In this document: positions 1 through 64,000 of the stretch, in pieces | How positions within the stretch are numbered: the first letter of the stretch is position 1 | Layout of the letters: every line of letters starts with the position of its first letter | Origin: Asticcacaulis sp. SL142 | GTDB taxonomy: Bacteria; Pseudomonadota; Alphaproteobacteria; Caulobacterales; Caulobacteraceae | Length of the DNA: 64,000 bases | Direction: 5' to 3' | Assembly (NCBI RefSeq): GCF_026625745.1 | Contig: NZ_CP113061.1 | Location: forward strand, 1,389,501 to 1,453,500 | Made by a program: the position numbers and the translations under genes | Notes under the pieces: model-generated | Seen by the model: only the letters and a program-made list of their open reading frames with translations | What the model was told of the DNA's origin: nothing | Database searches by the model: none

Positions 1-2
1 CC

Positions 3-935
3 GGCTTGACGCGGTACTGTGAGCCCTATCCCCTGCCCACGCCGTCGATCAAAGCGGCTGAACTGGTGCTGTCGCCGTCGCGTCAGATCAATGTCGACGC
101 GCGCATCGCTTTAGTCCGCTCGGAACAGTCGCGCCTGCGCCACAAACTGGCCGAGAGCAAGGCTCTGGCCCATTTTGAGCTGAACGACGGCCCGTTTATC
201 CACTTAAAACCGATGGATCTGATCCGCACCCAGACGGCCTTAAAACGCTTTGGCATCAGTGCGCGCAACGCCTATGACGGCTTGCTGCTGCCGATGGGCG
301 ACGCGGCCTTCAATGACCGGATTCTGAACGCCCTTGGGGTGGTCTCCGACGCCAAACCGACCCGTAGAGGCGAGTTCCTGCGCGACACCAAAGAGACTCG
401 CATTTCGGTCCTGGTCGACCTCGATAACCCAAAGCCGATCAGCATTTCCACCGGCGTTGGCTTCTTTGACCATATGCTCGATCAGGTCGCCTCTCACGGC
501 GGGTTTTCGATGCAAGTGGCCTGCGAAGGTGACCTGCACATCGACGCCCACCATACGGTCGAAGATACCATGTTGGCGGTCGGTGCGGCGCTGAAACAAG
601 CGCTGGGTGATCGCATCGGCATGGCCCGCTTTGGCTTTGTCCTGCCGATGGATGAGACCGAAGCCAAGGTCAGCGTCGATCTGGGCGGGCGGCCATTCTG
701 CGTGTTTAAGGGTGAGTTCGAGGCCACCCATATCGGTGATTATCAGACCGAAATGACCGCCCATGCCTTCCGGTCTTTGTCGGAAACGCTTGGAGCCTCG
801 ATCCATGTCGAGGTTTCCGGCGGCAATGATCACCATAAGACCGAGGCCTGTTTCAAGGCGCTGGGCCGCGCCCTGCGACAAGCTACGCGGATTGAAGGGG
901 ATAGCCTGCCGTCAACGAAAGGGATGTTGGCCTAG
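3..935 (+). CDS. hisB: HisC-HisB fusion: C-terminal part of histidinol-phosphate aminotransferase joined to imidazoleglycerol-phosphate dehydratase (5' partial)
   Basis: The frame is open to the left edge, so the true start is outside the window. Counting from the TTG at position 6, residues about 120-309 form a complete imidazoleglycerol-phosphate dehydratase, which makes imidazole-acetol phosphate in histidine synthesis. Metal/catalytic motifs FFDHMLDQ, DAHHTVED, GGNDHHKTEACFKA and LPSTKG are all present. Residues about 7-112 match the C-terminal lobe of histidinol-phosphate aminotransferase (EPYPLPTPS, VLSPSRQINV, RILNALG). No stop or clear internal ribosome site separates the two parts. 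The HAD phosphatase domain that precedes this dehydratase in E. coli HisB is absent. The Arg of the usual HisC motif LRITVG is replaced (LLLPMG), so the aminotransferase part may be altered or inactive. The stop codon overlaps the hisH start by one base. Both domain calls rest on motifs; the activity of the HisC part is unknown because its PLP-lysine region is off the window. Confidence 0.88.
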   Translation, partial: GLTRYCEPYPLPTPSIKAAELVLSPSRQINVDARIALVRSEQSRLRHKLAESKALAHFELNDGPFIHLKPMDLIRTQTALKRFGISARNAYDGLLLPMGDAAFNDRILNALGVVSDAKPTRRGEFLRDTKETRISVLVDLDNPKPISISTGVGFFDHMLDQVASHGGFSMQVACEGDLHIDAHHTVEDTMLAVGAALKQALGDRIGMARFGFVLPMDETEAKVSVDLGGRPFCVFKGEFEATHIGDYQTEMTAHAFRSLSETLGASIHVEVSGGNDHHKTEACFKALGRALRQATRIEGDSLPSTKGMLA

Positions 936-1528
936 TGTCCAGAGTCGTTGTTGTAGAACTGGGTTGCGCCAATACAGCGTCCGTTCTGTTTGCGCTGGAG
1001 CGCTTAGGGGCTGAGGCCGTACTGTCGTCGGATGCGGCTGAGATCGCGTCGGCACCTAAGCTGGTCCTGCCGGGGGTGGGTGCGGCCGGTTTTGCCATGT
1101 CTCAGGCGCGCGAACTGGGTCTGGTTGAGGTATTACGCGGCTATGAGCGTCCGCTGTTAGGGGTATGTCTCGGCCAGCAATTGCTGTTTGAGGCGTCCGA
1201 CGAAGGCGATGTCGAATGCCTGGGGCTTATTCCGGGTAAGGTCACCAAAATGGTCGTCCCCGATGGCTATGTCGTGCCGCACATGGGCTGGAACACGCTG
1301 GAACCGCTCAAGGCCGATCCGCTTAATGACGACGTGGCCGCGGGCGATTATGCCTATTTCGTCCATAGTTTTGTGTGTCCGATCAACGACTATACCCTGA
1401 CCCAATCGACTTACGGCGAACCGTTTGCGGCCATGGTGCGCAAAGGTAACGTCTGGGGCTGCCAGTTCCACCCGGAACGGTCGTCGGCCACCGGTGCCAA
1501 GATTTTGGAGAATTTTTTGAGGCTATGA
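935..1528 (+). CDS. hisH: Imidazole glycerol phosphate synthase, glutaminase subunit HisH
   Basis: Class I glutamine amidotransferase of 197 residues. It hydrolyses glutamine and channels ammonia to HisF for ring closure of imidazole glycerol phosphate. The nucleophile Cys lies in GVCLGQQ (about residue 77) and the His/Glu of the triad in FHPERSS near the C terminus. The signatures CANTASV, PHMGWN and GAKILENFL match the E. coli type of HisH. The GTG start overlaps the hisB stop (TAGTG), indicating translational coupling. A 140-bp repeat region separates it from hisA. Confidence 0.95.
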   Translation: MSRVVVVELGCANTASVLFALERLGAEAVLSSDAAEIASAPKLVLPGVGAAGFAMSQARELGLVEVLRGYERPLLGVCLGQQLLFEASDEGDVECLGLIPGKVTKMVVPDGYVVPHMGWNTLEPLKADPLNDDVAAGDYAYFVHSFVCPINDYTLTQSTYGEPFAAMVRKGNVWGCQFHPERSSATGAKILENFLRL

Positions 1529-1534
1529 CGTTTT

Positions 1535-1598
1535 AGAACTCCCCCTCTTGGAGGGGGAGCTTGATGGCGATGCCTGCATCGACATCAAGAGGGGGTAA
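1535..1598 (+). repeat. Intergenic palindromic element, unit 1 (forward)
   Basis: About 64 bp. It begins AGAACTCCCCCTCTTGGAG and ends AGAGGGGGTAA. Between these lies a variable self-complementary arm (TTGATG ... CATCAA). Unit 2 lies immediately downstream in inverted orientation, and two further units occur at 31884-31946 and 31962-32023. Conserved ends with a changing but still paired inner arm suggest a mobile or structure-selected small repeat. Confidence 0.8.
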
Positions 1599-1614
1599 AA
1601 ACCCCGCCACCTGA

Positions 1615-1676
1615 TTACCCCCTCTGGCCTTAAGCTCGCGCTTAAAGCCAGCTCCCCCTGCAACAGGGGGAGTTCT
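1615..1676 (-). repeat. Intergenic palindromic element, unit 2 (inverted)
   Basis: About 62 bp, read on the - strand from AGAACTCCCCCTGTTGCAG to AGAGGGGGTAA, with its own inner arm (CTGGCTTTAAG / CTTAAGGCCAG). It faces unit 1 tail to tail, so the pair could fold into one long structure. Its G-rich end, GGGGGAG at 1666-1672, lies 5 nt before an ATG at 1678 and may serve as the ribosome binding site of hisA. Confidence 0.8.
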
Positions 1677-1677
1677 T

Positions 1678-2424
1678 ATGAGACAGAATGATATGATCCT
1701 CTACCCCGCTATCGACCTGATCAATGGTGCCTGTGTCAGGCTTGCGCAAGGCAAGTTCGATCAGGTGACCCTGTACGATCCCGACCCGTTCAAGCGCCTG
1801 TCGCTGTTCAACGACGAGGCCGCCCAATGGGTGCATATCGTTGACCTTGATGGCGCCAAGGCCGGATCACCGCAGCAGCACGAACTGATCGGGCGTCTGG
1901 CCAAGGCCTCAAAAGCCAAGATTCAGACCGGCGGCGGGGTGCGTTCGCGCGAGCATGTGGCTACCTTGCTTGATGCCGGTGTTTCCGCCGTCGTGGTCGG
2001 ATCGGCGGCGGTCAAAAACCCGGACGAAGTGCGCGGCTGGCTGAAAGACTTCGGCAAGGATCGCATAACCTTGGCGCTGGACGTTTTACCCACAAAAGAC
2101 GGGGACTTTGATGCCGCCCTGCATGGCTGGGTCGAAGGCTCAGGCATATCGCTGTGGGACGTGCTGGATTACTATCCCGCCTCCGTGGCCCAGCGGATTC
2201 TGGTCACTGACGTGTCGCGCGACGGCATGTTGATGGGGCCGAACATGGATCTGATGCGCGCTTTGCGCCAGAAACGCCCTGACCTTGAGATTCAGGCGTC
2301 CGGCGGGGTGAAATCCATCGATGACCTCTATGATCTTAAGGCGCTGGGGGTTCACGGCGCGATTGTCGGTAAGGCGATTTACGAGGGTCTGATTGATCTA
2401 AAGGCAGCGCTCAATGTTAGGTAA
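1678..2424 (+). CDS. hisA: Phosphoribosylformimino-5-aminoimidazole carboxamide ribotide isomerase HisA
   Basis: TIM-barrel isomerase of histidine synthesis (ProFAR to PRFAR). The catalytic aspartates are in YPAIDL near the N terminus and LALDVLP mid-protein. Phosphate-binding loops QTGGGVRS, VVVGSAAVK, ASGGVKS and AIVGKAIYEG are visible. The segment GWVEGSGISLWDVL resembles the E. coli type. The ATG at 1678 has GGGGGAG 5 nt upstream, contributed by the intergenic repeat. The ATG at 1693 begins MILYPAIDL, the usual family N terminus, giving 243 rather than 248 residues. Either start is possible. Confidence 0.95.
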   Translation: MRQNDMILYPAIDLINGACVRLAQGKFDQVTLYDPDPFKRLSLFNDEAAQWVHIVDLDGAKAGSPQQHELIGRLAKASKAKIQTGGGVRSREHVATLLDAGVSAVVVGSAAVKNPDEVRGWLKDFGKDRITLALDVLPTKDGDFDAALHGWVEGSGISLWDVLDYYPASVAQRILVTDVSRDGMLMGPNMDLMRALRQKRPDLEIQASGGVKSIDDLYDLKALGVHGAIVGKAIYEGLIDLKAALNVR

Positions 2425-2440
2425 GATCGCACTTTTGAGT

Positions 2441-2465
2441 CCAAAAACCGCTTCACACTTTTTGG
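2441..2465. repeat. Short hairpin repeat between hisA and hisF
   Basis: Inverted repeat CCAAAAA ... TTTTTGG around the core ACCGCTTCACACTT. A diverged copy in the opposite orientation lies at 13048-13071 (AAAAGTGTGAGCGGTTTT). From memory, related sequences are very common between genes of many alphaproteobacteria. Confidence 0.6.
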
Positions 2466-2477
2466 AAAGCGCTCGAA

Positions 2478-3245
2478 ATGTTGGCTAGACGCATCATCCC
2501 CTGTCTCGATGTCAAGGACGGCAAGGTCGTCAAGGGCGTGCAGTTTGTTGGCCACGAAGTCCTGGGCGACGCCGTGGATATGGCCCTGCGTTACCGTGAC
2601 GAAGGTGCCGATGAGCTGGTGCTGTACGACATCACCGCCTCAGCCGAAGGGCGCACAGTTGATTACAACTGGGTGCGCGACATTGCCCGTGCGCTCGATA
2701 TCCCGTTTTGCGTGGCGGGCGGCATTCGCTCGGCGGAGCAGGCCGTCAAATGCCTCAACAGCGGGGCCGACAAGGTCTCGATCAATTCTCCCGCGCTGGA
2801 ACGGCCCGACCTGATCAACGAACTGGCCGAAATGGCCGGATCGCAGTGCGTGGTTGTCGGTGTGGATTCGCGGGAATTGGACGGTGATTATTACGTCCAC
2901 CAATACTCCGGCGATCCCGATAAAATCCGCGCGGCAGGTAGGCGGACCTTGGATTGGGTGGTCGAAGCCCAGGCGCGTGGTGCCGGTGAAATCGTGCTCA
3001 ACTGTATGAATCAGGACGGCGTCCGTAAGGGCTATGACCTGACGCAATTACGATTGGTGCGCGACCTGATCGATATTCCGCTGGTGGCGTCAGGTGGCGC
3101 CGGTGCGGTCGCGCATTTTACCGACGTATTTGAGCAGTGCGATGTATCGGGCGCCTTGGCGGCGTCTGTGTTCCACAAAAAGATCATCCACATCCTCGAC
3201 CTGAAACGCGACCTTCAAACCGCCGGGATTTCTGTACGGATTTAA
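2478..3245 (+). CDS. hisF: Imidazole glycerol phosphate synthase, cyclase subunit HisF
   Basis: 255-residue TIM-barrel cyclase. With HisH it forms imidazole glycerol phosphate and AICAR. Catalytic Asp residues are in IIPCLDV (residue 11) and VVGVDSR (about 130). The phosphate-binding segments FCVAGGIRS and [10 protein letters not shown] are intact. The run [15 protein letters not shown] and the C-terminal [12 protein letters not shown] closely resemble E. coli HisF, whereas most HisF proteins have a DGT motif here. It sits between hisA and hisIE in the same operon. Confidence 0.95.
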
Positions 3246-3248
3246 TTG

Positions 3249-3287
3249 CCCCTCACCCCAACCCTCTCCCCGCACGCGGGGAGAGGG
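3249..3287 (+). repeat. C/G-rich intergenic hairpin repeat, copy 1
   Basis: Starts CCCCTCACCCCAACC and continues into a stem CTCTCCCCGC / GCGGGGAGAG. A second copy lies inverted at 30726-30764. The purine-rich right arm (GGGAGAGG) lies just before hisIE and may serve as its Shine-Dalgarno region. Similar sequences are widespread between proteobacterial genes. Confidence 0.75.
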
Positions 3288-3298
3288 AGAGACATATC

Positions 3299-3946
3299 AT
3301 GGCCCACGATCACAAACTGAATACCTCGCTCACCCTCACCGATATCGACGCGCTCGATTTCGACAAAGGTAACGGCCTGATCCCCGCGATTGTGCAGCAC
3401 GCCGATACGCTGCAAGTCCTGATGCTGGGTTATATGGATAAGGCGGCTTTGACGGAGACCCTGACGGACGGTCAGGTGACGTTTTTCTCACGTTCCAAAG
3501 GCGGGCGCTGGCATAAGGGCGAAACGTCGGGCGATTTTCTAAACCTTGACCGCATCCTGACCGACTGCGACGAAGACGCCCTGCTGGTCTATGCCCGTCC
3601 GGTCGGGCCGACCTGTCATTTCAAGACGACCTCTTGTTTTGGTGATGAGACCGCCCCCGGCATCGGCTTTATGGGCCAGTTGGCGACGGTCGTGGCTGAG
3701 CGCGCCCATGCCGCACCGACTGATAGCTATACCGCCCGCTTGATGCAAAAGGGTGTGGCCAAGATCGCGCAAAAGGTCGGTGAAGAAGGTCTGGAAACCG
3801 CGTTGGCCGGTCGCTGCGGTGATCTGGATGAACTGCACAACGAAGCCGCTGATCTGCTCTATCACCTGTCGGTGCTACTGATAGCGCGCGAAACCTCGCT
3901 CGACAACGTGCTTGATGTGCTTCGCACGCGACACACCTCTGCTTAG
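3299..3946 (+). CDS. hisI: Bifunctional phosphoribosyl-AMP cyclohydrolase / phosphoribosyl-ATP pyrophosphohydrolase HisIE
   Basis: 215 residues with two domains. Residues about 15-115 are PRA-cyclohydrolase (VLMLGYMDK, VTFFSRSKGGRWHKGETSG, zinc ligands in DCDEDALL, GPTCH and TSCFGD). Residues about 120-215 are PRA-PPase (QKVGEEGLETALA, NEAADLLYHLSVLL). They catalyse steps 2 and 3 of histidine synthesis. In most alphaproteobacteria HisI and HisE are separate proteins; the fused form is typical of Enterobacteria. I chose the ATG at 3299 because it follows GGGAGAGGGAGA and gives the family N terminus. The upstream open frame overlaps hisF and is not supported. It converges with the gene at 3948. 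Confidence 0.94.
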   Translation: MAHDHKLNTSLTLTDIDALDFDKGNGLIPAIVQHADTLQVLMLGYMDKAALTETLTDGQVTFFSRSKGGRWHKGETSGDFLNLDRILTDCDEDALLVYARPVGPTCHFKTTSCFGDETAPGIGFMGQLATVVAERAHAAPTDSYTARLMQKGVAKIAQKVGEEGLETALAGRCGDLDELHNEAADLLYHLSVLLIARETSLDNVLDVLRTRHTSA

Positions 3947-3947
3947 G

Positions 3948-5039
3948 TCACCGCATCGGCGCGGGCGGGGCACCGCACTGGGCCAGCACTTCTTCGCGCG
4001 CATATAGGTGATCGCCGGAGCGCACAACGCGGTAAACCGTCTCGCCTGACGGTACGCAGCCCGGCAAAGCCTTAAGACCGCCCCCCGGGAACCAGCGTTC
4101 ATCTACCTCGAACTTGGCTTTTTTACCCTTGCCTTTGCGGCTCACGGCCCATTGTTCGACGTCCTTTGCTGGCAACAGAGCCCCGACCTCGACCGGTTTT
4201 TCGGTGGCGATGACATTGAGTTCAGACAACTTGGCGTCGTTCGCAAACGCGTCCAACACCGCCTCAGCGCAATAATTGCCGTCGAGACGCTCAGACTTTG
4301 GGCAGTCGCCACCCTTAACGGCCAGATATTGCTGCGCGCCGATCAGGTGACGCTTCTCCGTCACGCCCCACATAGCCCCTGTCGCGGGCGGTGCCTGTCC
4401 TACCGGCGGCTCTTTTGCCGGGATCGTCGCCCCCTGCGCCATATAGCCGCCGTAGCTGAGTTTAACCGGCCCGCCGCACACCACGATCTGCATTTCCTGG
4501 GCGACCAGATTGCCGTCGCGCTTATCCATGCGGTAAAAAACGTCTTCGTCAGGCAGGCTAAAGCAATCTTTTGGGGCGCGTACGGCTGAGGTTTGTATCT
4601 CGATCTTGGCGACGTTGAATTTTGCCGCCTGCCGCGTCACGTCATACAGGGTGAAATCATAGCCATAGGTGCCGCGCACCACTTCACCATCAAATGTCGA
4701 ACGGAATAGCCCGACGACTGTGGCCGACGCCTCTCCCGTCTTGAGCAGGCGGGCAAAGACCGGATCAAAACAGGGGGCGCCGGCCCAGGGCTTACCTTCA
4801 GGCGAACAGTCTGCTGTCGGTAGAGCCACCAGACGCGCCGCCCCCAGCACCATGCGGATTTGTCCATACTGAGGCGCGCTGGACTGGGGGGCGCTGGACT
4901 GGGGGGCGCTGGACTGGGGGGCGCTGGACTGGGGGGCGCTGGTTTTTGGGGCATTGGCCACCGATTGCGCCTGCGAAGTTGCGGCAAATCCTCCGGCAAA
5001 GGCCATACAAACTAATATCGCATGCCACGATTTAATCAC
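3948..5039 (-). CDS. Secreted protein of unknown function with an APQSS tandem repeat
   Basis: 363 residues. The GTG at 5039 is preferred: GGGGGA lies 6 nt upstream and the product begins with a signal peptide (IKSWHAILVCMAFAGGFA, cleavage near SQAQS). A Ser/Ala/Pro/Gln linker follows, built from 15-bp DNA repeats. The mature part has many cysteines (DCSPEG, PCFDP, DCFSLP, GDCPKSERLDGNYCAEAV, PGCVPSG), suggesting disulphides in the periplasm. I do not recognise a family. It is convergent with hisIE and upstream of no obvious operon. Confidence 0.75.
   Translation of the reverse strand: MIKSWHAILVCMAFAGGFAATSQAQSVANAPKTSAPQSSAPQSSAPQSSAPQSSAPQYGQIRMVLGAARLVALPTADCSPEGKPWAGAPCFDPVFARLLKTGEASATVVGLFRSTFDGEVVRGTYGYDFTLYDVTRQAAKFNVAKIEIQTSAVRAPKDCFSLPDEDVFYRMDKRDGNLVAQEMQIVVCGGPVKLSYGGYMAQGATIPAKEPPVGQAPPATGAMWGVTEKRHLIGAQQYLAVKGGDCPKSERLDGNYCAEAVLDAFANDAKLSELNVIATEKPVEVGALLPAKDVEQWAVSRKGKGKKAKFEVDERWFPGGGLKALPGCVPSGETVYRVVRSGDHLYAREEVLAQCGAPPAPMR
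4876..4950 (-). repeat. 15-bp tandem repeat inside the secreted protein gene
   Basis: Four perfect copies of GCGCTGGACTGGGGG (as written on the + strand) at 4876-4935, then one degenerate copy to 4950. It encodes a repeated SAPQS pentapeptide on the - strand. Perfect identity suggests recent slippage, so copy number probably varies between strains. Confidence 0.9.
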
Positions 5040-5154
5040 GCACGTCCCCCGCTTTAGGTCGCTGTTCACTGGCATATTACACCATAGGCGACACTGTCTG
5101 AGCGCAACATAAGTCACGGTTTATGCGGATGTCTATATGGAATTAAAAGGAAAA

Positions 5155-5943
5155 TCAGTTACGCTTGGACGCGGTCTTGATGATCTTGGTGATGCGCTTG
5201 GACGACGGACGGCCGCCCCAACCCTGCGTGTGGTCAAGCCGCAGAACCAGCGTGTTGCGTTCCATATAGACCCCCGGCGGGCGACCTTCGATCAGACGGA
5301 CCTCACGGATGGGTTCCAGAATTTTGCGGCCATTATTCTGATTGGCGACATCGACTATGGCATCCGCCGTCACCCGCGCCGCATCGGCAAACAGGTAGTC
5401 CGCGCCGGGTGTCTGAATGTCGGCATCAAACGGCAAAAGACGCGATACGGCAGCAGAGGCTTTTTTCGAGGCTCTGGCCAATTGCTGGAACAACAGGCCC
5501 GGCGTCATACGGCCGGCCTTGATGGCGTCAGCCTTACCGCTGACCGCGACCGGATCGCCGGTCGGGCGTGTGCGACTGAACAGGGTCAGCCCGCCAAGCC
5601 GCGAAGACCGTAGAATGGGCTCGCCGACATCGTTCTTAAAAATCACATCGCCGCGCGGCCCCGGTGACGGCGTCAGCGCCCAGACTTCCGCGTCGCCATC
5701 AAAGCGAATGAACGGCTGATCCTGCGTATGATCAAGCACAAAGCCTTCGCCGTCTTCGGACATGAAGTGGGCGACATCAGGCATGGAATTGCCGCGGCTA
5801 TCAGAGGTCGATGGCCCCAGCATGGCGTCACGCAGGTTATTTTGTGCGTTCGCCGTTCCCAAACCCAGTCCGGTCAGGGTCATCACCCCAATCAGGAGGC
5901 TTAAGGCAACCGGCAATCTGAACTGACGCGTGGAAAATCTCAT
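5155..5943 (-). CDS. Secreted protein of unknown function (possibly DUF4908)
   Basis: 262 residues. The N terminus has the basic segment MRFSTRQFR, a hydrophobic stretch (VALSLLIGVMTLTGLGLG) and a likely cleavage after TANAQ, so it is probably exported to the periplasm. The rest has no membrane segment. Motifs such as FVLDHTQDQPFIRFDGD and GVYMERNTLVLRLDHTQGWGG look like those of an uncharacterised Caulobacterales family I would tentatively call DUF4908. The C terminus is basic (SSKRITKIIKTASKRN). A strong terminator for phaB lies just upstream. Confidence 0.75.
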   Translation of the reverse strand: MRFSTRQFRLPVALSLLIGVMTLTGLGLGTANAQNNLRDAMLGPSTSDSRGNSMPDVAHFMSEDGEGFVLDHTQDQPFIRFDGDAEVWALTPSPGPRGDVIFKNDVGEPILRSSRLGGLTLFSRTRPTGDPVAVSGKADAIKAGRMTPGLLFQQLARASKKASAAVSRLLPFDADIQTPGADYLFADAARVTADAIVDVANQNNGRKILEPIREVRLIEGRPPGVYMERNTLVLRLDHTQGWGGRPSSKRITKIIKTASKRN

Positions 5944-5990
5944 AGGACAAGGGTGTAAGCAGTGAGTGGGGCGGATTTAAGACGATCATT

Positions 5991-6031
5991 CCAAAAAAAT
6001 TGGGCAAAGCCAAGGCGGCTTTGCCCAATTT
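5991..6031 (-). terminator. Rho-independent terminator of phaB
   Basis: Perfect 15-bp stem (5997-6011 with 6017-6031; core TTGGGCAAAGCC / GGCTTTGCCCAA) and a 5-nt loop, followed on the - strand by seven T residues. It lies 47 nt after the phaB stop, so it ends the phaAB transcript. Confidence 0.9.
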
Positions 6032-6077
6032 CAGCAATATTAACAACATACTGCGGATATATTATAACATGTTGCCC

Positions 6078-6800
6078 TTATAGCATATGTTGGCCGCCAT
6101 TGACGGCGATGGTCGCGCCGGTAATGAAGCTGGCCATATCCGACGCCAGAAACGCGCAGATTTCAGCCACTTCCTCAGGCGTGCCCAAACGACCGACCGG
6201 AATACCGGCCACAATTTTCTCCAGCACCGCCGGATTAATGGCCGACACCATCTCAGTTGAGGTATAGCCCGGTGCCACGCAGTTGACGGTAATGCCCTTG
6301 GCCGCTGATTCCATCGCCAAGGCTTTGGTAAAACCGATCATGCCGGATTTGGCGGCGGAATAGTTGGTCTGACCCGCCTGCCCTTTCTGGCCGTTGATCG
6401 AGGATATATTGATTATGCGGCCATAACCGCGTTCACGCATCCCCTCAATCACCTGACGGGTCATGTTGAAGACCGAGTCCATATTGGTGTGGATGACTTC
6501 CTGCCACTGATCCTGCGTCATCTTGTGGAAGAAGCCGTCGCGGGTAATACCGGCATTGTTGACCAGCACGTCGATGGGGCCAAGCGCGTCGGTGACTTCC
6601 TTGGCCGCGCGGGCGCAGTCTTCGAACTTATCGACGCTGCCCTTGACGACCATGACGCCCAGTTCTTCGGCCACTTTACGGGCATTTTCTTCGTTACCGG
6701 CATAACCGGCGGCGACCGTGAGACCTGCGTCCTTAAGGCGTTTTACGATGGCCTTACCGATACCGCGCGTACCGCCGGTGACCAATGCTACTCGTGTCAT
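6078..6800 (-). CDS. phaB: Acetoacetyl-CoA reductase PhaB
   Basis: 240-residue short-chain dehydrogenase that reduces acetoacetyl-CoA to (R)-3-hydroxybutyryl-CoA, the monomer for polyhydroxybutyrate. Cofactor motif TGGTRGIG lies at the N terminus, NNAGITRDGFF mid-protein, and the Ser-Tyr-Lys triad in NISSINGQKGQAGQTNYSAAK. The start at 6800 is chosen because GAGGG lies about 9 nt upstream and it gives the family N terminus (MTRVALVTGG). The gene lies downstream of phaA on the same strand, 148 nt apart, with a hairpin element in the gap. A strong terminator follows it. Confidence 0.95.
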   Translation of the reverse strand: MTRVALVTGGTRGIGKAIVKRLKDAGLTVAAGYAGNEENARKVAEELGVMVVKGSVDKFEDCARAAKEVTDALGPIDVLVNNAGITRDGFFHKMTQDQWQEVIHTNMDSVFNMTRQVIEGMRERGYGRIINISSINGQKGQAGQTNYSAAKSGMIGFTKALAMESAAKGITVNCVAPGYTSTEMVSAINPAVLEKIVAGIPVGRLGTPEEVAEICAFLASDMASFITGATIAVNGGQHML

Positions 6801-6868
6801 ATTTTGATTTCCCTCAAGTATAAAGCTCACCTTTAAGTCGTCATGGTGAGTCGAAAATTATTAGCTTC

Positions 6869-6913
6869 CGAGAAACGGAGCGCAGCGTACTTGAGTACGT
6901 GAGCACCGTCTCG
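6869..6913. repeat. Imperfect palindrome between phaA and phaB
   Basis: Nested complementary arms: outer CGAGA / TCTCG and ACGG / CCGT, inner CGTACT / AGTACG with a TG loop. On the phaAB transcript it would form a hairpin without a T tail, so it is more likely a processing or stability element, or a dispersed repeat, than a terminator. Confidence 0.6.
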
Positions 6914-6948
6914 CAGGAAGATGATGATTTGCAGACCGCCAGGGCGGC

Positions 6949-8157
6949 TTAAACGATGGATTCCACCGTCAGGGCGACGCCCATCCCACCACCAATGCAG
7001 AGGGTAGCGAGACCTTTGAGCGGCTTGCCCTGCTCGGCGGTGCGGCGCTTAAGTTCAAATAGAAGCGTGGTCAGAATACGCGCACCGGACGCGCCGATCG
7101 GGTGGCCGATGGCGATAGCCCCGCCATTGACATTGACCTTCGCCGTATCAAGCCCCAGCTCCTTAACGACGCACAAAGCCTGCGCCGCAAAGGCTTCGTT
7201 GGATTCGACCAGATCAAGATCAGCCACGCTCCAGCCCGCTTTTGCCAGCGCCTTTTTCGAGGCCGGTATCGGGCCTGTGCCCATGATCGCCGGATCAACT
7301 CCGGCATTGGCCCACGACACGATCCTGGCCAGCGGTTTCAGGCCGCGCTTGGCCGCTTCATCCGCCGACATCAACACCAGCGCCGCAGCCCCGTCATTGA
7401 GGCCCGACGCATTGGCAGCCGTAATCGAACCCTCTTTGTTAAAGGCAGGCTTAAGGCCCGAAATGCTTTCCAGCACCACGCCGTGACGGATAAATTCGTC
7501 CTTATCGACGACCGTGTCGCCCTTACGGCCCTTAATGGTGACCGGGATAATTTCTTCGTCAAACTTACCGGCTTTCTGAGCGGCCTCGGCCTTGTTTTGC
7601 GACGACACCGCGAACTCGTCCTGCGCACTGCGGCTGATCTCCCACTTAGCGGCAATGTTTTCCGCCGTCTGACCCATGTGATAGCCGTTGAACGAATCCC
7701 ACAGACCGTCGGTGATCATGGTGTCTTTCAGGCCAAGGTCGCCCATTTTCTGGCCGGTACGGATTTGCGCGGCATGAACCGCCAAAGACATGCTTTCCTG
7801 ACCACCAGCGATCACCACCGTCGAATCACCGAGCGCGATTTGCTGCGCACCCAAAGCGACCGCCCGCAGACCGGAACCACAGATCTGATTGAGGCTCCAG
7901 GCCGGGGTTTCAATCGGCAAACCAGCCTTGATAGAAGCCTGACGGGCCGGGCCCTGGCCTTGGGCGGCCTGCAAAACCTGCCCCATAATCACTTCATCGA
8001 CATCGGCGGCGGCAATGCCGGCGCGCTCGATCACGCCCTTGATGGCCAAGGCCCCCAATTCTGCGCCCGACAGGCTGGACAACCCGCCTAAGAATGAGCC
8101 CACCGGCGTGCGGGCAGCAGCAACAATAACGACATCTGACACGGTTTTGGCAGACAT
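6949..8157 (-). CDS. phaA: Acetyl-CoA acetyltransferase (beta-ketothiolase) PhaA
   Basis: 402-residue thiolase condensing two acetyl-CoA to acetoacetyl-CoA. Catalytic residues are Cys in [11 protein letters not shown] (about residue 89), His in [12 protein letters not shown] and Cys in LCIGGGMG near the C terminus. The ATG at 8157 is preferred: AAAGGA lies 9 nt upstream and the product starts [18 protein letters not shown]. Longer in-frame starts exist at 8190 and 8199. First gene of phaAB, divergent from phaR, which probably represses storage genes through the shared 411-bp control region. Confidence 0.95.
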
Positions 8158-8568
8158 GCGGGCAAATCCTTTCACATTGATTCCGCTCATAGATTTCACA
8201 TCTTTGTGTAACGGAATTTAGACAGTAATGGCGGTGGCAGTACGGGGGCCGTAAGCCAGAATAAGCCTGCGGCGGACGTCGCCGACCCTGCAACATCCCG
8301 CAGCATTCGTCACCTGATTTTGCGTGAAAAAGCCCTGTTATTACGGAATATTTACAACCTGTGAGCAAATTTTATGTGCAATTTTGCAACTGCGAACATC
8401 ATTTTTATCAGTGAATATAAGATTTTGCCGCATTTTATGTCCGGTTGCGCGCAACTGCATCCAAAATGCTTTACGCAACAGCAAAAAAAGGTCTAGTCTG
8501 CACATAATAACCATACCTTTTACGGGCGGTAACGCTTCGTTTGAGGGCATCAACGGGAGATACGTCTG
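8158..8568. promoter_or_regulatory. Divergent phaA / phaR control region
   Basis: 411 bp without a gene, richer in A/T than its surroundings. It must hold promoters for both directions. Two palindromic TGC/GCA-containing sites stand out: TGCAATTTTGCA at 8377-8388 and the perfect palindrome GTTGCGCGCAAC at 8444-8455. PhaR proteins of other alphaproteobacteria bind TGC...GCA inverted sites, so these are candidate PhaR operators (inference). Confidence 0.5.
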
Positions 8569-9198
8569 ATGACGGAAGGAAAGACCAAAACCAAACGCGG
8601 CGAAGGCGATAAGGTGGTCATAAAAAAATATGCCAACCGCCGCCTCTATAATACGGCCACCAGTTCCTATGTGACCCTCGATAATCTTTCCGACATGGTG
8701 CGTCAAAACGTCGATTTTATCGTCTATGATGCCAAGTCCGGCGATGATATCACCCGCGGCGTTCTGGCGCAGATCATCTTTGAAGAAGAAAGCCACGGCC
8801 AGAGCCTGCTGCCGATACAATTCCTGCGTCAGTTGATCTCATTCTATGGCGACAGCATGCAAAACCTGCTGCCCACCTATCTTGAAATGTCGCTCGACGG
8901 TTTTGCCAAGCAGCAGGAGCGTTTTCGTTCGCAGTTTTCTCAGGCTTTCGGCGGGGCGCCGGGTCTGGGGTATTTTGATGAGCAGGTGTCCCAGAACTTA
9001 GCCATGTTTGACCGGGCTATGCGAATGTTCTCGCCGTTCTCGTTTGCGGCCACGGCAGCAGGCGCACCAGCTTCGGCAGAGGCCCCTTCGGAGGGGTCTG
9101 AGGCCAAGCCCACCGCCGACAGCCATGAAATGGACGATCTGAAAAAACAACTGGCCGCCATGAAGGCGCAGATTGATGCCCTAGCTACCAAAAGTTAA
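8569..9198 (+). CDS. phaR: Polyhydroxyalkanoate synthesis repressor PhaR
   Basis: 209-residue DNA-binding regulator. Residues about 16-75 form the PHB/PHA accumulation regulator DNA-binding domain (IKKYANRRLYNTATSSYVTL), followed by the PHB-accumulation domain (LAQIIFEEESHGQSLLPIQFLR). The C terminus is Ala/Ser-rich and ends in a short coiled coil (MDDLKKQLAAMKAQIDAL). In related bacteria PhaR senses PHB granules and represses phasin and PHB genes, including itself. GGGAG precedes the ATG. It is divergent from phaAB. Confidence 0.95.
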   Translation: MTEGKTKTKRGEGDKVVIKKYANRRLYNTATSSYVTLDNLSDMVRQNVDFIVYDAKSGDDITRGVLAQIIFEEESHGQSLLPIQFLRQLISFYGDSMQNLLPTYLEMSLDGFAKQQERFRSQFSQAFGGAPGLGYFDEQVSQNLAMFDRAMRMFSPFSFAATAAGAPASAEAPSEGSEAKPTADSHEMDDLKKQLAAMKAQIDALATKS

Positions 9199-9230
9199 TT
9201 TTCAGGCTTAACCGCCATCCACCGGAATTT

Positions 9231-9268
9231 AAGGCCTCCCCACAGCCATGCGCTGCGGAGGCCTTTTT
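9231..9268 (+). terminator. Terminator of phaR
   Basis: Stem AAGGCCTCC / GGAGGCCTT enclosing a 17-nt loop with further pairing, followed by a run of T, 30 nt after the phaR stop. Confidence 0.85.
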
Positions 9269-9360
9269 CGTGGCTGATTATATGGTTTAATAAAGTCGGC
9301 ACCATTATCCGCTATTGTGCACACCAACAGAATGTTGAGACCGCCCCCACGAGACCGCCC

Positions 9361-9633
9361 ATGACCTCACCCCGCGACACATCCAATCTGCCGGTTCCCG
9401 TCGGCCCGGTGATTGATCATGACAAGGCATCAGGCCCTAAAACCCGCGCACGAGTGGGCGTTAAACCACAGTCAGGCTTTACGGCCCAAATCTTAGGCGG
9501 CGGTGAAAAGCGCGGCCTCAAAGGCGGAGCTGAGACTCTGGCGCAGGCAAAAACAACCTATCTCAAGTCAGAATATTCCGGCCGTAATGACCGCAGGCCG
9601 CAGGCCGGCATCATCAAAAAGACCGAAATATAA
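9361..9633 (+). CDS. Small conserved protein of unknown function
   Basis: 90 residues, basic, with no signal peptide or membrane segment. The C-terminal half (TAQILGGGEKRGLKGGAETL, YLKSEYSGRNDRRPQAGIIKKTEI) is Gly/Arg/Lys-rich and resembles small hypothetical proteins I associate with Caulobacterales. Codon use is like that of its neighbours. No strong ribosome binding site is visible. Function unknown. Confidence 0.6.
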   Translation: MTSPRDTSNLPVPVGPVIDHDKASGPKTRARVGVKPQSGFTAQILGGGEKRGLKGGAETLAQAKTTYLKSEYSGRNDRRPQAGIIKKTEI

Positions 9634-9714
9634 GGCTTTGAGGGTTAATCGCGCTTAACCACGTCCGGCACGCAAATTGCACATCCCTTTCCGCAAACGA
9701 GCGGAGACGATACT

Positions 9715-9792
9715 GTGCAGGCACTTTATCCCATACTGACCAAGACATTTGACGTACTGATCGTGGCGACCATATTTACGTTCTTTGGCTGA
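9715..9792 (+). CDS. Possible 25-residue hydrophobic peptide
   Basis: A GTG-started frame with GGAG about 9 nt upstream, encoding MQALYPILTKTFDVLIVATI and then FTFFG. The second half could span a membrane. A 7-bp hairpin (ATCCAAA / TTTGGAT, 9793-9810) follows the stop directly. Two TTAA sites 6 bp apart (9645-9658) lie upstream, like a CtrA target. Only these local signals support it. Confidence 0.35.
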   Translation: MQALYPILTKTFDVLIVATIFTFFG

Positions 9793-9809
9793 ATCCAAAA
9801 CAGTTTGGA

Positions 9810-10259
9810 TCAGAATTCAAAGTCGCGCCGCGCGGAGATGGTCGTGACGATAAAGCCCGCCAGCACATCCAGCAGTGTCATGGCCGTCAGCATGAAAAAC
9901 ACTGACGTGGCAAACGGCTTAAGCAGCAAAAACTGCACCAGACAGACGATAAACAGCACCATCGACAGGGCGTGGTTGATGATCGCCACCTTATCCGATG
10001 ATGTCGATTTCAGCAGCTCGAAAAACAGCATGATCAGGCCTATCAGGGTAATGACATCGCCTACCCCCACTTTCCAGGTCGAACCGGGCGCGGGCATCGG
10101 CACACTAAACCATACCCCGTGCAGGTAGTTATAGGCCGCATCGGCCGAACCCCCAAACATCGAGAAAAAGGCGATCAGATTGTAAGCAACCACCGGGATA
10201 ACAAGTAAAGGAAACGCGGTCCACATACTGGGCTGGCTGGGCGTCGGCGCACCGGACAT
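9810..10259 (-). CDS. Four-helix membrane protein of unknown function
   Basis: 149 residues from the ATG at 10259, which has a perfect AGGAGG 7 nt upstream; the longer frame to 10325 is less likely. Four hydrophobic segments are visible (FPLLVIPVVAYNLIAFF, VITLIGLIMLFFELL, LSMVLFIVCLVQFLLL, VFFMLTAMTLLDVLAGFIV). It ends with the charged tail SARRDFEF. It lies downstream of the DPM1-like glycosyltransferase on the same strand, so it may belong to the same envelope function. No family recognised. Confidence 0.8.
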   Translation of the reverse strand: MSGAPTPSQPSMWTAFPLLVIPVVAYNLIAFFSMFGGSADAAYNYLHGVWFSVPMPAPGSTWKVGVGDVITLIGLIMLFFELLKSTSSDKVAIINHALSMVLFIVCLVQFLLLKPFATSVFFMLTAMTLLDVLAGFIVTTISARRDFEF

Positions 10260-10345
10260 ACGTTTTCCTCCTGAAGCAACGGCTGACATGGTTAATATCG
10301 GTTTTTCACCCGTCTGACCAGACATTGCGCCCCCTCTGTCAATAT

Positions 10346-11077
10346 TTACAGCTCAGTTGTGCTTCCCGGATGACGGTAACGCCGGTTTAGCCACATGACA
10401 CCCGGAAGATCGGATAAGGCAACCCATAATCTGCCGATATTGGTATATTTAGAATGACCTGTGGTTCTGAGGCGATCCTCAACCCGCTCAAAAAGGGTTT
10501 TATACCCCTCACGGTTGACCAAGGCCGGGATATAGCGGTGCATATTGTCGAAATAGGGTAAGCGCAGGAAGACATCGCGGCGGATCGCCTTGATACCGCA
10601 GCCGGTATCTTCGGCTCCATCATTCAACATGCGCTTACGGATACCATTGGCCCAGCGTGACGCCCATTTTTTCGAGGCCGTGTCCTGACGACGCTTGCGC
10701 TCACCGGCCACCAGTCCGACATCCGGCGAGGCATTCAGCAGTTTCAGCGCCGTCCGCAGAACATCCGCCGCCGGGTTTTGGCCGTCTCCGTCCATCATGG
10801 CGATGATATTGGTGCGGGCACTCATTATACCGGTACGCACACCGCCCGATTTGCCGACATTCTTTTCGTGCAGCACAACCCGCAGATTAGGCACGGTTTT
10901 TTGCAGTTCGCGCAGTTGGGCCACCGTGCCGTCCGATGACTTATCATCGACGAAAATCAGCTCAAAGCCATCGGCCCCAAGGCCTTCATCGAATACCGAC
11001 TTCAGCTCTCTTACCACATCGGCGACCGCGCCCTCTTCATTCTGGACGGCCACGACGACGGAAACGGCTAAAGGCAT
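10346..11077 (-). CDS. Family 2 glycosyltransferase, dolichol/undecaprenyl-phosphate sugar synthase type
   Basis: 243 residues. The GT2 fold shows VSVVVAVQNEEGAV at the N terminus, VDDKSSDGT, the metal-binding MMDGDGQNP and DTGCGIKAIRRDVF. The pattern is that of DPM1/ArnC-like enzymes that transfer a sugar to a polyprenyl phosphate at the inner membrane. No C-terminal membrane helices are present. It is divergent from an ArnT-like transferase (11297), a plausible user of the lipid-linked sugar. Sugar and lipid identities are not readable from sequence. Confidence 0.85.
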   Translation of the reverse strand: MPLAVSVVVAVQNEEGAVADVVRELKSVFDEGLGADGFELIFVDDKSSDGTVAQLRELQKTVPNLRVVLHEKNVGKSGGVRTGIMSARTNIIAMMDGDGQNPAADVLRTALKLLNASPDVGLVAGERKRRQDTASKKWASRWANGIRKRMLNDGAEDTGCGIKAIRRDVFLRLPYFDNMHRYIPALVNREGYKTLFERVEDRLRTTGHSKYTNIGRLWVALSDLPGVMWLNRRYRHPGSTTEL

Positions 11078-11296
11078 AAGGACTCTTTCGGATCGCTGCG
11101 CGCCTTAATTCCTGACCGTTAAACCACGGCACGGCCCGCGACAGGGCCAGATTAAGGCTTTGATTCTGGTGCTTAACATTTTAAGCTTATTCGGTAAATA
11201 GTGGCAACCTTAGCGAATCGTGTCCTTTTTCGCTGGATTTTCTGTGCGTCTACAATAGTTTGCCGCCCATATTTTTGATCTGCCGCGAGTGTTTTC

Positions 11297-13015
11297 ATGT
11301 CGTCCAAACTCATTGCTGCCGCAACTCAAGGCTTGCGCGGGCCGCTTCTGGCAGCGCTGGTGGCGTTTCTGGTCGGCCTGCCGTGCGCCCTGATCATACC
11401 GCCGCTCGATCGCGATGAATCGCGCTTTGTGCAGGCGTCGAGCCAGATGCTGGAAAGCCGCGACTTCATCAACATCAACTATCAAGACGGCCCGCGCCAC
11501 AAAAAGCCGGTCGGCATCCACTGGCTTCAGGCTGCGAGCGTGTCCTTAACGTCTGAGGTCGGGGCGCGTGAGATTCTGGCCTATCGCTGGCCGTCTCTGC
11601 TGGGGGCTGCCCTTGCTGCCTTTTCGCTGGCCTGGGGTGGCGGCGCCTTGTTCGATAACCGGCGCGGCCTGAAAGCCGGGCTAATCCTTGGCATTTCTCT
11701 GCTACTGTCAACCGAAGCTTTTATCGCCAAGACCGATGCCGTCCTGTGCGGGTTTGTGACCCTGTTTATGGCCGCGCTGGCGCAAATCTATGTCGCCTAC
11801 CGTAACCGCCCAGATGGTGCCGATCCCAAAGTGCGCCTCAAACTTCGGCGTTTGCGTATCACCTTCTGGCTGGCCTTTGCCGCATCCATTCTTATAAAGG
11901 GCCCGATCGGGCCAATGATCTTTCTGGCCACGGCGTTCACCCTGATCGCGTGGGACAAGCAGGCCGCCAAAGGCGATGCCACAAAAGGCAATATGGACTG
12001 GTTCCGCCATCTGGGCTGGAGTTGGGGAATCGCCCTCACCGCTCTGCTGGTCGGGCCGTGGGCCATTGCCATCACGATCGCCACCGACGGCGCCTTTTGG
12101 GGCACGGCCATCGGTGATGATCTGGCGCCCAAGCTGGTCAGCGGCTCTGAGGGCCATTTCGCCTGGCCCGGCACCCATACCCTGATGCTGCCGCTGATGT
12201 TTTTCCCCGGTACCTTCCTGCTCGGCGGGGCATTACAAGCGGCCATTTCGCGCCGCCTTGAGCCCGCCATCCGTTTTGCCATCTGCTGGTTCCTGCCGGC
12301 GTTTATTATATTCGAAATATCCCCGACCAAGCTGATCCACTATCCGCTACCTACCTATGGCGGGCTGGCCTTGCTGGCCGCCGTGTCGATCGGCATGGTC
12401 CATAAGCGCTGGGCCAAGATCATGAATATGGCGCTGGGGTTGTTTGCCGGTGTGGTCATCTCATGGATCGCCGTTACGGCCCTGACCGAATTTGGCACCG
12501 GCGCGCATCCGACGGTAGCACTCACGGCGGTGACGCTGACGGTGGCCTCGGCCCTGCTGATTGCGGCCCTTGGCGGGTTCTTCCTGTGGAAAAATCACAA
12601 GGCCGCGGGGCTGTTGTGCCTGTTCCTAGGCGGGGTCGGCGGGCATTTGGGGCTGATTACGCTGGCCTCTCAGCTCAAGCCGCTATGGATGTCGGTTAAT
12701 CTCGAAAACACGCTGATCGAGACGCGCACCGACCCGCGTCTGGGTCTGATCCCCGGCCCGGTCGCCACACTTGGCTACGCCGAACCGAGCTTTGTGTTTG
12801 CGATGGGCACCAAAACCGCCCTGCTGGATAATGCGCAGCAGGCCGTTGCCGTGGTCGAACAGGGCCGCCCGATCTTTGTTGAGGCCGAGCATCTGAAAGC
12901 ATTCGAGGCGGAAATGGCGAAAAATAACCTTAAGGTGCGCGCCATCACCACCGTACACGGCCACAACTATTCCAATGGCAATGAGGTCGCGATCACCCTG
13001 TTCCGCAAGCAGTAA
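11297..13015 (+). CDS. ArnT-like polytopic glycosyltransferase (PMT/GT83 type)
   Basis: 572 residues with about a dozen hydrophobic segments. The first periplasmic loop has PPLDRDESRFVQASSQMLES and RHKKPVGIHWLQAAS, the signature of ArnT/PMT transferases that move a sugar from a polyprenyl phosphate to lipid A or another acceptor in the periplasm. Asp38/Glu40-like acidic residues (DRDE) are the expected catalytic site. With the divergent DPM1-like gene it suggests envelope-glycan modification. The acceptor is unknown. The ribosome site is weak. Confidence 0.85.
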   Translation: MSSKLIAAATQGLRGPLLAALVAFLVGLPCALIIPPLDRDESRFVQASSQMLESRDFININYQDGPRHKKPVGIHWLQAASVSLTSEVGAREILAYRWPSLLGAALAAFSLAWGGGALFDNRRGLKAGLILGISLLLSTEAFIAKTDAVLCGFVTLFMAALAQIYVAYRNRPDGADPKVRLKLRRLRITFWLAFAASILIKGPIGPMIFLATAFTLIAWDKQAAKGDATKGNMDWFRHLGWSWGIALTALLVGPWAIAITIATDGAFWGTAIGDDLAPKLVSGSEGHFAWPGTHTLMLPLMFFPGTFLLGGALQAAISRRLEPAIRFAICWFLPAFIIFEISPTKLIHYPLPTYGGLALLAAVSIGMVHKRWAKIMNMALGLFAGVVISWIAVTALTEFGTGAHPTVALTAVTLTVASALLIAALGGFFLWKNHKAAGLLCLFLGGVGGHLGLITLASQLKPLWMSVNLENTLIETRTDPRLGLIPGPVATLGYAEPSFVFAMGTKTALLDNAQQAVAVVEQGRPIFVEAEHLKAFEAEMAKNNLKVRAITTVHGHNYSNGNEVAITLFRKQ

Positions 13016-13047
13016 TCAAGCGCGTTGGCTGCACCGAACTCCGTTTC

Positions 13048-13071
13048 CCAAAAGTGTGAGCGGTTTTAGGA
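13048..13071. repeat. Short hairpin repeat after the ArnT-like gene
   Basis: CCCAAAAGTGTGAGCGG followed by TTTTAGG; a diverged inverted copy of the element at 2441-2465. It may also weakly terminate transcription. Confidence 0.5.
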
Positions 13072-13096
13072 ATCAAACGCGCGAAATTAAACGGGC

Positions 13097-14014
13097 TTAG
13101 TCCTCACGCTTAAGGCGTGGACGCAAAACTGATCGCAGCACGGACACCAGCAATATCAACGGTCCCAACGCCCAGACATAGAGCTTACGCCACAGGGTAT
13201 CGGCGCGCTTATTGAAGAAGTACACCAAGCCCTTACCCTTGTTCCACTCCACAAAGGTCGGTGCCACGTATGAGGTGTGGCCTTCGTGCACGACCTCGGC
13301 GTGGGGGTGAAACAGGACGGTCCCGCCCATTTTACGCGCCCGCCAGCACAGATCGACATCTTCGACATGCAGGAAAAATTCAGGATCAAAGCCGCCCAGT
13401 TTATCGAAATCGGCCTTTGAAATCGCAAAACAGGCCCCAGATATGGTCGGCACCGCCATCGGGGCATCAGGTAACGGCTTGTCGTGGTGATGCAACTCAA
13501 ACCCTTCGAGGCCCTGCACGAACCGCTCAAGCCGCAGCAGGGATACCAGGGTCGTCACCGGCGTGACTTCACCGCGACGCGCCCCGCGCTGTTCGCTGCC
13601 ATCGGTATTAAGCACTCGGGCGCCCACAATGCAGGGCCGAGGCTGGCCTTGGGTGGCGGCAATCAGCTTCGTGATCGTCCCGGCTTTGGGCGACGCATCC
13701 GGATTAAGCACAACCAGCCACGGCTGATGCGCTGCTGTCGTCCCCAGATTAACCGCACGCCCAAAACCGATATTGCCATGGCCCTGAATGAGCCTGACCC
13801 GCGGGTTGGCAGCGGCCAGCGTCTGAAGCTGGGTTTCGACTTCCGGTGGTGAGCCATTATCGACCAGAACCAGCTCGTGCACCGCCGCATCGCTCAGGGC
13901 ATCGCGGATGCTGTCAAACAGGATCTTACCGGTGTGGTAAATAACCATGATGACGCTGACACCGTCCGGTGAGGCGGGGCTATTAAGCATAGTATCGGGC
14001 GCAGTCATATCCAC
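13097..14014 (-). CDS. Family 2 glycosyltransferase (rhamnosyltransferase-like)
   Basis: 305 residues. GT2 signatures: VSVIMVIYHTGK, LVLVDNGSPPE, NIGFGRAVNLG, VVLNPDA and the C-terminal-side FFLHVEDVDLCWRARKMG. This set is typical of WbbL-like rhamnosyltransferases of polysaccharide synthesis. A hydrophobic segment near the end (VWALGPLILLVSVLRSVL) may anchor it to the inner membrane. The start is a GTG at 14014 with an ATG two codons on. It begins 9 nt after thrS on the same strand and may be cotranscribed. Confidence 0.87.
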   Translation of the reverse strand: MDMTAPDTMLNSPASPDGVSVIMVIYHTGKILFDSIRDALSDAAVHELVLVDNGSPPEVETQLQTLAAANPRVRLIQGHGNIGFGRAVNLGTTAAHQPWLVVLNPDASPKAGTITKLIAATQGQPRPCIVGARVLNTDGSEQRGARRGEVTPVTTLVSLLRLERFVQGLEGFELHHHDKPLPDAPMAVPTISGACFAISKADFDKLGGFDPEFFLHVEDVDLCWRARKMGGTVLFHPHAEVVHEGHTSYVAPTFVEWNKGKGLVYFFNKRADTLWRKLYVWALGPLILLVSVLRSVLRPRLKRED

Positions 14015-14023
14015 GGTCAGATG

Positions 14024-15949
14024 TTACTTTAGGTCCGGCGGGGTAGCATCCGCCGATAATTGCGCGACGGAGGCCTCCACGCTCAGGATCGTCTGACCGT
14101 CCGAGCCGAGGTGTCGTAAAGCCACCTCACCGGTTTCGGCTTCCTTGCGGCCAACGACCGCGATGACCGGCACCTTAGCCAGAGAGTGCTCGCGGATCTT
14201 ATAGTTGATCTTTTCATTACGCAGGTCGGTTTCAACCCTCAGACCCGCCGCCCGGTATTTCGCGGCCACGCTCTCAGCATAGTCATTGGCGTCCGAGGTG
14301 ATGGGGGCCACCACAATCTGCACCGGCGCCAGCCACAGCGGGAACTTACCGGCAAAGTTTTCGATCATGATGCCGATGAAGCGCTCAAACGAGCCTAAAA
14401 TGGCGCGGTGCAGCATGACCGGTCTTTGTCTTGAGCCATCCTCCGCCACATATTCGGCATCAAGACGCTCCGGCAGCACATAATCAAGCTGCAAGGTGCC
14501 GCAGGTCCATTCGCGGCCAATGGCGTCCTTGACGATGAAGTCGAGCTTGGGCGCATAGAATGCCCCGTCGCCCTCGGCAATGACCGGCTCGACACCGGCC
14601 TTGCGCGCCGCCTCCAGCAACATACCCTCGGCCTTATCCCAGAACTCATCGGAACCCGCCCGCACTTCGGGGCGTGTCGCCAGATTGATATAGGCGGTTT
14701 CCATGCCCAGATCCGAGTGGATCATCTTCGTTAGGCGGACAAACTTTTCAGTTTCCTCGACGATCTGGTCTTCGCGGCAAAAGATATGGGCGTCGTCCTG
14801 CGTAAAGGCGCGCACCCGCATCAGGCCGTGCAGCGAGCCTGACGGTTCATAGCGATGGCAGGCGCCAAATTCGGCCATGCGCATCGGCAGTTCTTTGTAT
14901 GAGCGCAGACCAACCTTGAAGATTTGCACATGGCCGGGGCAGTTCATCGGCTTGAGCGACAGGGTTTCGCCCTCAACCGTCTCACAGACGAACATATTGG
15001 CGCGGTACTTATCCCAGTGGCCGGAATTTTCCCAGAAGGTGCGATCCAGCACCTGCGGCGTCTTGACCTCGGTATAGCCGGCCACATCCAGTCGCCTACG
15101 CATATAGGCCTCAAGTGTGCGGTACAGCATCCAGCCCTTGGGGTGCCAGAACACCATGCCGCGCCCTTCTTCCTGCATGTGGAACAGGTTCATGGCGCGA
15201 CCCAGCTTACGGTGGTCGCGCTTTTCGGCCTCTTCGATGCGGGTGATGTAGGCTTGCAATTCCTCTTCGGTCGCCCAGGCGGTGCCATAGATACGCTGAA
15301 GCTGGGCATTGTTCTGATCGCCACGCCAGTAAGCCCCGGCCAGCTTGGTCAGCTTGAACGCCTTGCCGACAAAGCGCGACGACGGCATGTGCGGCCCGCG
15401 GCACAGGTCTTTCCAGCGCTCACCGTGGCGATAGACCGTGATGGTTTCGGTGCCGGGCAGGTCGCGGATGATTTCGGCCTTATAGACTTCACCGATTTCC
15501 TCGAAATGCTTGATGGCGGACTCTCGGTCCCAGACTTCGCGCACGATCTTCTCGTCGCGGTCGACCAGTTCCTTCATCTTCTTTTCGATCTTGGGCAGGT
15601 CATCGAGGCTGAAAGGCTCTTCGCGGGCAAAGTCGTAGTAAAAGCCATCGTCAATCGACGGGCCAATCGTGACCTGCGTGCCCGGAAACAGCTCCTGCAC
15701 CGCCTGCGCCAGCAAATGCGCGGCATCGTGGCGGATGACCTCAAGCAGTTCCGGCGCGTCACGGGTCAGGATTTCTATTCTGCCACCGTGATCGAGCGCC
15801 CGGTCAAGATCAAGCATCTCACCGTCGATTTTGATAACCGCCGCCTTCTTGGCCAGCGACTTGGAAAGGGACTCCGCGATAGCCCTCCCGGTGGTTCCGG
15901 CCTCAAACTCACGTTTGGCGCCATCGGGAAAAATCAGTTCTATCGTCAT
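14024..15949 (-). CDS. thrS: Threonyl-tRNA synthetase
   Basis: 641 residues, full length for bacterial ThrRS. Order: TGS domain (1-65), editing domain with [15 protein letters not shown] and [18 protein letters not shown], class II catalytic core with zinc ligands in [17 protein letters not shown] and HRAILGS, and an anticodon-binding domain ([14 protein letters not shown]). It charges tRNA-Thr with threonine. The ATG start gives the family N terminus [15 protein letters not shown]. Confidence 0.97.
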
Positions 15950-16032
15950 GTCACAGTCACTTTCAGTATGCTCAGCCCCTACAACAGGCCAGAGCGTGGA
16001 TTGAGCCTCACCCCTACGACAGGCGAAGGCTG

Positions 16033-16269
16033 TTATGTTTCGCGCTTGGGCGGCACAGGATCATAGCCTGAACCGCCGCCGGGACGACACCGGCAAATCC
16101 GTTTGATCCCCATCCATCCGCCTTTGAGCGGGCCGTGGGTGATCAGGGCCTCAGCCGTATAGTCCGAACAGGTCGGCAAAAACCGGCACGCCTGCCCGAT
16201 CATTGGCGACAGGCCCAGCTTATAGGCCCGGTGGCCCGCCCTGACCGCTTTTACATAGATGTCGGCCAT
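16033..16269 (-). CDS. yidD: Membrane protein insertion efficiency factor YidD
   Basis: 78 residues from the ATG at 16269, with TAGGA about 9 nt upstream. Motifs [27 protein letters not shown], split here as [10 protein letters not shown] and [10 protein letters not shown], and [29 protein letters not shown] match the YidD/UPF0161 family. It assists YidC-dependent insertion of membrane proteins at the inner membrane. It lies upstream of thrS rather than in the usual rpmH-rnpA-yidC locus. Confidence 0.92.
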
Positions 16270-16385
16270 GACAAAAGTCCTAATGCACCTGACCGCGCGC
16301 AGATGAATCCATTTACCCTTGTTTGGCAAGGCAATAGTGGCAAATTCAGGGCATCACAGGTTGTAATCAGAGATTAACCACTGAA

Positions 16386-16751
16386 TTACATATAGCCGTC
16401 GGCCTTGAAACGCACCGCGCTGGCCCGGATCAGGTCGGCGATATCCTGCGTCAATTCCGGCGTCAGGCCCTTGAAGTTAAACGATGACTTACCGTTCTGA
16501 CGACGTTTCAGGCTGTCCGGTAAGGTCGCCAGCATGTCCGGGTGCTGATAGATCGGCATGAGATGAAGGGCCACTATGCTCTTGCGGATTTCAACCCCGC
16601 CAAACCACATGCGAAAGCCGTCCTTGGCCGCGCGCGGTGAGCCCAGATAGTAGCGCATGGGTTCATCGTGCAGCGACACGCAGTCGCGCTCATAGACCAG
16701 AAGCATTTGCTTTATGGCCTCGAACGCTTCGGTCAGATTGGTGTGCGTCAT
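16386..16751 (-). CDS. Cytoplasmic protein of unknown function
   Basis: 121 residues from the ATG at 16751, which has AAAGGA 7 nt upstream and starts 10 nt after the quinone oxidoreductase stop. No signal peptide or membrane helix. It contains YYLGSPRAAKDGFRMWFGGVEI and ends RLKADGYM-like (VRFKADGYM). The segment MLATLPDSLKRRQNGKSSFNF recalls small DUF1801-like proteins, but I am not confident. Probably cotranscribed with the oxidoreductase. Confidence 0.7.
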   Translation of the reverse strand: MTHTNLTEAFEAIKQMLLVYERDCVSLHDEPMRYYLGSPRAAKDGFRMWFGGVEIRKSIVALHLMPIYQHPDMLATLPDSLKRRQNGKSSFNFKGLTPELTQDIADLIRASAVRFKADGYM

Positions 16752-16761
16752 GTTGTGTCCT

Positions 16762-17751
16762 TTAGCTAACTTCCAGCACGACCTTACCGACATGCTGCCC
16801 GGCCTCCAGCCAGGCGTGGGCTTCGCCCACCTTATCAAGGCTAAATTCCTTTTCGACAACGGTTTTTATGGCCCCTGCGTCAATCAGCGGCCAGACCTGA
16901 TCGCGGACGGCATGGCTCAAGCGGGCTTTTTCATCGGCGGATCGCGGTCGCAGGGTTGATCCGGTCACGATCAGTTGCTTTTGCATAAGGCGAAACAGGT
17001 CAAGCGTGACCTTTGAGCCCGCACCGACACCGACCTGCACCAGGCGGCCCTTGGGTTTCAGACAGATCAGGTTTTTGTCAGTGTAGTCGCCGCCCACTAT
17101 ATCAATGACCACATCGGCCCCACCGTAAGCTTTGACGGCTTCAACGAAATCCCCGGCAGCCGCATCGATGACCAGATCAGCGCCGAATGCGGCCACGCGC
17201 AGCGCTTTATCGGCACCACGCACGGTCGTGATGACTTTGGCGCCAAAACCTTTCGCCATCTGAATGGCCATCGAGCCAATACCGGAATTGCCGCCGTGGA
17301 TGAGCACCGTCTCACCCGCCTTAAGCCCCCCGCCCTCCATCATATTGGCATAGACGGTCAGCGCCACTTCCGGCAGGGTCGCCGCTTGCGCCATCGTAAG
17401 GCCTTTGGGGATCGGCAGTAGGTGGCGGGCATCGACACTGACGAACTCGGCATAGCCCCCGCCATTGGTCAGCGCACAGACCTTATCCCCCAGTTTCCAG
17501 CCCAGCACGCGCGCCTGATCATCGCTAAGGTTCAGGCTCTCAATATAGCCTGATACCTCAAGTCCCAGTATGGGCGATGCCCCCGCAGGCGGCGGGTAAG
17601 CCCCGATGCGCTGTAGAATATCGGGACGGTTCACTCCGGCATGGCTGACCCGTATCAGGACATGGCCCGCAGGCGTCTCAGGCCGGGGGGCTTCAGCCTT
17701 AATAAGATCATACGGACTTTTCCCGTCATTGTTCACCTGAATCACATCCAT
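16762..17751 (-). CDS. NAD(P)H-quinone oxidoreductase, zinc-free MDR family
   Basis: 329 residues. The N-terminal GroES-like fold has HAGVNRPDILQRIGAYPPP. The Rossmann part has VLIHGGNSGIGSMAIQMAKGFGAKV, typical of QOR/PIG3 enzymes. No zinc-binding Cys cluster is seen, so it reduces quinones or enones with NADPH rather than oxidising alcohols. The ATG at 17751 gives MDVIQVNNDG; a TTG seven codons upstream is possible. It leads a short operon with the 121-residue protein. Confidence 0.88.
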   Translation of the reverse strand: MDVIQVNNDGKSPYDLIKAEAPRPETPAGHVLIRVSHAGVNRPDILQRIGAYPPPAGASPILGLEVSGYIESLNLSDDQARVLGWKLGDKVCALTNGGGYAEFVSVDARHLLPIPKGLTMAQAATLPEVALTVYANMMEGGGLKAGETVLIHGGNSGIGSMAIQMAKGFGAKVITTVRGADKALRVAAFGADLVIDAAAGDFVEAVKAYGGADVVIDIVGGDYTDKNLICLKPKGRLVQVGVGAGSKVTLDLFRLMQKQLIVTGSTLRPRSADEKARLSHAVRDQVWPLIDAGAIKTVVEKEFSLDKVGEAHAWLEAGQHVGKVVLEVS

Positions 17752-17880
17752 GCTGATTCGTTTTCCTTGCAATCTTCGCCTGATACGGGTTTGATGATGA
17801 TCATAAACAGATAGGGTTCATATTCAACCGATCCCAGTTTTTCGATCTCAGCTATAAGCTAAAATCCGGGGAGGCAGCCT

Positions 17881-18099
17881 ATGATAGATGACGATATTCC
17901 GGCTGAACCGCGCGCGCTTACGGCCACCAAAGGCCTTGCGGGCACTTTGTTTCGGGAAGATCTCGATCCGTTCAGCGTCGAAGACCTGACCGCCCGGATT
18001 GAGGCGCTGGAGGCCGAAACGATGCGTACCCGCAACGCCCTGACTGCCAAGAAAAGTCAGCGTTCCGCGGCGGATGCGCTTTTCTCCTTTAAGGGGTAG
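17881..18099 (+). CDS. DUF1192 family protein
   Basis: 72 residues. GGGGAGG lies just upstream of the ATG. The core, FREDLDPFSVEDLTARIEALEAE, is the DUF1192 signature: an acidic N terminus and a short coiled coil. These small cytoplasmic proteins are common in alphaproteobacteria and their role is unknown. It is divergent from the quinone oxidoreductase. Confidence 0.85.
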   Translation: MIDDDIPAEPRALTATKGLAGTLFREDLDPFSVEDLTARIEALEAETMRTRNALTAKKSQRSAADALFSFKG

Positions 18100-18268
18100 G
18101 GGCGCCCAAACCGTAACACTCGCAGTCACGGGAATGGCACGAGGGTTGCATCGAATGGGACACAAAGCGATTTGTGACAAGGCCTGCGGGGCATGATATG
18201 GTCCGCATGGCTATTATGGTTAAGCGTAGTATGGGTTCGCCCTACATTTATTTGAAGGCAGTCTTTTG

Positions 18269-18796
18269 ATGTCAGATAGTGTCGCCACACAGATAGTTCA
18301 GCGCGTTGAAATCGTGCGTGATTTTGCCCGCTCCGACCTGTTTGACCGGACCTTTAAAGAAGGTATGGCTTTGGTCGAAGAGACCGCCGCCTATCTGGAT
18401 GGCGATGGCCGCCGGGATAGCCGCCTGCTGAACCGCGAAGACGCTTTAGCCTATGCCGGTGAAAGCATGCGCCTGACCACCCGCCTGATGCAGATCGCTT
18501 CGTGGCTTTTGGTGCAGCGCGCTGTGCGTGAAGGTGACATGGAAGCCGCCGATGCCTGCGAAGAACGCTACCGCCTCACCCCGGTCCAGAGCAGTTCGGC
18601 TGATGCGGGCGAGAAAATGCCCGAAGGCCTGATCAGCTTGCTGGACCGTGCCAACCGCCTCTATGATCGCATTTCTCATATGGATAAACGCATGTTTATT
18701 GACGCTGAATCCGAAGCCCCTGCGGTCAATCAGGTGCTGAACCAGATGCAGCTTTTGCAAAACGCCTTTGGTACGGCCACCGACGCGCGCCAATAG
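18269..18796 (+). CDS. rcdA: CtrA-degradation adaptor RcdA (DUF1465)
   Basis: 175 residues, all-helical. FDRTFKEGMALVEETAAYLDG and SMRLTTRLMQIASWLLVQRAV are the family core. In Caulobacter, RcdA localises at the cell pole and links CpdR-primed ClpXP to PopA and the master regulator CtrA, allowing CtrA destruction before DNA replication. The ATG at 18269 follows GAAGGC; a TTG directly before it is not needed. Its own terminator follows. It places the organism among bacteria with the CtrA cell-cycle circuit. Confidence 0.9.
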   Translation: MSDSVATQIVQRVEIVRDFARSDLFDRTFKEGMALVEETAAYLDGDGRRDSRLLNREDALAYAGESMRLTTRLMQIASWLLVQRAVREGDMEAADACEERYRLTPVQSSSADAGEKMPEGLISLLDRANRLYDRISHMDKRMFIDAESEAPAVNQVLNQMQLLQNAFGTATDARQ

Positions 18797-18817
18797 AGTT
18801 AGCAATTGCGGTTTTAA

Positions 18818-18839
18818 GGGGCCTGACGGCCCCTTTTTT
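18818..18839 (+). terminator. Terminator of rcdA
   Basis: Stem GGGGCC / GGCCCC with loop TGAC, followed by six T. It sits 21 nt after rcdA and abuts the convergent SulP gene. Confidence 0.88.
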
Positions 18840-20319
18840 AATGCCCTGCACCTGATGGCAAGTGGGTCTTATCGAACTGCCCGACCTTTCCAACAAGGGT
18901 CGAACAGGCCTCCGACATGTCGATGACATTGACCTCAGCCCCGTGGCGGCGATAGCGGAACACGATCTTATCAATCGCATCGACCGCCGTAATGTCCCAG
19001 ATGCGGGCATGGGTCAGGTCGATCGTGACGCTTTTCGGATGGCCGTGGAACTCAAATCCGGACGTCAGCAGGTCGGCGGACACGAAGAATATCTGCCCCT
19101 GCACCTTATAGATGTGGATATCGTTGTCCCCGCTATCCACACGCTCAACCGCCACCAGTTTTGAGACCTTAAGCGCGAAAAATATCGCGCTCATGATCAC
19201 CCCCAACACCACGCCTTTCGACAGGTCGTGAGTCAGCACCACCGCAAGCGTCGTCACGATCATCACCGCGCTCGATTGCTTAGGCGTTGTGCCCAGACGG
19301 CGGATCGAGTTCCAGTCGAACGTGCCGACCGACACCATAATCATCACCGCAACCAGCACCGCCATAGGGATCATGGCCACCCATTGTTGCAGCACCAGTA
19401 TCAAAAACAACAGGAACAGACCGGCCCACAGGGTCGACAACCGCCCGCGTCCGCCCGATTTGACGTTGATCACGCTTTGGCCAATCATGGCGCACCCGGC
19501 CATGCCGCCAAACAGCGGCGATAAGATATTGGCAATGCCCTGCCCGCGCGCTTCGCGGTCTTTATCGGACGGGGTATCGGTCATGTCGTCGATGATATTT
19601 GCGGTCAGTAAGGATTCCAGCAGACCGACAAAGGCCAGCGTTGCGGAAATCGGCGCGATAATCACAAGCGTTTCCCAAGTCAGCGGCACATTGGGCAAAT
19701 GAAACGCCGGAAAGGCCGTCGGCATCTGCCCCATATCGCCAACCGTGCGCACATTAATGCCCGCCCAGACCACCACGCCGGTCAGGGTCAGTATGGCCAC
19801 CAGCGGCGACGGCACAGCTTTGGTGATATAGGGAAAGCCATAGATGATGCCTAAACCGGCGGCCACCAACGCATAGGTTTGCCAGTTCACCCCGGTCAGT
19901 TCCGGCAACTGCGCCATAAAGATCAGGATAGCCAGCGAATTAACAAAGCCGGTCATGACAGAGCGCGACACAAACCGGATTAGCGACCCCAGTTTGAGCC
20001 ACCCGATGATGATCTGAAACACCCCGGTCAGGATCGAGGCGGCAAACAGATATTCAAGCCCATGCTCCTTAACCAGCGTCACCATCAATAGCGACATGGC
20101 GCCCGTTGCGGCTGAGATCATGGCGGGCCGGCCACCGACGATCGAGATCGTCACCGCAATGATAAACGACGCGTAGAGCCCGACCGCCGGATCAACCCCG
20201 GCGATAATCGAAAAGGCAATGGCTTCGGGAATAAGCGCCAAAGCGACCACTGTGCCGGACAAAAGATCGCGGCGCGGATTGGACAGCCACTCGCGTTTGA
20301 GCGTGTCGATATTGAGCAT
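18838..20319 (-). CDS. SulP family anion transporter with STAS domain
   Basis: 493 residues from the ATG at 20319 (AGGG about 11 nt upstream). Ten or more hydrophobic segments begin with [26 protein letters not shown], the SulP signature, and the C-terminal 100 residues form a STAS domain ([20 protein letters not shown]). Family members carry sulfate, bicarbonate or other anions with Na+ or H+ across the inner membrane. The substrate cannot be told from sequence. The upstream extension to 20493 lacks membrane-protein character and is rejected. Divergent from the XRE regulator. Confidence 0.9.
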
Positions 20320-20646
20320 GTGAGAAAAAACCCTGAACAAAACCACTTGCAGACAGTATGGCGCACACAGACGGGCTGCGGCGGTCAATGATGTTTTGAT
20401 TGAGAGTTGTCCGGGGGATCGGCGCCCGGAATAGCCACCCGTTACGGGTCCATTGTGTGGAGCTTTACTTGCACAGGCCCTAGTCGTTCGCAAGGGCTAA
20501 CTTACGCACACATTCCCCCATAGGTGTCTTTAGCCTGTGACTTCGCCTCTGGCACGAAGCTTGAAACTCACAGTACGAAGCGTCCCGAAACGGAACGCGG
20601 AATATGTGAATTTCAACAGCCAAACCTGACCAGAAGGGGACTAAAC
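20320..20646. promoter_or_regulatory. Divergent region between the SulP transporter and the XRE regulator
   Basis: 327 bp without a gene. It must carry promoters in both directions. I see no clear -35/-10 pair, riboswitch or strong palindrome. The XRE gene has AAGGGGA close before its ATG. Confidence 0.35.
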
Positions 20647-21030
20647 ATGGCTACTGATATCGATCTGCACCTCGGCAAACGCCTGCGCCGCCGCCGCCGC
20701 CTGCTCGGCCTGACCCAGCAACAACTGGCTCTGGCCGTTGGCATCCGCTTCCAGCAAATCCAGAAATATGAATGTGGCGCCAACCGCATTTCCGCCGCCC
20801 GCCTGTTCCAACTGGCCAAGGCGCTGGAAACCCCGATCAACTACTTCTATGACGGCCTGTCCGACGACCGCACCGAAGTCGCGGCCGTTCAGAACGAAGG
20901 CATCGAAGTGTTTTCGCGCAAGGAAACCCTCGATCTCATTCAGGCCTATTACCGCCTGTCGGAGCGTCCGCGCCGTCGTCTGCTTGATCTCGCCAAATCG
21001 CTTAACGGCGAAAACGATCAAGCTGCTTAA
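20647..21030 (+). CDS. XRE-family transcriptional regulator
   Basis: 127 residues. The helix-turn-helix is at about 8-62 (GKRLRRRRRLLGLTQQQLAL, AVGIRFQQIQKYECGANRIS). The C-terminal part (NEGIEVFSRKETLDLIQAYY, RRRLLDLAKSLN) is the extension common in alphaproteobacterial cytoplasmic XRE regulators. AAGGGGA lies 6 nt before the ATG at 20647. Targets unknown; the divergent SulP gene is a candidate. Confidence 0.88.
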   Translation: MATDIDLHLGKRLRRRRRLLGLTQQQLALAVGIRFQQIQKYECGANRISAARLFQLAKALETPINYFYDGLSDDRTEVAAVQNEGIEVFSRKETLDLIQAYYRLSERPRRRLLDLAKSLNGENDQAA

Positions 21031-21079
21031 CTTTATTCGCTCAAACGCCGCGTAGGCTTACCTCGCCCATTTAAGCATG

Positions 21080-21102
21080 CTAACGCTTCGCTTCTTGAGC
21101 AC
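21080..21102 (+). repeat. Short dispersed repeat (CTAACGCTTCGCT type)
   Basis: CTAACGCTTCGCTTCTTGAG plus CAC. Related copies lie within the 3' end of ruvC at 57245-57262 and 57276-57298. No function is apparent here. Confidence 0.45.
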
Positions 21103-21129
21103 AAAGCCTCGGGCGGGCGGTCGCCCTTG

Positions 21130-21150
21130 CCAAACCCTTTCAGGGTTTGG
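21130..21150 (+). other. Perfect hairpin downstream of the XRE gene
   Basis: Nine-base arms CCAAACCCT / AGGGTTTGG around TTC. No T tract follows, so it may be a transcript-end stabiliser rather than a classical terminator. Confidence 0.5.
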
Positions 21151-21275
21151 AAATTCTGACCGTACGTTTGAGTTATGTAAAGTAATTATACACTATACCC
21201 CTTCTGGTCGCATAGCGTCCGGATGATCACTTTCCGACTGGACGTACACGGCGACTGTATTTACATCTGGCCGTC

Positions 21276-22085
21276 ATGACAAAATCCCCGGACTTCGATC
21301 ATCTGGACGCCTTTGCCCAGACCCTCGCCGCCGCCGCCGCACGCATTTCGCTGCCGCTGTTTCGTACCCTGACATTGGGGGCCGACAATAAGCTGGACAA
21401 GGGCTTTGATCCGGTCACCGAAGCCGACAAAGGTGCCGAACGCGCCATCCGTGCGCTCATTTCGGAACACTTCCCCAACCACGGCGTCATCGGCGAAGAA
21501 TATGGCGAGCATCAGCCCGATGCCGAATTTGTCTGGGTGTTAGACCCCATCGATGGCACCCGCGCCTTTATTTCCGGCCTGCCGCTGTGGACGACCTTGA
21601 TCGGTCTGCGCCACCATAATCGCCCCGTCGTCGGCGTCATAGCCCAGCCCTTTTTAGGTGAAATCTTTATCGGCAGCCCCAACCTCGGCTCCCGTCTGAT
21701 CACCGCATCTGGTGAAGTGCCGCTGAAAGTTCGCGATTGCGGCACACTATCCGCCGCCACGCTAGGCACCACCGATCCCTTCCTGTTCAAAGGCATAGAG
21801 GCCGACGCGTTCGGGTCATTGCGAAGTGCGGCCCGCCTGTCACGCTATGGCTGCGACGCCTATGCCTTTGCCATGGTTGCCCAAGGCACGATGGATATCG
21901 CCCTTGAAACCGGCCTGATGGCCTGGGATATCGATGCCATCATTCCGGTGATCGAGAACGCCGGCGGCACCGTCACTGACTGGCACGGTAAACCTGTCGG
22001 CGGCTTTGGCGGTCAGGTGATCGCAGCAGGGACTACAAACGTGCGTGATGAAGCCCTAAGCCACCTTCGTCCGGCCGCGATCTAA
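21276..22085 (+). CDS. hisN: Histidinol-phosphate phosphatase HisN (inositol monophosphatase family)
   Basis: 269 residues. IMPase metal-site motifs in order: DPVTEADKGAE, GEEYGE, LDPIDGTRAFISG and LMAWDIDAI. The loop RAFISGLPLWTTLIGL is typical of HisN-type histidinol-phosphatases rather than SuhB. It converts histidinol phosphate to histidinol in the cytoplasm. This fits the absence of a phosphatase domain in the his operon at the window start. Other IMPase substrates cannot be excluded. Confidence 0.88.
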   Translation: MTKSPDFDHLDAFAQTLAAAAARISLPLFRTLTLGADNKLDKGFDPVTEADKGAERAIRALISEHFPNHGVIGEEYGEHQPDAEFVWVLDPIDGTRAFISGLPLWTTLIGLRHHNRPVVGVIAQPFLGEIFIGSPNLGSRLITASGEVPLKVRDCGTLSAATLGTTDPFLFKGIEADAFGSLRSAARLSRYGCDAYAFAMVAQGTMDIALETGLMAWDIDAIIPVIENAGGTVTDWHGKPVGGFGGQVIAAGTTNVRDEALSHLRPAAI

Positions 22086-22607
22086 CGCCCAGGCCACAAA
22101 AAGGGGTAGACCGCGTCCGGCAGGGCATCGCCATTCACCTATAATTGACAAAGCGGTCAAAAAAAGTTGAACACAGACGGCGACACCCCCAACCCCATGC
22201 CCCACAACGGCTAGTCAGCGCGTCAGGATTTCCCCTGCACGTTGTGTTACGACACAATTATGGTATGGTGTCCAAAATACCGGTCAAACTCCGGCCATAA
22301 AAAATGTCTAAATGACTGAGTGCCGGAAAATAAAGGGCATCAGGACCTGGCAACATCAGAGCGTTGCCTATATGCGGACTATCATCAGAACGATACAAAA
22401 TTCTTTTATAACCTTAAGTGTTTAGAGCCTGCAGCCTGAAAAACCGCAACCCGAAACCGTAAGGGATAAATGCCGATGAGCTATATTGCGAATAATTCTC
22501 AATTGCGATATGATGAAATCGACACCTATTCTGACCCGTTCGCGTTCACAGGGCTATCGCACCCTGCGGACGTTTTATTAGACACACCTCATAAGAAGGA
22601 GGCCGAC
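22086..22607. other. Long gap between hisN and a 62-residue protein gene
   Basis: 522 bp, noticeably A/T-richer in its second half. It holds the hairpin or operator-like sequence TTGTGTTACGACACAA (22242-22257). An in-frame extension of the next gene starts at 22470/22476, but its codon use is unlike that of the neighbours. Nothing else is recognisable. Confidence 0.4.
22242..22257. promoter_or_regulatory. Operator-like inverted repeat
   Basis: TTGTGT and ACACAA separated by TACG, a perfect 6+6 inverted repeat in the gap upstream of the 62-residue protein gene. Candidate repressor site only. Confidence 0.3.
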
Positions 22608-22796
22608 ATGCTGGGTACCCCTGCCATTAAGCGCTCCACATCCACCCGCCATTCCATTATTCCCGACCTGTCGCTTGACGACCTGCTTAACGACGAAATG
22701 ACCCGCATGGTCATGGAAGTCGATGAGGTCGACGAAGACAACTTACGCGAAATGCTATCGCTGACGGCGGATGCTTTGCGTTTGCGCTTGAGTTAA
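22608..22796 (+). CDS. Small acidic protein of unknown function
   Basis: 62 residues from the ATG at 22608, preceded by AGAAGGAGG with 6-nt spacing, the best ribosome site in the area. Starts at 22470 and 22476 would add about 45 residues with A/T-rich, atypical codons. The core is DLSLDDLLNDEMTRMVMEVD and then EVDEDNLREML, helical and acidic, like several short alphaproteobacterial proteins without known function. Confidence 0.6.
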   Translation: MLGTPAIKRSTSTRHSIIPDLSLDDLLNDEMTRMVMEVDEVDEDNLREMLSLTADALRLRLS

Positions 22797-22825
22797 ACCT
22801 TGCGCGGCTCAATAAGCCGCCCTAT

Positions 22826-23317
22826 GTGGCGAGGATGAATATTCGTCCCGCCACCGCCGCTGACCATGACGCTATCTGGTCGATCCTTGAGCCTGTCATC
22901 CGCGCTGGCGACACCTACGCCTTACCCCGCGACTGGTCGCGCGAACAAGCCTTAAACTACTGGTTTGCTGACGGTCATCATCCCTTTGTAGCCGAAGCCG
23001 ACGGACAAATTCTTGGCACCTACCACCTCAAAGCCAATCAAAAAGGCGGCGGCAGCCATGTCGCCAACGCAGGCTTTGTGACCGCTCCCCACGCCACCGG
23101 CAAGGGGGTGGCGCGCGCCCTGTGCCAGCACGCGCTTGAGGTCGCCAAAGACATGGGCTTTCGCGCCATGCAGTTCAATTTCGTCGTCTCGACCAACAGC
23201 CGCGCCGTGGCGCTATGGCACGGGCTGGGCTTTCAGACCCTGACCCGCCTGCCAGACGCCTTCGATCATCCGGTCGAAGGGCTGGTCGATGCCCTAGTCA
23301 TGTTCCGAAAGCTCTAA
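22826..23317 (+). CDS. GNAT-family N-acetyltransferase
   Basis: 163 residues. The N terminus MNIRPATAADHDAIWSILEP and the acetyl-CoA loop APHATGKGVARALCQHALE (Q/R-x-x-G-x-G/A pattern as HATGKGVA) are GNAT hallmarks, as is SRAVALWHGLGFQ near the end. Substrate unknown. The frame starts with GTG at 22826; the ATG at 22835 is equally likely. Its last 24 nt overlap the convergent ABC transporter gene. Confidence 0.85.
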   Translation: MARMNIRPATAADHDAIWSILEPVIRAGDTYALPRDWSREQALNYWFADGHHPFVAEADGQILGTYHLKANQKGGGSHVANAGFVTAPHATGKGVARALCQHALEVAKDMGFRAMQFNFVVSTNSRAVALWHGLGFQTLTRLPDAFDHPVEGLVDALVMFRKL

Positions 23318-25180
23318 ACTTTTAGTCGCCGTATCATCTGCCAGAAACCCGCCGGTCTGGCGCGCCCACAGACGCGCATAGAGCCCGCCGGCAGCTATCA
23401 GTTCGGCATGGGTACCCACCTCGACAATCCGGCCGCCATCCATGACCACCAGCCGGTCCATGCGCGCGATGGTGCTGAGGCGGTGGGCGATGGCGATCAC
23501 CGTCTTGCCGGTCATCAGGTCAATCAAACTCTCCTGTATCGCGGCCTCGACCTCGGAATCGAGCGCCGAGGTCGCCTCATCCAGCACCAGCATCGGCGCA
23601 TTTTTCAGTAAGACCCGCGCAATGGCGACACGTTGACGCTGACCACCCGACAACTTGACACCGCGTTCCCCGACATGGGCCTCAAGACCTGTGCGCCCCT
23701 TGGAATCGACCAGGGCTGGTATAAAGCTGGCGGCATGGGCACGCGCGGCGGCTTCCATAATTTCGGCATCGCTGGCGCCCGGCTTCGCATAGCCGATATT
23801 GTCGCGGATTGAGCGGTGCAGCAGCGACGTATCCTGCGTCACCATGCCGATTTTGGCGCGCAATGATTCCTGCTTGACCGCCGCGATGTCCTGCCCGTCG
23901 ATCAGGATACGCCCGCCGGTCAGGTCATAAAGCCGCAGGAACAGGTTAACCAGCGTTGATTTACCCGCCCCCGATGGCCCGACCAGACCGATCTTTTCGC
24001 CCGGCGCAATGGTCAGGTTGATGCCGTTGAGCGCCGGACGCCCGGTTTCGCCATAGCCGAACTGCACGTCTTCAAAGCGGATTTCGCCGCGCGTCACCAT
24101 CAGGTCCTGCGCCTGCGCGGCATCGATGACCGTATGGGGATGCGAGATGGTTTCCATGCCATTTTGCACGGTACCGATATTTTCAAATAGACTGGTGACC
24201 TGAAACATCACCCAGCCGGACATATTGAGCAGTCGCTGCGTCAAAGCTCCGACCAGCGCAATGGCGCCGACGCTGATGGCGCCATCACGCCACAGCCACA
24301 CCGCCAAGATGCCGGTGGAGATCAGCAGACTGGCGTTCAACACCGCCACGCCGATATCGAGCGTAGTGATCAGTCGCTGCTGAGCCTGCCATTTTTTGCC
24401 GTTGAAATCGAGGGCTTCGCGCACATAGTCGTCTTCGCGACGGGTATTGGCAAACAGCTTGACCGTCTGGATGTTGGTATAGCTGTCAACCACTCGGCCC
24501 ACCAGTGATGAGCGCGCCTCAGAGCCTTCTTCCGACGCCTTGGAAAGCTTGGGCACGAACCGCAGGCACATCAGGACATAGAGCGCCATCCAGATGATTA
24601 CGGGCAGGATCAGGCGTGGATCGGCGGCAAAAAACAGCACGATCGCGCTGGTGAAATAGACTATAACATAAAGGAAGGTGTCACACAGGGTCACCAGCGT
24701 GTTGCGCAAGGCCGAAGCTGTATCGACCACCTTTGAGGCCAACCGTCCGGCAAAATCATTGCTGAAAAAGCTCAAAGATTGCCGCACGACATGGCGGTGC
24801 GACTGCCAGCGGATCAGGGTCGGAAAATTAGATGTGATCGCCTGTTGCAGGATCAGCGAATGTAAGCCCAACAGTGCGGGCGATAAAACACCCAGCACCA
24901 GCAGCATGATGATGAACTCGCGGCCATGCAAAGCCCAAAGCTGTGCCGGATCGGCGTGAGTCAATATGTCGATGACCCGCGCGATGTACTGAAACACCAT
25001 CACTTCGGTCAGGGTGAAGGCCAGCCCCACCACCAGCAATACCGCAAAGACCGGCCAGACCTGACGCAGAAAATGGGTGAAAAACCCGCGCACGGTCGTG
25101 GGCGGCGTTGCGGCCTGATAGTCCTTAAACGGCTTAATCAGGCTCTCAAAAAAGGTAAATACGGGTGCGAGTATCATCAT
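23294..25180 (-). CDS. ABC exporter, fused permease and ATPase (MsbA/multidrug type)
   Basis: 628 residues. Six membrane helices occupy about 35-330. The nucleotide-binding domain has Walker A GPSGAGKST, Q-loop MVTQDTSLLHRS, signature LSGGQRQR, Walker B MLVLDEATSALDSE and switch His in AIAHRLST. A homodimer would export a lipid or drug from the cytoplasm. Substrate not predictable. It overlaps the 3' end of the GNAT gene. Confidence 0.93.
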   Translation of the reverse strand: MMILAPVFTFFESLIKPFKDYQAATPPTTVRGFFTHFLRQVWPVFAVLLVVGLAFTLTEVMVFQYIARVIDILTHADPAQLWALHGREFIIMLLVLGVLSPALLGLHSLILQQAITSNFPTLIRWQSHRHVVRQSLSFFSNDFAGRLASKVVDTASALRNTLVTLCDTFLYVIVYFTSAIVLFFAADPRLILPVIIWMALYVLMCLRFVPKLSKASEEGSEARSSLVGRVVDSYTNIQTVKLFANTRREDDYVREALDFNGKKWQAQQRLITTLDIGVAVLNASLLISTGILAVWLWRDGAISVGAIALVGALTQRLLNMSGWVMFQVTSLFENIGTVQNGMETISHPHTVIDAAQAQDLMVTRGEIRFEDVQFGYGETGRPALNGINLTIAPGEKIGLVGPSGAGKSTLVNLFLRLYDLTGGRILIDGQDIAAVKQESLRAKIGMVTQDTSLLHRSIRDNIGYAKPGASDAEIMEAAARAHAASFIPALVDSKGRTGLEAHVGERGVKLSGGQRQRVAIARVLLKNAPMLVLDEATSALDSEVEAAIQESLIDLMTGKTVIAIAHRLSTIARMDRLVVMDGGRIVEVGTHAELIAAGGLYARLWARQTGGFLADDTATKSLELSEHD

Positions 25181-25252
25181 AAACCTGTGGGCTTTGTATG
25201 TGTTTATACCGCCCGTATGTCAGTTGATGACATGATCATGCTGCTTAGACAT

Positions 25253-25282
25253 GAAAAAGGGCGGGAGTTTAATCCCGCCCTT
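25253..25282 (-). terminator. Terminator of the Ala/Lys-rich protein gene
   Basis: Ten-base arms AAGGGCGGGA / TCCCGCCCTT around GTTTAA; a run of T follows on the - strand. It lies 26 nt after the stop at 25308. Confidence 0.88.
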
Positions 25283-25307
25283 CCTTAATCCGGATATCGT
25301 GCGGGTG

Positions 25308-26132
25308 TTATTTCTTGCCGAACAGACGCGCCCAGAAACCGGGCTTCTTGCTCTGCGTGACGGCTGCCTTGGCGTCCGCGGCGACCTCTTCGACCTTGGC
25401 TTCAATCTTATCAAGCGTCGGCTTGGCGGCCTTGGCGGCTTCGTCGATCTTGGCCTTGGCGTCGTCGATCACGTCTTCGATCTTGGCCTTAGCTTCGTTA
25501 ATGGCAGGCGTTGCCGCCTTTACGGCGTCATCAACCTTATCTTCAACGGCATCGATGACCTTCGCGGCCTGAGCCTTGGCCTTATCGAGCGCCGGTTGGG
25601 CAGCCTTGATCGCGTCGTCGATTTTGTCCTGCGCGGCATCGATCGCCTTTTCGGCCTCTTTTTGAGCCTTGGCGATAACGGGCTTGGCCTTGGCCACAGC
25701 CTTGTCGGTCGCCTTGGTCGCCGTCTTTTTGGCATCCGCCACAGCCGCCTCTACCTTTTTAGTCGCCGCTTTTACGGTCTTTTCGACGTTTTTCTCAGCC
25801 GTCTTTACGACCTTAGCCGCCTTGACTTCGGTCTTGGCTGCGGCTTTGGAAACTTTTTGGGTCTCAGCGACGACTGCCTTTTTGGTGTCGGCCACGATCG
25901 GCTTTACCTCGGCAGCAGCTTTTTTAACCGTCGTCTTCGCGGCGGTTGTCGCTTTCTTGGCGGTAGCCGCCGTTGTCTTGGCTGCCGTCTTGACGGTTTT
26001 CTCAGCACTGGCCACAGCTTTTTCAGCCGCCGCCTTCACGGCCGGAGCCTTGCGCGCGATGGTCTTTTTTACACCGGCATCGGCCGGGATTTCTGTTTCC
26101 GTCGTCGTCTTTTTCGTGGTAGCTCTCGCCAT
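25308..26132 (-). CDS. Ala/Lys-rich repetitive helical protein (histone H1-like N part, LEA/phasin-like C part)
   Basis: 274 residues from the ATG at 26132 (GGGA upstream). The first half is strongly basic with KKA and TAKK repeats like bacterial histone H1-like proteins. The second half is a run of 11-residue-like repeats of Ala, Lys, Asp and Glu (AKAKIEDVIDDAKAKIDEAA) predicted as long amphipathic helices, as in LEA or phasin-like proteins. It ends with the aromatic-basic tail KKPGFWARLFGKK. No signal peptide or membrane segment. Low complexity prevents a family call; roles in DNA binding, desiccation protection or granule coating are all possible. Confidence 0.8.
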   Translation of the reverse strand: MARATTKKTTTETEIPADAGVKKTIARKAPAVKAAAEKAVASAEKTVKTAAKTTAATAKKATTAAKTTVKKAAAEVKPIVADTKKAVVAETQKVSKAAAKTEVKAAKVVKTAEKNVEKTVKAATKKVEAAVADAKKTATKATDKAVAKAKPVIAKAQKEAEKAIDAAQDKIDDAIKAAQPALDKAKAQAAKVIDAVEDKVDDAVKAATPAINEAKAKIEDVIDDAKAKIDEAAKAAKPTLDKIEAKVEEVAADAKAAVTQSKKPGFWARLFGKK

Positions 26133-26228
26133 CAATCTTATCCCATCGCTCAAACGCAGTCGTCGAATCTCCTTAGCCTATCTGACTCTGCGCTCTTAAT
26201 CAATTGCGTACAAAGAACATAAAGCAAC

Positions 26229-27095
26229 ATGACCTACCATCCTCAGCAAATCGTCGCCCGTGGCCCCCGCGCCATTGCCGAAGCCGCAGCCTCAGCCATT
26301 GACGACGACGCCTTCCTCGAAGGGGCGACCTATTCCATCCTTGAGGAGGATGAGGACAAAAACATCTGGCGCATCGATGCCTTTCCAACCACGGAGGAAG
26401 AGTCTGAGCGTTTACAAGAGGTTCTGGCTGATTACGCTGACCTGAAACTCACCACCGAGCAACTGGCCGATGCCGACTGGCTGGCTATGGCGCTGTCGGG
26501 TTTGCCGCCGGTTCGGGCGGGGCGTTTCTTTGTGTACGGCGCTCATGATCGCGGCAAGAGGCCGCTAAGCGCCGTCAATCTGCGCATCGAAGCGGGTGCA
26601 GCGTTTGGTACCGGTCACCACGGCACGACCGTCGGCTGCCTCATGGCGTATAATGATTTGCTTAAAAAATACCGCTTTGAGCGCGTGCTCGATGTCGGCG
26701 CAGGCACCGGCGTTCTGGCCATCGCGGCCGCAAAAACCGGCACCAAATTCGCCGTCGGCACCGATATCGATCCGATCAGCGTTCGCATTTCCAATGAGAA
26801 CACCAAGCTCAATCAGGCCAAGGCCCGCTTTGTGTGGGCCAATGGCCTAAACCACAAAGATGTGCGTCAGGACGCCCCCTATGATCTGGTATTCGCCAAT
26901 ATTCTGGCACGGCCGTTAGTTGGCCTGTCGCACTCGATCCGTGGCGCGCTTAAGCCCGGCGGGATCGTCATTCTGTCCGGCCTTCTGCGCACGCAAGAGC
27001 GCTTCGTCAAGGGCGCTTACCTGTCGCATGGTTTTAAGGTCGTGCGCCGCATCCACCGCGACGCCTGGTGCACGCTGGTGATGCAGAAAGTTTAG
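26229..27095 (+). CDS. prmA: Ribosomal protein L11 methyltransferase PrmA
   Basis: 288 residues. The C-terminal SAM-dependent domain shows [36 protein letters not shown] and the catalytic-region [10 protein letters not shown]. It methylates ribosomal protein L11. The N-terminal part (1-110) is the divergent substrate-recognition domain. Divergent from the Ala/Lys-rich protein gene. Confidence 0.93.
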
Positions 27096-27155
27096 GCGCG
27101 CTTAACCATTCCGCCCAATACTTACTCGCACGGTCAATTGGTGTGAGTTTAGACA

Positions 27156-28244
27156 ATGAAAACGGCAATCTACGGTGCAGGCAAAAGCGGGCGCGTCCTG
27201 TTGGGCGAGATGGCGCAACGCGGCGAAACGGCGGATTTCTTCATTGATGAATTTTCGCCGGAGCCACAAGTCAGCGGCCTGCCCGTCAAGCGCATGGCCG
27301 ATATTGCCGACAAGAGCGATATCCGGCTGATGGTGTCGCTGCATAATGGCACGCCGTCGGCCACTGATATCCATACCTTTCTGGCCGACAGCCTGTCACG
27401 TCAGGGCTTTGGCGAAATCCACCAGTGGCAGGATCTGGCGCTCATCTATCCGGCCCTGATCGATGCGGTTTCAAGCCATAGCGTCAACCCCCATGAACCG
27501 GGCCTGAAAGTCTTTCGCGATATGCTGAGTGATGACATCAGCCGCGACATCCTGGATACCGTCATCGCCTTTCGCCAGGATTTTCAGGGCCCGCTGACGG
27601 GTTTGCCCGATCAATATGCGCCCTATTTTCCGGCGGGGATTGATGTTTTTCGCGGTATAAAGTCCCTTCGGTTTGCCGATTGCGGCGCCTATGATGGCGA
27701 CACGATAGAGAGCGCGCTCAAGAAATCGCCGGTGCCTGTGTCATGGTTTGCGGCGTTTGAGCCCGATCCTGATATTTTTGAGCGCCTGCGCGCACGCATA
27801 GATGGCCTCAAACCTCAGTTTGAAGATACCGATTTCTGGCTGCTGCCATTCGGGGCGTGGTCAAAGAATGATGTGCTGAAATTCAACGCCCTCAATACGG
27901 TGTGCAGTTCGTTCATGATTGGCGTTGAGACCGCGCCGGTCACGATTTCCGTACCGGTGGTGTCGCTGGATGCGACCTTGAGCGCATCACCTCCGAACTT
28001 CATCAAGATGGATATCGAGGGGGCCGAGATCGAAGCGATCACTGGTGCGCGCCACATTATTGAGACCTACCGCCCGACACTGGCCCTCAGTATCTATCAC
28101 CTGTCCCATCATCTGTGGGAAATCCCGGCGATGATCAAAAGCTATTATCCGGGCTATGAGATGTACCTGCGTCACCACTCAGCGTTTGTGCCCGATACGG
28201 TGCTTTATTGCCTCGCGCCTGATGGGCCCAAGATTAAGGGCTAA
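27156..28244 (+). CDS. FkbM-family methyltransferase
   Basis: 362 residues. The N-terminal 80 residues look like a small Rossmann domain (KTAIYGAGKSGRVLLGEMA). From about 165 there is an FkbM methyltransferase domain (RFADCGAYDGDT, FEPDPDIFERL, FIKMDIEGAEIEAITGA). Such enzymes methylate hydroxyls on glycans or metabolites, with SAM as donor. Acceptor unknown. Its final 4 nt overlap the convergent gene at 28241. Confidence 0.87.
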   Translation: MKTAIYGAGKSGRVLLGEMAQRGETADFFIDEFSPEPQVSGLPVKRMADIADKSDIRLMVSLHNGTPSATDIHTFLADSLSRQGFGEIHQWQDLALIYPALIDAVSSHSVNPHEPGLKVFRDMLSDDISRDILDTVIAFRQDFQGPLTGLPDQYAPYFPAGIDVFRGIKSLRFADCGAYDGDTIESALKKSPVPVSWFAAFEPDPDIFERLRARIDGLKPQFEDTDFWLLPFGAWSKNDVLKFNALNTVCSSFMIGVETAPVTISVPVVSLDATLSASPPNFIKMDIEGAEIEAITGARHIIETYRPTLALSIYHLSHHLWEIPAMIKSYYPGYEMYLRHHSAFVPDTVLYCLAPDGPKIKG

Positions 28245-28780
28245 CGGCCAAGCTTAAGCGCCTTTTTCGCCTGCCGCGCCACCTTCTTTTTCCAGCGTTC
28301 CTGAGCGTAGTGCATCTGCCATTCGGTGACATCCAGATCCGGTTGAGGACCGCCGCCTTCATCATGATACTGACCGTCCCAAGGTTCTGGCCGCAGACGA
28401 AACTGCAACGGCCATACACCTTGGCGCGGACGCCCGCAAACCGTGCAGTATTTCGGCAAATGAAATCTTGTCCACCTTGACCAGCCATCGGTTGAGATAT
28501 TCGTCTCGCAACGCGGACAAAGGCTGAAAGCATAGACTGCAAACAGCATCCAACCCACCGCAAAACAGGCTGCGGTGACTTCCAGCCCGTTTTCATTCAG
28601 GTAAAATCGGCTTCCCAGATGGGCTAACAATATCAGCCCCATTATAAAAACGCGGCTGAACATAAATGTCCAGACTATGCAAATCGCCGTAGCGATTAAC
28701 ACCCATACATGATCAGTGCTGAACATGCTCATATTGATAAGCATAAAACCCGACAACAGGAATAAAGCCGGATATCTCAT
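28241..28780 (-). CDS. Membrane protein with a zinc-ribbon-like segment
   Basis: 179 residues. Three hydrophobic segments (ALFLLSGFMLINMSMF, VWVLIATAICIVWTFMF, VTAACFAVGWMLFAVYAF) precede a Cys4 pair, CPRCETN and CTVCGRP, likely a zinc ribbon on the cytoplasmic side. The C-terminal tail is basic. No family recognised. The gene is somewhat poorer in G+C than its neighbours. Confidence 0.75.
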   Translation of the reverse strand: MRYPALFLLSGFMLINMSMFSTDHVWVLIATAICIVWTFMFSRVFIMGLILLAHLGSRFYLNENGLEVTAACFAVGWMLFAVYAFSLCPRCETNISTDGWSRWTRFHLPKYCTVCGRPRQGVWPLQFRLRPEPWDGQYHDEGGGPQPDLDVTEWQMHYAQERWKKKVARQAKKALKLGR

Positions 28781-28891
28781 AATCCCCCCTCTAAAACCTT
28801 TATACCTTAACCCAGCTTACATTAGGCATCTTTGAAACCCAATTTCAAAGGTCTATATGTTCGGGATAGCCCTTTAAACCCGAGTCCCGCC

Positions 28892-30721
28892 ATGCCCGCA
28901 GACACCGCCTTTCAGACCTTTGATGTCACCACCCATCCGACGCAGGGGATAACCCATGTCGCGGCCTTGCGTGCGCAGATGACCGCACTTGGGCTGTACG
29001 GCTTTATCATCCCCCATGAGGATGAGCATCAGAACGAATACCTGCCCGACGCCAATGAACGTCTGGCGTGGGTGTCGGGCTTTACCGGATCGGCCGGGGC
29101 AGCGATCGTGTTTCAGGATAAGGCGATCCTGTTTGCCGATGGGCGATATACGCTGCAATCGCGCGAGCAGACCGATCCGTCAGTGTTCAGCGTTGAAGAT
29201 TTTAACGGCATGGCGTCACTGGCCGAACACATCCTTAAAGCGCCCAAAGGGTCAGTCATCGGCTATGATCCGGCCCTGCACAGCCCCGATGGCCTGAAAA
29301 CCCTCAAAGCCGCCGCCGATCAGGCGGGCCTGACACTAAAGGCCACATCGCCCAATCCGCTTGATCTGGCATGGGGAGAGGCCCGCCCTGCCCAACCCGC
29401 CGCCCCGGTTGTGCCGCACCCGCTTGAATTTGCGGGGATATCCTCTGCCGACAAACGCCACGGCCTTGCCGACACTTTGAAAGCCAAGGGTGCCAAGGCG
29501 GCCCTGATAACCGCCCCGTCATCGCTGGCCTGGCTGTTCAATATTCGCGGCGGCGATGTCATCCGCTCGCCATTACCGCTGGGTCAGGCGATCCTGTTCG
29601 ATGATGGCTGCGCGCAGATTTTCCTTGAACCGGCTAAGGTGACCGAGGGTCTGGGTGAGTGGCTGGGCAATGAGGTTTCGCTGCTGACGCCTGCCGATAT
29701 TGCATCGGCTCTGGCTGACCTTAACGGCCAAAACGTCATGGTCGATCCGGCCATTTCCTCGGCCTTCTGGTTTGAGGCCCTGACCTCGGCCGGTGCCACC
29801 ACCGTTCCCGCCGATGACATCTGCGCTTTGCCCCGCGCATGCAAGAACGAGGTCGAAATCAAAGGCACCGCCGCCGCCCATATCCGCGACGGCGCGATTT
29901 TATCGGCCTTCCTGTACTGGGTCGCCACAGAGGCACAAACCACACTGCCGTCAGAAATCGAAGTGGCGCAGAAATTGGAATCGCTTCGCATCGCCTCTGG
30001 CCGCGTCAAAGACCTGTCGTTCGACACGATTTCGGGGTTCGGCCCGCACGGCGCCCTGCCCCACTACCGCGTCACTACGGCCTCCGATATCCGCATCGCC
30101 AAGGGCAATTTACTGCTGGTCGATTCCGGTGCGCAATCTGAGGACGGCACCACCGATGTCACTCGCACTATGGCGATCGGTGAACCAAGCCCTGAGCACA
30201 AGCGCATGTTCACCCTGGTGCTCAAAGGCCATATCGCGCTGGCGACCGTGCGTTTTCCTGCGGGGACGACGGGCACGCATCTGGACGTTCTGGCGCGCCA
30301 ATATCTGTGGGCCGGCGGGTTTGATTATGATCACGGCACCGGCCACGGCGTCGGCGTCTATCTGGGCGTCCACGAAGGCCCGCAGCGGATTTCAAAGACC
30401 CTCAACCGCTATCCGTTGCAAACCGGCATGATCGTCTCCAATGAGCCCGGTTTTTACAAAACCGGCGAGTTCGGCATCCGGATTGAGAACCTGCAATATG
30501 TGACCAAAGCCACACCCATCGACGGCGGCGAACGCCCCATGCACGGGTTTGAGAACCTGACGTGGGCGCCGATTGACCGCAACCTGATCGAGGTTTCGCT
30601 GCTGAGTGAGGCTGAACGCGCCTATATGGACGCCTACCACGCCAAGACCTTTGACCTGCTCAAAGACCTCGTCGCCCCCGACGTCCGCGAGTGGCTTAAA
30701 ACGGTATGCGCCCCGCTCTAA
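28892..30721 (+). CDS. Xaa-Pro aminopeptidase (M24B, PepP-like)
   Basis: 609 residues from the ATG at 28892. The longer TTG-started form (28832) adds 20 residues with no family match. Two creatinase-type N domains are followed by a pita-bread catalytic domain with the five metal ligands in LLVDSGAQ, TTDVTRT, GTGHGVGVYLGVHEGP, NEPGFY and GIRIENL. It cleaves X-Pro bonds of peptides in the cytoplasm. The length matches the long APP1-like subfamily. Confidence 0.92.
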   Translation: MPADTAFQTFDVTTHPTQGITHVAALRAQMTALGLYGFIIPHEDEHQNEYLPDANERLAWVSGFTGSAGAAIVFQDKAILFADGRYTLQSREQTDPSVFSVEDFNGMASLAEHILKAPKGSVIGYDPALHSPDGLKTLKAAADQAGLTLKATSPNPLDLAWGEARPAQPAAPVVPHPLEFAGISSADKRHGLADTLKAKGAKAALITAPSSLAWLFNIRGGDVIRSPLPLGQAILFDDGCAQIFLEPAKVTEGLGEWLGNEVSLLTPADIASALADLNGQNVMVDPAISSAFWFEALTSAGATTVPADDICALPRACKNEVEIKGTAAAHIRDGAILSAFLYWVATEAQTTLPSEIEVAQKLESLRIASGRVKDLSFDTISGFGPHGALPHYRVTTASDIRIAKGNLLLVDSGAQSEDGTTDVTRTMAIGEPSPEHKRMFTLVLKGHIALATVRFPAGTTGTHLDVLARQYLWAGGFDYDHGTGHGVGVYLGVHEGPQRISKTLNRYPLQTGMIVSNEPGFYKTGEFGIRIENLQYVTKATPIDGGERPMHGFENLTWAPIDRNLIEVSLLSEAERAYMDAYHAKTFDLLKDLVAPDVREWLKTVCAPL

Positions 30722-30725
30722 AAAT

Positions 30726-30764
30726 CCCCTCTCCCGCTTGCGGGGAGAGGGTTAGGGTGAGGGG
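30726..30764 (-). repeat. C/G-rich intergenic hairpin repeat, copy 2
   Basis: Inverted copy of the element at 3249-3287. Arms CCCTCTCCCGC / GCGGGGAGAGGG are followed by TTAGGGTGAGGG. It lies directly after the peptidase stop and 2 nt from the end of the convergent gene at 30767, so it may act as a transcript end. Confidence 0.75.
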
Positions 30765-30766
30765 GA

Positions 30767-31120
30767 TTATAAAGATTTATCCAGATCCACCCTCATTTCT
30801 CGAACGATCTCATCTCTGGTAACAGAGAATTTTTCAGTCGCCTCGTTATCAAAGAATTTTGCAGAAATGGTCACTATTTTCTGAGGTGCCACCAGCTTTA
30901 ACCGCTGATGCCAATATACCACCTTTTGTCGGTTTTCCTGCGAACTACTCACGACGCTATTCTGCAATGCCTCGACATAACCTGCATATACCGTCAGCTT
31001 TTCTCGGTATCTAAATTGCCGTTTGTCAAACCTATCTTTCAAATAGGTTGTTAGTAGTGAACCGATACCCAAGCCGCCAATTAGCGTAATTAAAGTGCTG
31101 ACGATTTGTTCCGTTTCCAT
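30767..31120 (-). CDS. Small membrane-anchored protein of unknown function
   Basis: 117 residues with one N-terminal hydrophobic segment (IVSTLITLIGGLGIGSLLTTYL) and a basic helical remainder (KDRFDKRQFRYREKLTVYAG). Base composition and codon use are clearly more A/T-rich than the flanking genes, and it lies between two repeat elements, suggesting later acquisition. No family recognised. Confidence 0.65.
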   Translation of the reverse strand: METEQIVSTLITLIGGLGIGSLLTTYLKDRFDKRQFRYREKLTVYAGYVEALQNSVVSSSQENRQKVVYWHQRLKLVAPQKIVTISAKFFDNEATEKFSVTRDEIVREMRVDLDKSL

Positions 31121-31125
31121 ATTCT

Positions 31126-31875
31126 CTACCCTCGCCCGTACAGCGGCATATTGGTCGCCATGATGGTCACGAATGGCATATTGGCCTCCGGTGGCAGGCC
31201 CGCCATATGCACCACCGTACTGGCCACATGGGCCACATCCATCCGCGGCTCAGACCGGATAGTGCCATCGGCCTGTAGCACGCCTGATGCCATCGCTTCA
31301 GACATATCAGTAACCGCATTGCCGATATCGATCTGGGCCGCCGTGATGCCAAATGCACGTCCATCGAGGATGATCGATTTGGTCAGGCCCGTTACGGCGT
31401 GCTTTGACATCACATAGGGCGCGGCATGGGGCCGTGGCGCATAGGCCGAAATCGAGCCGTTATTGATGATCCGCCCACCTTGTGGGGTTTGTGATTTCAT
31501 GGCCCGTACGGCTTCGCGCGCGCATAACATAGTACCGGTGACATTGGTGTCGATGACGGCCCTGGCCTGCGCCCAGTCGAGGTCTTCGAGGGGTACTGCG
31601 GGGGCACTCACCCCCGCATTGTTGAACAACATATCGACACGCCCAAAGCGGGTGATCGTTTGGTCAAACAGGCCGGCAACCGAAGCTTCATAAGTGACAT
31701 CGGTGGGGATACACAGGATATCGCCCGCACATAAGTCTGCGGTGTCTTTAAGCGCCTCCGCCCGCCGACCGGCCAGCCCCAGCGACCAGCCGGCCTGCGA
31801 TAAAGCGACCGCAACCGCGCGGCCTATGCCGCTGCCCGCACCCGTGATGACGGCGATTTTCAGTTTCAGTTCCAT
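31126..31875 (-). CDS. Short-chain dehydrogenase/reductase
   Basis: 249 residues from the ATG at 31875. NAD(P) motif [16 protein letters not shown], and the catalytic Ser-Tyr-Lys in INNGSISAY and [11 protein letters not shown]. Classical SDR fold in the cytoplasm; substrate unknown. It ends 6 nt before the small membrane protein gene, on the same strand. A repeat pair lies upstream. Confidence 0.87.
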
Positions 31876-31883
31876 ACCTATGT

Positions 31884-31946
31884 TTACCCCCTCTAAGCGC
31901 AAATCAATGATTTGCACTTAGCTCCCCCTCCAAGAGGGGGAGTTCT
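31884..31946 (-). repeat. Intergenic palindromic element, unit 3 (inverted)
   Basis: 63 bp. On the + strand it begins TTACCCCCTCT and ends AGGGGGAGTTCT. Inner arms GCAAATCA / TGATTTGC differ in sequence from units 1, 2 and 4 but still pair. It faces unit 4 head to head, 15 bp apart. Confidence 0.8.
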
Positions 31947-31961
31947 AAAAAACAATCTCCA

Positions 31962-32023
31962 AGAACTCCCCCTCTTGGAGGGGGAGCTTTCAGGGACGCT
32001 GGCGTCACTGAAAGAGGGGGTAA
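31962..32023 (+). repeat. Intergenic palindromic element, unit 4 (forward)
   Basis: 62 bp, AGAACTCCCCCTCTTGGAG to AGAGGGGGTAA, with inner arms TTTCAG / CTGAAA and GACGC / GCGTC. It ends 6 nt before the ligA stop, so its hairpins may also define the 3' end of the ligA transcript. Confidence 0.8.
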
Positions 32024-32029
32024 ACGGCT

Positions 32030-34204
<2,175 letters not shown>

Positions 34205-34226
34205 TTACAGGAGACGAGAGGTTTTA

Positions 34227-35936
34227 TCACCCCCGCACCAGCGCATGGGCGGCGGCGCGGGCGGCTTCGGTGATCTCCGCCCCCGACAGCATCCGCGCCA
34301 GTTCTTCAAGGGTTTCATCTTTAGATAGCTCGACGACTGAGGAGCGTACCCCCTCGCCCGCATCGGCCTTTGAGACCTTCAGGTGCTGATCGCCACGGGC
34401 GGCCACCTGCGGGCTGTGGGTCACCACAATCACCTGCGACGCTTGCGCCAGTTTTTTCAGACGCAAACCGACCGCGTCCGCGACCGCGCCACCGACACCC
34501 TGATCGACCTCATCGAAGATCATCACCGGCCCCTTGGCATCGACGCCGCCCTTGGTCGCCAGTGCCGCCTTAAGCGCCAGGGCAAAGCGCGCCAGTTCGC
34601 CGCCAGACGCAATCGCCGCCATGCCGCCCCACTCCGCCCCCGGATTGGTCTTGACCTCAAACGCGATCTGATCGCCGCCATTAGAGCCATAGCGCTCGAC
34701 CTCCAACGGCGTCATCGCCACCCGGAATCGCGCCTTATCAAGTTTAAGCGGCGTCAGTTCAGCCATAACAGCGTGGCTTAAGGTCTCCGCCGCCTGCGCA
34801 CGTTGCGCCCGCAAGGCTTCAACCGCGAGGTGGAAAACGCTTTCGGCATCCTTAATCCTGGCAGCCAGTTTCTTCAGATGCGACTCGGCATCCTCGATCT
34901 GGTTGAGGTGATGGGCCATGCGCACCCGCTCTTTGGGCAGATCCTCGACCAGCACATTCAGCTTTCGCGCCATGCCGCGCAGGGCAAACAGCCGCTCCTC
35001 GACCCGGTCGAGCTTGCCCGGTTCGACATCGAGCGCATCGGCCGCCGCGTCCATCAGGGCCAGAGCTTCGTCGGCGGCAATCAGGGTACGATCGAGCGCC
35101 TCAGCGGCTGCCGACAGGCGTTTTAATACCTCATGTTCTCCGCTCGCCCCGGCCTGAGCCGCGCGGGTGCGGGCATGATCCAGCGCCCGAAACGCCTTAG
35201 CCAGTTGCTGCGACAGCCGATCGCCGCCGACAGCGGTACGCGCCTCGGTAATGTCTTCCAGCGCCCGCTCCGACGCCCCAAGCAAGGCACGCTCAGACGC
35301 CATCTGCGCCTCTTCGTCGGCCTGCGGGTTTAAGCGCTCCAACTCCTGCAAGCGCAGGGTAAGCGCCTCGATTTCCGACGCATCGGCCTGCGCCTTTTTA
35401 TGCAGATCGCGGTACTCGTCTTTCAGTGCCTTAAGCGCCTTAAACGCCGTTTGCACCTCGGCCAGATAGGTGGCACAGCCACCATAATTATCGAGCATGG
35501 CGCCGTGGGTCTTAGGGTCGAGCAAGCCGACCGTCTCGTGCTGACCGTGGACCTCCAGCAGGCTGTCACCAAGCGCTTTGAGCACGCTGACGCTGACCGA
35601 CTGATCATTGACAAAGGCTTTGGAGCGGCCATCGCGGCTGATGACCCGGCGCAGCAACAGAGGCTCACCGGCTTCTAGTGCAAGGCCTTTGTCTTCCAGA
35701 AATTCATAGAGGGATGATGTGCCCGCGATCTCAAATTCCGCCGTCACGGCGGCCTGCGGCGCACCGGCACGGATCAGGCCAACGTCAGCGCGCGCACCCG
35801 TCGCCAGCCCCAGCGAGTCCAGAATGATTGATTTTCCCGCCCCGGTTTCACCCGTCAGAACACTTAAGCCCGACCGGATATCCAGATCCAGCCGGTCAAC
35901 CAGAACCACATCCTGTATCGTCAGGCGAGTAAGCAT
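34227..35936 (-). CDS. recN: DNA repair protein RecN
   Basis: 569 residues, SMC-like. Walker A in LTGETGAGKSIILDSLGL, Walker B in MIFDEVDQGVGGAVADAVG, signature IASGGELARFALALK, and long coiled-coil arms between. It acts in double-strand break repair. The ATG at 35936 gives MLTRLTIQDVVLVDRLDL, the family N terminus. It lies between bamD and ligA, a common alphaproteobacterial order. Confidence 0.95.
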   Translation of the reverse strand: MLTRLTIQDVVLVDRLDLDIRSGLSVLTGETGAGKSIILDSLGLATGARADVGLIRAGAPQAAVTAEFEIAGTSSLYEFLEDKGLALEAGEPLLLRRVISRDGRSKAFVNDQSVSVSVLKALGDSLLEVHGQHETVGLLDPKTHGAMLDNYGGCATYLAEVQTAFKALKALKDEYRDLHKKAQADASEIEALTLRLQELERLNPQADEEAQMASERALLGASERALEDITEARTAVGGDRLSQQLAKAFRALDHARTRAAQAGASGEHEVLKRLSAAAEALDRTLIAADEALALMDAAADALDVEPGKLDRVEERLFALRGMARKLNVLVEDLPKERVRMAHHLNQIEDAESHLKKLAARIKDAESVFHLAVEALRAQRAQAAETLSHAVMAELTPLKLDKARFRVAMTPLEVERYGSNGGDQIAFEVKTNPGAEWGGMAAIASGGELARFALALKAALATKGGVDAKGPVMIFDEVDQGVGGAVADAVGLRLKKLAQASQVIVVTHSPQVAARGDQHLKVSKADAGEGVRSSVVELSKDETLEELARMLSGAEITEAARAAAHALVRG

Positions 35937-35945
35937 ATAGACCAC

Positions 35946-35980
35946 TAAAAAAGGCGGGTTCCAAAACGGTCCCGCCTTTA
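35946..35980 (-). terminator. Terminator of bamD
   Basis: Arms AAAGGCGGG / CCCGCCTTT (35950-35958, 35971-35979) followed on the - strand by a run of T. It lies 31 nt after the bamD stop and just before recN. Confidence 0.85.
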
Positions 35981-36010
35981 TCGAATCATGACAGGCCGCT
36001 CAGCCCCTAT

Positions 36011-36919
36011 TTAAAGCGGAGTGATGCGGCTTAGCCAGCTTTTTTTCTTCTTTTGTTCTTTTTCTGGTGCCGCGGTCTCAACCTTCTTGGCGTCGGGATC
36101 GGGGGCCACCGCCAGGGTCTGTCCACGCGACTGCATCAGCTTATAGGCTTCGTTGTACCAGAACTCACCGGGGAAGTTATGGCCCAGCACAGCCGCATTG
36201 CGGTTGGCTTCGTCGGTCAAGCCCAGCACCAGATTGGTTTCGACCAGACGATAAAGCGCCTCCGGCGTATGGCTGGTGGTCTGGTATCTGTCGATGACGG
36301 TGCGGAAGCGACCGGCGGCGGCCAGAGGCTGGTTCTGGTTCAGGTAATAACGCCCGATTTCCATTTCCTTGCCCGCCAACTGATCGGCGACCATGTCGAG
36401 TTTCAGGCGCGCATCCTTGGCATATTCAGAATTGGGGTAACGCAGGATCACATCGCGCAGCAAGGTTTGGGCCTGCACCGTATAGGCCTGATCCCGGCCA
36501 ACATCGACGATCTGCTCGAAATAGTTATTGGCCTTCATATAGTAGGCATAGGGCGTGAGCGGCGAGCCCGGATAAAGCTGAATGAAGTGATCGGCCGCCG
36601 TATTGGATTCCTCATAACGATTGGCCATGTAGTTGGCATAGATCGTCATGACGATGGCACGGCGCGACCATTCCGAATAGGGGTGCTGACGCTCAACTTC
36701 CTCGAAATAGGAAACGGCCTCGTTCCAGCTTTTTTCGTCCAGGCGCTTCATACCGGTGGCGTAAAGCTGCTCAACCGGGCGTTCTTCGTACACCAGTTGC
36801 GTACGCGCGGGCTTTTTACCGGCACAGGCACTCAGGCCGCCGATGGCAAGGCTGGCCAGCACAATAGCGGCAATAGCTTTTTTGGAAACAAGCTTGGTCT
36901 TGGTAGGCGTCACGCGCAT
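36011..36919 (-). CDS. bamD: Outer membrane assembly lipoprotein BamD
   Basis: 302 residues. Lipoprotein signal with lipobox LSAC (Cys about 32), then tetratricopeptide-like repeats (SYFEEVERQHPYSEWSRRA, HFIQLYPGSPLTPYAYYM). With BamA it inserts beta-barrel proteins into the outer membrane. The C-terminal tail is Lys-rich (KEQKKKKSWLSRITPL). It sits in the order lpxC-bamD-recN usual for alphaproteobacteria. Confidence 0.95.
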   Translation of the reverse strand: MRVTPTKTKLVSKKAIAAIVLASLAIGGLSACAGKKPARTQLVYEERPVEQLYATGMKRLDEKSWNEAVSYFEEVERQHPYSEWSRRAIVMTIYANYMANRYEESNTAADHFIQLYPGSPLTPYAYYMKANNYFEQIVDVGRDQAYTVQAQTLLRDVILRYPNSEYAKDARLKLDMVADQLAGKEMEIGRYYLNQNQPLAAAGRFRTVIDRYQTTSHTPEALYRLVETNLVLGLTDEANRNAAVLGHNFPGEFWYNEAYKLMQSRGQTLAVAPDPDAKKVETAAPEKEQKKKKSWLSRITPL

Positions 36920-37030
36920 ATGTCCCTAGTTCTTGGCCTTAGTTGCTCACAGGCCCGGACGTAAACGACCGGAATCCCCCAATGGACACTTACACGAGGC
37001 GGTTTAAATAGCCAACAGCCTTATTAAGGC

Positions 37031-37924
37031 TTAACCCGCTTTCGACAGGGCCGGAGCCAAAGTCACTACCTGGTATGCATCCGGGCGGGACAATAAGGCA
37101 CGAACAAGGGCATTATTAAGGCCATGACCGGCCTTGATTCCTTCAAAGCGGCCAAGAATCGGCATGCCCAGAACATAGAGATCGCCAATGGCGTCCAGGG
37201 CTTTGTGACGCACGAATTCATCGGTATAGCGCAGGCCCTCAGCGTTCAGTACCTTATCGCCGTCGATGACAATAGCATTGTCCATAGACCCACCACGGGC
37301 CAGACCGGCTGCGCGTAAGGCTTCAACCCCTTCGAGGAAGCCGAAGGTACGGGCCGACATCAACTCATCGCGGAAGCTGTCTTCGGTGACGACCAGATCG
37401 ACGACCTGATGACCGATCACCGCGCTGTCGAACTCGATTTCAAAACGCATTTCAAAGCGATCGCACGGCAGAAGTGACGCACGCTTATCGCCTTCGATCA
37501 CATGCACCGGCTTTAGGATTTCAATCACGCTTTGCGGCATCGGCTGGCGGCGGAAACCGGCACGGTCGAGCAGTTGCACGAACGGCAAGGCCGAGCCATC
37601 CATGATCGGCACTTCCGGCCCGTCCATCTCGATCAGCACGTTATCGACGCCCAGCGCTGACAAGGCAGCCATCAAATGCTCGATGGTCGAGACCGACACC
37701 CCGGCCTTATTAGTGATGACCGTGCCCAGACGGGTCTGGGTGACGGACTCAGCGGTGGCCGCAATGATATTATCGCGGTCAGTGATGTCGGAACGCATGA
37801 AGACAACGCCGGACCCCGCAGGGGCCGGACGTACCGACAAACGCACGCGCTCACCGGTATGCAGACCTACGCCCGCGCAAATCGCCGGGGTGGCCAATGT
37901 GTGTTCATGATGCTCTGGCAACAT
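37031..37924 (-). CDS. lpxC: UDP-3-O-acyl-N-acetylglucosamine deacetylase LpxC
   Basis: 297 residues from the ATG at 37924 (a TTG lies five codons upstream). First committed step of lipid A synthesis, in the cytoplasm. Zinc ligands are His in TIEHLMAALSALG and the His/Asp in FVRHKALDAIGDL; the GRFEGIKAGHGLNNAL motif near the end holds the catalytic His. Full length for the family. Located between ftsZ and bamD. Confidence 0.95.
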   Translation of the reverse strand: MLPEHHEHTLATPAICAGVGLHTGERVRLSVRPAPAGSGVVFMRSDITDRDNIIAATAESVTQTRLGTVITNKAGVSVSTIEHLMAALSALGVDNVLIEMDGPEVPIMDGSALPFVQLLDRAGFRRQPMPQSVIEILKPVHVIEGDKRASLLPCDRFEMRFEIEFDSAVIGHQVVDLVVTEDSFRDELMSARTFGFLEGVEALRAAGLARGGSMDNAIVIDGDKVLNAEGLRYTDEFVRHKALDAIGDLYVLGMPILGRFEGIKAGHGLNNALVRALLSRPDAYQVVTLAPALSKAG

Positions 37925-38125
37925 AGACAGATAATCCAAAAAGTCGTTATGCCGTCGCCCCGCACATGGGGTTTTGGCCTAGTGTGGGTATAGTTTCCGC
38001 CCACGTTAATCACAACTGAACTTGAATTTCTGTTTGTAACGTAAAGGATTACGGCAAAAAGTCGTTAAGATCGTGCCCTGCCAAAAGGCCTTATGCCGTA
38101 AGCCGTGACACCCTGAAACGTAAAG

Positions 38126-38155
38126 GGCGCGCCAGGGTTTGAACCTTAGCGCGCC
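38126..38155 (-). terminator. Probable terminator of ftsZ
   Basis: GGCGCGC / GCGCGCC arms with inner pairing, 47 nt after the ftsZ stop. The following T run is short, so termination may be partial, allowing read-through to lpxC. Confidence 0.5.
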
Positions 38156-38202
38156 ACAATTACGATGCTAGATAGTGTTATTAACGCAACACTTATATTG
38201 TC

Positions 38203-39996
38203 TTAGTTGGCCAGTCTGCGCAGGAAGGACGGGATCTCAAGGTCATCCTCAGCTTCCGGGGCCGCCGACATTTCCGGCTTGGTGACACTGACCGTCGCGG
38301 AACGATGATCTGTGGTCTCCGATTGCGCCGGATAGTTGGGCTGTACCGGCGGCTGTTGCGTCACCGGCGCGTAGTGCGAGGTCGTGTCGCGATTACGCTG
38401 CGGAAACAAAGACCTCCAGATCGAGCCCTTCTCCTCCTCCGGCTGGCGGGCCGGGGCATGGGTGGGGGTCTGAACCGTCGGACGAGCAGGCTCTGGGCGC
38501 GGCGCATTGCCAGCGAAAGCCGGGCGCGGCGGCTGCGGATAGGTCGGACGCACGATTTCCGGTTGGCGAGGCGCCGCAGGGGCTACCGGTTGATCGGGCA
38601 CGCTGGAGAACAGGCCGTCATCTTCGCCTTCGACTTCAGGGTCGACGATCTTGCCGATGACACGGCTTTCCGGAACCTCAACCCTTGGCATTTCAACTCT
38701 CGGTGCCTCAACTCTGGGCGCCTCAGCCGGGGCCGAAAAGGTCGGGCGCGCCATAGGTTGAATCTGGGGCTGCAGCGGCTCACGCGGTGCGACCGGCTCA
38801 ATGCGCGCACCAAATTCACGCGACACCGGGGCTGTTGTCGCCGGAGTCGACGCAAACGCAGGTGCACTTACAGGTGCAGGCTGTTGAGTTGCGGGCTGTA
38901 CAGTTGCAGGCTGGGCCTGTTGGGGCTCACGCGACGAGCCCCCCGTGAATAAAGGGCTTTTGGGGGCCGCCTGTGCTACAGGTTGCGACTGAGCCGGTTG
39001 AGCCTGAACCGGGGATTGCGCCACCGCGACCTGGCTGTCCATGCCGGTAGCGACCACGCTGACGCGCAGCTTACCTTCAAGCGACGGGTCAAACGCCGCC
39101 CCAAAGATGATGTTGGCGTCCGGATCGACCTCAGAGGAGATCGCATTGGCCGCTTCGTCAACCTCAAGCAGGGTCATATCCAGACCGCCGGTGACATTGA
39201 CCAGCACAGCCTTGGCGCCCTTGAGCGAGGTTTCATCGAGCAGCGGGTTCTGAATAGCGTTTTGCGCGGCCTGCATGGCACGGTCATCGCCCGATGCTTC
39301 ACCGGTCCCCATCATGGCCTTGCCCATTTCGGACATGACCGAGCGCACATCGGCGAAATCGAGGTTGATCAGGCCCGGCAGCACCATCAGATCAGTGATC
39401 GAGCGCACGCCCGAATGCAGCACCTGATCGGCCATGCCAAAGGCTTCGGCAAAGGTGGTGCGCTCATTGGCGATACGGAACAGGTTCTGGTTCGGGATAA
39501 CAATCAGCGTATCGACATAGCGTTGCAGCTCAGAGATACCGGCATCGGCCAGACGCATACGGTGACGGCCTTCAAACATGAAGGGTTTGGTGACCACACC
39601 GACCGTCAGTATGCCGCGTTCACGCGCACATTTGGCAATGATCGGCGCCGCCCCCGTGCCCGTACCCCCGCCCATACCGGCGGTGATGAACACCATATGG
39701 GCGCCATCAAGGTGCTCAGTGATTTCGTGGTGAGATTCCTCAGCCGCGGTCATGCCGACCTCCGGGTGAGCGCCCGCGCCCAGCCCCTGAGTGATCGACA
39801 CACCCAACTGGATCTTGCGGTCGGTCTTGGCAAACTGGAGCTGCTGGGCGTCCGTATTGGCCACCACAAACTCCACGCCTTCCAGACCGGACTCGATCAT
39901 GTTATTGACGGCATTGCCACCAGCGCCACCGACACCGAAGACGACAATGCGCGGCTTCAACTCGGTTGTGCGCGGCGCAGACAAATGAATAGCCAT
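38203..39996 (-). CDS. ftsZ: Cell division protein FtsZ
   Basis: 597 residues from the ATG at 39996. Residues 1-315 are the tubulin-like GTPase ([38 protein letters not shown]). It polymerises into the Z ring at mid-cell. Residues about 320-585 are a Pro/Gln/Ala-rich disordered linker, much longer than in E. coli and longer than the roughly 170 residues I recall for C. crescentus. The conserved tail [13 protein letters not shown] binds membrane anchors such as FtsA. Upstream DNA carries candidate cell-cycle control sites. Confidence 0.97.
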
Positions 39997-40275
39997 GGTT
40001 TGAACCAACCTCCCGTAACCTCTGCCCTCACAGCCTACCGGCCGGGGGATTGCCGGGGACGAGCCTTGAGAACAGCTCGCATCACCTCAGCAGAACTCAG
40101 AGGACTATCTGACATTAAATACGCTTAACGAATAGTTACCGAGTAATCTGAGTCGGGCGGTTTTGAAGCCTTTTTGGTAATAAATTTTAACGGAGATTAC
40201 CAAAGTGTGACTTTTTCGGTGGATAGACTTTCCACAGCTTTCCACATGCGGCGAAAATGTGTCGTAGATATAATT
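39997..40275 (-). promoter_or_regulatory. ftsZ upstream control region
   Basis: 279 bp between ftsA and ftsZ. It holds, moving away from ftsZ, TTAA-N6-TTAAC (40116-40130; CtrA-like), GAGTC (40150-40154; CcrM site GANTC), and two copies of CTTTCCACA exactly 10 bp apart (40228-40236, 40238-40246; DnaA-box-like, each two mismatches from TTATCCACA). In C. crescentus, CtrA, CcrM/GcrA and DnaA all act on ftsZ, so these are reasonable candidates. Confidence 0.5.
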
Positions 40276-41610
40276 TTACAGGTTATTTCTCAGCCAGTCG
40301 ATCATGCGCACGACCGCGCTGCCGCCCGTACCGGCGGTTTGGGGCGCCGCCCCCGGCCCAAGTCGCGCGCTCATAATCTTGCGTACCGGCACCACATCGC
40401 GCGGACCGTAAAGCGTGCGCAGGATAACCCCTGCCGCCGCCGAAAATGCCGGCCCCGCCGCCGCATCAGCCAGATGCGGCACGCGCTTAGGCTTACCCAG
40501 ACGCACCGGACGATCAAACACCCGCACCGCCAATTCACGCACGCCCGCCAGTTGCGAGGCCCCACCGGTCAGGACAATACCTGCCCCCGGCTCAAGCTGC
40601 ACACCAGAAGCTTTGAGTTTTTCCCGCAGCAATTCAAAGGTTTCCTCAACACGCGGCGCAATGATGCCTTTGAGGATCGAGCGCGGCACCGAGATCGGTC
40701 CCGCTCCTGGATCATCCCCACGCGGCGGCGCTTCGACCATTTCGCGGTCTTCGTTGGATGAGGCAATGGCCGAGCCATGCAGGGTTTTCAGACGCTCAGC
40801 CCCGGCCAGGGTCGTTGATAAACCGCGCGCGATATCGGCCGTGACGTGCGCCCCGCCGACATTCAGGCAATCGACATGAACGAGAGAGCCATTGGCAAAC
40901 ACCGCCGCCGTGGTGCAGGACGCGCCCATGTCGATGCAGATGCTGCCCAGTTCTTTTTCATCGTCTTCGAGGGCCGCAACCGCTGCTGCCAGAGGCGCAC
41001 ACACAATGGCCTGCACCTCAAGATGGGCCATGCTGACGCACTGCTGAATGTTATTAAAGACGTTTTCGTCGATGGTAATCACCAGCAACTCAAGGCCCAG
41101 CGACCGTCCGGTCAGATTACGCGGATCGCGCACGCCCGATTGCCCGTCCACCGACCACGACACCGGTAACAGATGGATGCAACGGCGATTGGGGAAGCGC
41201 ACCTGAGACAGGCCCGACTGAATGGCGCGGGTCAAATCAGCATCAGAAATCGGCTTGGTGCCAAGGGATACCTGCGCCGACACGCGGTGCGAAGCCATCT
41301 GCGCCCCCGGCACGGAGACGCGCACGCCCTGCAAAGAGGCATTAGCCATGGCTTCGGCACGCTCGACCGCCTGACCTATGGCCTGAGAGGCAGCGTCCAT
41401 GTCTATGATATTACCTGCGCGAAGCCCGCGCGACTGCACATAGCCAACCCCGGCGATGCGGATAGACTGATCAGCCTGACGCGCCCCTTCGGGCTTTAAG
41501 ATAAAGCAGCCGATCTTGGACGCGCCTAGGTCAAGCGAGGCCACAAGCCCCGGTGTGACTTCAGCTTTGGGGGTAAATTCTTTACCGGAACGATCTTCGT
41601 AACGCGACAT
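40276..41610 (-). CDS. ftsA: Cell division protein FtsA
   Basis: 444-residue actin-like protein. Nucleotide-binding motifs ASLDLGASKIGCFIL, SICIDMGASCTTAAVF and IVLTGGASQLAGVRELA. The C-terminal amphipathic helix (VVRMIDWLRNNL) targets the inner membrane. It anchors FtsZ and recruits later divisome proteins. Located between ftsQ and ftsZ. Confidence 0.96.
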   Translation of the reverse strand: MSRYEDRSGKEFTPKAEVTPGLVASLDLGASKIGCFILKPEGARQADQSIRIAGVGYVQSRGLRAGNIIDMDAASQAIGQAVERAEAMANASLQGVRVSVPGAQMASHRVSAQVSLGTKPISDADLTRAIQSGLSQVRFPNRRCIHLLPVSWSVDGQSGVRDPRNLTGRSLGLELLVITIDENVFNNIQQCVSMAHLEVQAIVCAPLAAAVAALEDDEKELGSICIDMGASCTTAAVFANGSLVHVDCLNVGGAHVTADIARGLSTTLAGAERLKTLHGSAIASSNEDREMVEAPPRGDDPGAGPISVPRSILKGIIAPRVEETFELLREKLKASGVQLEPGAGIVLTGGASQLAGVRELAVRVFDRPVRLGKPKRVPHLADAAAGPAFSAAAGVILRTLYGPRDVVPVRKIMSARLGPGAAPQTAGTGGSAVVRMIDWLRNNL

Positions 41611-41648
41611 ATGACGATTTTCAGGTTAAGCGGTTTCGGGCCAAAGAG

Positions 41649-42551
41649 TTAAGCGGCAGGTTGAGCGGTAGTCGCAAAGGGCGCGACAATCAGGGCATTC
41701 GGATCACGCAGGTCGATTTCGGCCAGTCCCTGATCCAGCACCCGACGCGACGCAATCAGGGTATCCAGACGGGCCAGAGCGTCTTCCTGATTAAGTGCGG
41801 GCAGTTTGATCAGGGTGGCGTTCTTAAGCCGTAAATCCCAGCGCCTCGTATCGACGCGCACCAGAACCTCCAGCTTTTGCATCAATTCCGGGCGCGAGCG
41901 CACCAGTTCAAGAATTTCATCGGCATTCTCATTGGCGCCCTCACCGACGACCAGCGGCAGGTCGACAAAGTTATAGGCGCGGGCTTCGGGGATGATCTGG
42001 CCCTTATCATCGATGACATAGGACTTATTCTGGTACTGCCACACCGCCAGCCGGGGGCGCTCAATCACATCAATGATCAGCACATCCGGAAACTGGCGAC
42101 GTACCGTCACCGACTCCACCCAGCCGATTTTTTCGATGTTTTCTTTGACCTTGGCCAGATCCATCAGGGCTATCGGCTGACCGCGCTGAAAATCGAGGGC
42201 GGCGCGGATATCGGCGCGGGAGTGATCCGACACGCCCTTGAGGTGGATATTTTGCAGATTAATGCCCGCAGCGGCGATCCGGCGGTCGGCAAAATCGCGC
42301 ATCCCGTCAGTAAGCATCTGCGCCCGGTTGCCGGTGGCCAGCACCGCCAGCAATAAAACGCTTAAGCCTGCAAAGGCCAGCCATGCGGTCAGTTCCGACG
42401 GCATTGGCACACCGCCAACGGCGCGCATCATGCCGGATTGCCCTACCACCCGCTTGCCGCGAGACGAATTCGACGCAGAGGCTTTCGAAGCGCCCTTTGG
42501 CGCTGACTGAACCTTAGCTTGTCGTCTTCCTCCCCGTACCACTGCGGGCAT
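41649..42551 (-). CDS. ftsQ: Cell division protein FtsQ
   Basis: 300 residues: basic cytoplasmic N terminus, one membrane helix ([18 protein letters not shown]), then a POTRA domain ([19 protein letters not shown]) and the FtsQ beta domain ([20 protein letters not shown]). It connects early and late divisome parts in the periplasm. Its start overlaps the end of ddl by 38 nt. Confidence 0.95.
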
Positions 42552-43470
42552 AAGCGTCCTCCACTATCCACTTGACCAGATCATCAAAGCCCATACCGGC
42601 ATAGGCCGCTTGCTCAGGGGCGAGCGAGGTCGGTGTCATGCCGGGTTGGGTGTTGACCTCCAAGAGAACCAGAACGTCCTTAATTTTGTCATAACGAAAA
42701 TCACTTCGTGTAAGACTTTGGCAACCAAGTGCGCTGTGAGCCAACTCGGCTTGGCGTTTCGCGGTTTCAAAAACTGTGGACGGAATATCGGCGGGCAGGA
42801 CGTGGCGGGAGCCATTCTCACCGTACTTGGCTTCATAGTCGTACCAGCCGGTATTGGAGACGATATCGGTAACGGTAAGCGCGCGTGGGCCGCCGGCTTC
42901 GCCCAAGACCGCGACCGCCAGTTCCTGACCGGCCACATAGGGTTCAACCATGACCTCTTCGCCAAAAGTCCAGCTATCCGAACCGACCTCGGCAGGCGGA
43001 CGATTGGCGCCTTCGCGGATGATATAGACCCCGACGCTGGAGCCTTCGGCATTGGGCTTCACCACATAGGGCGGGGCAATGACGTGATCGCGCGCGACCT
43101 CATGGCGGCTGTAAAGCCCGCCACCCGGAACGGTGACACCCGCAGCCTTAAGCACGGCTTTTGCTTTTGATTTATCCATCGCCAGCGCTGACGGCAGGAC
43201 GCCCGAATGGGTATATGGGAGTTGCAGGGTCTCTAAGATTCCCTGTACGCAGCCATCTTCGCCCCAGGCCCCGTGCAGGGCATTGAACACCAGATCGGGC
43301 ATGAGCGCCGTTAATATATGCGCCAGATCGCGCCCGGCATCGACGCGGGTAACCTTCGCGCCCAGTCGCTCAAGGGCATCGGCACAGGATTTGCCCGACA
43401 CCAGCGACACGTCGCGCTCCGACGACAAGCCCCCTAACAGAACCGCGACATGAAGATGAGACAGGGACAT
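42514..43470 (-). CDS. ddl: D-alanine--D-alanine ligase
   Basis: 318 residues from the ATG at 43470; the longer frame to 43575 overlaps the ftsH terminator and is unlikely. ATP-grasp fold: [42 protein letters not shown] and the metal site [11 protein letters not shown]. It makes the D-Ala-D-Ala dipeptide of peptidoglycan. No clear Shine-Dalgarno is seen. It is the first gene of this division cluster; murB, murC and murG, usually upstream, are not here. Confidence 0.95.
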
Positions 43471-43547
43471 GAGACAAAGCCATTTTATGAAAAATATGGC
43501 CGTGTTTGTGGAGCCTTGATGGCCCAAGGTCAAGGCAAAACCGGACA

Positions 43548-43582
43548 TAAAAAAAGCGGGTGAGGCTGCCCTCACCCGCTTT
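43548..43582 (-). terminator. Terminator of ftsH
   Basis: 12-bp stem AAGCGGGTGAGG / CCTCACCCGCTT and, on the - strand, a run of seven T. It isolates ftsH from the ddl-ftsQAZ cluster. Confidence 0.92.
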
Positions 43583-43594
43583 GATTTTTAGGCC

Positions 43595-45466
43595 TTACGC
43601 ATCGGCCTTTTCGTCATCCGTCACCGGCACCGCCAGATTGGATGAATGCTCAATCAGCACGCCGGTTTCTTCGTCACGGACAATCTCTTCGCCGTTCAAA
43701 ATCCGGATGATTTCTTCGCCGGTCAGGGTTTCGATCTCCAGCAAGGTTTTGGCCAGACGGTGCAGACCATCATTGTGCTCAGTCAGGATGCGCTTGGCGT
43801 CATCATAACCGGCCTGGACCAGACGGCGGATTTCACCGTCGATCTTTTGGGCCGTGACTTCGGAGACATCACGGCCAAAGGCCCCGTGTTCGTCTTCACT
43901 GTCCTTATAGTTGACCAATCCCAGTTCGTCCGAATAGCCCCAGCGCGTCACCATGGCCTTGGCCAGCTTGGTGGCCTGCTGAATATCGGAGGAAGCCCCG
44001 GATGTGATCTTGTCCTTGCCGAAGATCAGTTCTTCGGCAACCCGGCCAGCCATCAGAATGGCCAGACGCGAGGTCATCTGGGTGAAGTTCTGCGAATAAC
44101 GGTCGCCTTCCGGTAACTGCATGACCATACCGAGCGCACGACCGCGCGGAATGATGGTCGCCTTATGAACCGGATCGGCTTCCGGCACTTTAAGCGCCAC
44201 AATGGCGTGGCCGCCTTCGTGATAGGCCGTCAGCTTCTTTTCGTCTTCGGACATGGCCATCGACTTACGCTCAGCGCCCATCATGACCTTATCCTTGGCG
44301 TCCTCAAAATCCTTCATGGTCACCAGTTTGCGGTCTTTACGGGCGGCCATAAGTGCGGCTTCGTTGACCAGATTGGACAGGTCAGCGCCGGAGAAGCCCG
44401 GCGTACCACGCGCAATCACCTTGACATCAACGTCTACGGCCAGAGGCACCGGCTTCATGTGAACGCGCAGAATGGCTTCGCGGCCAGTCAAATCAGGGTT
44501 CGGCACCACAACCTGACGGTCGAAACGGCCCGGACGCAGCAAGGCCGAATCCAGCACGTCAGGGCGGTTGGTGGCGGCGATGATGATGATGCCCTCACTC
44601 GCTTCAAAGCCGTCCATTTCCACCAGCAACTGGTTTAAGGTCTGCTCGCGCTCATCGTTACCGCCGCCGTGACCAGCCCCGCGATGGCGACCGACCGCGT
44701 CGATTTCGTCGATAAAGATAATGCATGGCGCGTTCTTCTTGGCCTGCTCAAACATGTCCCGAACGCGCGACGCACCCACACCGACGAACATTTCCACGAA
44801 ATCCGAACCGGAGATCGAGAAGAACGGCACACCGGCTTCACCGGCCACAGCGCGGGCCAGCAGGGTCTTACCCGTACCCGGAGGGCCGACCAGCAGTGCG
44901 CCTTTGGGGATCTTACCGCCCAGACGCTGGAATTTCGTGGGGTCTTTCAGGAAATCAACCACTTCGCGCAGCTCTTCCTTGGCTTCATCAACGCCGGCCA
45001 CATCCGTAAAGGTGACGCGGTTCTTGTGTTCGGTCAAAAGGCGCGCCTTGGACTTACCAAAGCCCATCGCCCCGCGGCCACCGCCCTGCATCTGGCGCAT
45101 GAAGAATATCCAGATACCGATGATCAGCAAAATCGGCAACAGGCCCGACAGGATTTGCACAAATAGCGAGGTCTGCGCGGTCTGAACCTCGACATTGACG
45201 CCCTTGGCGTTCATGGCCGAGGCCAGTTCTTCGTTCGGATAAGGGGTTACGACCTTATAGACCTTTTTGTCCTTGGTGGTCGCGGTCACTTCATCACGGT
45301 GAAAGGTCGCTGAGGCGACATCGCCCTTATCGACCGCCGCGATCAGTTGCGAATAGGTCATTTTCGCCGGTTGCGCCGGATAACCACCCTTTTGATTCAT
45401 ATAGGTATAGGCGCCGATCAATACCGCCAGCAGAGCCCCGACAATCGCCAATGAACGCAGGTTCAT
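43595..45466 (-). CDS. ftsH: ATP-dependent zinc metalloprotease FtsH
   Basis: 623 residues from the ATG at 45466. Two N-terminal membrane helices ([19 protein letters not shown] and [19 protein letters not shown]), AAA+ module (Walker A GPPGTGKT, Walker [35 protein letters not shown]), then zinc protease site HEGGHAI with a downstream Asp. It degrades membrane and regulatory proteins at the inner membrane. tilS lies upstream on the same strand, the normal order. Confidence 0.97.
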
Positions 45467-45597
45467 AAACCTCAATCTCCCAACGCCAGCATGGCGTAAT
45501 CAATAATCATATCCGCGCAGGTTCATCCCGCACAGGTCAAATCCAGCTTCGACAACCTATATAGTGTGGATATTTGCGCTTTGCTATGTCTGCCCCG

Positions 45598-46914
45598 TCA
45601 GAGTCTGCGCAACAGATCATATTCATTCGCCACCTGACCCAGCGCATATAAGAAACGCAAGGCCACCCACGACCGTAAGGTCACGCCGTCACTGTTGTCC
45701 GGTTCGGATAACAACACAAGTCTGTTGCCCGTTTCACTGCCCATTTTCACGACCGGCAGCGCCCCGCGCAAGCCTGCCGGAACCTGCAAATATTGCGCCA
45801 GATCGACCTCGGATAATGCCCCCTTATGGCCCTGAACCGCCATGACGGTTACCGGACGGGTTCCGGCCCGCACTTCAAACCGCCCATCCCACATGTCGGC
45901 GGTGTCAGGCGCAAGCGTAAGCGGCGTTACGGCCCGCCGTGTCATATCGCCCGGTTCACGCCCGATCAGGATCGTGTTTTCGCACCATATCAACCGCGCC
46001 CCGGACAGAACAAACGGCCCCGCCTCACCGCGTTTAAGGCCGCTAACGATCGCCGCCACACTGTCTGAGCGCGGCAGACGCGCCCCGCCACCGGCACTAA
46101 CCATCGCCGCAGCCATGACCTTATGTGCCGCCGCTTGCGGCAGGTTCAGGAGGTAGTCGGCTTCCATCGTAAGAATACCCGACCAGCCAAGGGTTTGCGG
46201 TACGCTTAAAAACTCTGAAATATTGATCAGCGCATCCGGCAAATTTAACGCCGCAGGCTCACGCCCCGTCAGTTCGGTACGGGCCCGCGATCTTAAAAAC
46301 TTGGGATTGTCATTGGCCGGATCATCGACCCAACCCACACCGATCGTAGTCAGCCAGTCACGCAGCCTCTGCCGCGGCACATTCAATAATGGGCGATAGA
46401 TGAATACGCCCCGCCCCTGCGGCCACACCGGCGACGGCGCCCACATCTCCGGCGTCCCCACGCTTGAGCCCATATCGCGCATCAGGTGGGCTTCACGGAT
46501 GTCATCGCGATTGTGGCCGAGACAAAGCACCTCAATGCCCTTGCCCCGCGCGGCTTCGGCCAGCAAACCATGGCGCGCCTGACGGGCCGCCGCCTGAATA
46601 CCGGTAGCCGGTTTATCGCCGATCCAGTCGAGTTTGGAAAATCCATGCCCCAGATGATGAGCCAGAGCCTCCACCTGCGCGCACCAGCCTGCGCTCTGCG
46701 GATTAAGGCCATGATCGACGCAAAAGACCTCAAGGGGGCGCTTGCCCCACAGATGCAACAGGCACAGCAAGGCCACGCTGTCGCCGCCGCCGGATACCGC
46801 CACGCCCAAAGGTTTGGCGCTATCCGGGATCAGATAGCGCTCAAAGCTTTTGAAAATATCGCGTAATTCAGCGAATGACTGAAGCGCCTTCCGCCACGGG
46901 TCAAGGTCATCCAA
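45598..46914 (-). CDS. tilS: tRNA(Ile)-lysidine synthase TilS
   Basis: 438 residues. The PP-loop is AVSGGGDSVALLCLLHL; the family motif HGLNPQS and the Arg-rich LRSRARTEL segment follow. It converts C34 of tRNA-Ile2 to lysidine, essential for AUA decoding. The only start before the PP-loop is a TTG at 46914, 6 nt after the cpoB stop, so translation is probably coupled. The motif is SGGGDS rather than the commoner SGGxDS pattern with Ser/Pro, still compatible with ATP binding. Confidence 0.92.
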   Translation of the reverse strand: MDDLDPWRKALQSFAELRDIFKSFERYLIPDSAKPLGVAVSGGGDSVALLCLLHLWGKRPLEVFCVDHGLNPQSAGWCAQVEALAHHLGHGFSKLDWIGDKPATGIQAAARQARHGLLAEAARGKGIEVLCLGHNRDDIREAHLMRDMGSSVGTPEMWAPSPVWPQGRGVFIYRPLLNVPRQRLRDWLTTIGVGWVDDPANDNPKFLRSRARTELTGREPAALNLPDALINISEFLSVPQTLGWSGILTMEADYLLNLPQAAAHKVMAAAMVSAGGGARLPRSDSVAAIVSGLKRGEAGPFVLSGARLIWCENTILIGREPGDMTRRAVTPLTLAPDTADMWDGRFEVRAGTRPVTVMAVQGHKGALSEVDLAQYLQVPAGLRGALPVVKMGSETGNRLVLLSEPDNSDGVTLRSWVALRFLYALGQVANEYDLLRRL

Positions 46915-46920
46915 TCGCGG

Positions 46921-47853
46921 TTACGCCGCACATTGCGCCTTGCCCTTAAGCGCCTTGGCCTGAGACTTCATGGGTGCTGAGGCTTGCGCCGCATAGCGCT
47001 TATCGAACTCGGTCAGGGCCGCACAGGTCTCAACCTTACGGTTCAGATCCGCCAGAGCGGTCGCCAGTTTCACAGTCGATTCCGGTGCCCACGACGCCTT
47101 GGGCCAGCCTTTAAGCGAGGTCGCATAGGCCGCGACTGATCCTGAAATATCGCCACGCATAGTACGGATCTGGCCCAGACGGAACCAGGCCTCAGCGACC
47201 TGCGCTGATTTCGGCCACTGGGTCGTAAATGCCTCAAAAGCCGTTGTGGCTTCATCAAGCTGATTACTGCTCATCAGGCTATAGGCCTGATCGAAATCGG
47301 TTTCAGCGCTGCCCGTTGTGGGCGGGGGCGGCGGGGGGCCAGCGAGGGCCGCCTCCATGTCTTTGGATTTAGCATCAAGCAGATCAACCCGCTTGGTCAG
47401 GGTATCGGTGCGCGCCGTCAGGGCCTGCACTTGTGATTGGGCTTGCGTTGCCGCGAAATTGGCTTCTTCCAGTTGGCCAGTCAGGCGCGTAAGGGTAGCG
47501 GATTGTTCATCCAGTTTGCGCGACAGAAAGTCAACGGTGGCCTGCAAAGCCACGACCTCTGGATCGGGTTCAACCAGAATGGGCGGTGCGGCCTTATTTT
47601 CGGTTTTCTGAACCGCGCGCTCCAGCTTACGGACATTACGATCCAGACGATCAAGGCGCTTCTTGTCCCACACGATCGCGGCCGGCGCATTCGGATCGGC
47701 GGATGTGGCATCATCCTCATCGGAAATGGCATAGTTCTGGGCGACGGCGGTGGACATTACCGACATACCGCCCGTCAGGGCCAAGGCCATAACCAGACCG
47801 CTGACGTAATGACGCAAAGTCCATTTTCTAGCTGCCGTTTGTTGCCAATGCAC
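46921..47853 (-). CDS. cpoB: Tol-Pal-associated coordinator CpoB (YbgF)
   Basis: 310 residues from the GTG at 47853, with GGGAG 7 nt upstream. Signal peptide (VSGLVMALALTGGMSVMSTAVAQ), a coiled coil (ATVDFLSRKLDEQSATLTRL), a proline stretch (GPPPPPPTTG), then tetratricopeptide repeats (DQAYSLMSSNQLDEATTAFEAF). Periplasmic; it couples outer-membrane constriction to peptidoglycan synthesis. It is separated from pal by two unrelated genes, unlike the usual pal-cpoB adjacency. Confidence 0.92.
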   Translation of the reverse strand: MHWQQTAARKWTLRHYVSGLVMALALTGGMSVMSTAVAQNYAISDEDDATSADPNAPAAIVWDKKRLDRLDRNVRKLERAVQKTENKAAPPILVEPDPEVVALQATVDFLSRKLDEQSATLTRLTGQLEEANFAATQAQSQVQALTARTDTLTKRVDLLDAKSKDMEAALAGPPPPPPTTGSAETDFDQAYSLMSSNQLDEATTAFEAFTTQWPKSAQVAEAWFRLGQIRTMRGDISGSVAAYATSLKGWPKASWAPESTVKLATALADLNRKVETCAALTEFDKRYAAQASAPMKSQAKALKGKAQCAA

Positions 47854-48182
47854 CTGAACACTCCCGCATGCAAATAGAAACTGCACTGTAAGGCCCATAA
47901 CATAAAGAGTCAGGCGTTACAGTTTTATGAAACTGGAGACTAACCATAAAGACGGGCCGAAATATGACAAGAGGCCAGCACTTATTTTGTACCAAAATTG
48001 CTCACGCCCGTAAGTTTTTCCAGAAGCACATATTCACAAACTCATATCTGTTCGTTGACAGTGTCCATGCAAACCCTTTCGGGCCGAAAACAAAGGCGGT
48101 CACACTACGCGACTGGATTTTATCGTCCTAAAACTATACGGTCTTCCAAAGCCTTACGGCCTCATCTGATTAACAGGCATCC
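47854..48182. other. Gap between cpoB and the GT25 gene (divergent)
   Basis: 329 bp, A/T-richer than the flanks. It must contain promoters for cpoB (leftward) and the GT25 gene (rightward). A TTGACA at 48055-48060 could be a -35 box, but no convincing -10 is at the right distance. No structure or gene seen. Confidence 0.35.
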
Positions 48183-48962
48183 ATGAAAATCTACGTAATA
48201 AACCTTGATAAGGACTCGCAGCGTCTTGACTTCATGACGTCAAATCTTACGGCTGCAGGGTTGGAGTTTGAACGCTTCCGCGCCATCCACTACACTGATA
48301 TCCCGCCACATTGTCGCCCTCTGGCGGATCGACTGGCGGCTTGTGGCCTGCGTCCCGGTGAAGTGGGCTGCACCCTGTCACATGTGGAGGTGTGGAAAAA
48401 AATCGCCTCAGGCCCTGACGATTTTGCCATAATTTTCGAAGACGATGTGCATATTACGGCTGATTTCAGGGCATTTTGTACCGGCCTTGATCCCGATAAG
48501 GGCGAACTGGCCATACACCGCCTGGAAACCTTTCTGGCGCGGGTAACCCTGAAGAGAACCCCGGCCTATCGTATGGGTAAGCGCACAGCCCATCAGATGC
48601 TGTCCAATCATGGCGGTGCAGGGGCTTATCTGATCAATCGTGCGACGGCCAAGGCGTTTTTGGCTATGTCAGATCATTTCAGCAATATTGTCGATGTCGA
48701 ATTGTTCGACCCCGCCCGCGGCAGCGTACCCGCCCGCATAAAAACGTATCAGTGGCTACCTGCGCCATGCATTCAGGATATGTTTATCAGCCGCACCTTT
48801 ACCTCAAATTTGCTGGAGCGGCTGGATTTCGACAATAATCATCTTGGCCCACTATCACGCTGGGAGCCTTTGAAACAGTTATTGCGTCCGCTGAACACCG
48901 CTCTTCAGGATTTACGCCTGCGCCCAAGCGGACGGACCCGGCGGCTGATCCGCCACGGATAA
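48183..48962 (+). CDS. Family 25 glycosyltransferase
   Basis: 259 residues. N-terminal MKIYVINLDKDSQRLDFM, GEVGCTLSHVEVWKKI and the acidic FAIIFEDDVHI are hallmarks of GT25 enzymes of LPS or capsule synthesis. It probably adds a sugar to surface polysaccharide at the inner membrane. It is the only + strand gene in a 26-kb stretch of - strand genes, and interrupts the tol-pal series, suggesting insertion. Confidence 0.88.
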   Translation: MKIYVINLDKDSQRLDFMTSNLTAAGLEFERFRAIHYTDIPPHCRPLADRLAACGLRPGEVGCTLSHVEVWKKIASGPDDFAIIFEDDVHITADFRAFCTGLDPDKGELAIHRLETFLARVTLKRTPAYRMGKRTAHQMLSNHGGAGAYLINRATAKAFLAMSDHFSNIVDVELFDPARGSVPARIKTYQWLPAPCIQDMFISRTFTSNLLERLDFDNNHLGPLSRWEPLKQLLRPLNTALQDLRLRPSGRTRRLIRHG

Positions 48963-48992
48963 AAAACACCCCGCCGTGAAGCGGGGTGTTTT
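48961..48992. terminator. Bidirectional terminator between GT25 and CsgG-like genes
   Basis: Ten-base arms AACACCCCGC / GCGGGGTGTT. T-rich on both strands, so it serves both converging genes. Confidence 0.9.
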
Positions 48993-49011
48993 CATTTACG
49001 AATAGGCCGGT

Positions 49012-49965
49012 TTATTTGCTGGCCGCCAGCTTGTCGTTCATGACCCAGCCGATATTGTCGTTGTCATCGGCCACTTGCCACCACATGCCGTTCTTTTCGC
49101 CGGTCGGATAGACCGTCAGGCCCACAGGCAAGGCGCGAAGCACCTTACCCTTAGCATCAGGCGTGCTGCGCAAGGTCGTGGCCGTCAGAACATCAAAGCT
49201 GCGCGTTGGGGCTGCCGCCGCACCGCCGACATCAATCCCGCCCAGATTTTGAACCATGTCCGTATAGGCCATGATGAAGGCCTGAGTGACCATACGGCCA
49301 ATTTCCGTGCTTTCATAACCGCCGCCAACCGCACCGGCAAAGCCAGCGCCGCCGCCAACACCCCAGGTCAGGTCGTTCTTGGCCGCACTGCCCGAAAATG
49401 AGTTGGATTCAGATGTGCGCACATCCGTCAGGGACAAAACGGTTTCGGCCTCAAGCTTTTTGGTGCGGAAACCACCGACGACCGCACCGGCGCGACCACC
49501 AATCATGCCGCCGATCAGCCCCGCAGCCCCCCCGCCACCGGTATTGGAATCGGCTGCGGCCACTTCGGCCACCAGCACAAAGTCAGCGGCCTTGATCTGG
49601 CCCTTACCCATGTTAGAGCCCTTTTGCAGGCCCAGAGAATTCCCCAGTTCGCGCTCGCGTGCGGCCACATCCATGCCCGCCCCGCGATCCACCAGACTGA
49701 AACAACCTGATTTCTGAACCACGACCTTAAGCAGCTTGGCTGGCGGGGCCAGATTATTTTGCGTCCAGCCGTAGGAATCGTCGCCATCGACAATGGTGAT
49801 CGAGCCCAGCTTTTTGGAGCATTTCGGGATTTCAGCGACCATCTTATTCTGGTGTTGCTGAACCTTTGACGATTTCGCCATCGTCGATTGCGCAACCACT
49901 TGAGGGGCCGCGCCCAGAGCGCAGACCGTGGCGGCCGTCATGGCCAAAAGACGAAGTTTGAGCAT
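49012..49965 (-). CDS. CsgG/HfaB-like exported protein with C-terminal SH3-like domain
   Basis: 317 residues. Signal peptide (LRLLAMTAATVCALGAAPQVVAQ); no lipobox Cys. A CsgG-like core has FSLVDRGAGMDVAARERELG, ADFVLVAEVA and the Gly-rich GGGGAAGLIGGMIGGRAGA, then MVTQAFIMAYTDMVQNLGG. Residues about 250-317 resemble a bacterial SH3 (VLTATTLRSTPDAKGKVLRA, WWQVADDNDNIGWV). CsgG-type proteins form outer-membrane export assemblies; here the SH3 part may bind peptidoglycan. It sits just after pal but has a terminator before it. Confidence 0.78.
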   Translation of the reverse strand: MLKLRLLAMTAATVCALGAAPQVVAQSTMAKSSKVQQHQNKMVAEIPKCSKKLGSITIVDGDDSYGWTQNNLAPPAKLLKVVVQKSGCFSLVDRGAGMDVAARERELGNSLGLQKGSNMGKGQIKAADFVLVAEVAAADSNTGGGGAAGLIGGMIGGRAGAVVGGFRTKKLEAETVLSLTDVRTSESNSFSGSAAKNDLTWGVGGGAGFAGAVGGGYESTEIGRMVTQAFIMAYTDMVQNLGGIDVGGAAAAPTRSFDVLTATTLRSTPDAKGKVLRALPVGLTVYPTGEKNGMWWQVADDNDNIGWVMNDKLAASK

Positions 49966-50065
49966 TTTCAGCCCCCTGAAAATCTGAGTGAATGATTGAG
50001 AGTTAAGGTTCGGATTTTACTACGCCGCCGTGGAAATCACCATACGCAATCACGGCTTATGATCA

Positions 50066-50099
50066 CAAAAATCGGGCCCATGCGTAGCACAGGCCCGAT
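50066..50099 (-). terminator. Terminator of pal
   Basis: Arms ATCGGGCC / GGCCCGAT followed on the - strand by TTTTTG, 36 nt after the pal stop. It separates pal from the CsgG-like gene. Confidence 0.85.
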
Positions 50100-50135
50100 C
50101 AAAATCAACGTGATTTATCGCGTGGTTCTCAAGAC

Positions 50136-50690
50136 TTACTGAGCGCCTTCGGTCAGGGTCGTCTTGGCGTTACGGTTCTTGGCCCAGCCTTCTTCCGAAG
50201 CGGTCGTATCCAGCGGGTTTTCCTTACCGTAGGAGATGGTCGAGATGCGGGCCGGAACGACACCCTTTTGCGTCAGGTATTGCGACACAGATTCGGCGCG
50301 GCGGGCGCCCAGAGCGAAGTTGTATTCGCGGGTGCCGCGTTCATCGGCATTGCCTTCGATACGGATCTTGACGGCGGGATAGCGCACCAGCCACGCGGCC
50401 TGAGCGTCCAGAAGCGCCTTGGCGTCTTCACGCAGGCCCGATTGATCCAGATCGAAATAAACGCGGTCACCGACATTGACCACAAAGTCCTGCTGCGAGC
50501 CAGGGATGACGCCGACCGGAGCGACCGGTGCGGGCGTAGGTGCGGCTTCAGGCATCGGGGCTGGGGTCGGCACCGGCTCAGGCATAGGTGCCACGGGCTC
50601 TTCCTTTGGCTTGGACGCACAGGCCACCACGGTCGCCGAAACGAACGTCACGAGCGCGATTTTGGAAAGGGTTTTGAGGGTCATGGTCAT
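50136..50690 (-). CDS. pal: Peptidoglycan-associated lipoprotein Pal
   Basis: 184 residues from the ATG at 50690 (AAAGGA 10 nt upstream). Lipobox VVAC, a Pro/Ala/Glu linker, then the OmpA-like domain with the peptidoglycan-binding GNADERGTREYNFALGARRA. It anchors the outer membrane to peptidoglycan and binds TolB. It is 365 nt downstream of tolB; the gap holds a tolB remnant. Confidence 0.95.
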   Translation of the reverse strand: MTMTLKTLSKIALVTFVSATVVACASKPKEEPVAPMPEPVPTPAPMPEAAPTPAPVAPVGVIPGSQQDFVVNVGDRVYFDLDQSGLREDAKALLDAQAAWLVRYPAVKIRIEGNADERGTREYNFALGARRAESVSQYLTQKGVVPARISTISYGKENPLDTTASEEGWAKNRNAKTTLTEGAQ

Positions 50691-51055
50691 CAGAAGTCGT
50701 TCCTTTAAGTCTGCCGACAAGTCTGCCGGTTTAAATGCGTATCGGCCTCATGGGTTAAAACCGATACATGAAATTTGTGACGCCTTTGTAAGGCCTGTAA
50801 ACATTGATCGTTACGATGATATGGCTTTGAGGCTTTGTCAAACCGAAGTGTTTGCAAATCAAAGGCATCTGTACGATTTCGATCATTGATCGCTTATGTA
50901 AGCCTGAGCTTATCGCCTCAAAGTGTAAAAAAGCGATAGTTCTCGCCTGAAAGAAATATGCGCCCTACTTCAATCGCGGTGACCAGGCCGGGTCCGAGGC
51001 CCCGCCAGGATATGGCCCATTTCACTTTAAGATGTGCCATATCCCTACTCAGCCT
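50691..51055. other. tolB-pal gap containing tolB fragments
   Basis: 365 bp. 50691-50964 holds presumed pal promoter DNA with no recognisable gene. 50965-51015 is a second copy of the tolB 3' end. 51033-51044 (GTGCCATATCCC) is an inverted 12-bp match to tolB sequence at 51097-51108. Confidence 0.6.
50965..51015 (-). pseudogene. Remnant of a second tolB 3' end
   Basis: On the - strand, codons for [16 protein letters not shown] and a TAG stop, identical in protein to the end of tolB. Of the 16 codons, 7 differ, all synonymously; homology is lost upstream of the Pro codon. No start or ribosome site. It looks like the tail of a diverged tolB allele left behind after gene replacement or partial duplication. 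Confidence 0.75.
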
Positions 51056-52405
51056 CTACTTCAAACGGGGTGACCAGGCCGGATCAGACGCACCGCCGGG
51101 ATATGGCACGGGCCGCTCCACACGGCCCGTAACATCCACCGTCCACAGGGACGGCATCCCGCCCGGAGGCTCACGGAAGAACATGATGTAACGGCCGTTC
51201 GGTGCCCAGGTCGGGCCTTCCTCAAGGTAGGATGAGGTCAACAGACGCTCACCGGAACCATCCGCGCCCATCACCCCGATCGAGAACCGGCCGCTGGACT
51301 GTTTGGTGAAGGCGATCAGATCGCCCTTGGGTGAAAACACCGGTGTCGAATAGGAACCGCCGCCAAAGGTAATCCGGCGGATGCCCGATCCATCCGCATT
51401 CATGGCGTAGATTTGGGGTGACCCGCCGCGATCAGACGTAAAGACAATGGTTGATCCATCTGCAGAAAATGACGGCGAGGTTTCAATTGACGATTCCGTC
51501 GTCAACCGGCGCGTGGAGCGCGAGCGCAGATCCATGACATAGATGTCGGTGTTGCCGCCCTGTGCCACGCTATAGGCCAGCTTGGAACCATCGGGCGAAA
51601 AGCGCGGCGCGAACACCATGCCCTTAATCTGGCCCACCGTTTCCTGACGGCCCGTCTCAATATTGAAAATGTAGATGCGCGCGGAATCGTCACGCAGCGC
51701 CATATAGGTGATTTCCTGGCTGTCAGCATTAAAGCGCGGGGTCATGACCTTATAAGACCCATCGGTCAGATAGGACGGATTCGCACCGTCCTGATCCATG
51801 ATGGCCAGACGCTTGATGCGCTTGGCGCGACCGCCGCTTTCAGCCACAAACACAATGCGCGTATCGAAATAACCCTCTTCACCGGTCAGTTTTTCATAGA
51901 TGGCGTCGGCAATCTTATGGGCAATACGGCGATAGTTTTCCGGCGTGGCCGTAAATGACATCCCCAGAAGCTGCTTTTCGGAGAAGACATCCCACAGGCG
52001 AAAATCAACCTGCAACCGCCCCTGCCCGTCAATAAACGCCATGCCGTTCGACAAAGCCTGAGCATTGATGGTGCGCCAGTTTTCAAAGTTCGGCGTCACA
52101 TTGACATCAAGCTGAGATTGAATAAACGCGTTCGGATCAATCGGGCGGAAAAAGCCGGAACGCTCCAGATCGGCCATGACCACCTTGGAAATCTGCGTCC
52201 CCAGATTGCCCGACGCGTTGGTCGCCGCCGAATCAATCTTTATGGCGATCGGCAAAGGCTCAATCACCCCCTGATTGACGGTGGCCCGCAGTGGTTCCTG
52301 AGCACGCGCGGGCATAACCGCACACGATAGGGCCGCAATCACGCTGGCTAAGGCCATAAGGCTGCGGATCATAAGGGGTCTGTGGGGCGTAGAATTCCGG
52401 ATCAT
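51056..52405 (-). CDS. tolB: Tol-Pal system protein TolB
   Basis: 449 residues from the ATG at 52405 (AGAGG just upstream). Signal peptide ([20 protein letters not shown]), N-terminal alpha/beta domain, then a six-bladed beta-propeller with repeats such as [31 protein letters not shown] and [11 protein letters not shown]. Periplasmic partner of Pal and TolA in outer-membrane constriction. Its last 16 codons are duplicated downstream. Confidence 0.95.
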
Positions 52406-52501
52406 CTGGGCCTCTCTGGGGTCTGGCGTCTCACCTGTGGGGCGAGCCAACCTTTAAGAACGCTATAGTCGTAACGAAAATAAAAGAACAATGGGGCAGG
52501 A

Positions 52502-53329
52502 TTATCGCGACGCACAGAAAGTTTTGGCATCAAACGTAATAATCAGCGCCCGGTTATAAAGCCCATCAGGCAAATCACCATAGGGCTGGCCACGACTGAC
52601 CGCCGCAATAGCCCGTGAGGCACCGGCCTGCCACACAGGATCGCTGCGCCGATCCAGCCATTCCGGCCCTTTGACGACGCGACCGCCGGGGGATAGCGTA
52701 AAACCGATATCAACCTCGACCTGATTAGACCCCGGCACATCGCAATTCGGCGACCATAGCTTTTGCAGTCGCGCGGTAAGCGCATTCATAGCGGGGCCTG
52801 TATCCGCCGGTGATGATCCGGCATTGGACGCCCCATCCGTCGCCCGCGTATTGGCGCGAGCCGGAGCCCGCGTCGGCGCTTTGGACGGAGAACTTTGCAT
52901 TTTCGTCAGGGAGTCCAGATCCAGCGCCTTTGGAGCCGGTTTAGCCGGTGCCTTTTGCGCGGGCTTTTTGGTGTCCTGCGGTTTTTTCAGACCGTCCTTG
53001 GAGACTTCCGGGGCCTTGGGGGCTGGTTTGGGCTGAGGTGTCGGGGCCTTGGCCACTTCGGGCTTAGGCACCGGCTGTTTCGGGGCAGGTGTCGGCGGCG
53101 CCGGTTCAGGCACAACTTCGGGCGCAGGCGCAGGCACCGGCGGCTTGACCGCCAGTTCATCGACCGGGGCCGCCGCCTGCTCAAAGGTTGGCATGTCCGA
53201 GATAATCGTCACCGGCACGGACGAGGTCAGGGTCCTGGGCGTCTGGTGCGTCCAGGTGATGAAGGCAAGCGCAACTATGCCGACGTGCAGCAGTACCGAC
53301 AGGAATGTAGCTGTACCCAATCGTTTCAT
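52502..53329 (-). CDS. tolA: TolA-like energy-transducing protein
   Basis: 275 residues. One N-terminal membrane helix (ATFLSVLLHVGIVALAFI with the SxxxH motif), a Pro/Ala/Lys-rich periplasmic linker (residues about 60-170) and a C-terminal domain (ARLQKLWSPNCDVPG ... RALIITFDAKTFC). It spans the periplasm from TolQR to TolB/Pal. The linker is shorter than E. coli TolA and Pro-rich rather than a long Ala helix. The ATG overlaps the tolR stop by one base. Confidence 0.92.
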   Translation of the reverse strand: MKRLGTATFLSVLLHVGIVALAFITWTHQTPRTLTSSVPVTIISDMPTFEQAAAPVDELAVKPPVPAPAPEVVPEPAPPTPAPKQPVPKPEVAKAPTPQPKPAPKAPEVSKDGLKKPQDTKKPAQKAPAKPAPKALDLDSLTKMQSSPSKAPTRAPARANTRATDGASNAGSSPADTGPAMNALTARLQKLWSPNCDVPGSNQVEVDIGFTLSPGGRVVKGPEWLDRRSDPVWQAGASRAIAAVSRGQPYGDLPDGLYNRALIITFDAKTFCASR

Positions 53330-53814
53330 TACGGCTGCGTCACCTCTGGCGACGGCGTGGCCGACACTTGCGGACCACCGCTTTCGGTCAGCAGATTGAT
53401 TTTGGTAAAGCCCGACGTCGACAGCTTGGCCATAACCCGCGCCACGCTCTCATAGGGGGCCGTACCATCGGCGCGGACATAGACAGGCTTTGAGGTGTCG
53501 CCATTGGTCATGGCCAACAAGCGTGCGGCCATCTGATCGTAGCTGGCCGGATCATCCATCACATAGATGCTGCCGTCGCGCTGCACCGATACCGTAAGCG
53601 GGTCGCCCTCATCCTTAAGCGCTGCCGCTTCGGTCTTGGGCAGATCAATCTTGACGCCGGAGGTCAGAAGCGGTGCTGACACCATAAAGATGATCAGCAG
53701 CACCAGCATCACATCGACCATCGGCGTGACGTTGATTTCCGACAATGCGGACTTACGCCGCGATCTGCGCCCACCTCTGCGGCCGCCGCCGGCGGCGCCT
53801 GTTCCCAATGCCAT
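53329..53814 (-). CDS. tolR: Tol-Pal system protein TolR
   Basis: 161 residues. Arg-rich cytoplasmic start, one membrane helix with the proton-channel Asp (INVTPMVDVMLVLLIIFMV), and the ExbD/TolR periplasmic domain (VYVRADGTAPYESVARVM). It forms the proton-driven motor with TolQ. AAGGAG precedes the ATG, 10 nt after tolQ. Confidence 0.95.
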   Translation of the reverse strand: MALGTGAAGGGRRGGRRSRRKSALSEINVTPMVDVMLVLLIIFMVSAPLLTSGVKIDLPKTEAAALKDEGDPLTVSVQRDGSIYVMDDPASYDQMAARLLAMTNGDTSKPVYVRADGTAPYESVARVMAKLSTSGFTKINLLTESGGPQVSATPSPEVTQP

Positions 53815-53824
53815 GCCGGTCTCC

Positions 53825-54544
53825 TTACTTCAGGCTGCCGAGCTTGTCGGCCAGACGACGGGTCACCGACACCATCAGCTCATCCGCAAACCCTTCCATA
53901 CGCCCGACGAAACGGCCGGTCTTGGCGCTGAACAGGTTATAGCCGATATAGGCCGGAATAGCGGCCGCCAGCCCCATGGCTGTGGCAAACAGGGCTTCGG
54001 AAATCGCAGGCGCTACGGTCGCCAGATTGGTATCACCCTGAGCCGCAATCGCCCCAAAGGCATTCATGATCCCCCAAACCGTACCGAACAGGCCTATGAA
54101 GGGCGACGCGGTGGCGATAACGGCCAGAATGCTCAGGCCATCTTCGATCTGATCGGCTTCGGCGGAAATGACGTGATTAAGCTCGCGGTCAATCTGACCC
54201 ACCAGCAGATCGCTCTGGGACGGCGTGATCACCTTGCCCTTATAGTCGCGCCAGGCGGCGGTCACCGCCACCAGCAGCTTCTGAAACGGCTGGGTCGGAT
54301 TGGTGCCTAATGAGGCCCCAATATCTTCGAGCGGACGGCCTGAAGCCAGCGTACCCTCAAAACCGTCGGCCTCTTTGTTGAGGCGGTTCAGTTTCATAGT
54401 CTTATCAATGATGATCGCCCACGACCACAGGGATGCCAGCACCAGGCCGATCATCACCGATTTGACGACCCAATCGGCCTGCATAAACAGTTCAACGAAA
54501 TTCAAACCTGAACTGAGGGCTTCGGGGGCAGCCGCCGCTTCCAT
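53825..54544 (-). CDS. tolQ: Tol-Pal system protein TolQ
   Basis: 239 residues, three membrane helices. Family motifs: DWVVKSVMIGLVLASLWSWA, ASPFIGLFGTVWGIMNAFG and AISEALFATAMGLAAAIPA. Inner-membrane proton channel. AGGAG lies close to the ATG. A 9-bp hairpin lies 25-48 nt upstream in the leader. Confidence 0.96.
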   Translation of the reverse strand: MEAAAAPEALSSGLNFVELFMQADWVVKSVMIGLVLASLWSWAIIIDKTMKLNRLNKEADGFEGTLASGRPLEDIGASLGTNPTQPFQKLLVAVTAAWRDYKGKVITPSQSDLLVGQIDRELNHVISAEADQIEDGLSILAVIATASPFIGLFGTVWGIMNAFGAIAAQGDTNLATVAPAISEALFATAMGLAAAIPAYIGYNLFSAKTGRFVGRMEGFADELMVSVTRRLADKLGSLK

Positions 54545-54568
54545 ATAAGACTCCTAAAAAGTAACCTG

Positions 54569-54592
54569 ACGCGCGAACGGCCATTCGCGCGT
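54569..54592 (-). terminator. Hairpin in the ybgC-tolQ gap
   Basis: Perfect 9-bp stem ACGCGCGAA / TTCGCGCGT with loop CGGCCA, followed on the - strand after 7 nt by TTTTT. It is either a weak terminator of ybgC or a structure in the tolQ leader. Confidence 0.55.
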
Positions 54593-54772
54593 GATCGAAT
54601 TGTTTCGGCACCTTGCCTCAAGAGTGATGACAATTCTATGGCAAGGTTAATTAAGTTTATAATTTTCGGGGAAAGTGCAGTGATGCCGCAACTATCCGTA
54701 ACGGATCACGGCTATTGGCATTCGCCGTCAGGTGTCAATACGCAGCCTTATAAAGCCTGTTTTAGCCGCACA

Positions 54773-55312
54773 CTATACCAGCAGATTATTGCCCGGATGG
54801 GCCGCCTCAACCGTCACCGCTTTTTCAGGCGTCAGGGACTGCGGCTTATTTTCCGGTAAAAACTTCTCGCGCACGATCTCCAGCAACGACTTGGGCAGAC
54901 GGCGCGGACGCGACGCCATGTCGATGCACACCAGTTGCAGTTTGCCGACGCACAAAACCTTACCCTTGCACTCAATCCGCTGGGTCAGGTTAAAGCGCGC
55001 CCCTTGTGATCCATCGATCTCACTGCGCACCCACAGGACATCATCGATCTTGGCCGGGGCATGGTACTTGACGTTAATCTCCGCCACCGCAAAAGCCAGC
55101 GGATCTTCGCGCGCGGCCAGATCAGAATGCGGAATATTCAACAGGCGCATAAAGTCCGAACGGCCACGCTCAAAATATTTCAGGTAATTGGCATAGTAAA
55201 CGACGCCGGAAAAATCAGTGTCTTCGTAATAGACACGAATCGGCAAGCTATGGGTACGGCCATCGATAAAGCCCGATAACGCGCCCTCGACCAGAAAATC
55301 GATATCTTTCAT
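54773..55312 (-). CDS. ybgC: Tol-Pal-associated acyl-CoA thioesterase YbgC
   Basis: 179 residues from the ATG at 55312. Hotdog fold with the catalytic Asp in VYYEDTDFSGVVYYANYLKYFERGR, split here as YYEDTDFSGVVYYANY and KYFERGRSD. It hydrolyses acyl-CoA or acyl-ACP and is found at the start of tol-pal clusters. C-terminal tail of about 40 residues is longer than usual. Confidence 0.93.
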   Translation of the reverse strand: MKDIDFLVEGALSGFIDGRTHSLPIRVYYEDTDFSGVVYYANYLKYFERGRSDFMRLLNIPHSDLAAREDPLAFAVAEINVKYHAPAKIDDVLWVRSEIDGSQGARFNLTQRIECKGKVLCVGKLQLVCIDMASRPRRLPKSLLEIVREKFLPENKPQSLTPEKAVTVEAAHPGNNLLV

Positions 55313-55537
55313 AGCCCACCTACGCAAAAAGCGCTCAGGTCACACACACAATTATGCCCGACACGCTGGTCACACCGCCCATACCAATAATAAGCTACCT
55401 CTGCCGCAACGCAATATGAAAACCTTGCGCGCCCGGTCACGATTCGTAAAGACTTATTTAACCATAGGGAAGCGCTGTCGCCCAAAATTCAACGTAGTCA
55501 TTGGCAACGCACAGTTGCGGCGCCCGTAAAGCACATA

Positions 55538-56587
55538 TTACCCGTCAAACAGATCGCCCGTAGGGGGTATTGCCGCTGGCGGGTTAAGGCCCAGATGCAG
55601 ATAGGCGCGCGCACAGGCCATACGTCCGCGCGGCGTGCGCTGAATAAAGCCCTGCTGTAGCAAATAAGGCTCGATCATATCCTCAACCGCATCGCGGGCT
55701 TCGGCAATGGCGGCGGCGATGGTCTCTAACCCCACCGGCCCGCCGGAGTAGTTCTCAATCAGCGCCCGCAGATACCGCCTGTCGGAATGGTCAAGACCGA
55801 CCTGATCGACCTCCAGCCGCGCCAAAGCTTTTGAGGCCGCCTTTTTATCGATTGTGGTTGCCCCGTCGGCGGTGGCAAAATCACGCACCCGCCGCAGTAA
55901 CCGCCCCGCCACCCGCGGCGTCCCGCGCGACCGTGAGGCGATTTCCATGGCGCCGTCTTCGCTGACGGGCGTACCCAGTTTACGCGCCGCCCCGATCACC
56001 ACCCGCGTCAGTTCTTCAGGCGTGTAGAACTCAAGACGCAGGGGAATGCCAAACCGGTCGCGCAGAGGCTGAGACAACAGCCCCGCCCGCGTGGTGGCCC
56101 CGACCAATGTAAACGGTGCCAAGTCAATGCGTACCGTCCGCGCGGCGGGCCCCTCCCCGATGATCAGGTCGAGCACATAGTCTTCCATCGCCGGATAAAG
56201 AATTTCTTCCACCGCCGGATTGAGCCGGTGAATTTCGTCAATAAACAGCACATCATTGGGTTCAAGATTGGACAGGATAGCTGCCAGATCACCGGCCTTG
56301 GCCAGCATCGGCCCGGAGGTGGCACGAAACCCGACCCCCAGTTCCTTGGCCACGATTTGCGCCAGCGTCGTCTTGCCCAGACCCGGCGGACCATAAAACA
56401 GCACATGGTCAAGGGATTCGCGGCGGGCGGCAGCGGCGGCTACGAACACCTTGAGATTGGCTTTAAGCGGGGCTTGCCCCACAAAATCATCAAATGTTTG
56501 CGGGCGCAGGGCGCGGTCAATGCCCAGTTCGCTGGTCAGCGATCCGTGTTCATCGTCCTGTCGCTCGCCTGAAATCAGTCTGGACAT
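55538..56587 (-). CDS. ruvB: Holliday junction helicase RuvB
   Basis: 349 residues. AAA+ motor: Walker [15 protein letters not shown], Walker [14 protein letters not shown], sensor [19 protein letters not shown], and winged helix ([16 protein letters not shown]). It drives branch migration with RuvA. Last gene of ruvC-ruvA-ruvB. Confidence 0.97.
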
Positions 56588-56596
56588 CGTAATTTA

Positions 56597-57211
56597 TTAC
56601 CTTCCCAGCGCCTTAAGCGAAGCGCGGATAACCGCCGCCAGTTCCGCTTCCGGCCCCAGATCTTTTAGCGCCACATCGACCGCCTGTCGTGACTGCTGTT
56701 CAGACATCCCCAGCCCCATCAGGGCGGCAACGCTTTCGCCATTCACGGACGGTTTTACGGTCGTCACTGCCGCCGGACTGTAACCGATAGGCTCAAACAC
56801 GCCGGCGACGGTCAACGGCTTACCCTTAAGTTCAATGACGATGCGTTGCGCCAATTTTGGCCCCACACCCGACGCCCGACCGACCTTGGTCTTATCATCG
56901 GACGCCACCGCCTGCGCCAGTTCCATAGGCGTCATAATATCAAGCACCGCCAGCGCCGCCTTCGGCCCCACGCCCTGCACCCCTTGCAGGGACACAAAGG
57001 CCTGACGCTCATCCTTGGTCAAAAACCCGAACAGGCGCGTGCCGTCTTCGCGGGTGACACTTTCGATATGGACGATGACCTCGGCGCCCAGTTCCGGCAT
57101 ATTGGCCAGCGTGCGCACCCCGCAACGGACAATATAACCGACACCACCAACCTCAATCAGCGCCTCTTCGTCGCTCAGTTCCAGCACAAGGCCCCGCAAA
57201 CGCCCGATCAT
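56597..57211 (-). CDS. ruvA: Holliday junction protein RuvA
   Basis: 204 residues. OB fold ([20 protein letters not shown]), two helix-hairpin-helix motifs ([36 protein letters not shown]) and a C-terminal RuvB-binding domain. It binds four-way junctions. The start overlaps ruvC by 4 nt. Confidence 0.96.
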
Positions 57212-57795
57212 GCTACGCTCCGCTTGTTTTTAGTTGCGCTACCGCTAACGCTGTTTGAGCGCGATTTTATTTGCCCTAACGCTTCGCTGCTAGAGCGCAG
57301 TATCGCCATCTTGCGCTTATGGGCATGGGTGATCGCTACCGCCAGCGCATCGGCCATATCGGCCGTCAGCGTTGCCTCAGCACCGGCGCGCGGCAGCAGA
57401 CGTTTGACCATGAACAAGACCTGATCCTTATCCGCGCGCCCGGCTCCCACCACCGATTTTTTGACATCGAGTGCGGCATATTCCGCCACGCTCAAGCCTA
57501 GCTTGGCCGGGGCCAGCATCGCCGCCGCCCGCGCATGGCCGAGTTTAAGGGTCGAGGCCGGGTTCATATTGACAAAGGTTTCTTCGATTGCGGCTTCATC
57601 AGGGTGATAGGTTTCAATCACCTGCGTCAGCCCCTCAAACAAGTCCAGCAGGCGGTCTGACAAGGCCTGCTTTTCATCCGGCGTGATGACCCCGTGCCCG
57701 ACCCACGACAGGCGCGCGCCGTCAACGTCGATAACGCCCCACCCCAGTCTGCGCAGACCGGGATCAAGTCCGATGATCCGAATCGTGTTCTTCAT
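57208..57795 (-). CDS. ruvC: Holliday junction endonuclease RuvC
   Basis: 195 residues. Catalytic acidic residues in [27 protein letters not shown] and [19 protein letters not shown]. It resolves Holliday junctions. The family core ends near residue 162; the last 33 residues (Ser/Lys/Arg-rich, [18 protein letters not shown]) come from DNA holding two copies of a dispersed short repeat. Confidence 0.95.
57245..57298 (+). repeat. Two copies of a short repeat inside the ruvC 3' end
   Basis: CTAACGCTGTTTGAGCGC (57245-57262) and CTAACGCTTCGCTGCTAGAG plus CGC (57276-57298). A third relative is at 21080-21102. They encode most of the RuvC C-terminal extension. Confidence 0.5.
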
Positions 57796-57856
57796 ATGTT
57801 CGATATAAAACAGGTCTTATCGGCCCGTGCAACCGAACAATGGTTAACACCAGCGC

Positions 57857-58120
57857 CTAAACCGAAGGCGGCAGCCCGTAGGCCTGCTCAATTTCTCTCA
57901 GATTGACCTCAACCTGTACCAGAGCGGCCCTGGCCTTGAGCCAGGCTTCGTCCTCAGCCACCATATCGCCGCGGGCCCGTTCGCGCTGGGTCAGGGTGCG
58001 CTGAAAAAAGGCATGGTCGCGCACCAGATCGAAATAGGTGCGGCAGGCCCGTGTTGCCTCTTGCGCATCCATCTCACGGTCAAGAGCGGCATTAAGAAAC
58101 TGATCAACGGTTACGGTCAC
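57857..58120 (-). CDS. Small protein of unknown function
   Basis: 87 residues from the GTG at 58120, which follows AAGGAGG with 4-nt spacing, better than any upstream start. Helical and charged (LDREMDAQEATRACRTYFDL, AALVQVEVNLREIEQAYGL), without membrane segments. It lies upstream of ruvC on the same strand. No family recognised. Confidence 0.7.
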   Translation of the reverse strand: MTVTVDQFLNAALDREMDAQEATRACRTYFDLVRDHAFFQRTLTQRERARGDMVAEDEAWLKARAALVQVEVNLREIEQAYGLPPSV

Positions 58121-58400
58121 ACCCCCTCCTTCCCGTTTAAGATGTCGCAAAACCGTTATAAACTATAGTTAACAACCACACATAGCAAGTCGGGAGGCAA
58201 GTCGGGTGGGCAAGCCGGGGAAAGACACGGCAGGGGATCAGCCTGCGGGTGGCCAAAAAGTTGCACCTTTAGCCTCGACGGGCGTTATGGCGCTTCTTTT
58301 TGAGACATATTGATTTCAATACGATTGCCAGATGCCCAAGCTTAGGCTTAACTCAAGGCTGTGGGTAATCAGGTTTTATCGACCGGTTATGGGGGCAAAC

Positions 58401-60371
58401 GTGAGCAATATGGACATGGGTGAAACCTTAGACGGCGAACATCTATCCGGCGCGGATTCAGCAAAGGTCGCAGATAAAGTAATGACGGCCTCAAAGTCTC
58501 GCCGTCGCCAGCCTTTGACCGGCTTTATAGTTTTGATACTGACCGGCCTTTTGATGTGCGCCGGGGCCATGTTCATTGCCGATGCGCCACTGGGTGGCCC
58601 GGCTGAGGACTGGATAAGCTGGGCCCGCATCGAAACCGTTCCGTCAGGCGTATTGCTTATCGGTGCCGCCATTATTCTGGTCGGGATTATCGGCTGCCTG
58701 TTCCGCCTGACCGTTCCGGTATCGCGCCGCCCGAAAATCACGTCATCACAATCTGTAATTGCCAGCGATGACTTTGATCTGGCCATCCCCGAAGACCAGC
58801 TTCAAATCCATGCCGAAGGGCTTAAGACCGCCAGCGTCCACTACCTCAGCGCAGATACCCCGGAACAGACGAGCCGCAACCGCGCCTCATTGCGGTTTGA
58901 GGCCCCGCCTGCCACAACACAGGCGGGCCTGTTGCAATCCCAAGCTACGCAGACCTCACCTTCCAGCCATGAGTTGATCCCGCATTATGGTGACAATGCC
59001 GCCGATGCCTTTGGCCTGCCCAAGCCCCATCTGGACGCGGCCGCCACGCGCCGTCCCGCCGATGTACCGCGCCCTGCGGCCACGCCCGCGACCACCGATG
59101 TCCTGTCGCCGGAGCATGGGTTGAGAATTTCTACACCGTCGGCATCCGACCGCAGTGCCGAGACTGTGGCGGTGGCCGCCCCGCCGACGGCTGAGGTTAT
59201 TCCCCTGCGTCCGGCAGAGCCTCAGCCTGCCCCCGCTGTTTACAGTGAGCCCCCGACCGAACCGGCACCGGCCCCTGTCGAAGCCGCGTCTATTGCAGTG
59301 ACTGAAACCGTTACTGACCCGATCGAAGCCGCCCTTCTGGCTGATACGCCGGAAACCTCAGTGCGGGAATTGCCCGAAAGCGATATCAACGCGGTCATTT
59401 CTTCGGCCATGCGCTTTATCGAAACGCCTGCGGTTCCAGAGGCACTTGCAGAGACACCCGCACAACCCTCTATTGCGCCCGCCCGTGATGCCTATGCGCC
59501 CGCCGTCACCGCGCCGATCATGGCGGAGCCACACCCCTTGCTTGCCCCGGTCGAAGCCGAAATCGCGCCTGAACTGACCCCGGTCACCCCGGCGCTGACG
59601 CCTGAGCAGGAAATCGGACAGGCCGTCTCAACTGCTTTGTCAGTATGGCCGGACGCGACCCGTCCGATCGCTGCCGAAGAATTATCGGTACGCCTCAGCT
59701 ATCTCTATTATGACAAATCCCCTAAGGCCCGCGACGTCTTTAACCTGATTGCGGCTGGTGATCTGTCGGTCGCCGCCAGCCGGTTACAGGGGATGGCCAA
59801 TGAACTGATGAATGCCGGAGCCTTCGCCCATTCGGCGGAGCTATGGCGGGTTTACGGGGCCCTGCATATGGGGCGTGATGACTCCAAGGCCATGATGGCC
59901 TATGAACAGGTGTCAGAGCTTGATCCGTCCGACGCTAATATTCACCTCTATCTGGCTCGCCGCTATCAGATGGATGGTCGCACCGACGCGCTCGCCCCCG
60001 TCATTGGCCGCGCACTGGCCGTCGTCAGCGATCCTCAGATCCGCTCAGGTCTTCTGACCCAATATGCCGATCTGAAGTTCAAGGTCGGCGACCTGACGAC
60101 CGCGGCCACGGCGTTTGAGGAACTCAGCCTGATTAACGAAAGCCTGGCCTATCTTGATCCCGGCAATATCCAGGTCCGCTCCGGTCAGGCGATGGCTCTG
60201 GCGCGACTGGCCCAAATCCGTGAAATTCAGGGCGAACACCAAAAGGCGGCCCCACTTTACCGCAAAGCCTATGATGTCTTTTCAGAGCTTTCGGCCCAGA
60301 TGCCGGGCCATGCCGGTCTTAAGGCCATGGCTGACAATGCCCTGCGCGATGTTCAGCGCCTAAGTGTCTAA
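58401..60371 (+). CDS. Membrane protein with disordered linker and C-terminal TPR domain
   Basis: 656 residues from the GTG at 58401 (GGGGGC just upstream); an ATG at 58332 would give 679. Two hydrophobic segments (LTGFIVLILTGLLMCAGAMF, GVLLIGAAIILVGIIGCLF) lie near the N terminus. A roughly 330-residue Pro/Ala/Glu-rich low-complexity region follows, then tetratricopeptide-like repeats (MAYEQVSELDPSDANIHLYL, AATAFEELSLINESLAYLDP). It may scaffold proteins at the inner membrane. No close family recognised. Confidence 0.75.
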   Translation: MSNMDMGETLDGEHLSGADSAKVADKVMTASKSRRRQPLTGFIVLILTGLLMCAGAMFIADAPLGGPAEDWISWARIETVPSGVLLIGAAIILVGIIGCLFRLTVPVSRRPKITSSQSVIASDDFDLAIPEDQLQIHAEGLKTASVHYLSADTPEQTSRNRASLRFEAPPATTQAGLLQSQATQTSPSSHELIPHYGDNAADAFGLPKPHLDAAATRRPADVPRPAATPATTDVLSPEHGLRISTPSASDRSAETVAVAAPPTAEVIPLRPAEPQPAPAVYSEPPTEPAPAPVEAASIAVTETVTDPIEAALLADTPETSVRELPESDINAVISSAMRFIETPAVPEALAETPAQPSIAPARDAYAPAVTAPIMAEPHPLLAPVEAEIAPELTPVTPALTPEQEIGQAVSTALSVWPDATRPIAAEELSVRLSYLYYDKSPKARDVFNLIAAGDLSVAASRLQGMANELMNAGAFAHSAELWRVYGALHMGRDDSKAMMAYEQVSELDPSDANIHLYLARRYQMDGRTDALAPVIGRALAVVSDPQIRSGLLTQYADLKFKVGDLTTAATAFEELSLINESLAYLDPGNIQVRSGQAMALARLAQIREIQGEHQKAAPLYRKAYDVFSELSAQMPGHAGLKAMADNALRDVQRLSV

Positions 60372-60398
60372 GGCCTAAGTGTCTGGCCCTCGAAGTAT

Positions 60399-62042
60399 CT
60401 AACCCCAGCTATCGGAAGCCCCTTTGCGGCGCGCGGTGACGGCTGATGCCGCCGCACTTGATAAATCCGGGCTGGGTCGGCCAAACAGATAGCCCTGACC
60501 GAACTCGATGCTAAGCTGACGGGCCATTTCGTCCATTTCAGGGTTTTCAATCATTTCCCCGATGACCTGACAGCCAAGTTCGTGGCTGAGCGAGACGATC
60601 GAGCGGATCAGCGCGCGCTGGCGATTATCATTCACCGCCTCGCGCAGGAACGGCCCGTCGATCTTGACGAAATCGACCTCGAAATGGCGCAGATAGTTGT
60701 AGGACGCCGCCCCCGATCCGAAGTCATCCAGACACACCCGGAACGACATCTGATGCAGCCAGGCGATAAACCGGCGGGCGGTCTCGAAATCCTTGACCTC
60801 ACCAGTTTCGGTGATCTCGAACATCACGCGCTTGTTAAGGTTGCGGTATGGCTGGATCAGTTTGCGGAAATCGTGGCCGAACTGCGGGCTGGCAATCGAC
60901 TGACCTGAAATATTAACCGCCACAACCGTGTCTGACTGCGCACTTACAGCCGAAAGCACCTTTTGGCACACCGCCAGATCAAGATCATGGATCAGGCCGA
61001 TCTGCTCGGAAAAGTTGATAGTGTCATAAAGATTACGGCCATCCTTAAGGCGCAGCAGAGCCTCATGGTGGTGGACCGTACGGTCATAAAGACGCACGAT
61101 CGGCTGGTAGACAATCTGGAAATCACCATTGTCGATGACCGATTTGATCGACGAAAACTCAGCCACCGTGTCTTCCATGGCCGCTTCCAGACTGGCCTCA
61201 ATTGTCGGCGGGACCTGATCAGGTGATTTGGCGAAGGTTTGGGTGATATAGGCCAGCGCCTTTTTAATCGCCGCGTGATCCAGATTGCCGGTCTTAAGAT
61301 GGATCGACATCATCTTGGGCCCCAGCGCCCCGCTTTTCAGGCCGACAGCCTGCCCTACCGCATCGATTTCAGCCATTAGCCGTGCTTCAGCCTGCTGGTC
61401 ATTGGCCGGTGTCAGGACCCCAAAACTATCATCAGGCAGGGCCGCACCATGGCCAGATATGGAATTTGCCCGCAGCACGGCAGCCACTTCCTGCATCAGC
61501 AGGGTCTGCTGATCGGCGTTTAAGGTCGTACGCACCTTGGTCAGCCCTTTAAGCTTGACCAAGGTCATGTCGAGATCAACATCTTTTGACGCGCCGGCGC
61601 GGATGATATCGATCGCCAGTTCGTTAAAGCGTTCCGCCGTCATCAGCCCGGCATCGTTATGTTCGACATTATCCGGCCGGATATTGTTGAGGATGCTCAA
61701 GGTCAGGTGAATTTCCTCAGCCCGTGACGGGATAAAGCACGCCCCGACATTGACCAGCATAGCCGCCTTGCCGTCAGAGCGCAAATAGACGGCGACCGGA
61801 TCAATTCGGCCTTTAGTAGTTGTATCTTTTAGCTTTCGGTGCAGAAAAGCCTGATCCTGCGGCTGGAAAAGGTCGATGACCGAGCGGCCTTTGAGGGCGC
61901 CCCCTTCTGCCCCCAAAAGTGTGCGGGCCGCACCTACGACGGATTTGATGGTCAGATCAAGACCGACCTCAATCAGAAGATCCGCCGCCGCCAAAGAGTA
62001 GGCAATATAGCTATCTCTCTGCGCTTTATAATTCTCACTCAT
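60399..62042 (-). CDS. EAL-domain c-di-GMP phosphodiesterase with PAS-like and decayed GGDEF parts
   Basis: 547 residues. Residues about 15-120 look PAS-like. About 140-260 resembles a GGDEF fold in which the signature is lost (ALPDDSFGVL in its place). The EAL domain from about 290 has the key residues: HHHEALLRL, VAVNISGQS, MFEITETGE, LDDFGSG, VKIDGPFL, GEMIEN and GQGYLFGRPSP. It should therefore hydrolyse c-di-GMP in the cytoplasm. No membrane helix. Confidence 0.88.
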   Translation of the reverse strand: MSENYKAQRDSYIAYSLAAADLLIEVGLDLTIKSVVGAARTLLGAEGGALKGRSVIDLFQPQDQAFLHRKLKDTTTKGRIDPVAVYLRSDGKAAMLVNVGACFIPSRAEEIHLTLSILNNIRPDNVEHNDAGLMTAERFNELAIDIIRAGASKDVDLDMTLVKLKGLTKVRTTLNADQQTLLMQEVAAVLRANSISGHGAALPDDSFGVLTPANDQQAEARLMAEIDAVGQAVGLKSGALGPKMMSIHLKTGNLDHAAIKKALAYITQTFAKSPDQVPPTIEASLEAAMEDTVAEFSSIKSVIDNGDFQIVYQPIVRLYDRTVHHHEALLRLKDGRNLYDTINFSEQIGLIHDLDLAVCQKVLSAVSAQSDTVVAVNISGQSIASPQFGHDFRKLIQPYRNLNKRVMFEITETGEVKDFETARRFIAWLHQMSFRVCLDDFGSGAASYNYLRHFEVDFVKIDGPFLREAVNDNRQRALIRSIVSLSHELGCQVIGEMIENPEMDEMARQLSIEFGQGYLFGRPSPDLSSAAASAVTARRKGASDSWG

Positions 62043-62151
62043 ACTGCAGGCCTTTTGCCATGCATGCCGCGCCCGCGACCTGCCCCGATACTCAGAGCTA
62101 AAATCGTATACGCGTTAATCTTTATAAATTTACTAATGGCGATACAGCGGG

Positions 62152-63366
62152 CTAAGGCGAAGACTTAAGGCCGCCATGACTTTGATGACGCACGGAATAA
62201 GCGCGTAAAATAGCGGCAGATACCCCCCGGTGTCTGCCCCCCGGCTGATAGCCAAACCCTGCCAGCGCAGGCAGGCTAAGGCCCGTGGCCAACGACAAAG
62301 CCAGCTTTGATAAAAAGGCCAGCAGGGCATAATACCGGCTGGCGGCCGTTTCATGGCCGCTGGCCTCCAGCCGGTCGGCAATGATCGCTGACGGCAAGGC
62401 CAAATCAGCCCCGAACGCTGTGCCCGACAATATACACACGACAGCAAAGGCGATGATGGCATCCGCAGGCAGGACAAACGCCCACACAAAGGTCAGGCTG
62501 GCCAACACCATGCTCAGACCCCAGGCTCGGCCTTTGCCAAAGCGGTTTGATATACGCTGCCACAGAGGCATGGCGGCGGCCCCGCTGACGAAATAGAGGA
62601 TAAGAAACAAGCCAGTAAAGGCTTCGGCCCGTAGGTGATCGCGGACATAAAATATGATCAACACCGCCGGTATGGCTGAGGCCAAACTGCTCAGGCCATA
62701 GGTCAGGGTGAACCGCCGCAACCACGGTTCGCGCACAAGGCTTAGGTAGTTCAGCGACACCACCTTGGCTGGACGCGCCATCGCCGCCTTACCCGACCAG
62801 CGCCAGAACGCCGCCACGCCGACAACGAGGCTGATCAGGCACAGCACCGACAGCCAATGAAAAGCCGCCCCCGACGCCATCGACCGTACAAGGACTGTGG
62901 GCGTCACCGACCCCAGCAATAACCCGATCAGGCCCAAGCCTTCGCGCACCCCGGCGACCTTGACGCGCTCAGAGCTTTCCACCTGCCACAGGCCGCCCAT
63001 CGCCTGCAGATTAATGCCGACCATCGAAAAGCCGGTGGTGCAAATAAGGATGCTAATGGCCATCCATAAAAGCGGCTCACCAACGGGATGGAACAGCATC
63101 CAGAACCCGGCCCCCAGCAGCACCGCCCCGATCAAAACGATCAGCCGGCGCAGATGATGAAACCGGTCGCTCAAACTCCCAATCAGCGGATCCTGCACGG
63201 CATCGATGAGCCGCAAGCCCACCAGCACCGCCCCCATAGCCGCCAGCGGCACGCCAAGATCGGTCGCATAGTAATCCGGGGCATGGATAAACAGCGGCAA
63301 ACCGGCAAACGCCACCGGCAGAGCCAGCAGGCCATAGGTCAAAAGGTTCAAGGCGTTTGGTCGCAT
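62152..63366 (-). CDS. MFS transporter (GPH/sugar-cation type), C terminus frameshifted
   Basis: 404 residues as read. About eleven hydrophobic segments, with GLRLIDAVQDPLIGSLSDR typical of the glycoside-pentoside-hexuronide group. The last 33 residues (GRHRGVSAAILRAYSVRHQS) are polar and unlike a transporter end. One base fewer in the six-base C run at 62237-62242 (G run on the coding strand) restores a twelfth helix, TGGYLPLFYALIPCVIKVMA, ending at 62133 and giving about 410 residues. Thus a frameshift mutation, phase-variable tract or sequencing error. Substrate unknown. Confidence 0.82.
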   Translation of the reverse strand: MRPNALNLLTYGLLALPVAFAGLPLFIHAPDYYATDLGVPLAAMGAVLVGLRLIDAVQDPLIGSLSDRFHHLRRLIVLIGAVLLGAGFWMLFHPVGEPLLWMAISILICTTGFSMVGINLQAMGGLWQVESSERVKVAGVREGLGLIGLLLGSVTPTVLVRSMASGAAFHWLSVLCLISLVVGVAAFWRWSGKAAMARPAKVVSLNYLSLVREPWLRRFTLTYGLSSLASAIPAVLIIFYVRDHLRAEAFTGLFLILYFVSGAAAMPLWQRISNRFGKGRAWGLSMVLASLTFVWAFVLPADAIIAFAVVCILSGTAFGADLALPSAIIADRLEASGHETAASRYYALLAFLSKLALSLATGLSLPALAGFGYQPGGRHRGVSAAILRAYSVRHQSHGGLKSSP

Positions 63367-63462
63367 ATACTCCCTACGCTTTCACGCCCGCTGGGGATCA
63401 CCGATCATTGACAGCCGCTGCTGGATATTGGCAAACATCGCTATATCTCAAAAGGGATTCCC

Positions 63463-63813
63463 ATGCCGCAATTGCCCGTCAGCGTCACCACCATCGGCCT
63501 ACTGATCGCCTCCAACATCTTCATGACCTTTGCATGGTACGGCCACCTTAAGTTCAAGACCGAAAAGTTATGGGTGGTTATTCTGGTCAGTTGGGGGATC
63601 GCGTTTTTCGAATACACTCTGATGGTGCCGGCCAACCGCATCGGCTACGGCACGTTCAATGCCGTACAGCTCAAGACGATCCAGGAAGTGATTACCCTGA
63701 CGATATTTGCGGCGTTTTCGGTCTGGTATCTGGGTGAGCCACTCAAATGGACGACGGTGATTGGCTTTACCCTGATCGCGGCAGGGGCCGCGTTTATATT
63801 CTATAAGCCTTAA
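63463..63813 (+). CDS. DMT-superfamily small membrane protein (DUF486)
   Basis: 116 residues with four membrane helices (TTIGLLIASNIFMTFAWYGHL, split as GLLIASNIFMTFAWYG; LWVVILVSWGIAFFEYTLMV; ITLTIFAAFSVWYL; TVIGFTLIAAGAAFIFY). The segment VPANRIGYGTFNAVQLKTIQE is the DUF486 signature. AAGGGA precedes the ATG. Small drug/metabolite-transporter relative of unknown substrate. Confidence 0.9.
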   Translation: MPQLPVSVTTIGLLIASNIFMTFAWYGHLKFKTEKLWVVILVSWGIAFFEYTLMVPANRIGYGTFNAVQLKTIQEVITLTIFAAFSVWYLGEPLKWTTVIGFTLIAAGAAFIFYKP

Positions 63814-63912
63814 AGCCGCCCCAATCCGATCATACCGTCCACAGGTAGTTAGTCCCCTGTACATTTGCGTTCGCCGGTCTGTTTAAGCCTTGCTTGAAAA
63901 GAAAGCCCGCCC

Positions 63913-64000
63913 ATGCGCTCATATTCCCACCACGCCTTTTCACGCCGGGCAGCTCTGGCTATGGTTATGTCGACCGCAGCCTTTCCCACGCGTGCCGCCC
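63913..64000 (+). CDS. Start of an exported protein (3' partial)
   Basis: 29 codons before the window ends. MRSYSHHAFSRRAALAMVMS and then TAAFPTRAA reads as a signal peptide; the SRRAAL pair of arginines before the hydrophobic core suggests a Tat-type signal. Function cannot be read. Confidence 0.5.
   Translation, partial: MRSYSHHAFSRRAALAMVMSTAAFPTRAA

Follow-up and report, generated by a model that had tools for sequence, protein, structure and literature searches.

A lysine-less HisC lobe fused to imidazoleglycerol-phosphate dehydratase in the histidine operon of Asticcacaulis is a predicted pseudoenzyme domain under purifying selection

The window, that is, the whole stretch of 64,000 nucleotides analysed here (G000:C1:1389501-1453500, + strand), comes from Asticcacaulis sp. 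SL142, the genome of which is a single 3.7 Mb contig. At its left edge lies a frame (3-935, +) that is open up to a TAG stop and was regarded in the initial annotation as a fusion of histidinol-phosphate aminotransferase (HisC) with imidazoleglycerol-phosphate dehydratase (IGPD, HisB). This reading was borne out by a leftward extension of 565 bases, in which the HisC lobe continues and the same frame reaches an ATG at G000:C1:1388936, with GGAAG upstream at a spacing of 8 bases. The product of 499 aa is composed of a HisC-like lobe (~315 aa) and a complete IGPD. The whole protein matches both Aminotran_1_2 (52.4 bits, cut-off 19.7) and IGPD in Pfam, and the part encoded in the window gives 192.3 bits (cut-off 27) for the Pfam IGPD family, together with a weak HisC tail of 27.3 bits. 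The operon has the order hisG-hisD-fusion-hisH-hisA-hisF-hisIE, with hisG and hisD upstream of the fusion (Table 1). The absence of a phosphatase domain in front of IGPD, also claimed earlier, is visible in the match to NF003937, the model of gammaproteobacterial HisNB, which covers profile positions 165-355 only, and an aminotransferase domain stands there instead. The IMPase-type hisN located further along the window scores above the TIGR02067 cut-off, and, in agreement with the earlier proposal, its product is predicted to be the separate phosphatase of the pathway. The HisC-HisB fusion is real, and chance or assembly error is excluded, because the same in-frame fusion is present in 24 Asticcacaulis genomes and 64 genomes of the sister genus.

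Table 1. Positions of the histidine synthesis genes and fusion parts in the window
Feature	Position	Strand	Basis
HisC lobe, in-window part, residues 190-315	3..380	+	Leftward frame extension and alignment; lobe starts at G000:C1:1388936
IGPD (HisB) domain, RDTKET to stop	381..935	+	Pfam
LLLPMG, site of the HisC Arg335 motif, Leu here	280..300	+	Residue comparison
hisH	935..1528	+	GTG start, one-base overlap with the fusion stop; named by resemblance and the order of related operons
hisA	1678..2424	+	Operon order in relatives
hisF	2478..3245	+	Operon order in relatives
hisIE	3281..3946	+	Operon order in relatives; start uncertain, listed frame from 3137
hisN, IMPase-type histidinol-phosphatase (predicted)	21276..22085	+	TIGR02067 302.2 bits (cut-off 275.15); PF00459 170.7 bits

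Several features were observed around the operon. The last codons of hisD (ADFRLEV and the stop) are repeated ~75 bases downstream, directly before the fusion ATG (L002:3815-3936, left of the window), and L014, L015 and L017 likewise have a hisD-end repeat in front of the fusion. One 20-mer from the spacer that separates hisD and the fusion has four forward and two reverse matches with at most 2 mismatches in its own genome and none in the backward control. The same spacer contains palindromic elements of the form cctcccc...ggggagg in L011, L012, L013, L016, L023 and L033. On the other side, the operon is adjoined by a predicted protein (window 3948-5117, -) that carries a short SSAPQ repeat close to the N-terminus.

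The lobe was compared with HisC residue by residue, using numbers and roles that we take, as an assumption, from E. coli HisC; the counts cover 24 Asticcacaulis fusions and 51 of the 64 in-frame lysine-less fusions of the sister genus. In the alignment to E. coli HisC (1FG3), the site of the PLP lysine is occupied by Tyr169, within SLSYLYGIGGARVG, ~60 bases to the left of the window edge. Position 214 carries Phe (13/24) or Tyr (11/24) in Asticcacaulis and Leu (47/51), Met (3/51) or Phe (1/51) in the sister genus, where Lys214 is missing from all 64 in-frame fusions (G092, which has it, being excluded). Asn157, Asp85 and the aromatic residue at 110 are gone in all 24 and all 51 sequences, the alignment near positions 110 and 157 being weak in the sister genus, which has deletions there. 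Tyr55 is gone in 24/24 Asticcacaulis and retained in 49/51 of the sister genus. The replacement of the motif arginine in LLLPMG, noticed already in the initial annotation, was found throughout Asticcacaulis, Arg335 being replaced by Leu in 15 members and by Ile in the other 9 of the 24; in the sister genus Arg335 is retained (50/51). The N-terminal lid is absent, since the first residue of the lobe aligns with position 35 of a gammaproteobacterial HisC, and the cut lies at the same point in Asticcacaulis, the sister genus and G009, which also have a Thr-to-Ser change in common. The residues retained include Asp184 and Ser213 (24/24 and 51/51) and Arg222 (23/24 and 51/51), which we assume to be PLP ring and phosphate contacts. 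Arg222 is Pro in the lysine-less lobes of both L149 (G009) and L133 (G377), which lie apart in the trees. Segments of the lobe are lost in the sister genus and in G009; the G009 lobe is shortened, a large part of it being gone and the remainder kept. A frameshift directly after SLSLAYGLAG in the lobe of L088 (G251) either reflects an error in sequencing or truly interrupts the frame.

Profiles of the lobe have HisC 1FG3 as their best match (E 5.8e-21 for the Asticcacaulis profile and 1.4e-27 for that of the sister genus), which shows homology to HisC across its main domain, and the TIGR01141 score of 86.8 bits is below the cut-off of 276.55. Compared with HisC (TIGR01141; E. coli 1FG3), the lobe is homologous along most of its length and keeps Asp184, Ser213 and Arg222, but it is fused to IGPD and has neither lid nor Asn157 nor Arg335, and the PLP lysine is replaced by Tyr; because of these losses it is predicted to be catalytically dead. 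In HisC, as described in the available part of PMC4703992, the lysine holds PLP, the lid comprises ~40 residues and the dimer shares its active sites. An AlphaFold model based on six sequences was set aside, its mean pLDDT being 34.6.

The search for this architecture in other genomes, which the initial annotation had recommended, found it in 24 of 25 sampled Asticcacaulis genomes, in 64 of the sister genus and in further members of the order and class. In the family search with the lobe, 111 of 299 genomes matched at E <= 1e-10, many of them through ordinary HisC alone. All 24 Asticcacaulis fusions are lysine-less and in frame, and the lobes of G060 and G075 are 98% and 97% identical to that of the window. 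In the 25th genome (G153, 87% complete) the only match is another HisC-like gene, which lies outside a his operon. The sister genus, which by our guess is Brevundimonas, has 67 genomes with a match; the 66 loci fetched comprise 64 in-frame lysine-less fusions, G092 with the lysine and G251 with its frameshift, and the weak match of G293 (2.8e-12, the level of ordinary HisC) was excluded from reading. The IGPD search gave 130 matches in 139 family genomes, the fused ones (Asticcacaulis, the sister genus and G009) scoring 188-201 bits and the complete matches of other family genera 205-230 bits, mostly in short frames and in some cases in frames of 379-566 codons that were left unread. A search of 299 genomes of the order with the G092 HisC half gave 34 with a match at E <= 1e-45: G092, 28 further fusions in two other families (f4 and f5, at a guess Hyphomonadaceae- and Maricaulaceae-like), three unfused HisC and two loci cut by contig ends. 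The lysine is present in 27 of these 28 fusions and missing from G377. In the class, 11 of 337 genomes matched at E <= 1e-55, six of them being fusions with the lysine (L150-L155). Altogether, Lys214 is kept in 34 of the 35 fusions compared outside Asticcacaulis, the sister genus and G009 (G092 included), the exception being G377 with Ser. These lysine-bearing fusions of G092, f4, f5 and scattered Alphaproteobacteria have the architecture in common with the window gene, and f4, f5 and G092 also the operon, as far as their loci reach; they differ in keeping the lid, the lysine and Asn157 (30/34). Caulobacter-like relatives have a stand-alone HisB of another type.

The dehydratase half appears intact. 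Its domain covers profile positions 1-144 of 144 in the whole protein (PF00475, 190.8 bits, cut-off 27), and the metal-binding residues H346, H372, H373, E376, H443, H466, H467 and E470 are all present, as judged from motifs matched by eye to the eight Mn ligands of PMC10978614. From this completeness we infer that the IGPD half is active in step 6 of histidine synthesis. The gene is like HisB (PF00475) in its complete domain and eight metal ligands and unlike it in the aminotransferase lobe placed in front. The 24 Asticcacaulis genes have no in-frame start near the IGPD half in common, so that neither half seems to be made without the other.

A second complete hisC, which was to be looked for elsewhere, is present in the window's own genome at G000:C1:1841907-1842956, where the free HisC reaches 300.7 bits, above the curated cut-off, and is preceded by a chorismate mutase gene (PF01817). 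TIGR01141 was searched at E <= 1e-40 in 41 chosen genomes, which are related, so that the following counts are not independent trials. A free HisC above the cut-off was found at another place in all 21 genomes with lysine-less fusions (20 from Asticcacaulis, the sister genus and G009, including G251, plus G377). Of the 16 genomes with lysine-bearing fusions (15 of f4/f5 and G092), 11 showed no HisC besides the fusion, and in five (G092, G301, G309, G326 and G476) fusion and free HisC occur together. The remaining four (G153 and three g22 genomes) lie outside both comparison sets. In G009 and G377 the free hisC stands behind hisIE within the his operon. In the tree, the free HisC belongs to a different branch of the family from the fused HisC, and in G092 the two have ~33% identity. 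In the lineage of the window, step 7 would be performed by the free HisC. A second HisC-like gene of the same genome (L148:3208-4368, +; G000:C1:2006354) scores 229.7 bits, under the cut-off, and starts with a twin-arginine-like signal (SRRAVATILALGASAAQ); its product may be exported.

Whether an aminotransferase half with such losses is still constrained was assessed with omega from pairwise codon likelihood. Comparison with the three nearest genomes gave lobe omega values of 0.020, 0.029 and 0.031 (dS 0.48-0.60), and 2dlnL against an omega of 1 amounts to 228, 216 and 184; the free HisC has an omega of 0.053 in one of these three pairs. The 11 Asticcacaulis pairs have lobe omega values of 0.014-0.058 and IGPD values of 0.003-0.079, the lobe being higher in 7/11. 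In seven pairs of the sister genus the values are 0.032-0.116 and 0.013-0.032, lobe dS reaching 2.95-5.40 in three of them. Constraint there is weaker on the lobe than on IGPD in 7/7, and therefore some decay of the lobe is possible in the sister genus. The five pairs of lysine-bearing fusions had dS >2 in both halves, with four running away in one half, and so only rate ratios were used for them. On a fixed topology, the lobe/IGPD rate ratio is 2.58 in Asticcacaulis (24 rows) and 2.97 in the sister genus (50 rows), as against 2.15 in f4 (21 rows) and 2.06 in five f4/f5 rows with G092; these ratios indicate that the loss of catalysis was accompanied by a modest relaxation and by no release from selection. 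The lobe is under strong purifying selection, and on that ground it is probably a constrained pseudoenzyme domain rather than a decaying remnant, its constraint pointing to a non-catalytic function. The initial annotation had supposed the aminotransferase half to be decaying or altered. The second part of this claim stands, and is widened by the loss of the PLP lysine and the lid, but the first does not agree with omega values of 0.02-0.03.

The tree built from the HisC half unites the Asticcacaulis and sister-genus fusions and G009 in one clade (100/100), which lies inside a clade with six more fusions of the order, five with the lysine and G377 (100/97). The six-protein operon tree, built by a quick method with SH-aLRT support only, joins the Caulobacteraceae fusions (97) and places the lysine-bearing G092 beside the sister genus (95), which would need parallel losses of the lysine. 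Holding the lysine-less rows together is not rejected by either data set (p-AU 0.227 for the operon and 0.052 for IGPD), and a single loss in Asticcacaulis, the sister genus and G009 is favoured by their common lid cut. G377 has kept the lid region and is placed beside L137 and L141 (99, operon tree), and therefore at least two losses of the lysine in the order are likely.

The IGPD tree bears on the origin of the fusion. All fusions group there with the gammaproteobacterial HisNB, apart from stand-alone alphaproteobacterial HisB (100/99), a set that includes three Caulobacteraceae. The gene is like HisNB (NF003937) in its IGPD branch, in the order of the operon and in having an extra N-terminal domain, but in HisNB a HAD phosphatase is in front of IGPD, here a HisC lobe, and the score of 280.6 bits falls short of the cut-off of 443. 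In the initial annotation the fusion was described as if an operon with hisC and hisNB had lost the phosphatase in frame, hisC being thereby joined to hisB. The IGPD branch agrees with such an origin, and so does the gene order, which is identical in those HisNB genomes that were read. Against it, the 138 fused frames (duplicates included), with HisC parts of ~280-370 aa and IGPD parts of ~180-200 aa, have no space for a remnant, and direct joining of an adjacent hisC and hisB suffices and is simpler. Moreover, the part of PMC1963479 that was available regards hisNB as an event apart, with gammaproteobacteria as its centre, and holding all fusions together in the IGPD tree is not rejected (p-AU 0.416), so that the branching within the clade is tentative. 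An origin through loss of the phosphatase is improbable in our view, and it is neither shown nor needed.

From the observed architecture, lost residues, free HisC, related states and purifying selection we infer an architectural role for the lobe, and it is with modest confidence that we regard the gene as encoding an active IGPD with a dead N-terminal HisC lobe kept as an architectural module. The ancestral fused lobe would have carried the HisC catalytic residues, as fusions in other families of the order still do. A separate HisC performing step 7 would have left the fused lobe free to lose its lid and PLP lysine, and the lobe would have been retained owing to a continuing dependence of the fused protein on it. 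It would most likely fold and pair as an aminotransferase-like module outside the IGPD particle and support folding, stability or assembly of the dehydratase. An outer location would fit the plant IGPD 24-mer, in which the N-terminal sheet points outward according to the available part of PMC10978614. This reading is supported by the free HisC accompanying lysine-less fusions in 21/21 genomes and lysine-bearing ones in 5/16, by retention of the lobe even when shortened (G009), and by rate ratios of Asticcacaulis and the sister genus close to those of the lysine-bearing fusions. Against it counts that G009 lost much of the lobe, so that the whole of it cannot all be needed, that Caulobacter-like relatives cope with a stand-alone HisB of another type, and that the G251 lobe has a frameshift, be it an error or real.

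A docking and a sensing function are the main rivals to the architectural role. In the former, which we consider unlikely, the dead lobe would pair with the free HisC on the IGPD particle and pass imidazole-acetol phosphate to the active aminotransferase. The lysine-less LCB1 subunit of serine palmitoyltransferase is presumably a precedent, and a free HisC is at hand in every lysine-less genome scanned. The HisC dimer has shared active sites, and the Pro reaching the neighbour's site, as described in the accessible text of PMC4703992, is retained in 23/24 Asticcacaulis and 51/51 sister-genus lobes. The free HisC, however, comes from another branch of the family (~33% identity to the fused one in G092), the Tyr adjoining that Pro is retained in just 4/24 Asticcacaulis, and the lid, which is part of the dimer, is absent. 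In the latter, the lobe would be a non-catalytic binder of PLP, PMP, imidazole-acetol phosphate or histidinol phosphate and would tune IGPD. The near-complete retention of Asp184, Ser213 and Arg222 in both genera would suit such a sensor, but Asn157, Asp85 and the aromatic residue at 110 are gone in all members of both, Tyr55 is gone in Asticcacaulis and Arg222 is Pro in G009 and G377, which makes this quite an unlikely function. A broader reading, that a fused enzyme lost catalysis beside a free copy and was then maintained by strong selection within its neighbour as a non-catalytic dock or substrate sensor, a new organiser of histidine synthesis, is offered tentatively as a possibility on the doubtful side; provided that the trees place G377 correctly, catalysis was lost at least twice.

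The lobe could also be a passenger, a remnant retained solely for lack of a separate IGPD start codon. The want of a common in-frame start in the 24 Asticcacaulis genes, the G251 frameshift and the segments lost in the sister genus and G009 would be in keeping with this, but a reading frame alone would leave the amino acids unconstrained, and with the omega ranges of the 11 and seven pairs given above (0.014-0.058 and 0.032-0.116) it is very unlikely. That the lobe is still an aminotransferase with its lysine relocated to position -4 is scarcely credible, for although this position is Lys in 24/24 Asticcacaulis, where constraint is strong, it is Arg in all other groups compared (the sister genus, G009 and G377 among them), and Asticcacaulis lacks Asn157, Arg335 and the lid and has a free HisC.

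An architectural module of this kind has partial parallels. LCB1 of serine palmitoyltransferase and HisZ, which we take to be pseudoenzyme subunits, may be likened to the lobe as non-catalytic enzyme folds under selection, but they are separate subunits of other families, whereas here the predicted dead domain is fused to the neighbouring enzyme of the same pathway. Gene fusions in the his pathway are already known, and a 2007 survey names five, none with hisC, a word missing from that part of its text which was available (PMC1963479). In titles and abstract openings of open-access papers, no HisC-HisB fusion was found. As far as this literature search reaches, a fused, lysine-less and constrained HisC is new.

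The finding implies that domain-based annotation could assign to these genomes a HisC unable to work. The lobe is kept nearly unchanged across species though presumably dead, which suggests that a job remains for it. Within one order, a lysine-bearing fusion as the sole HisC, a lysine-bearing fusion beside a free HisC, a full-length lysine-less lobe (G377), the lid-less constrained lobes of Asticcacaulis and the sister genus, and the shortened lobe of G009 stand side by side, and this series of states makes it testable how a fused enzyme becomes a non-catalytic module and why it is kept.
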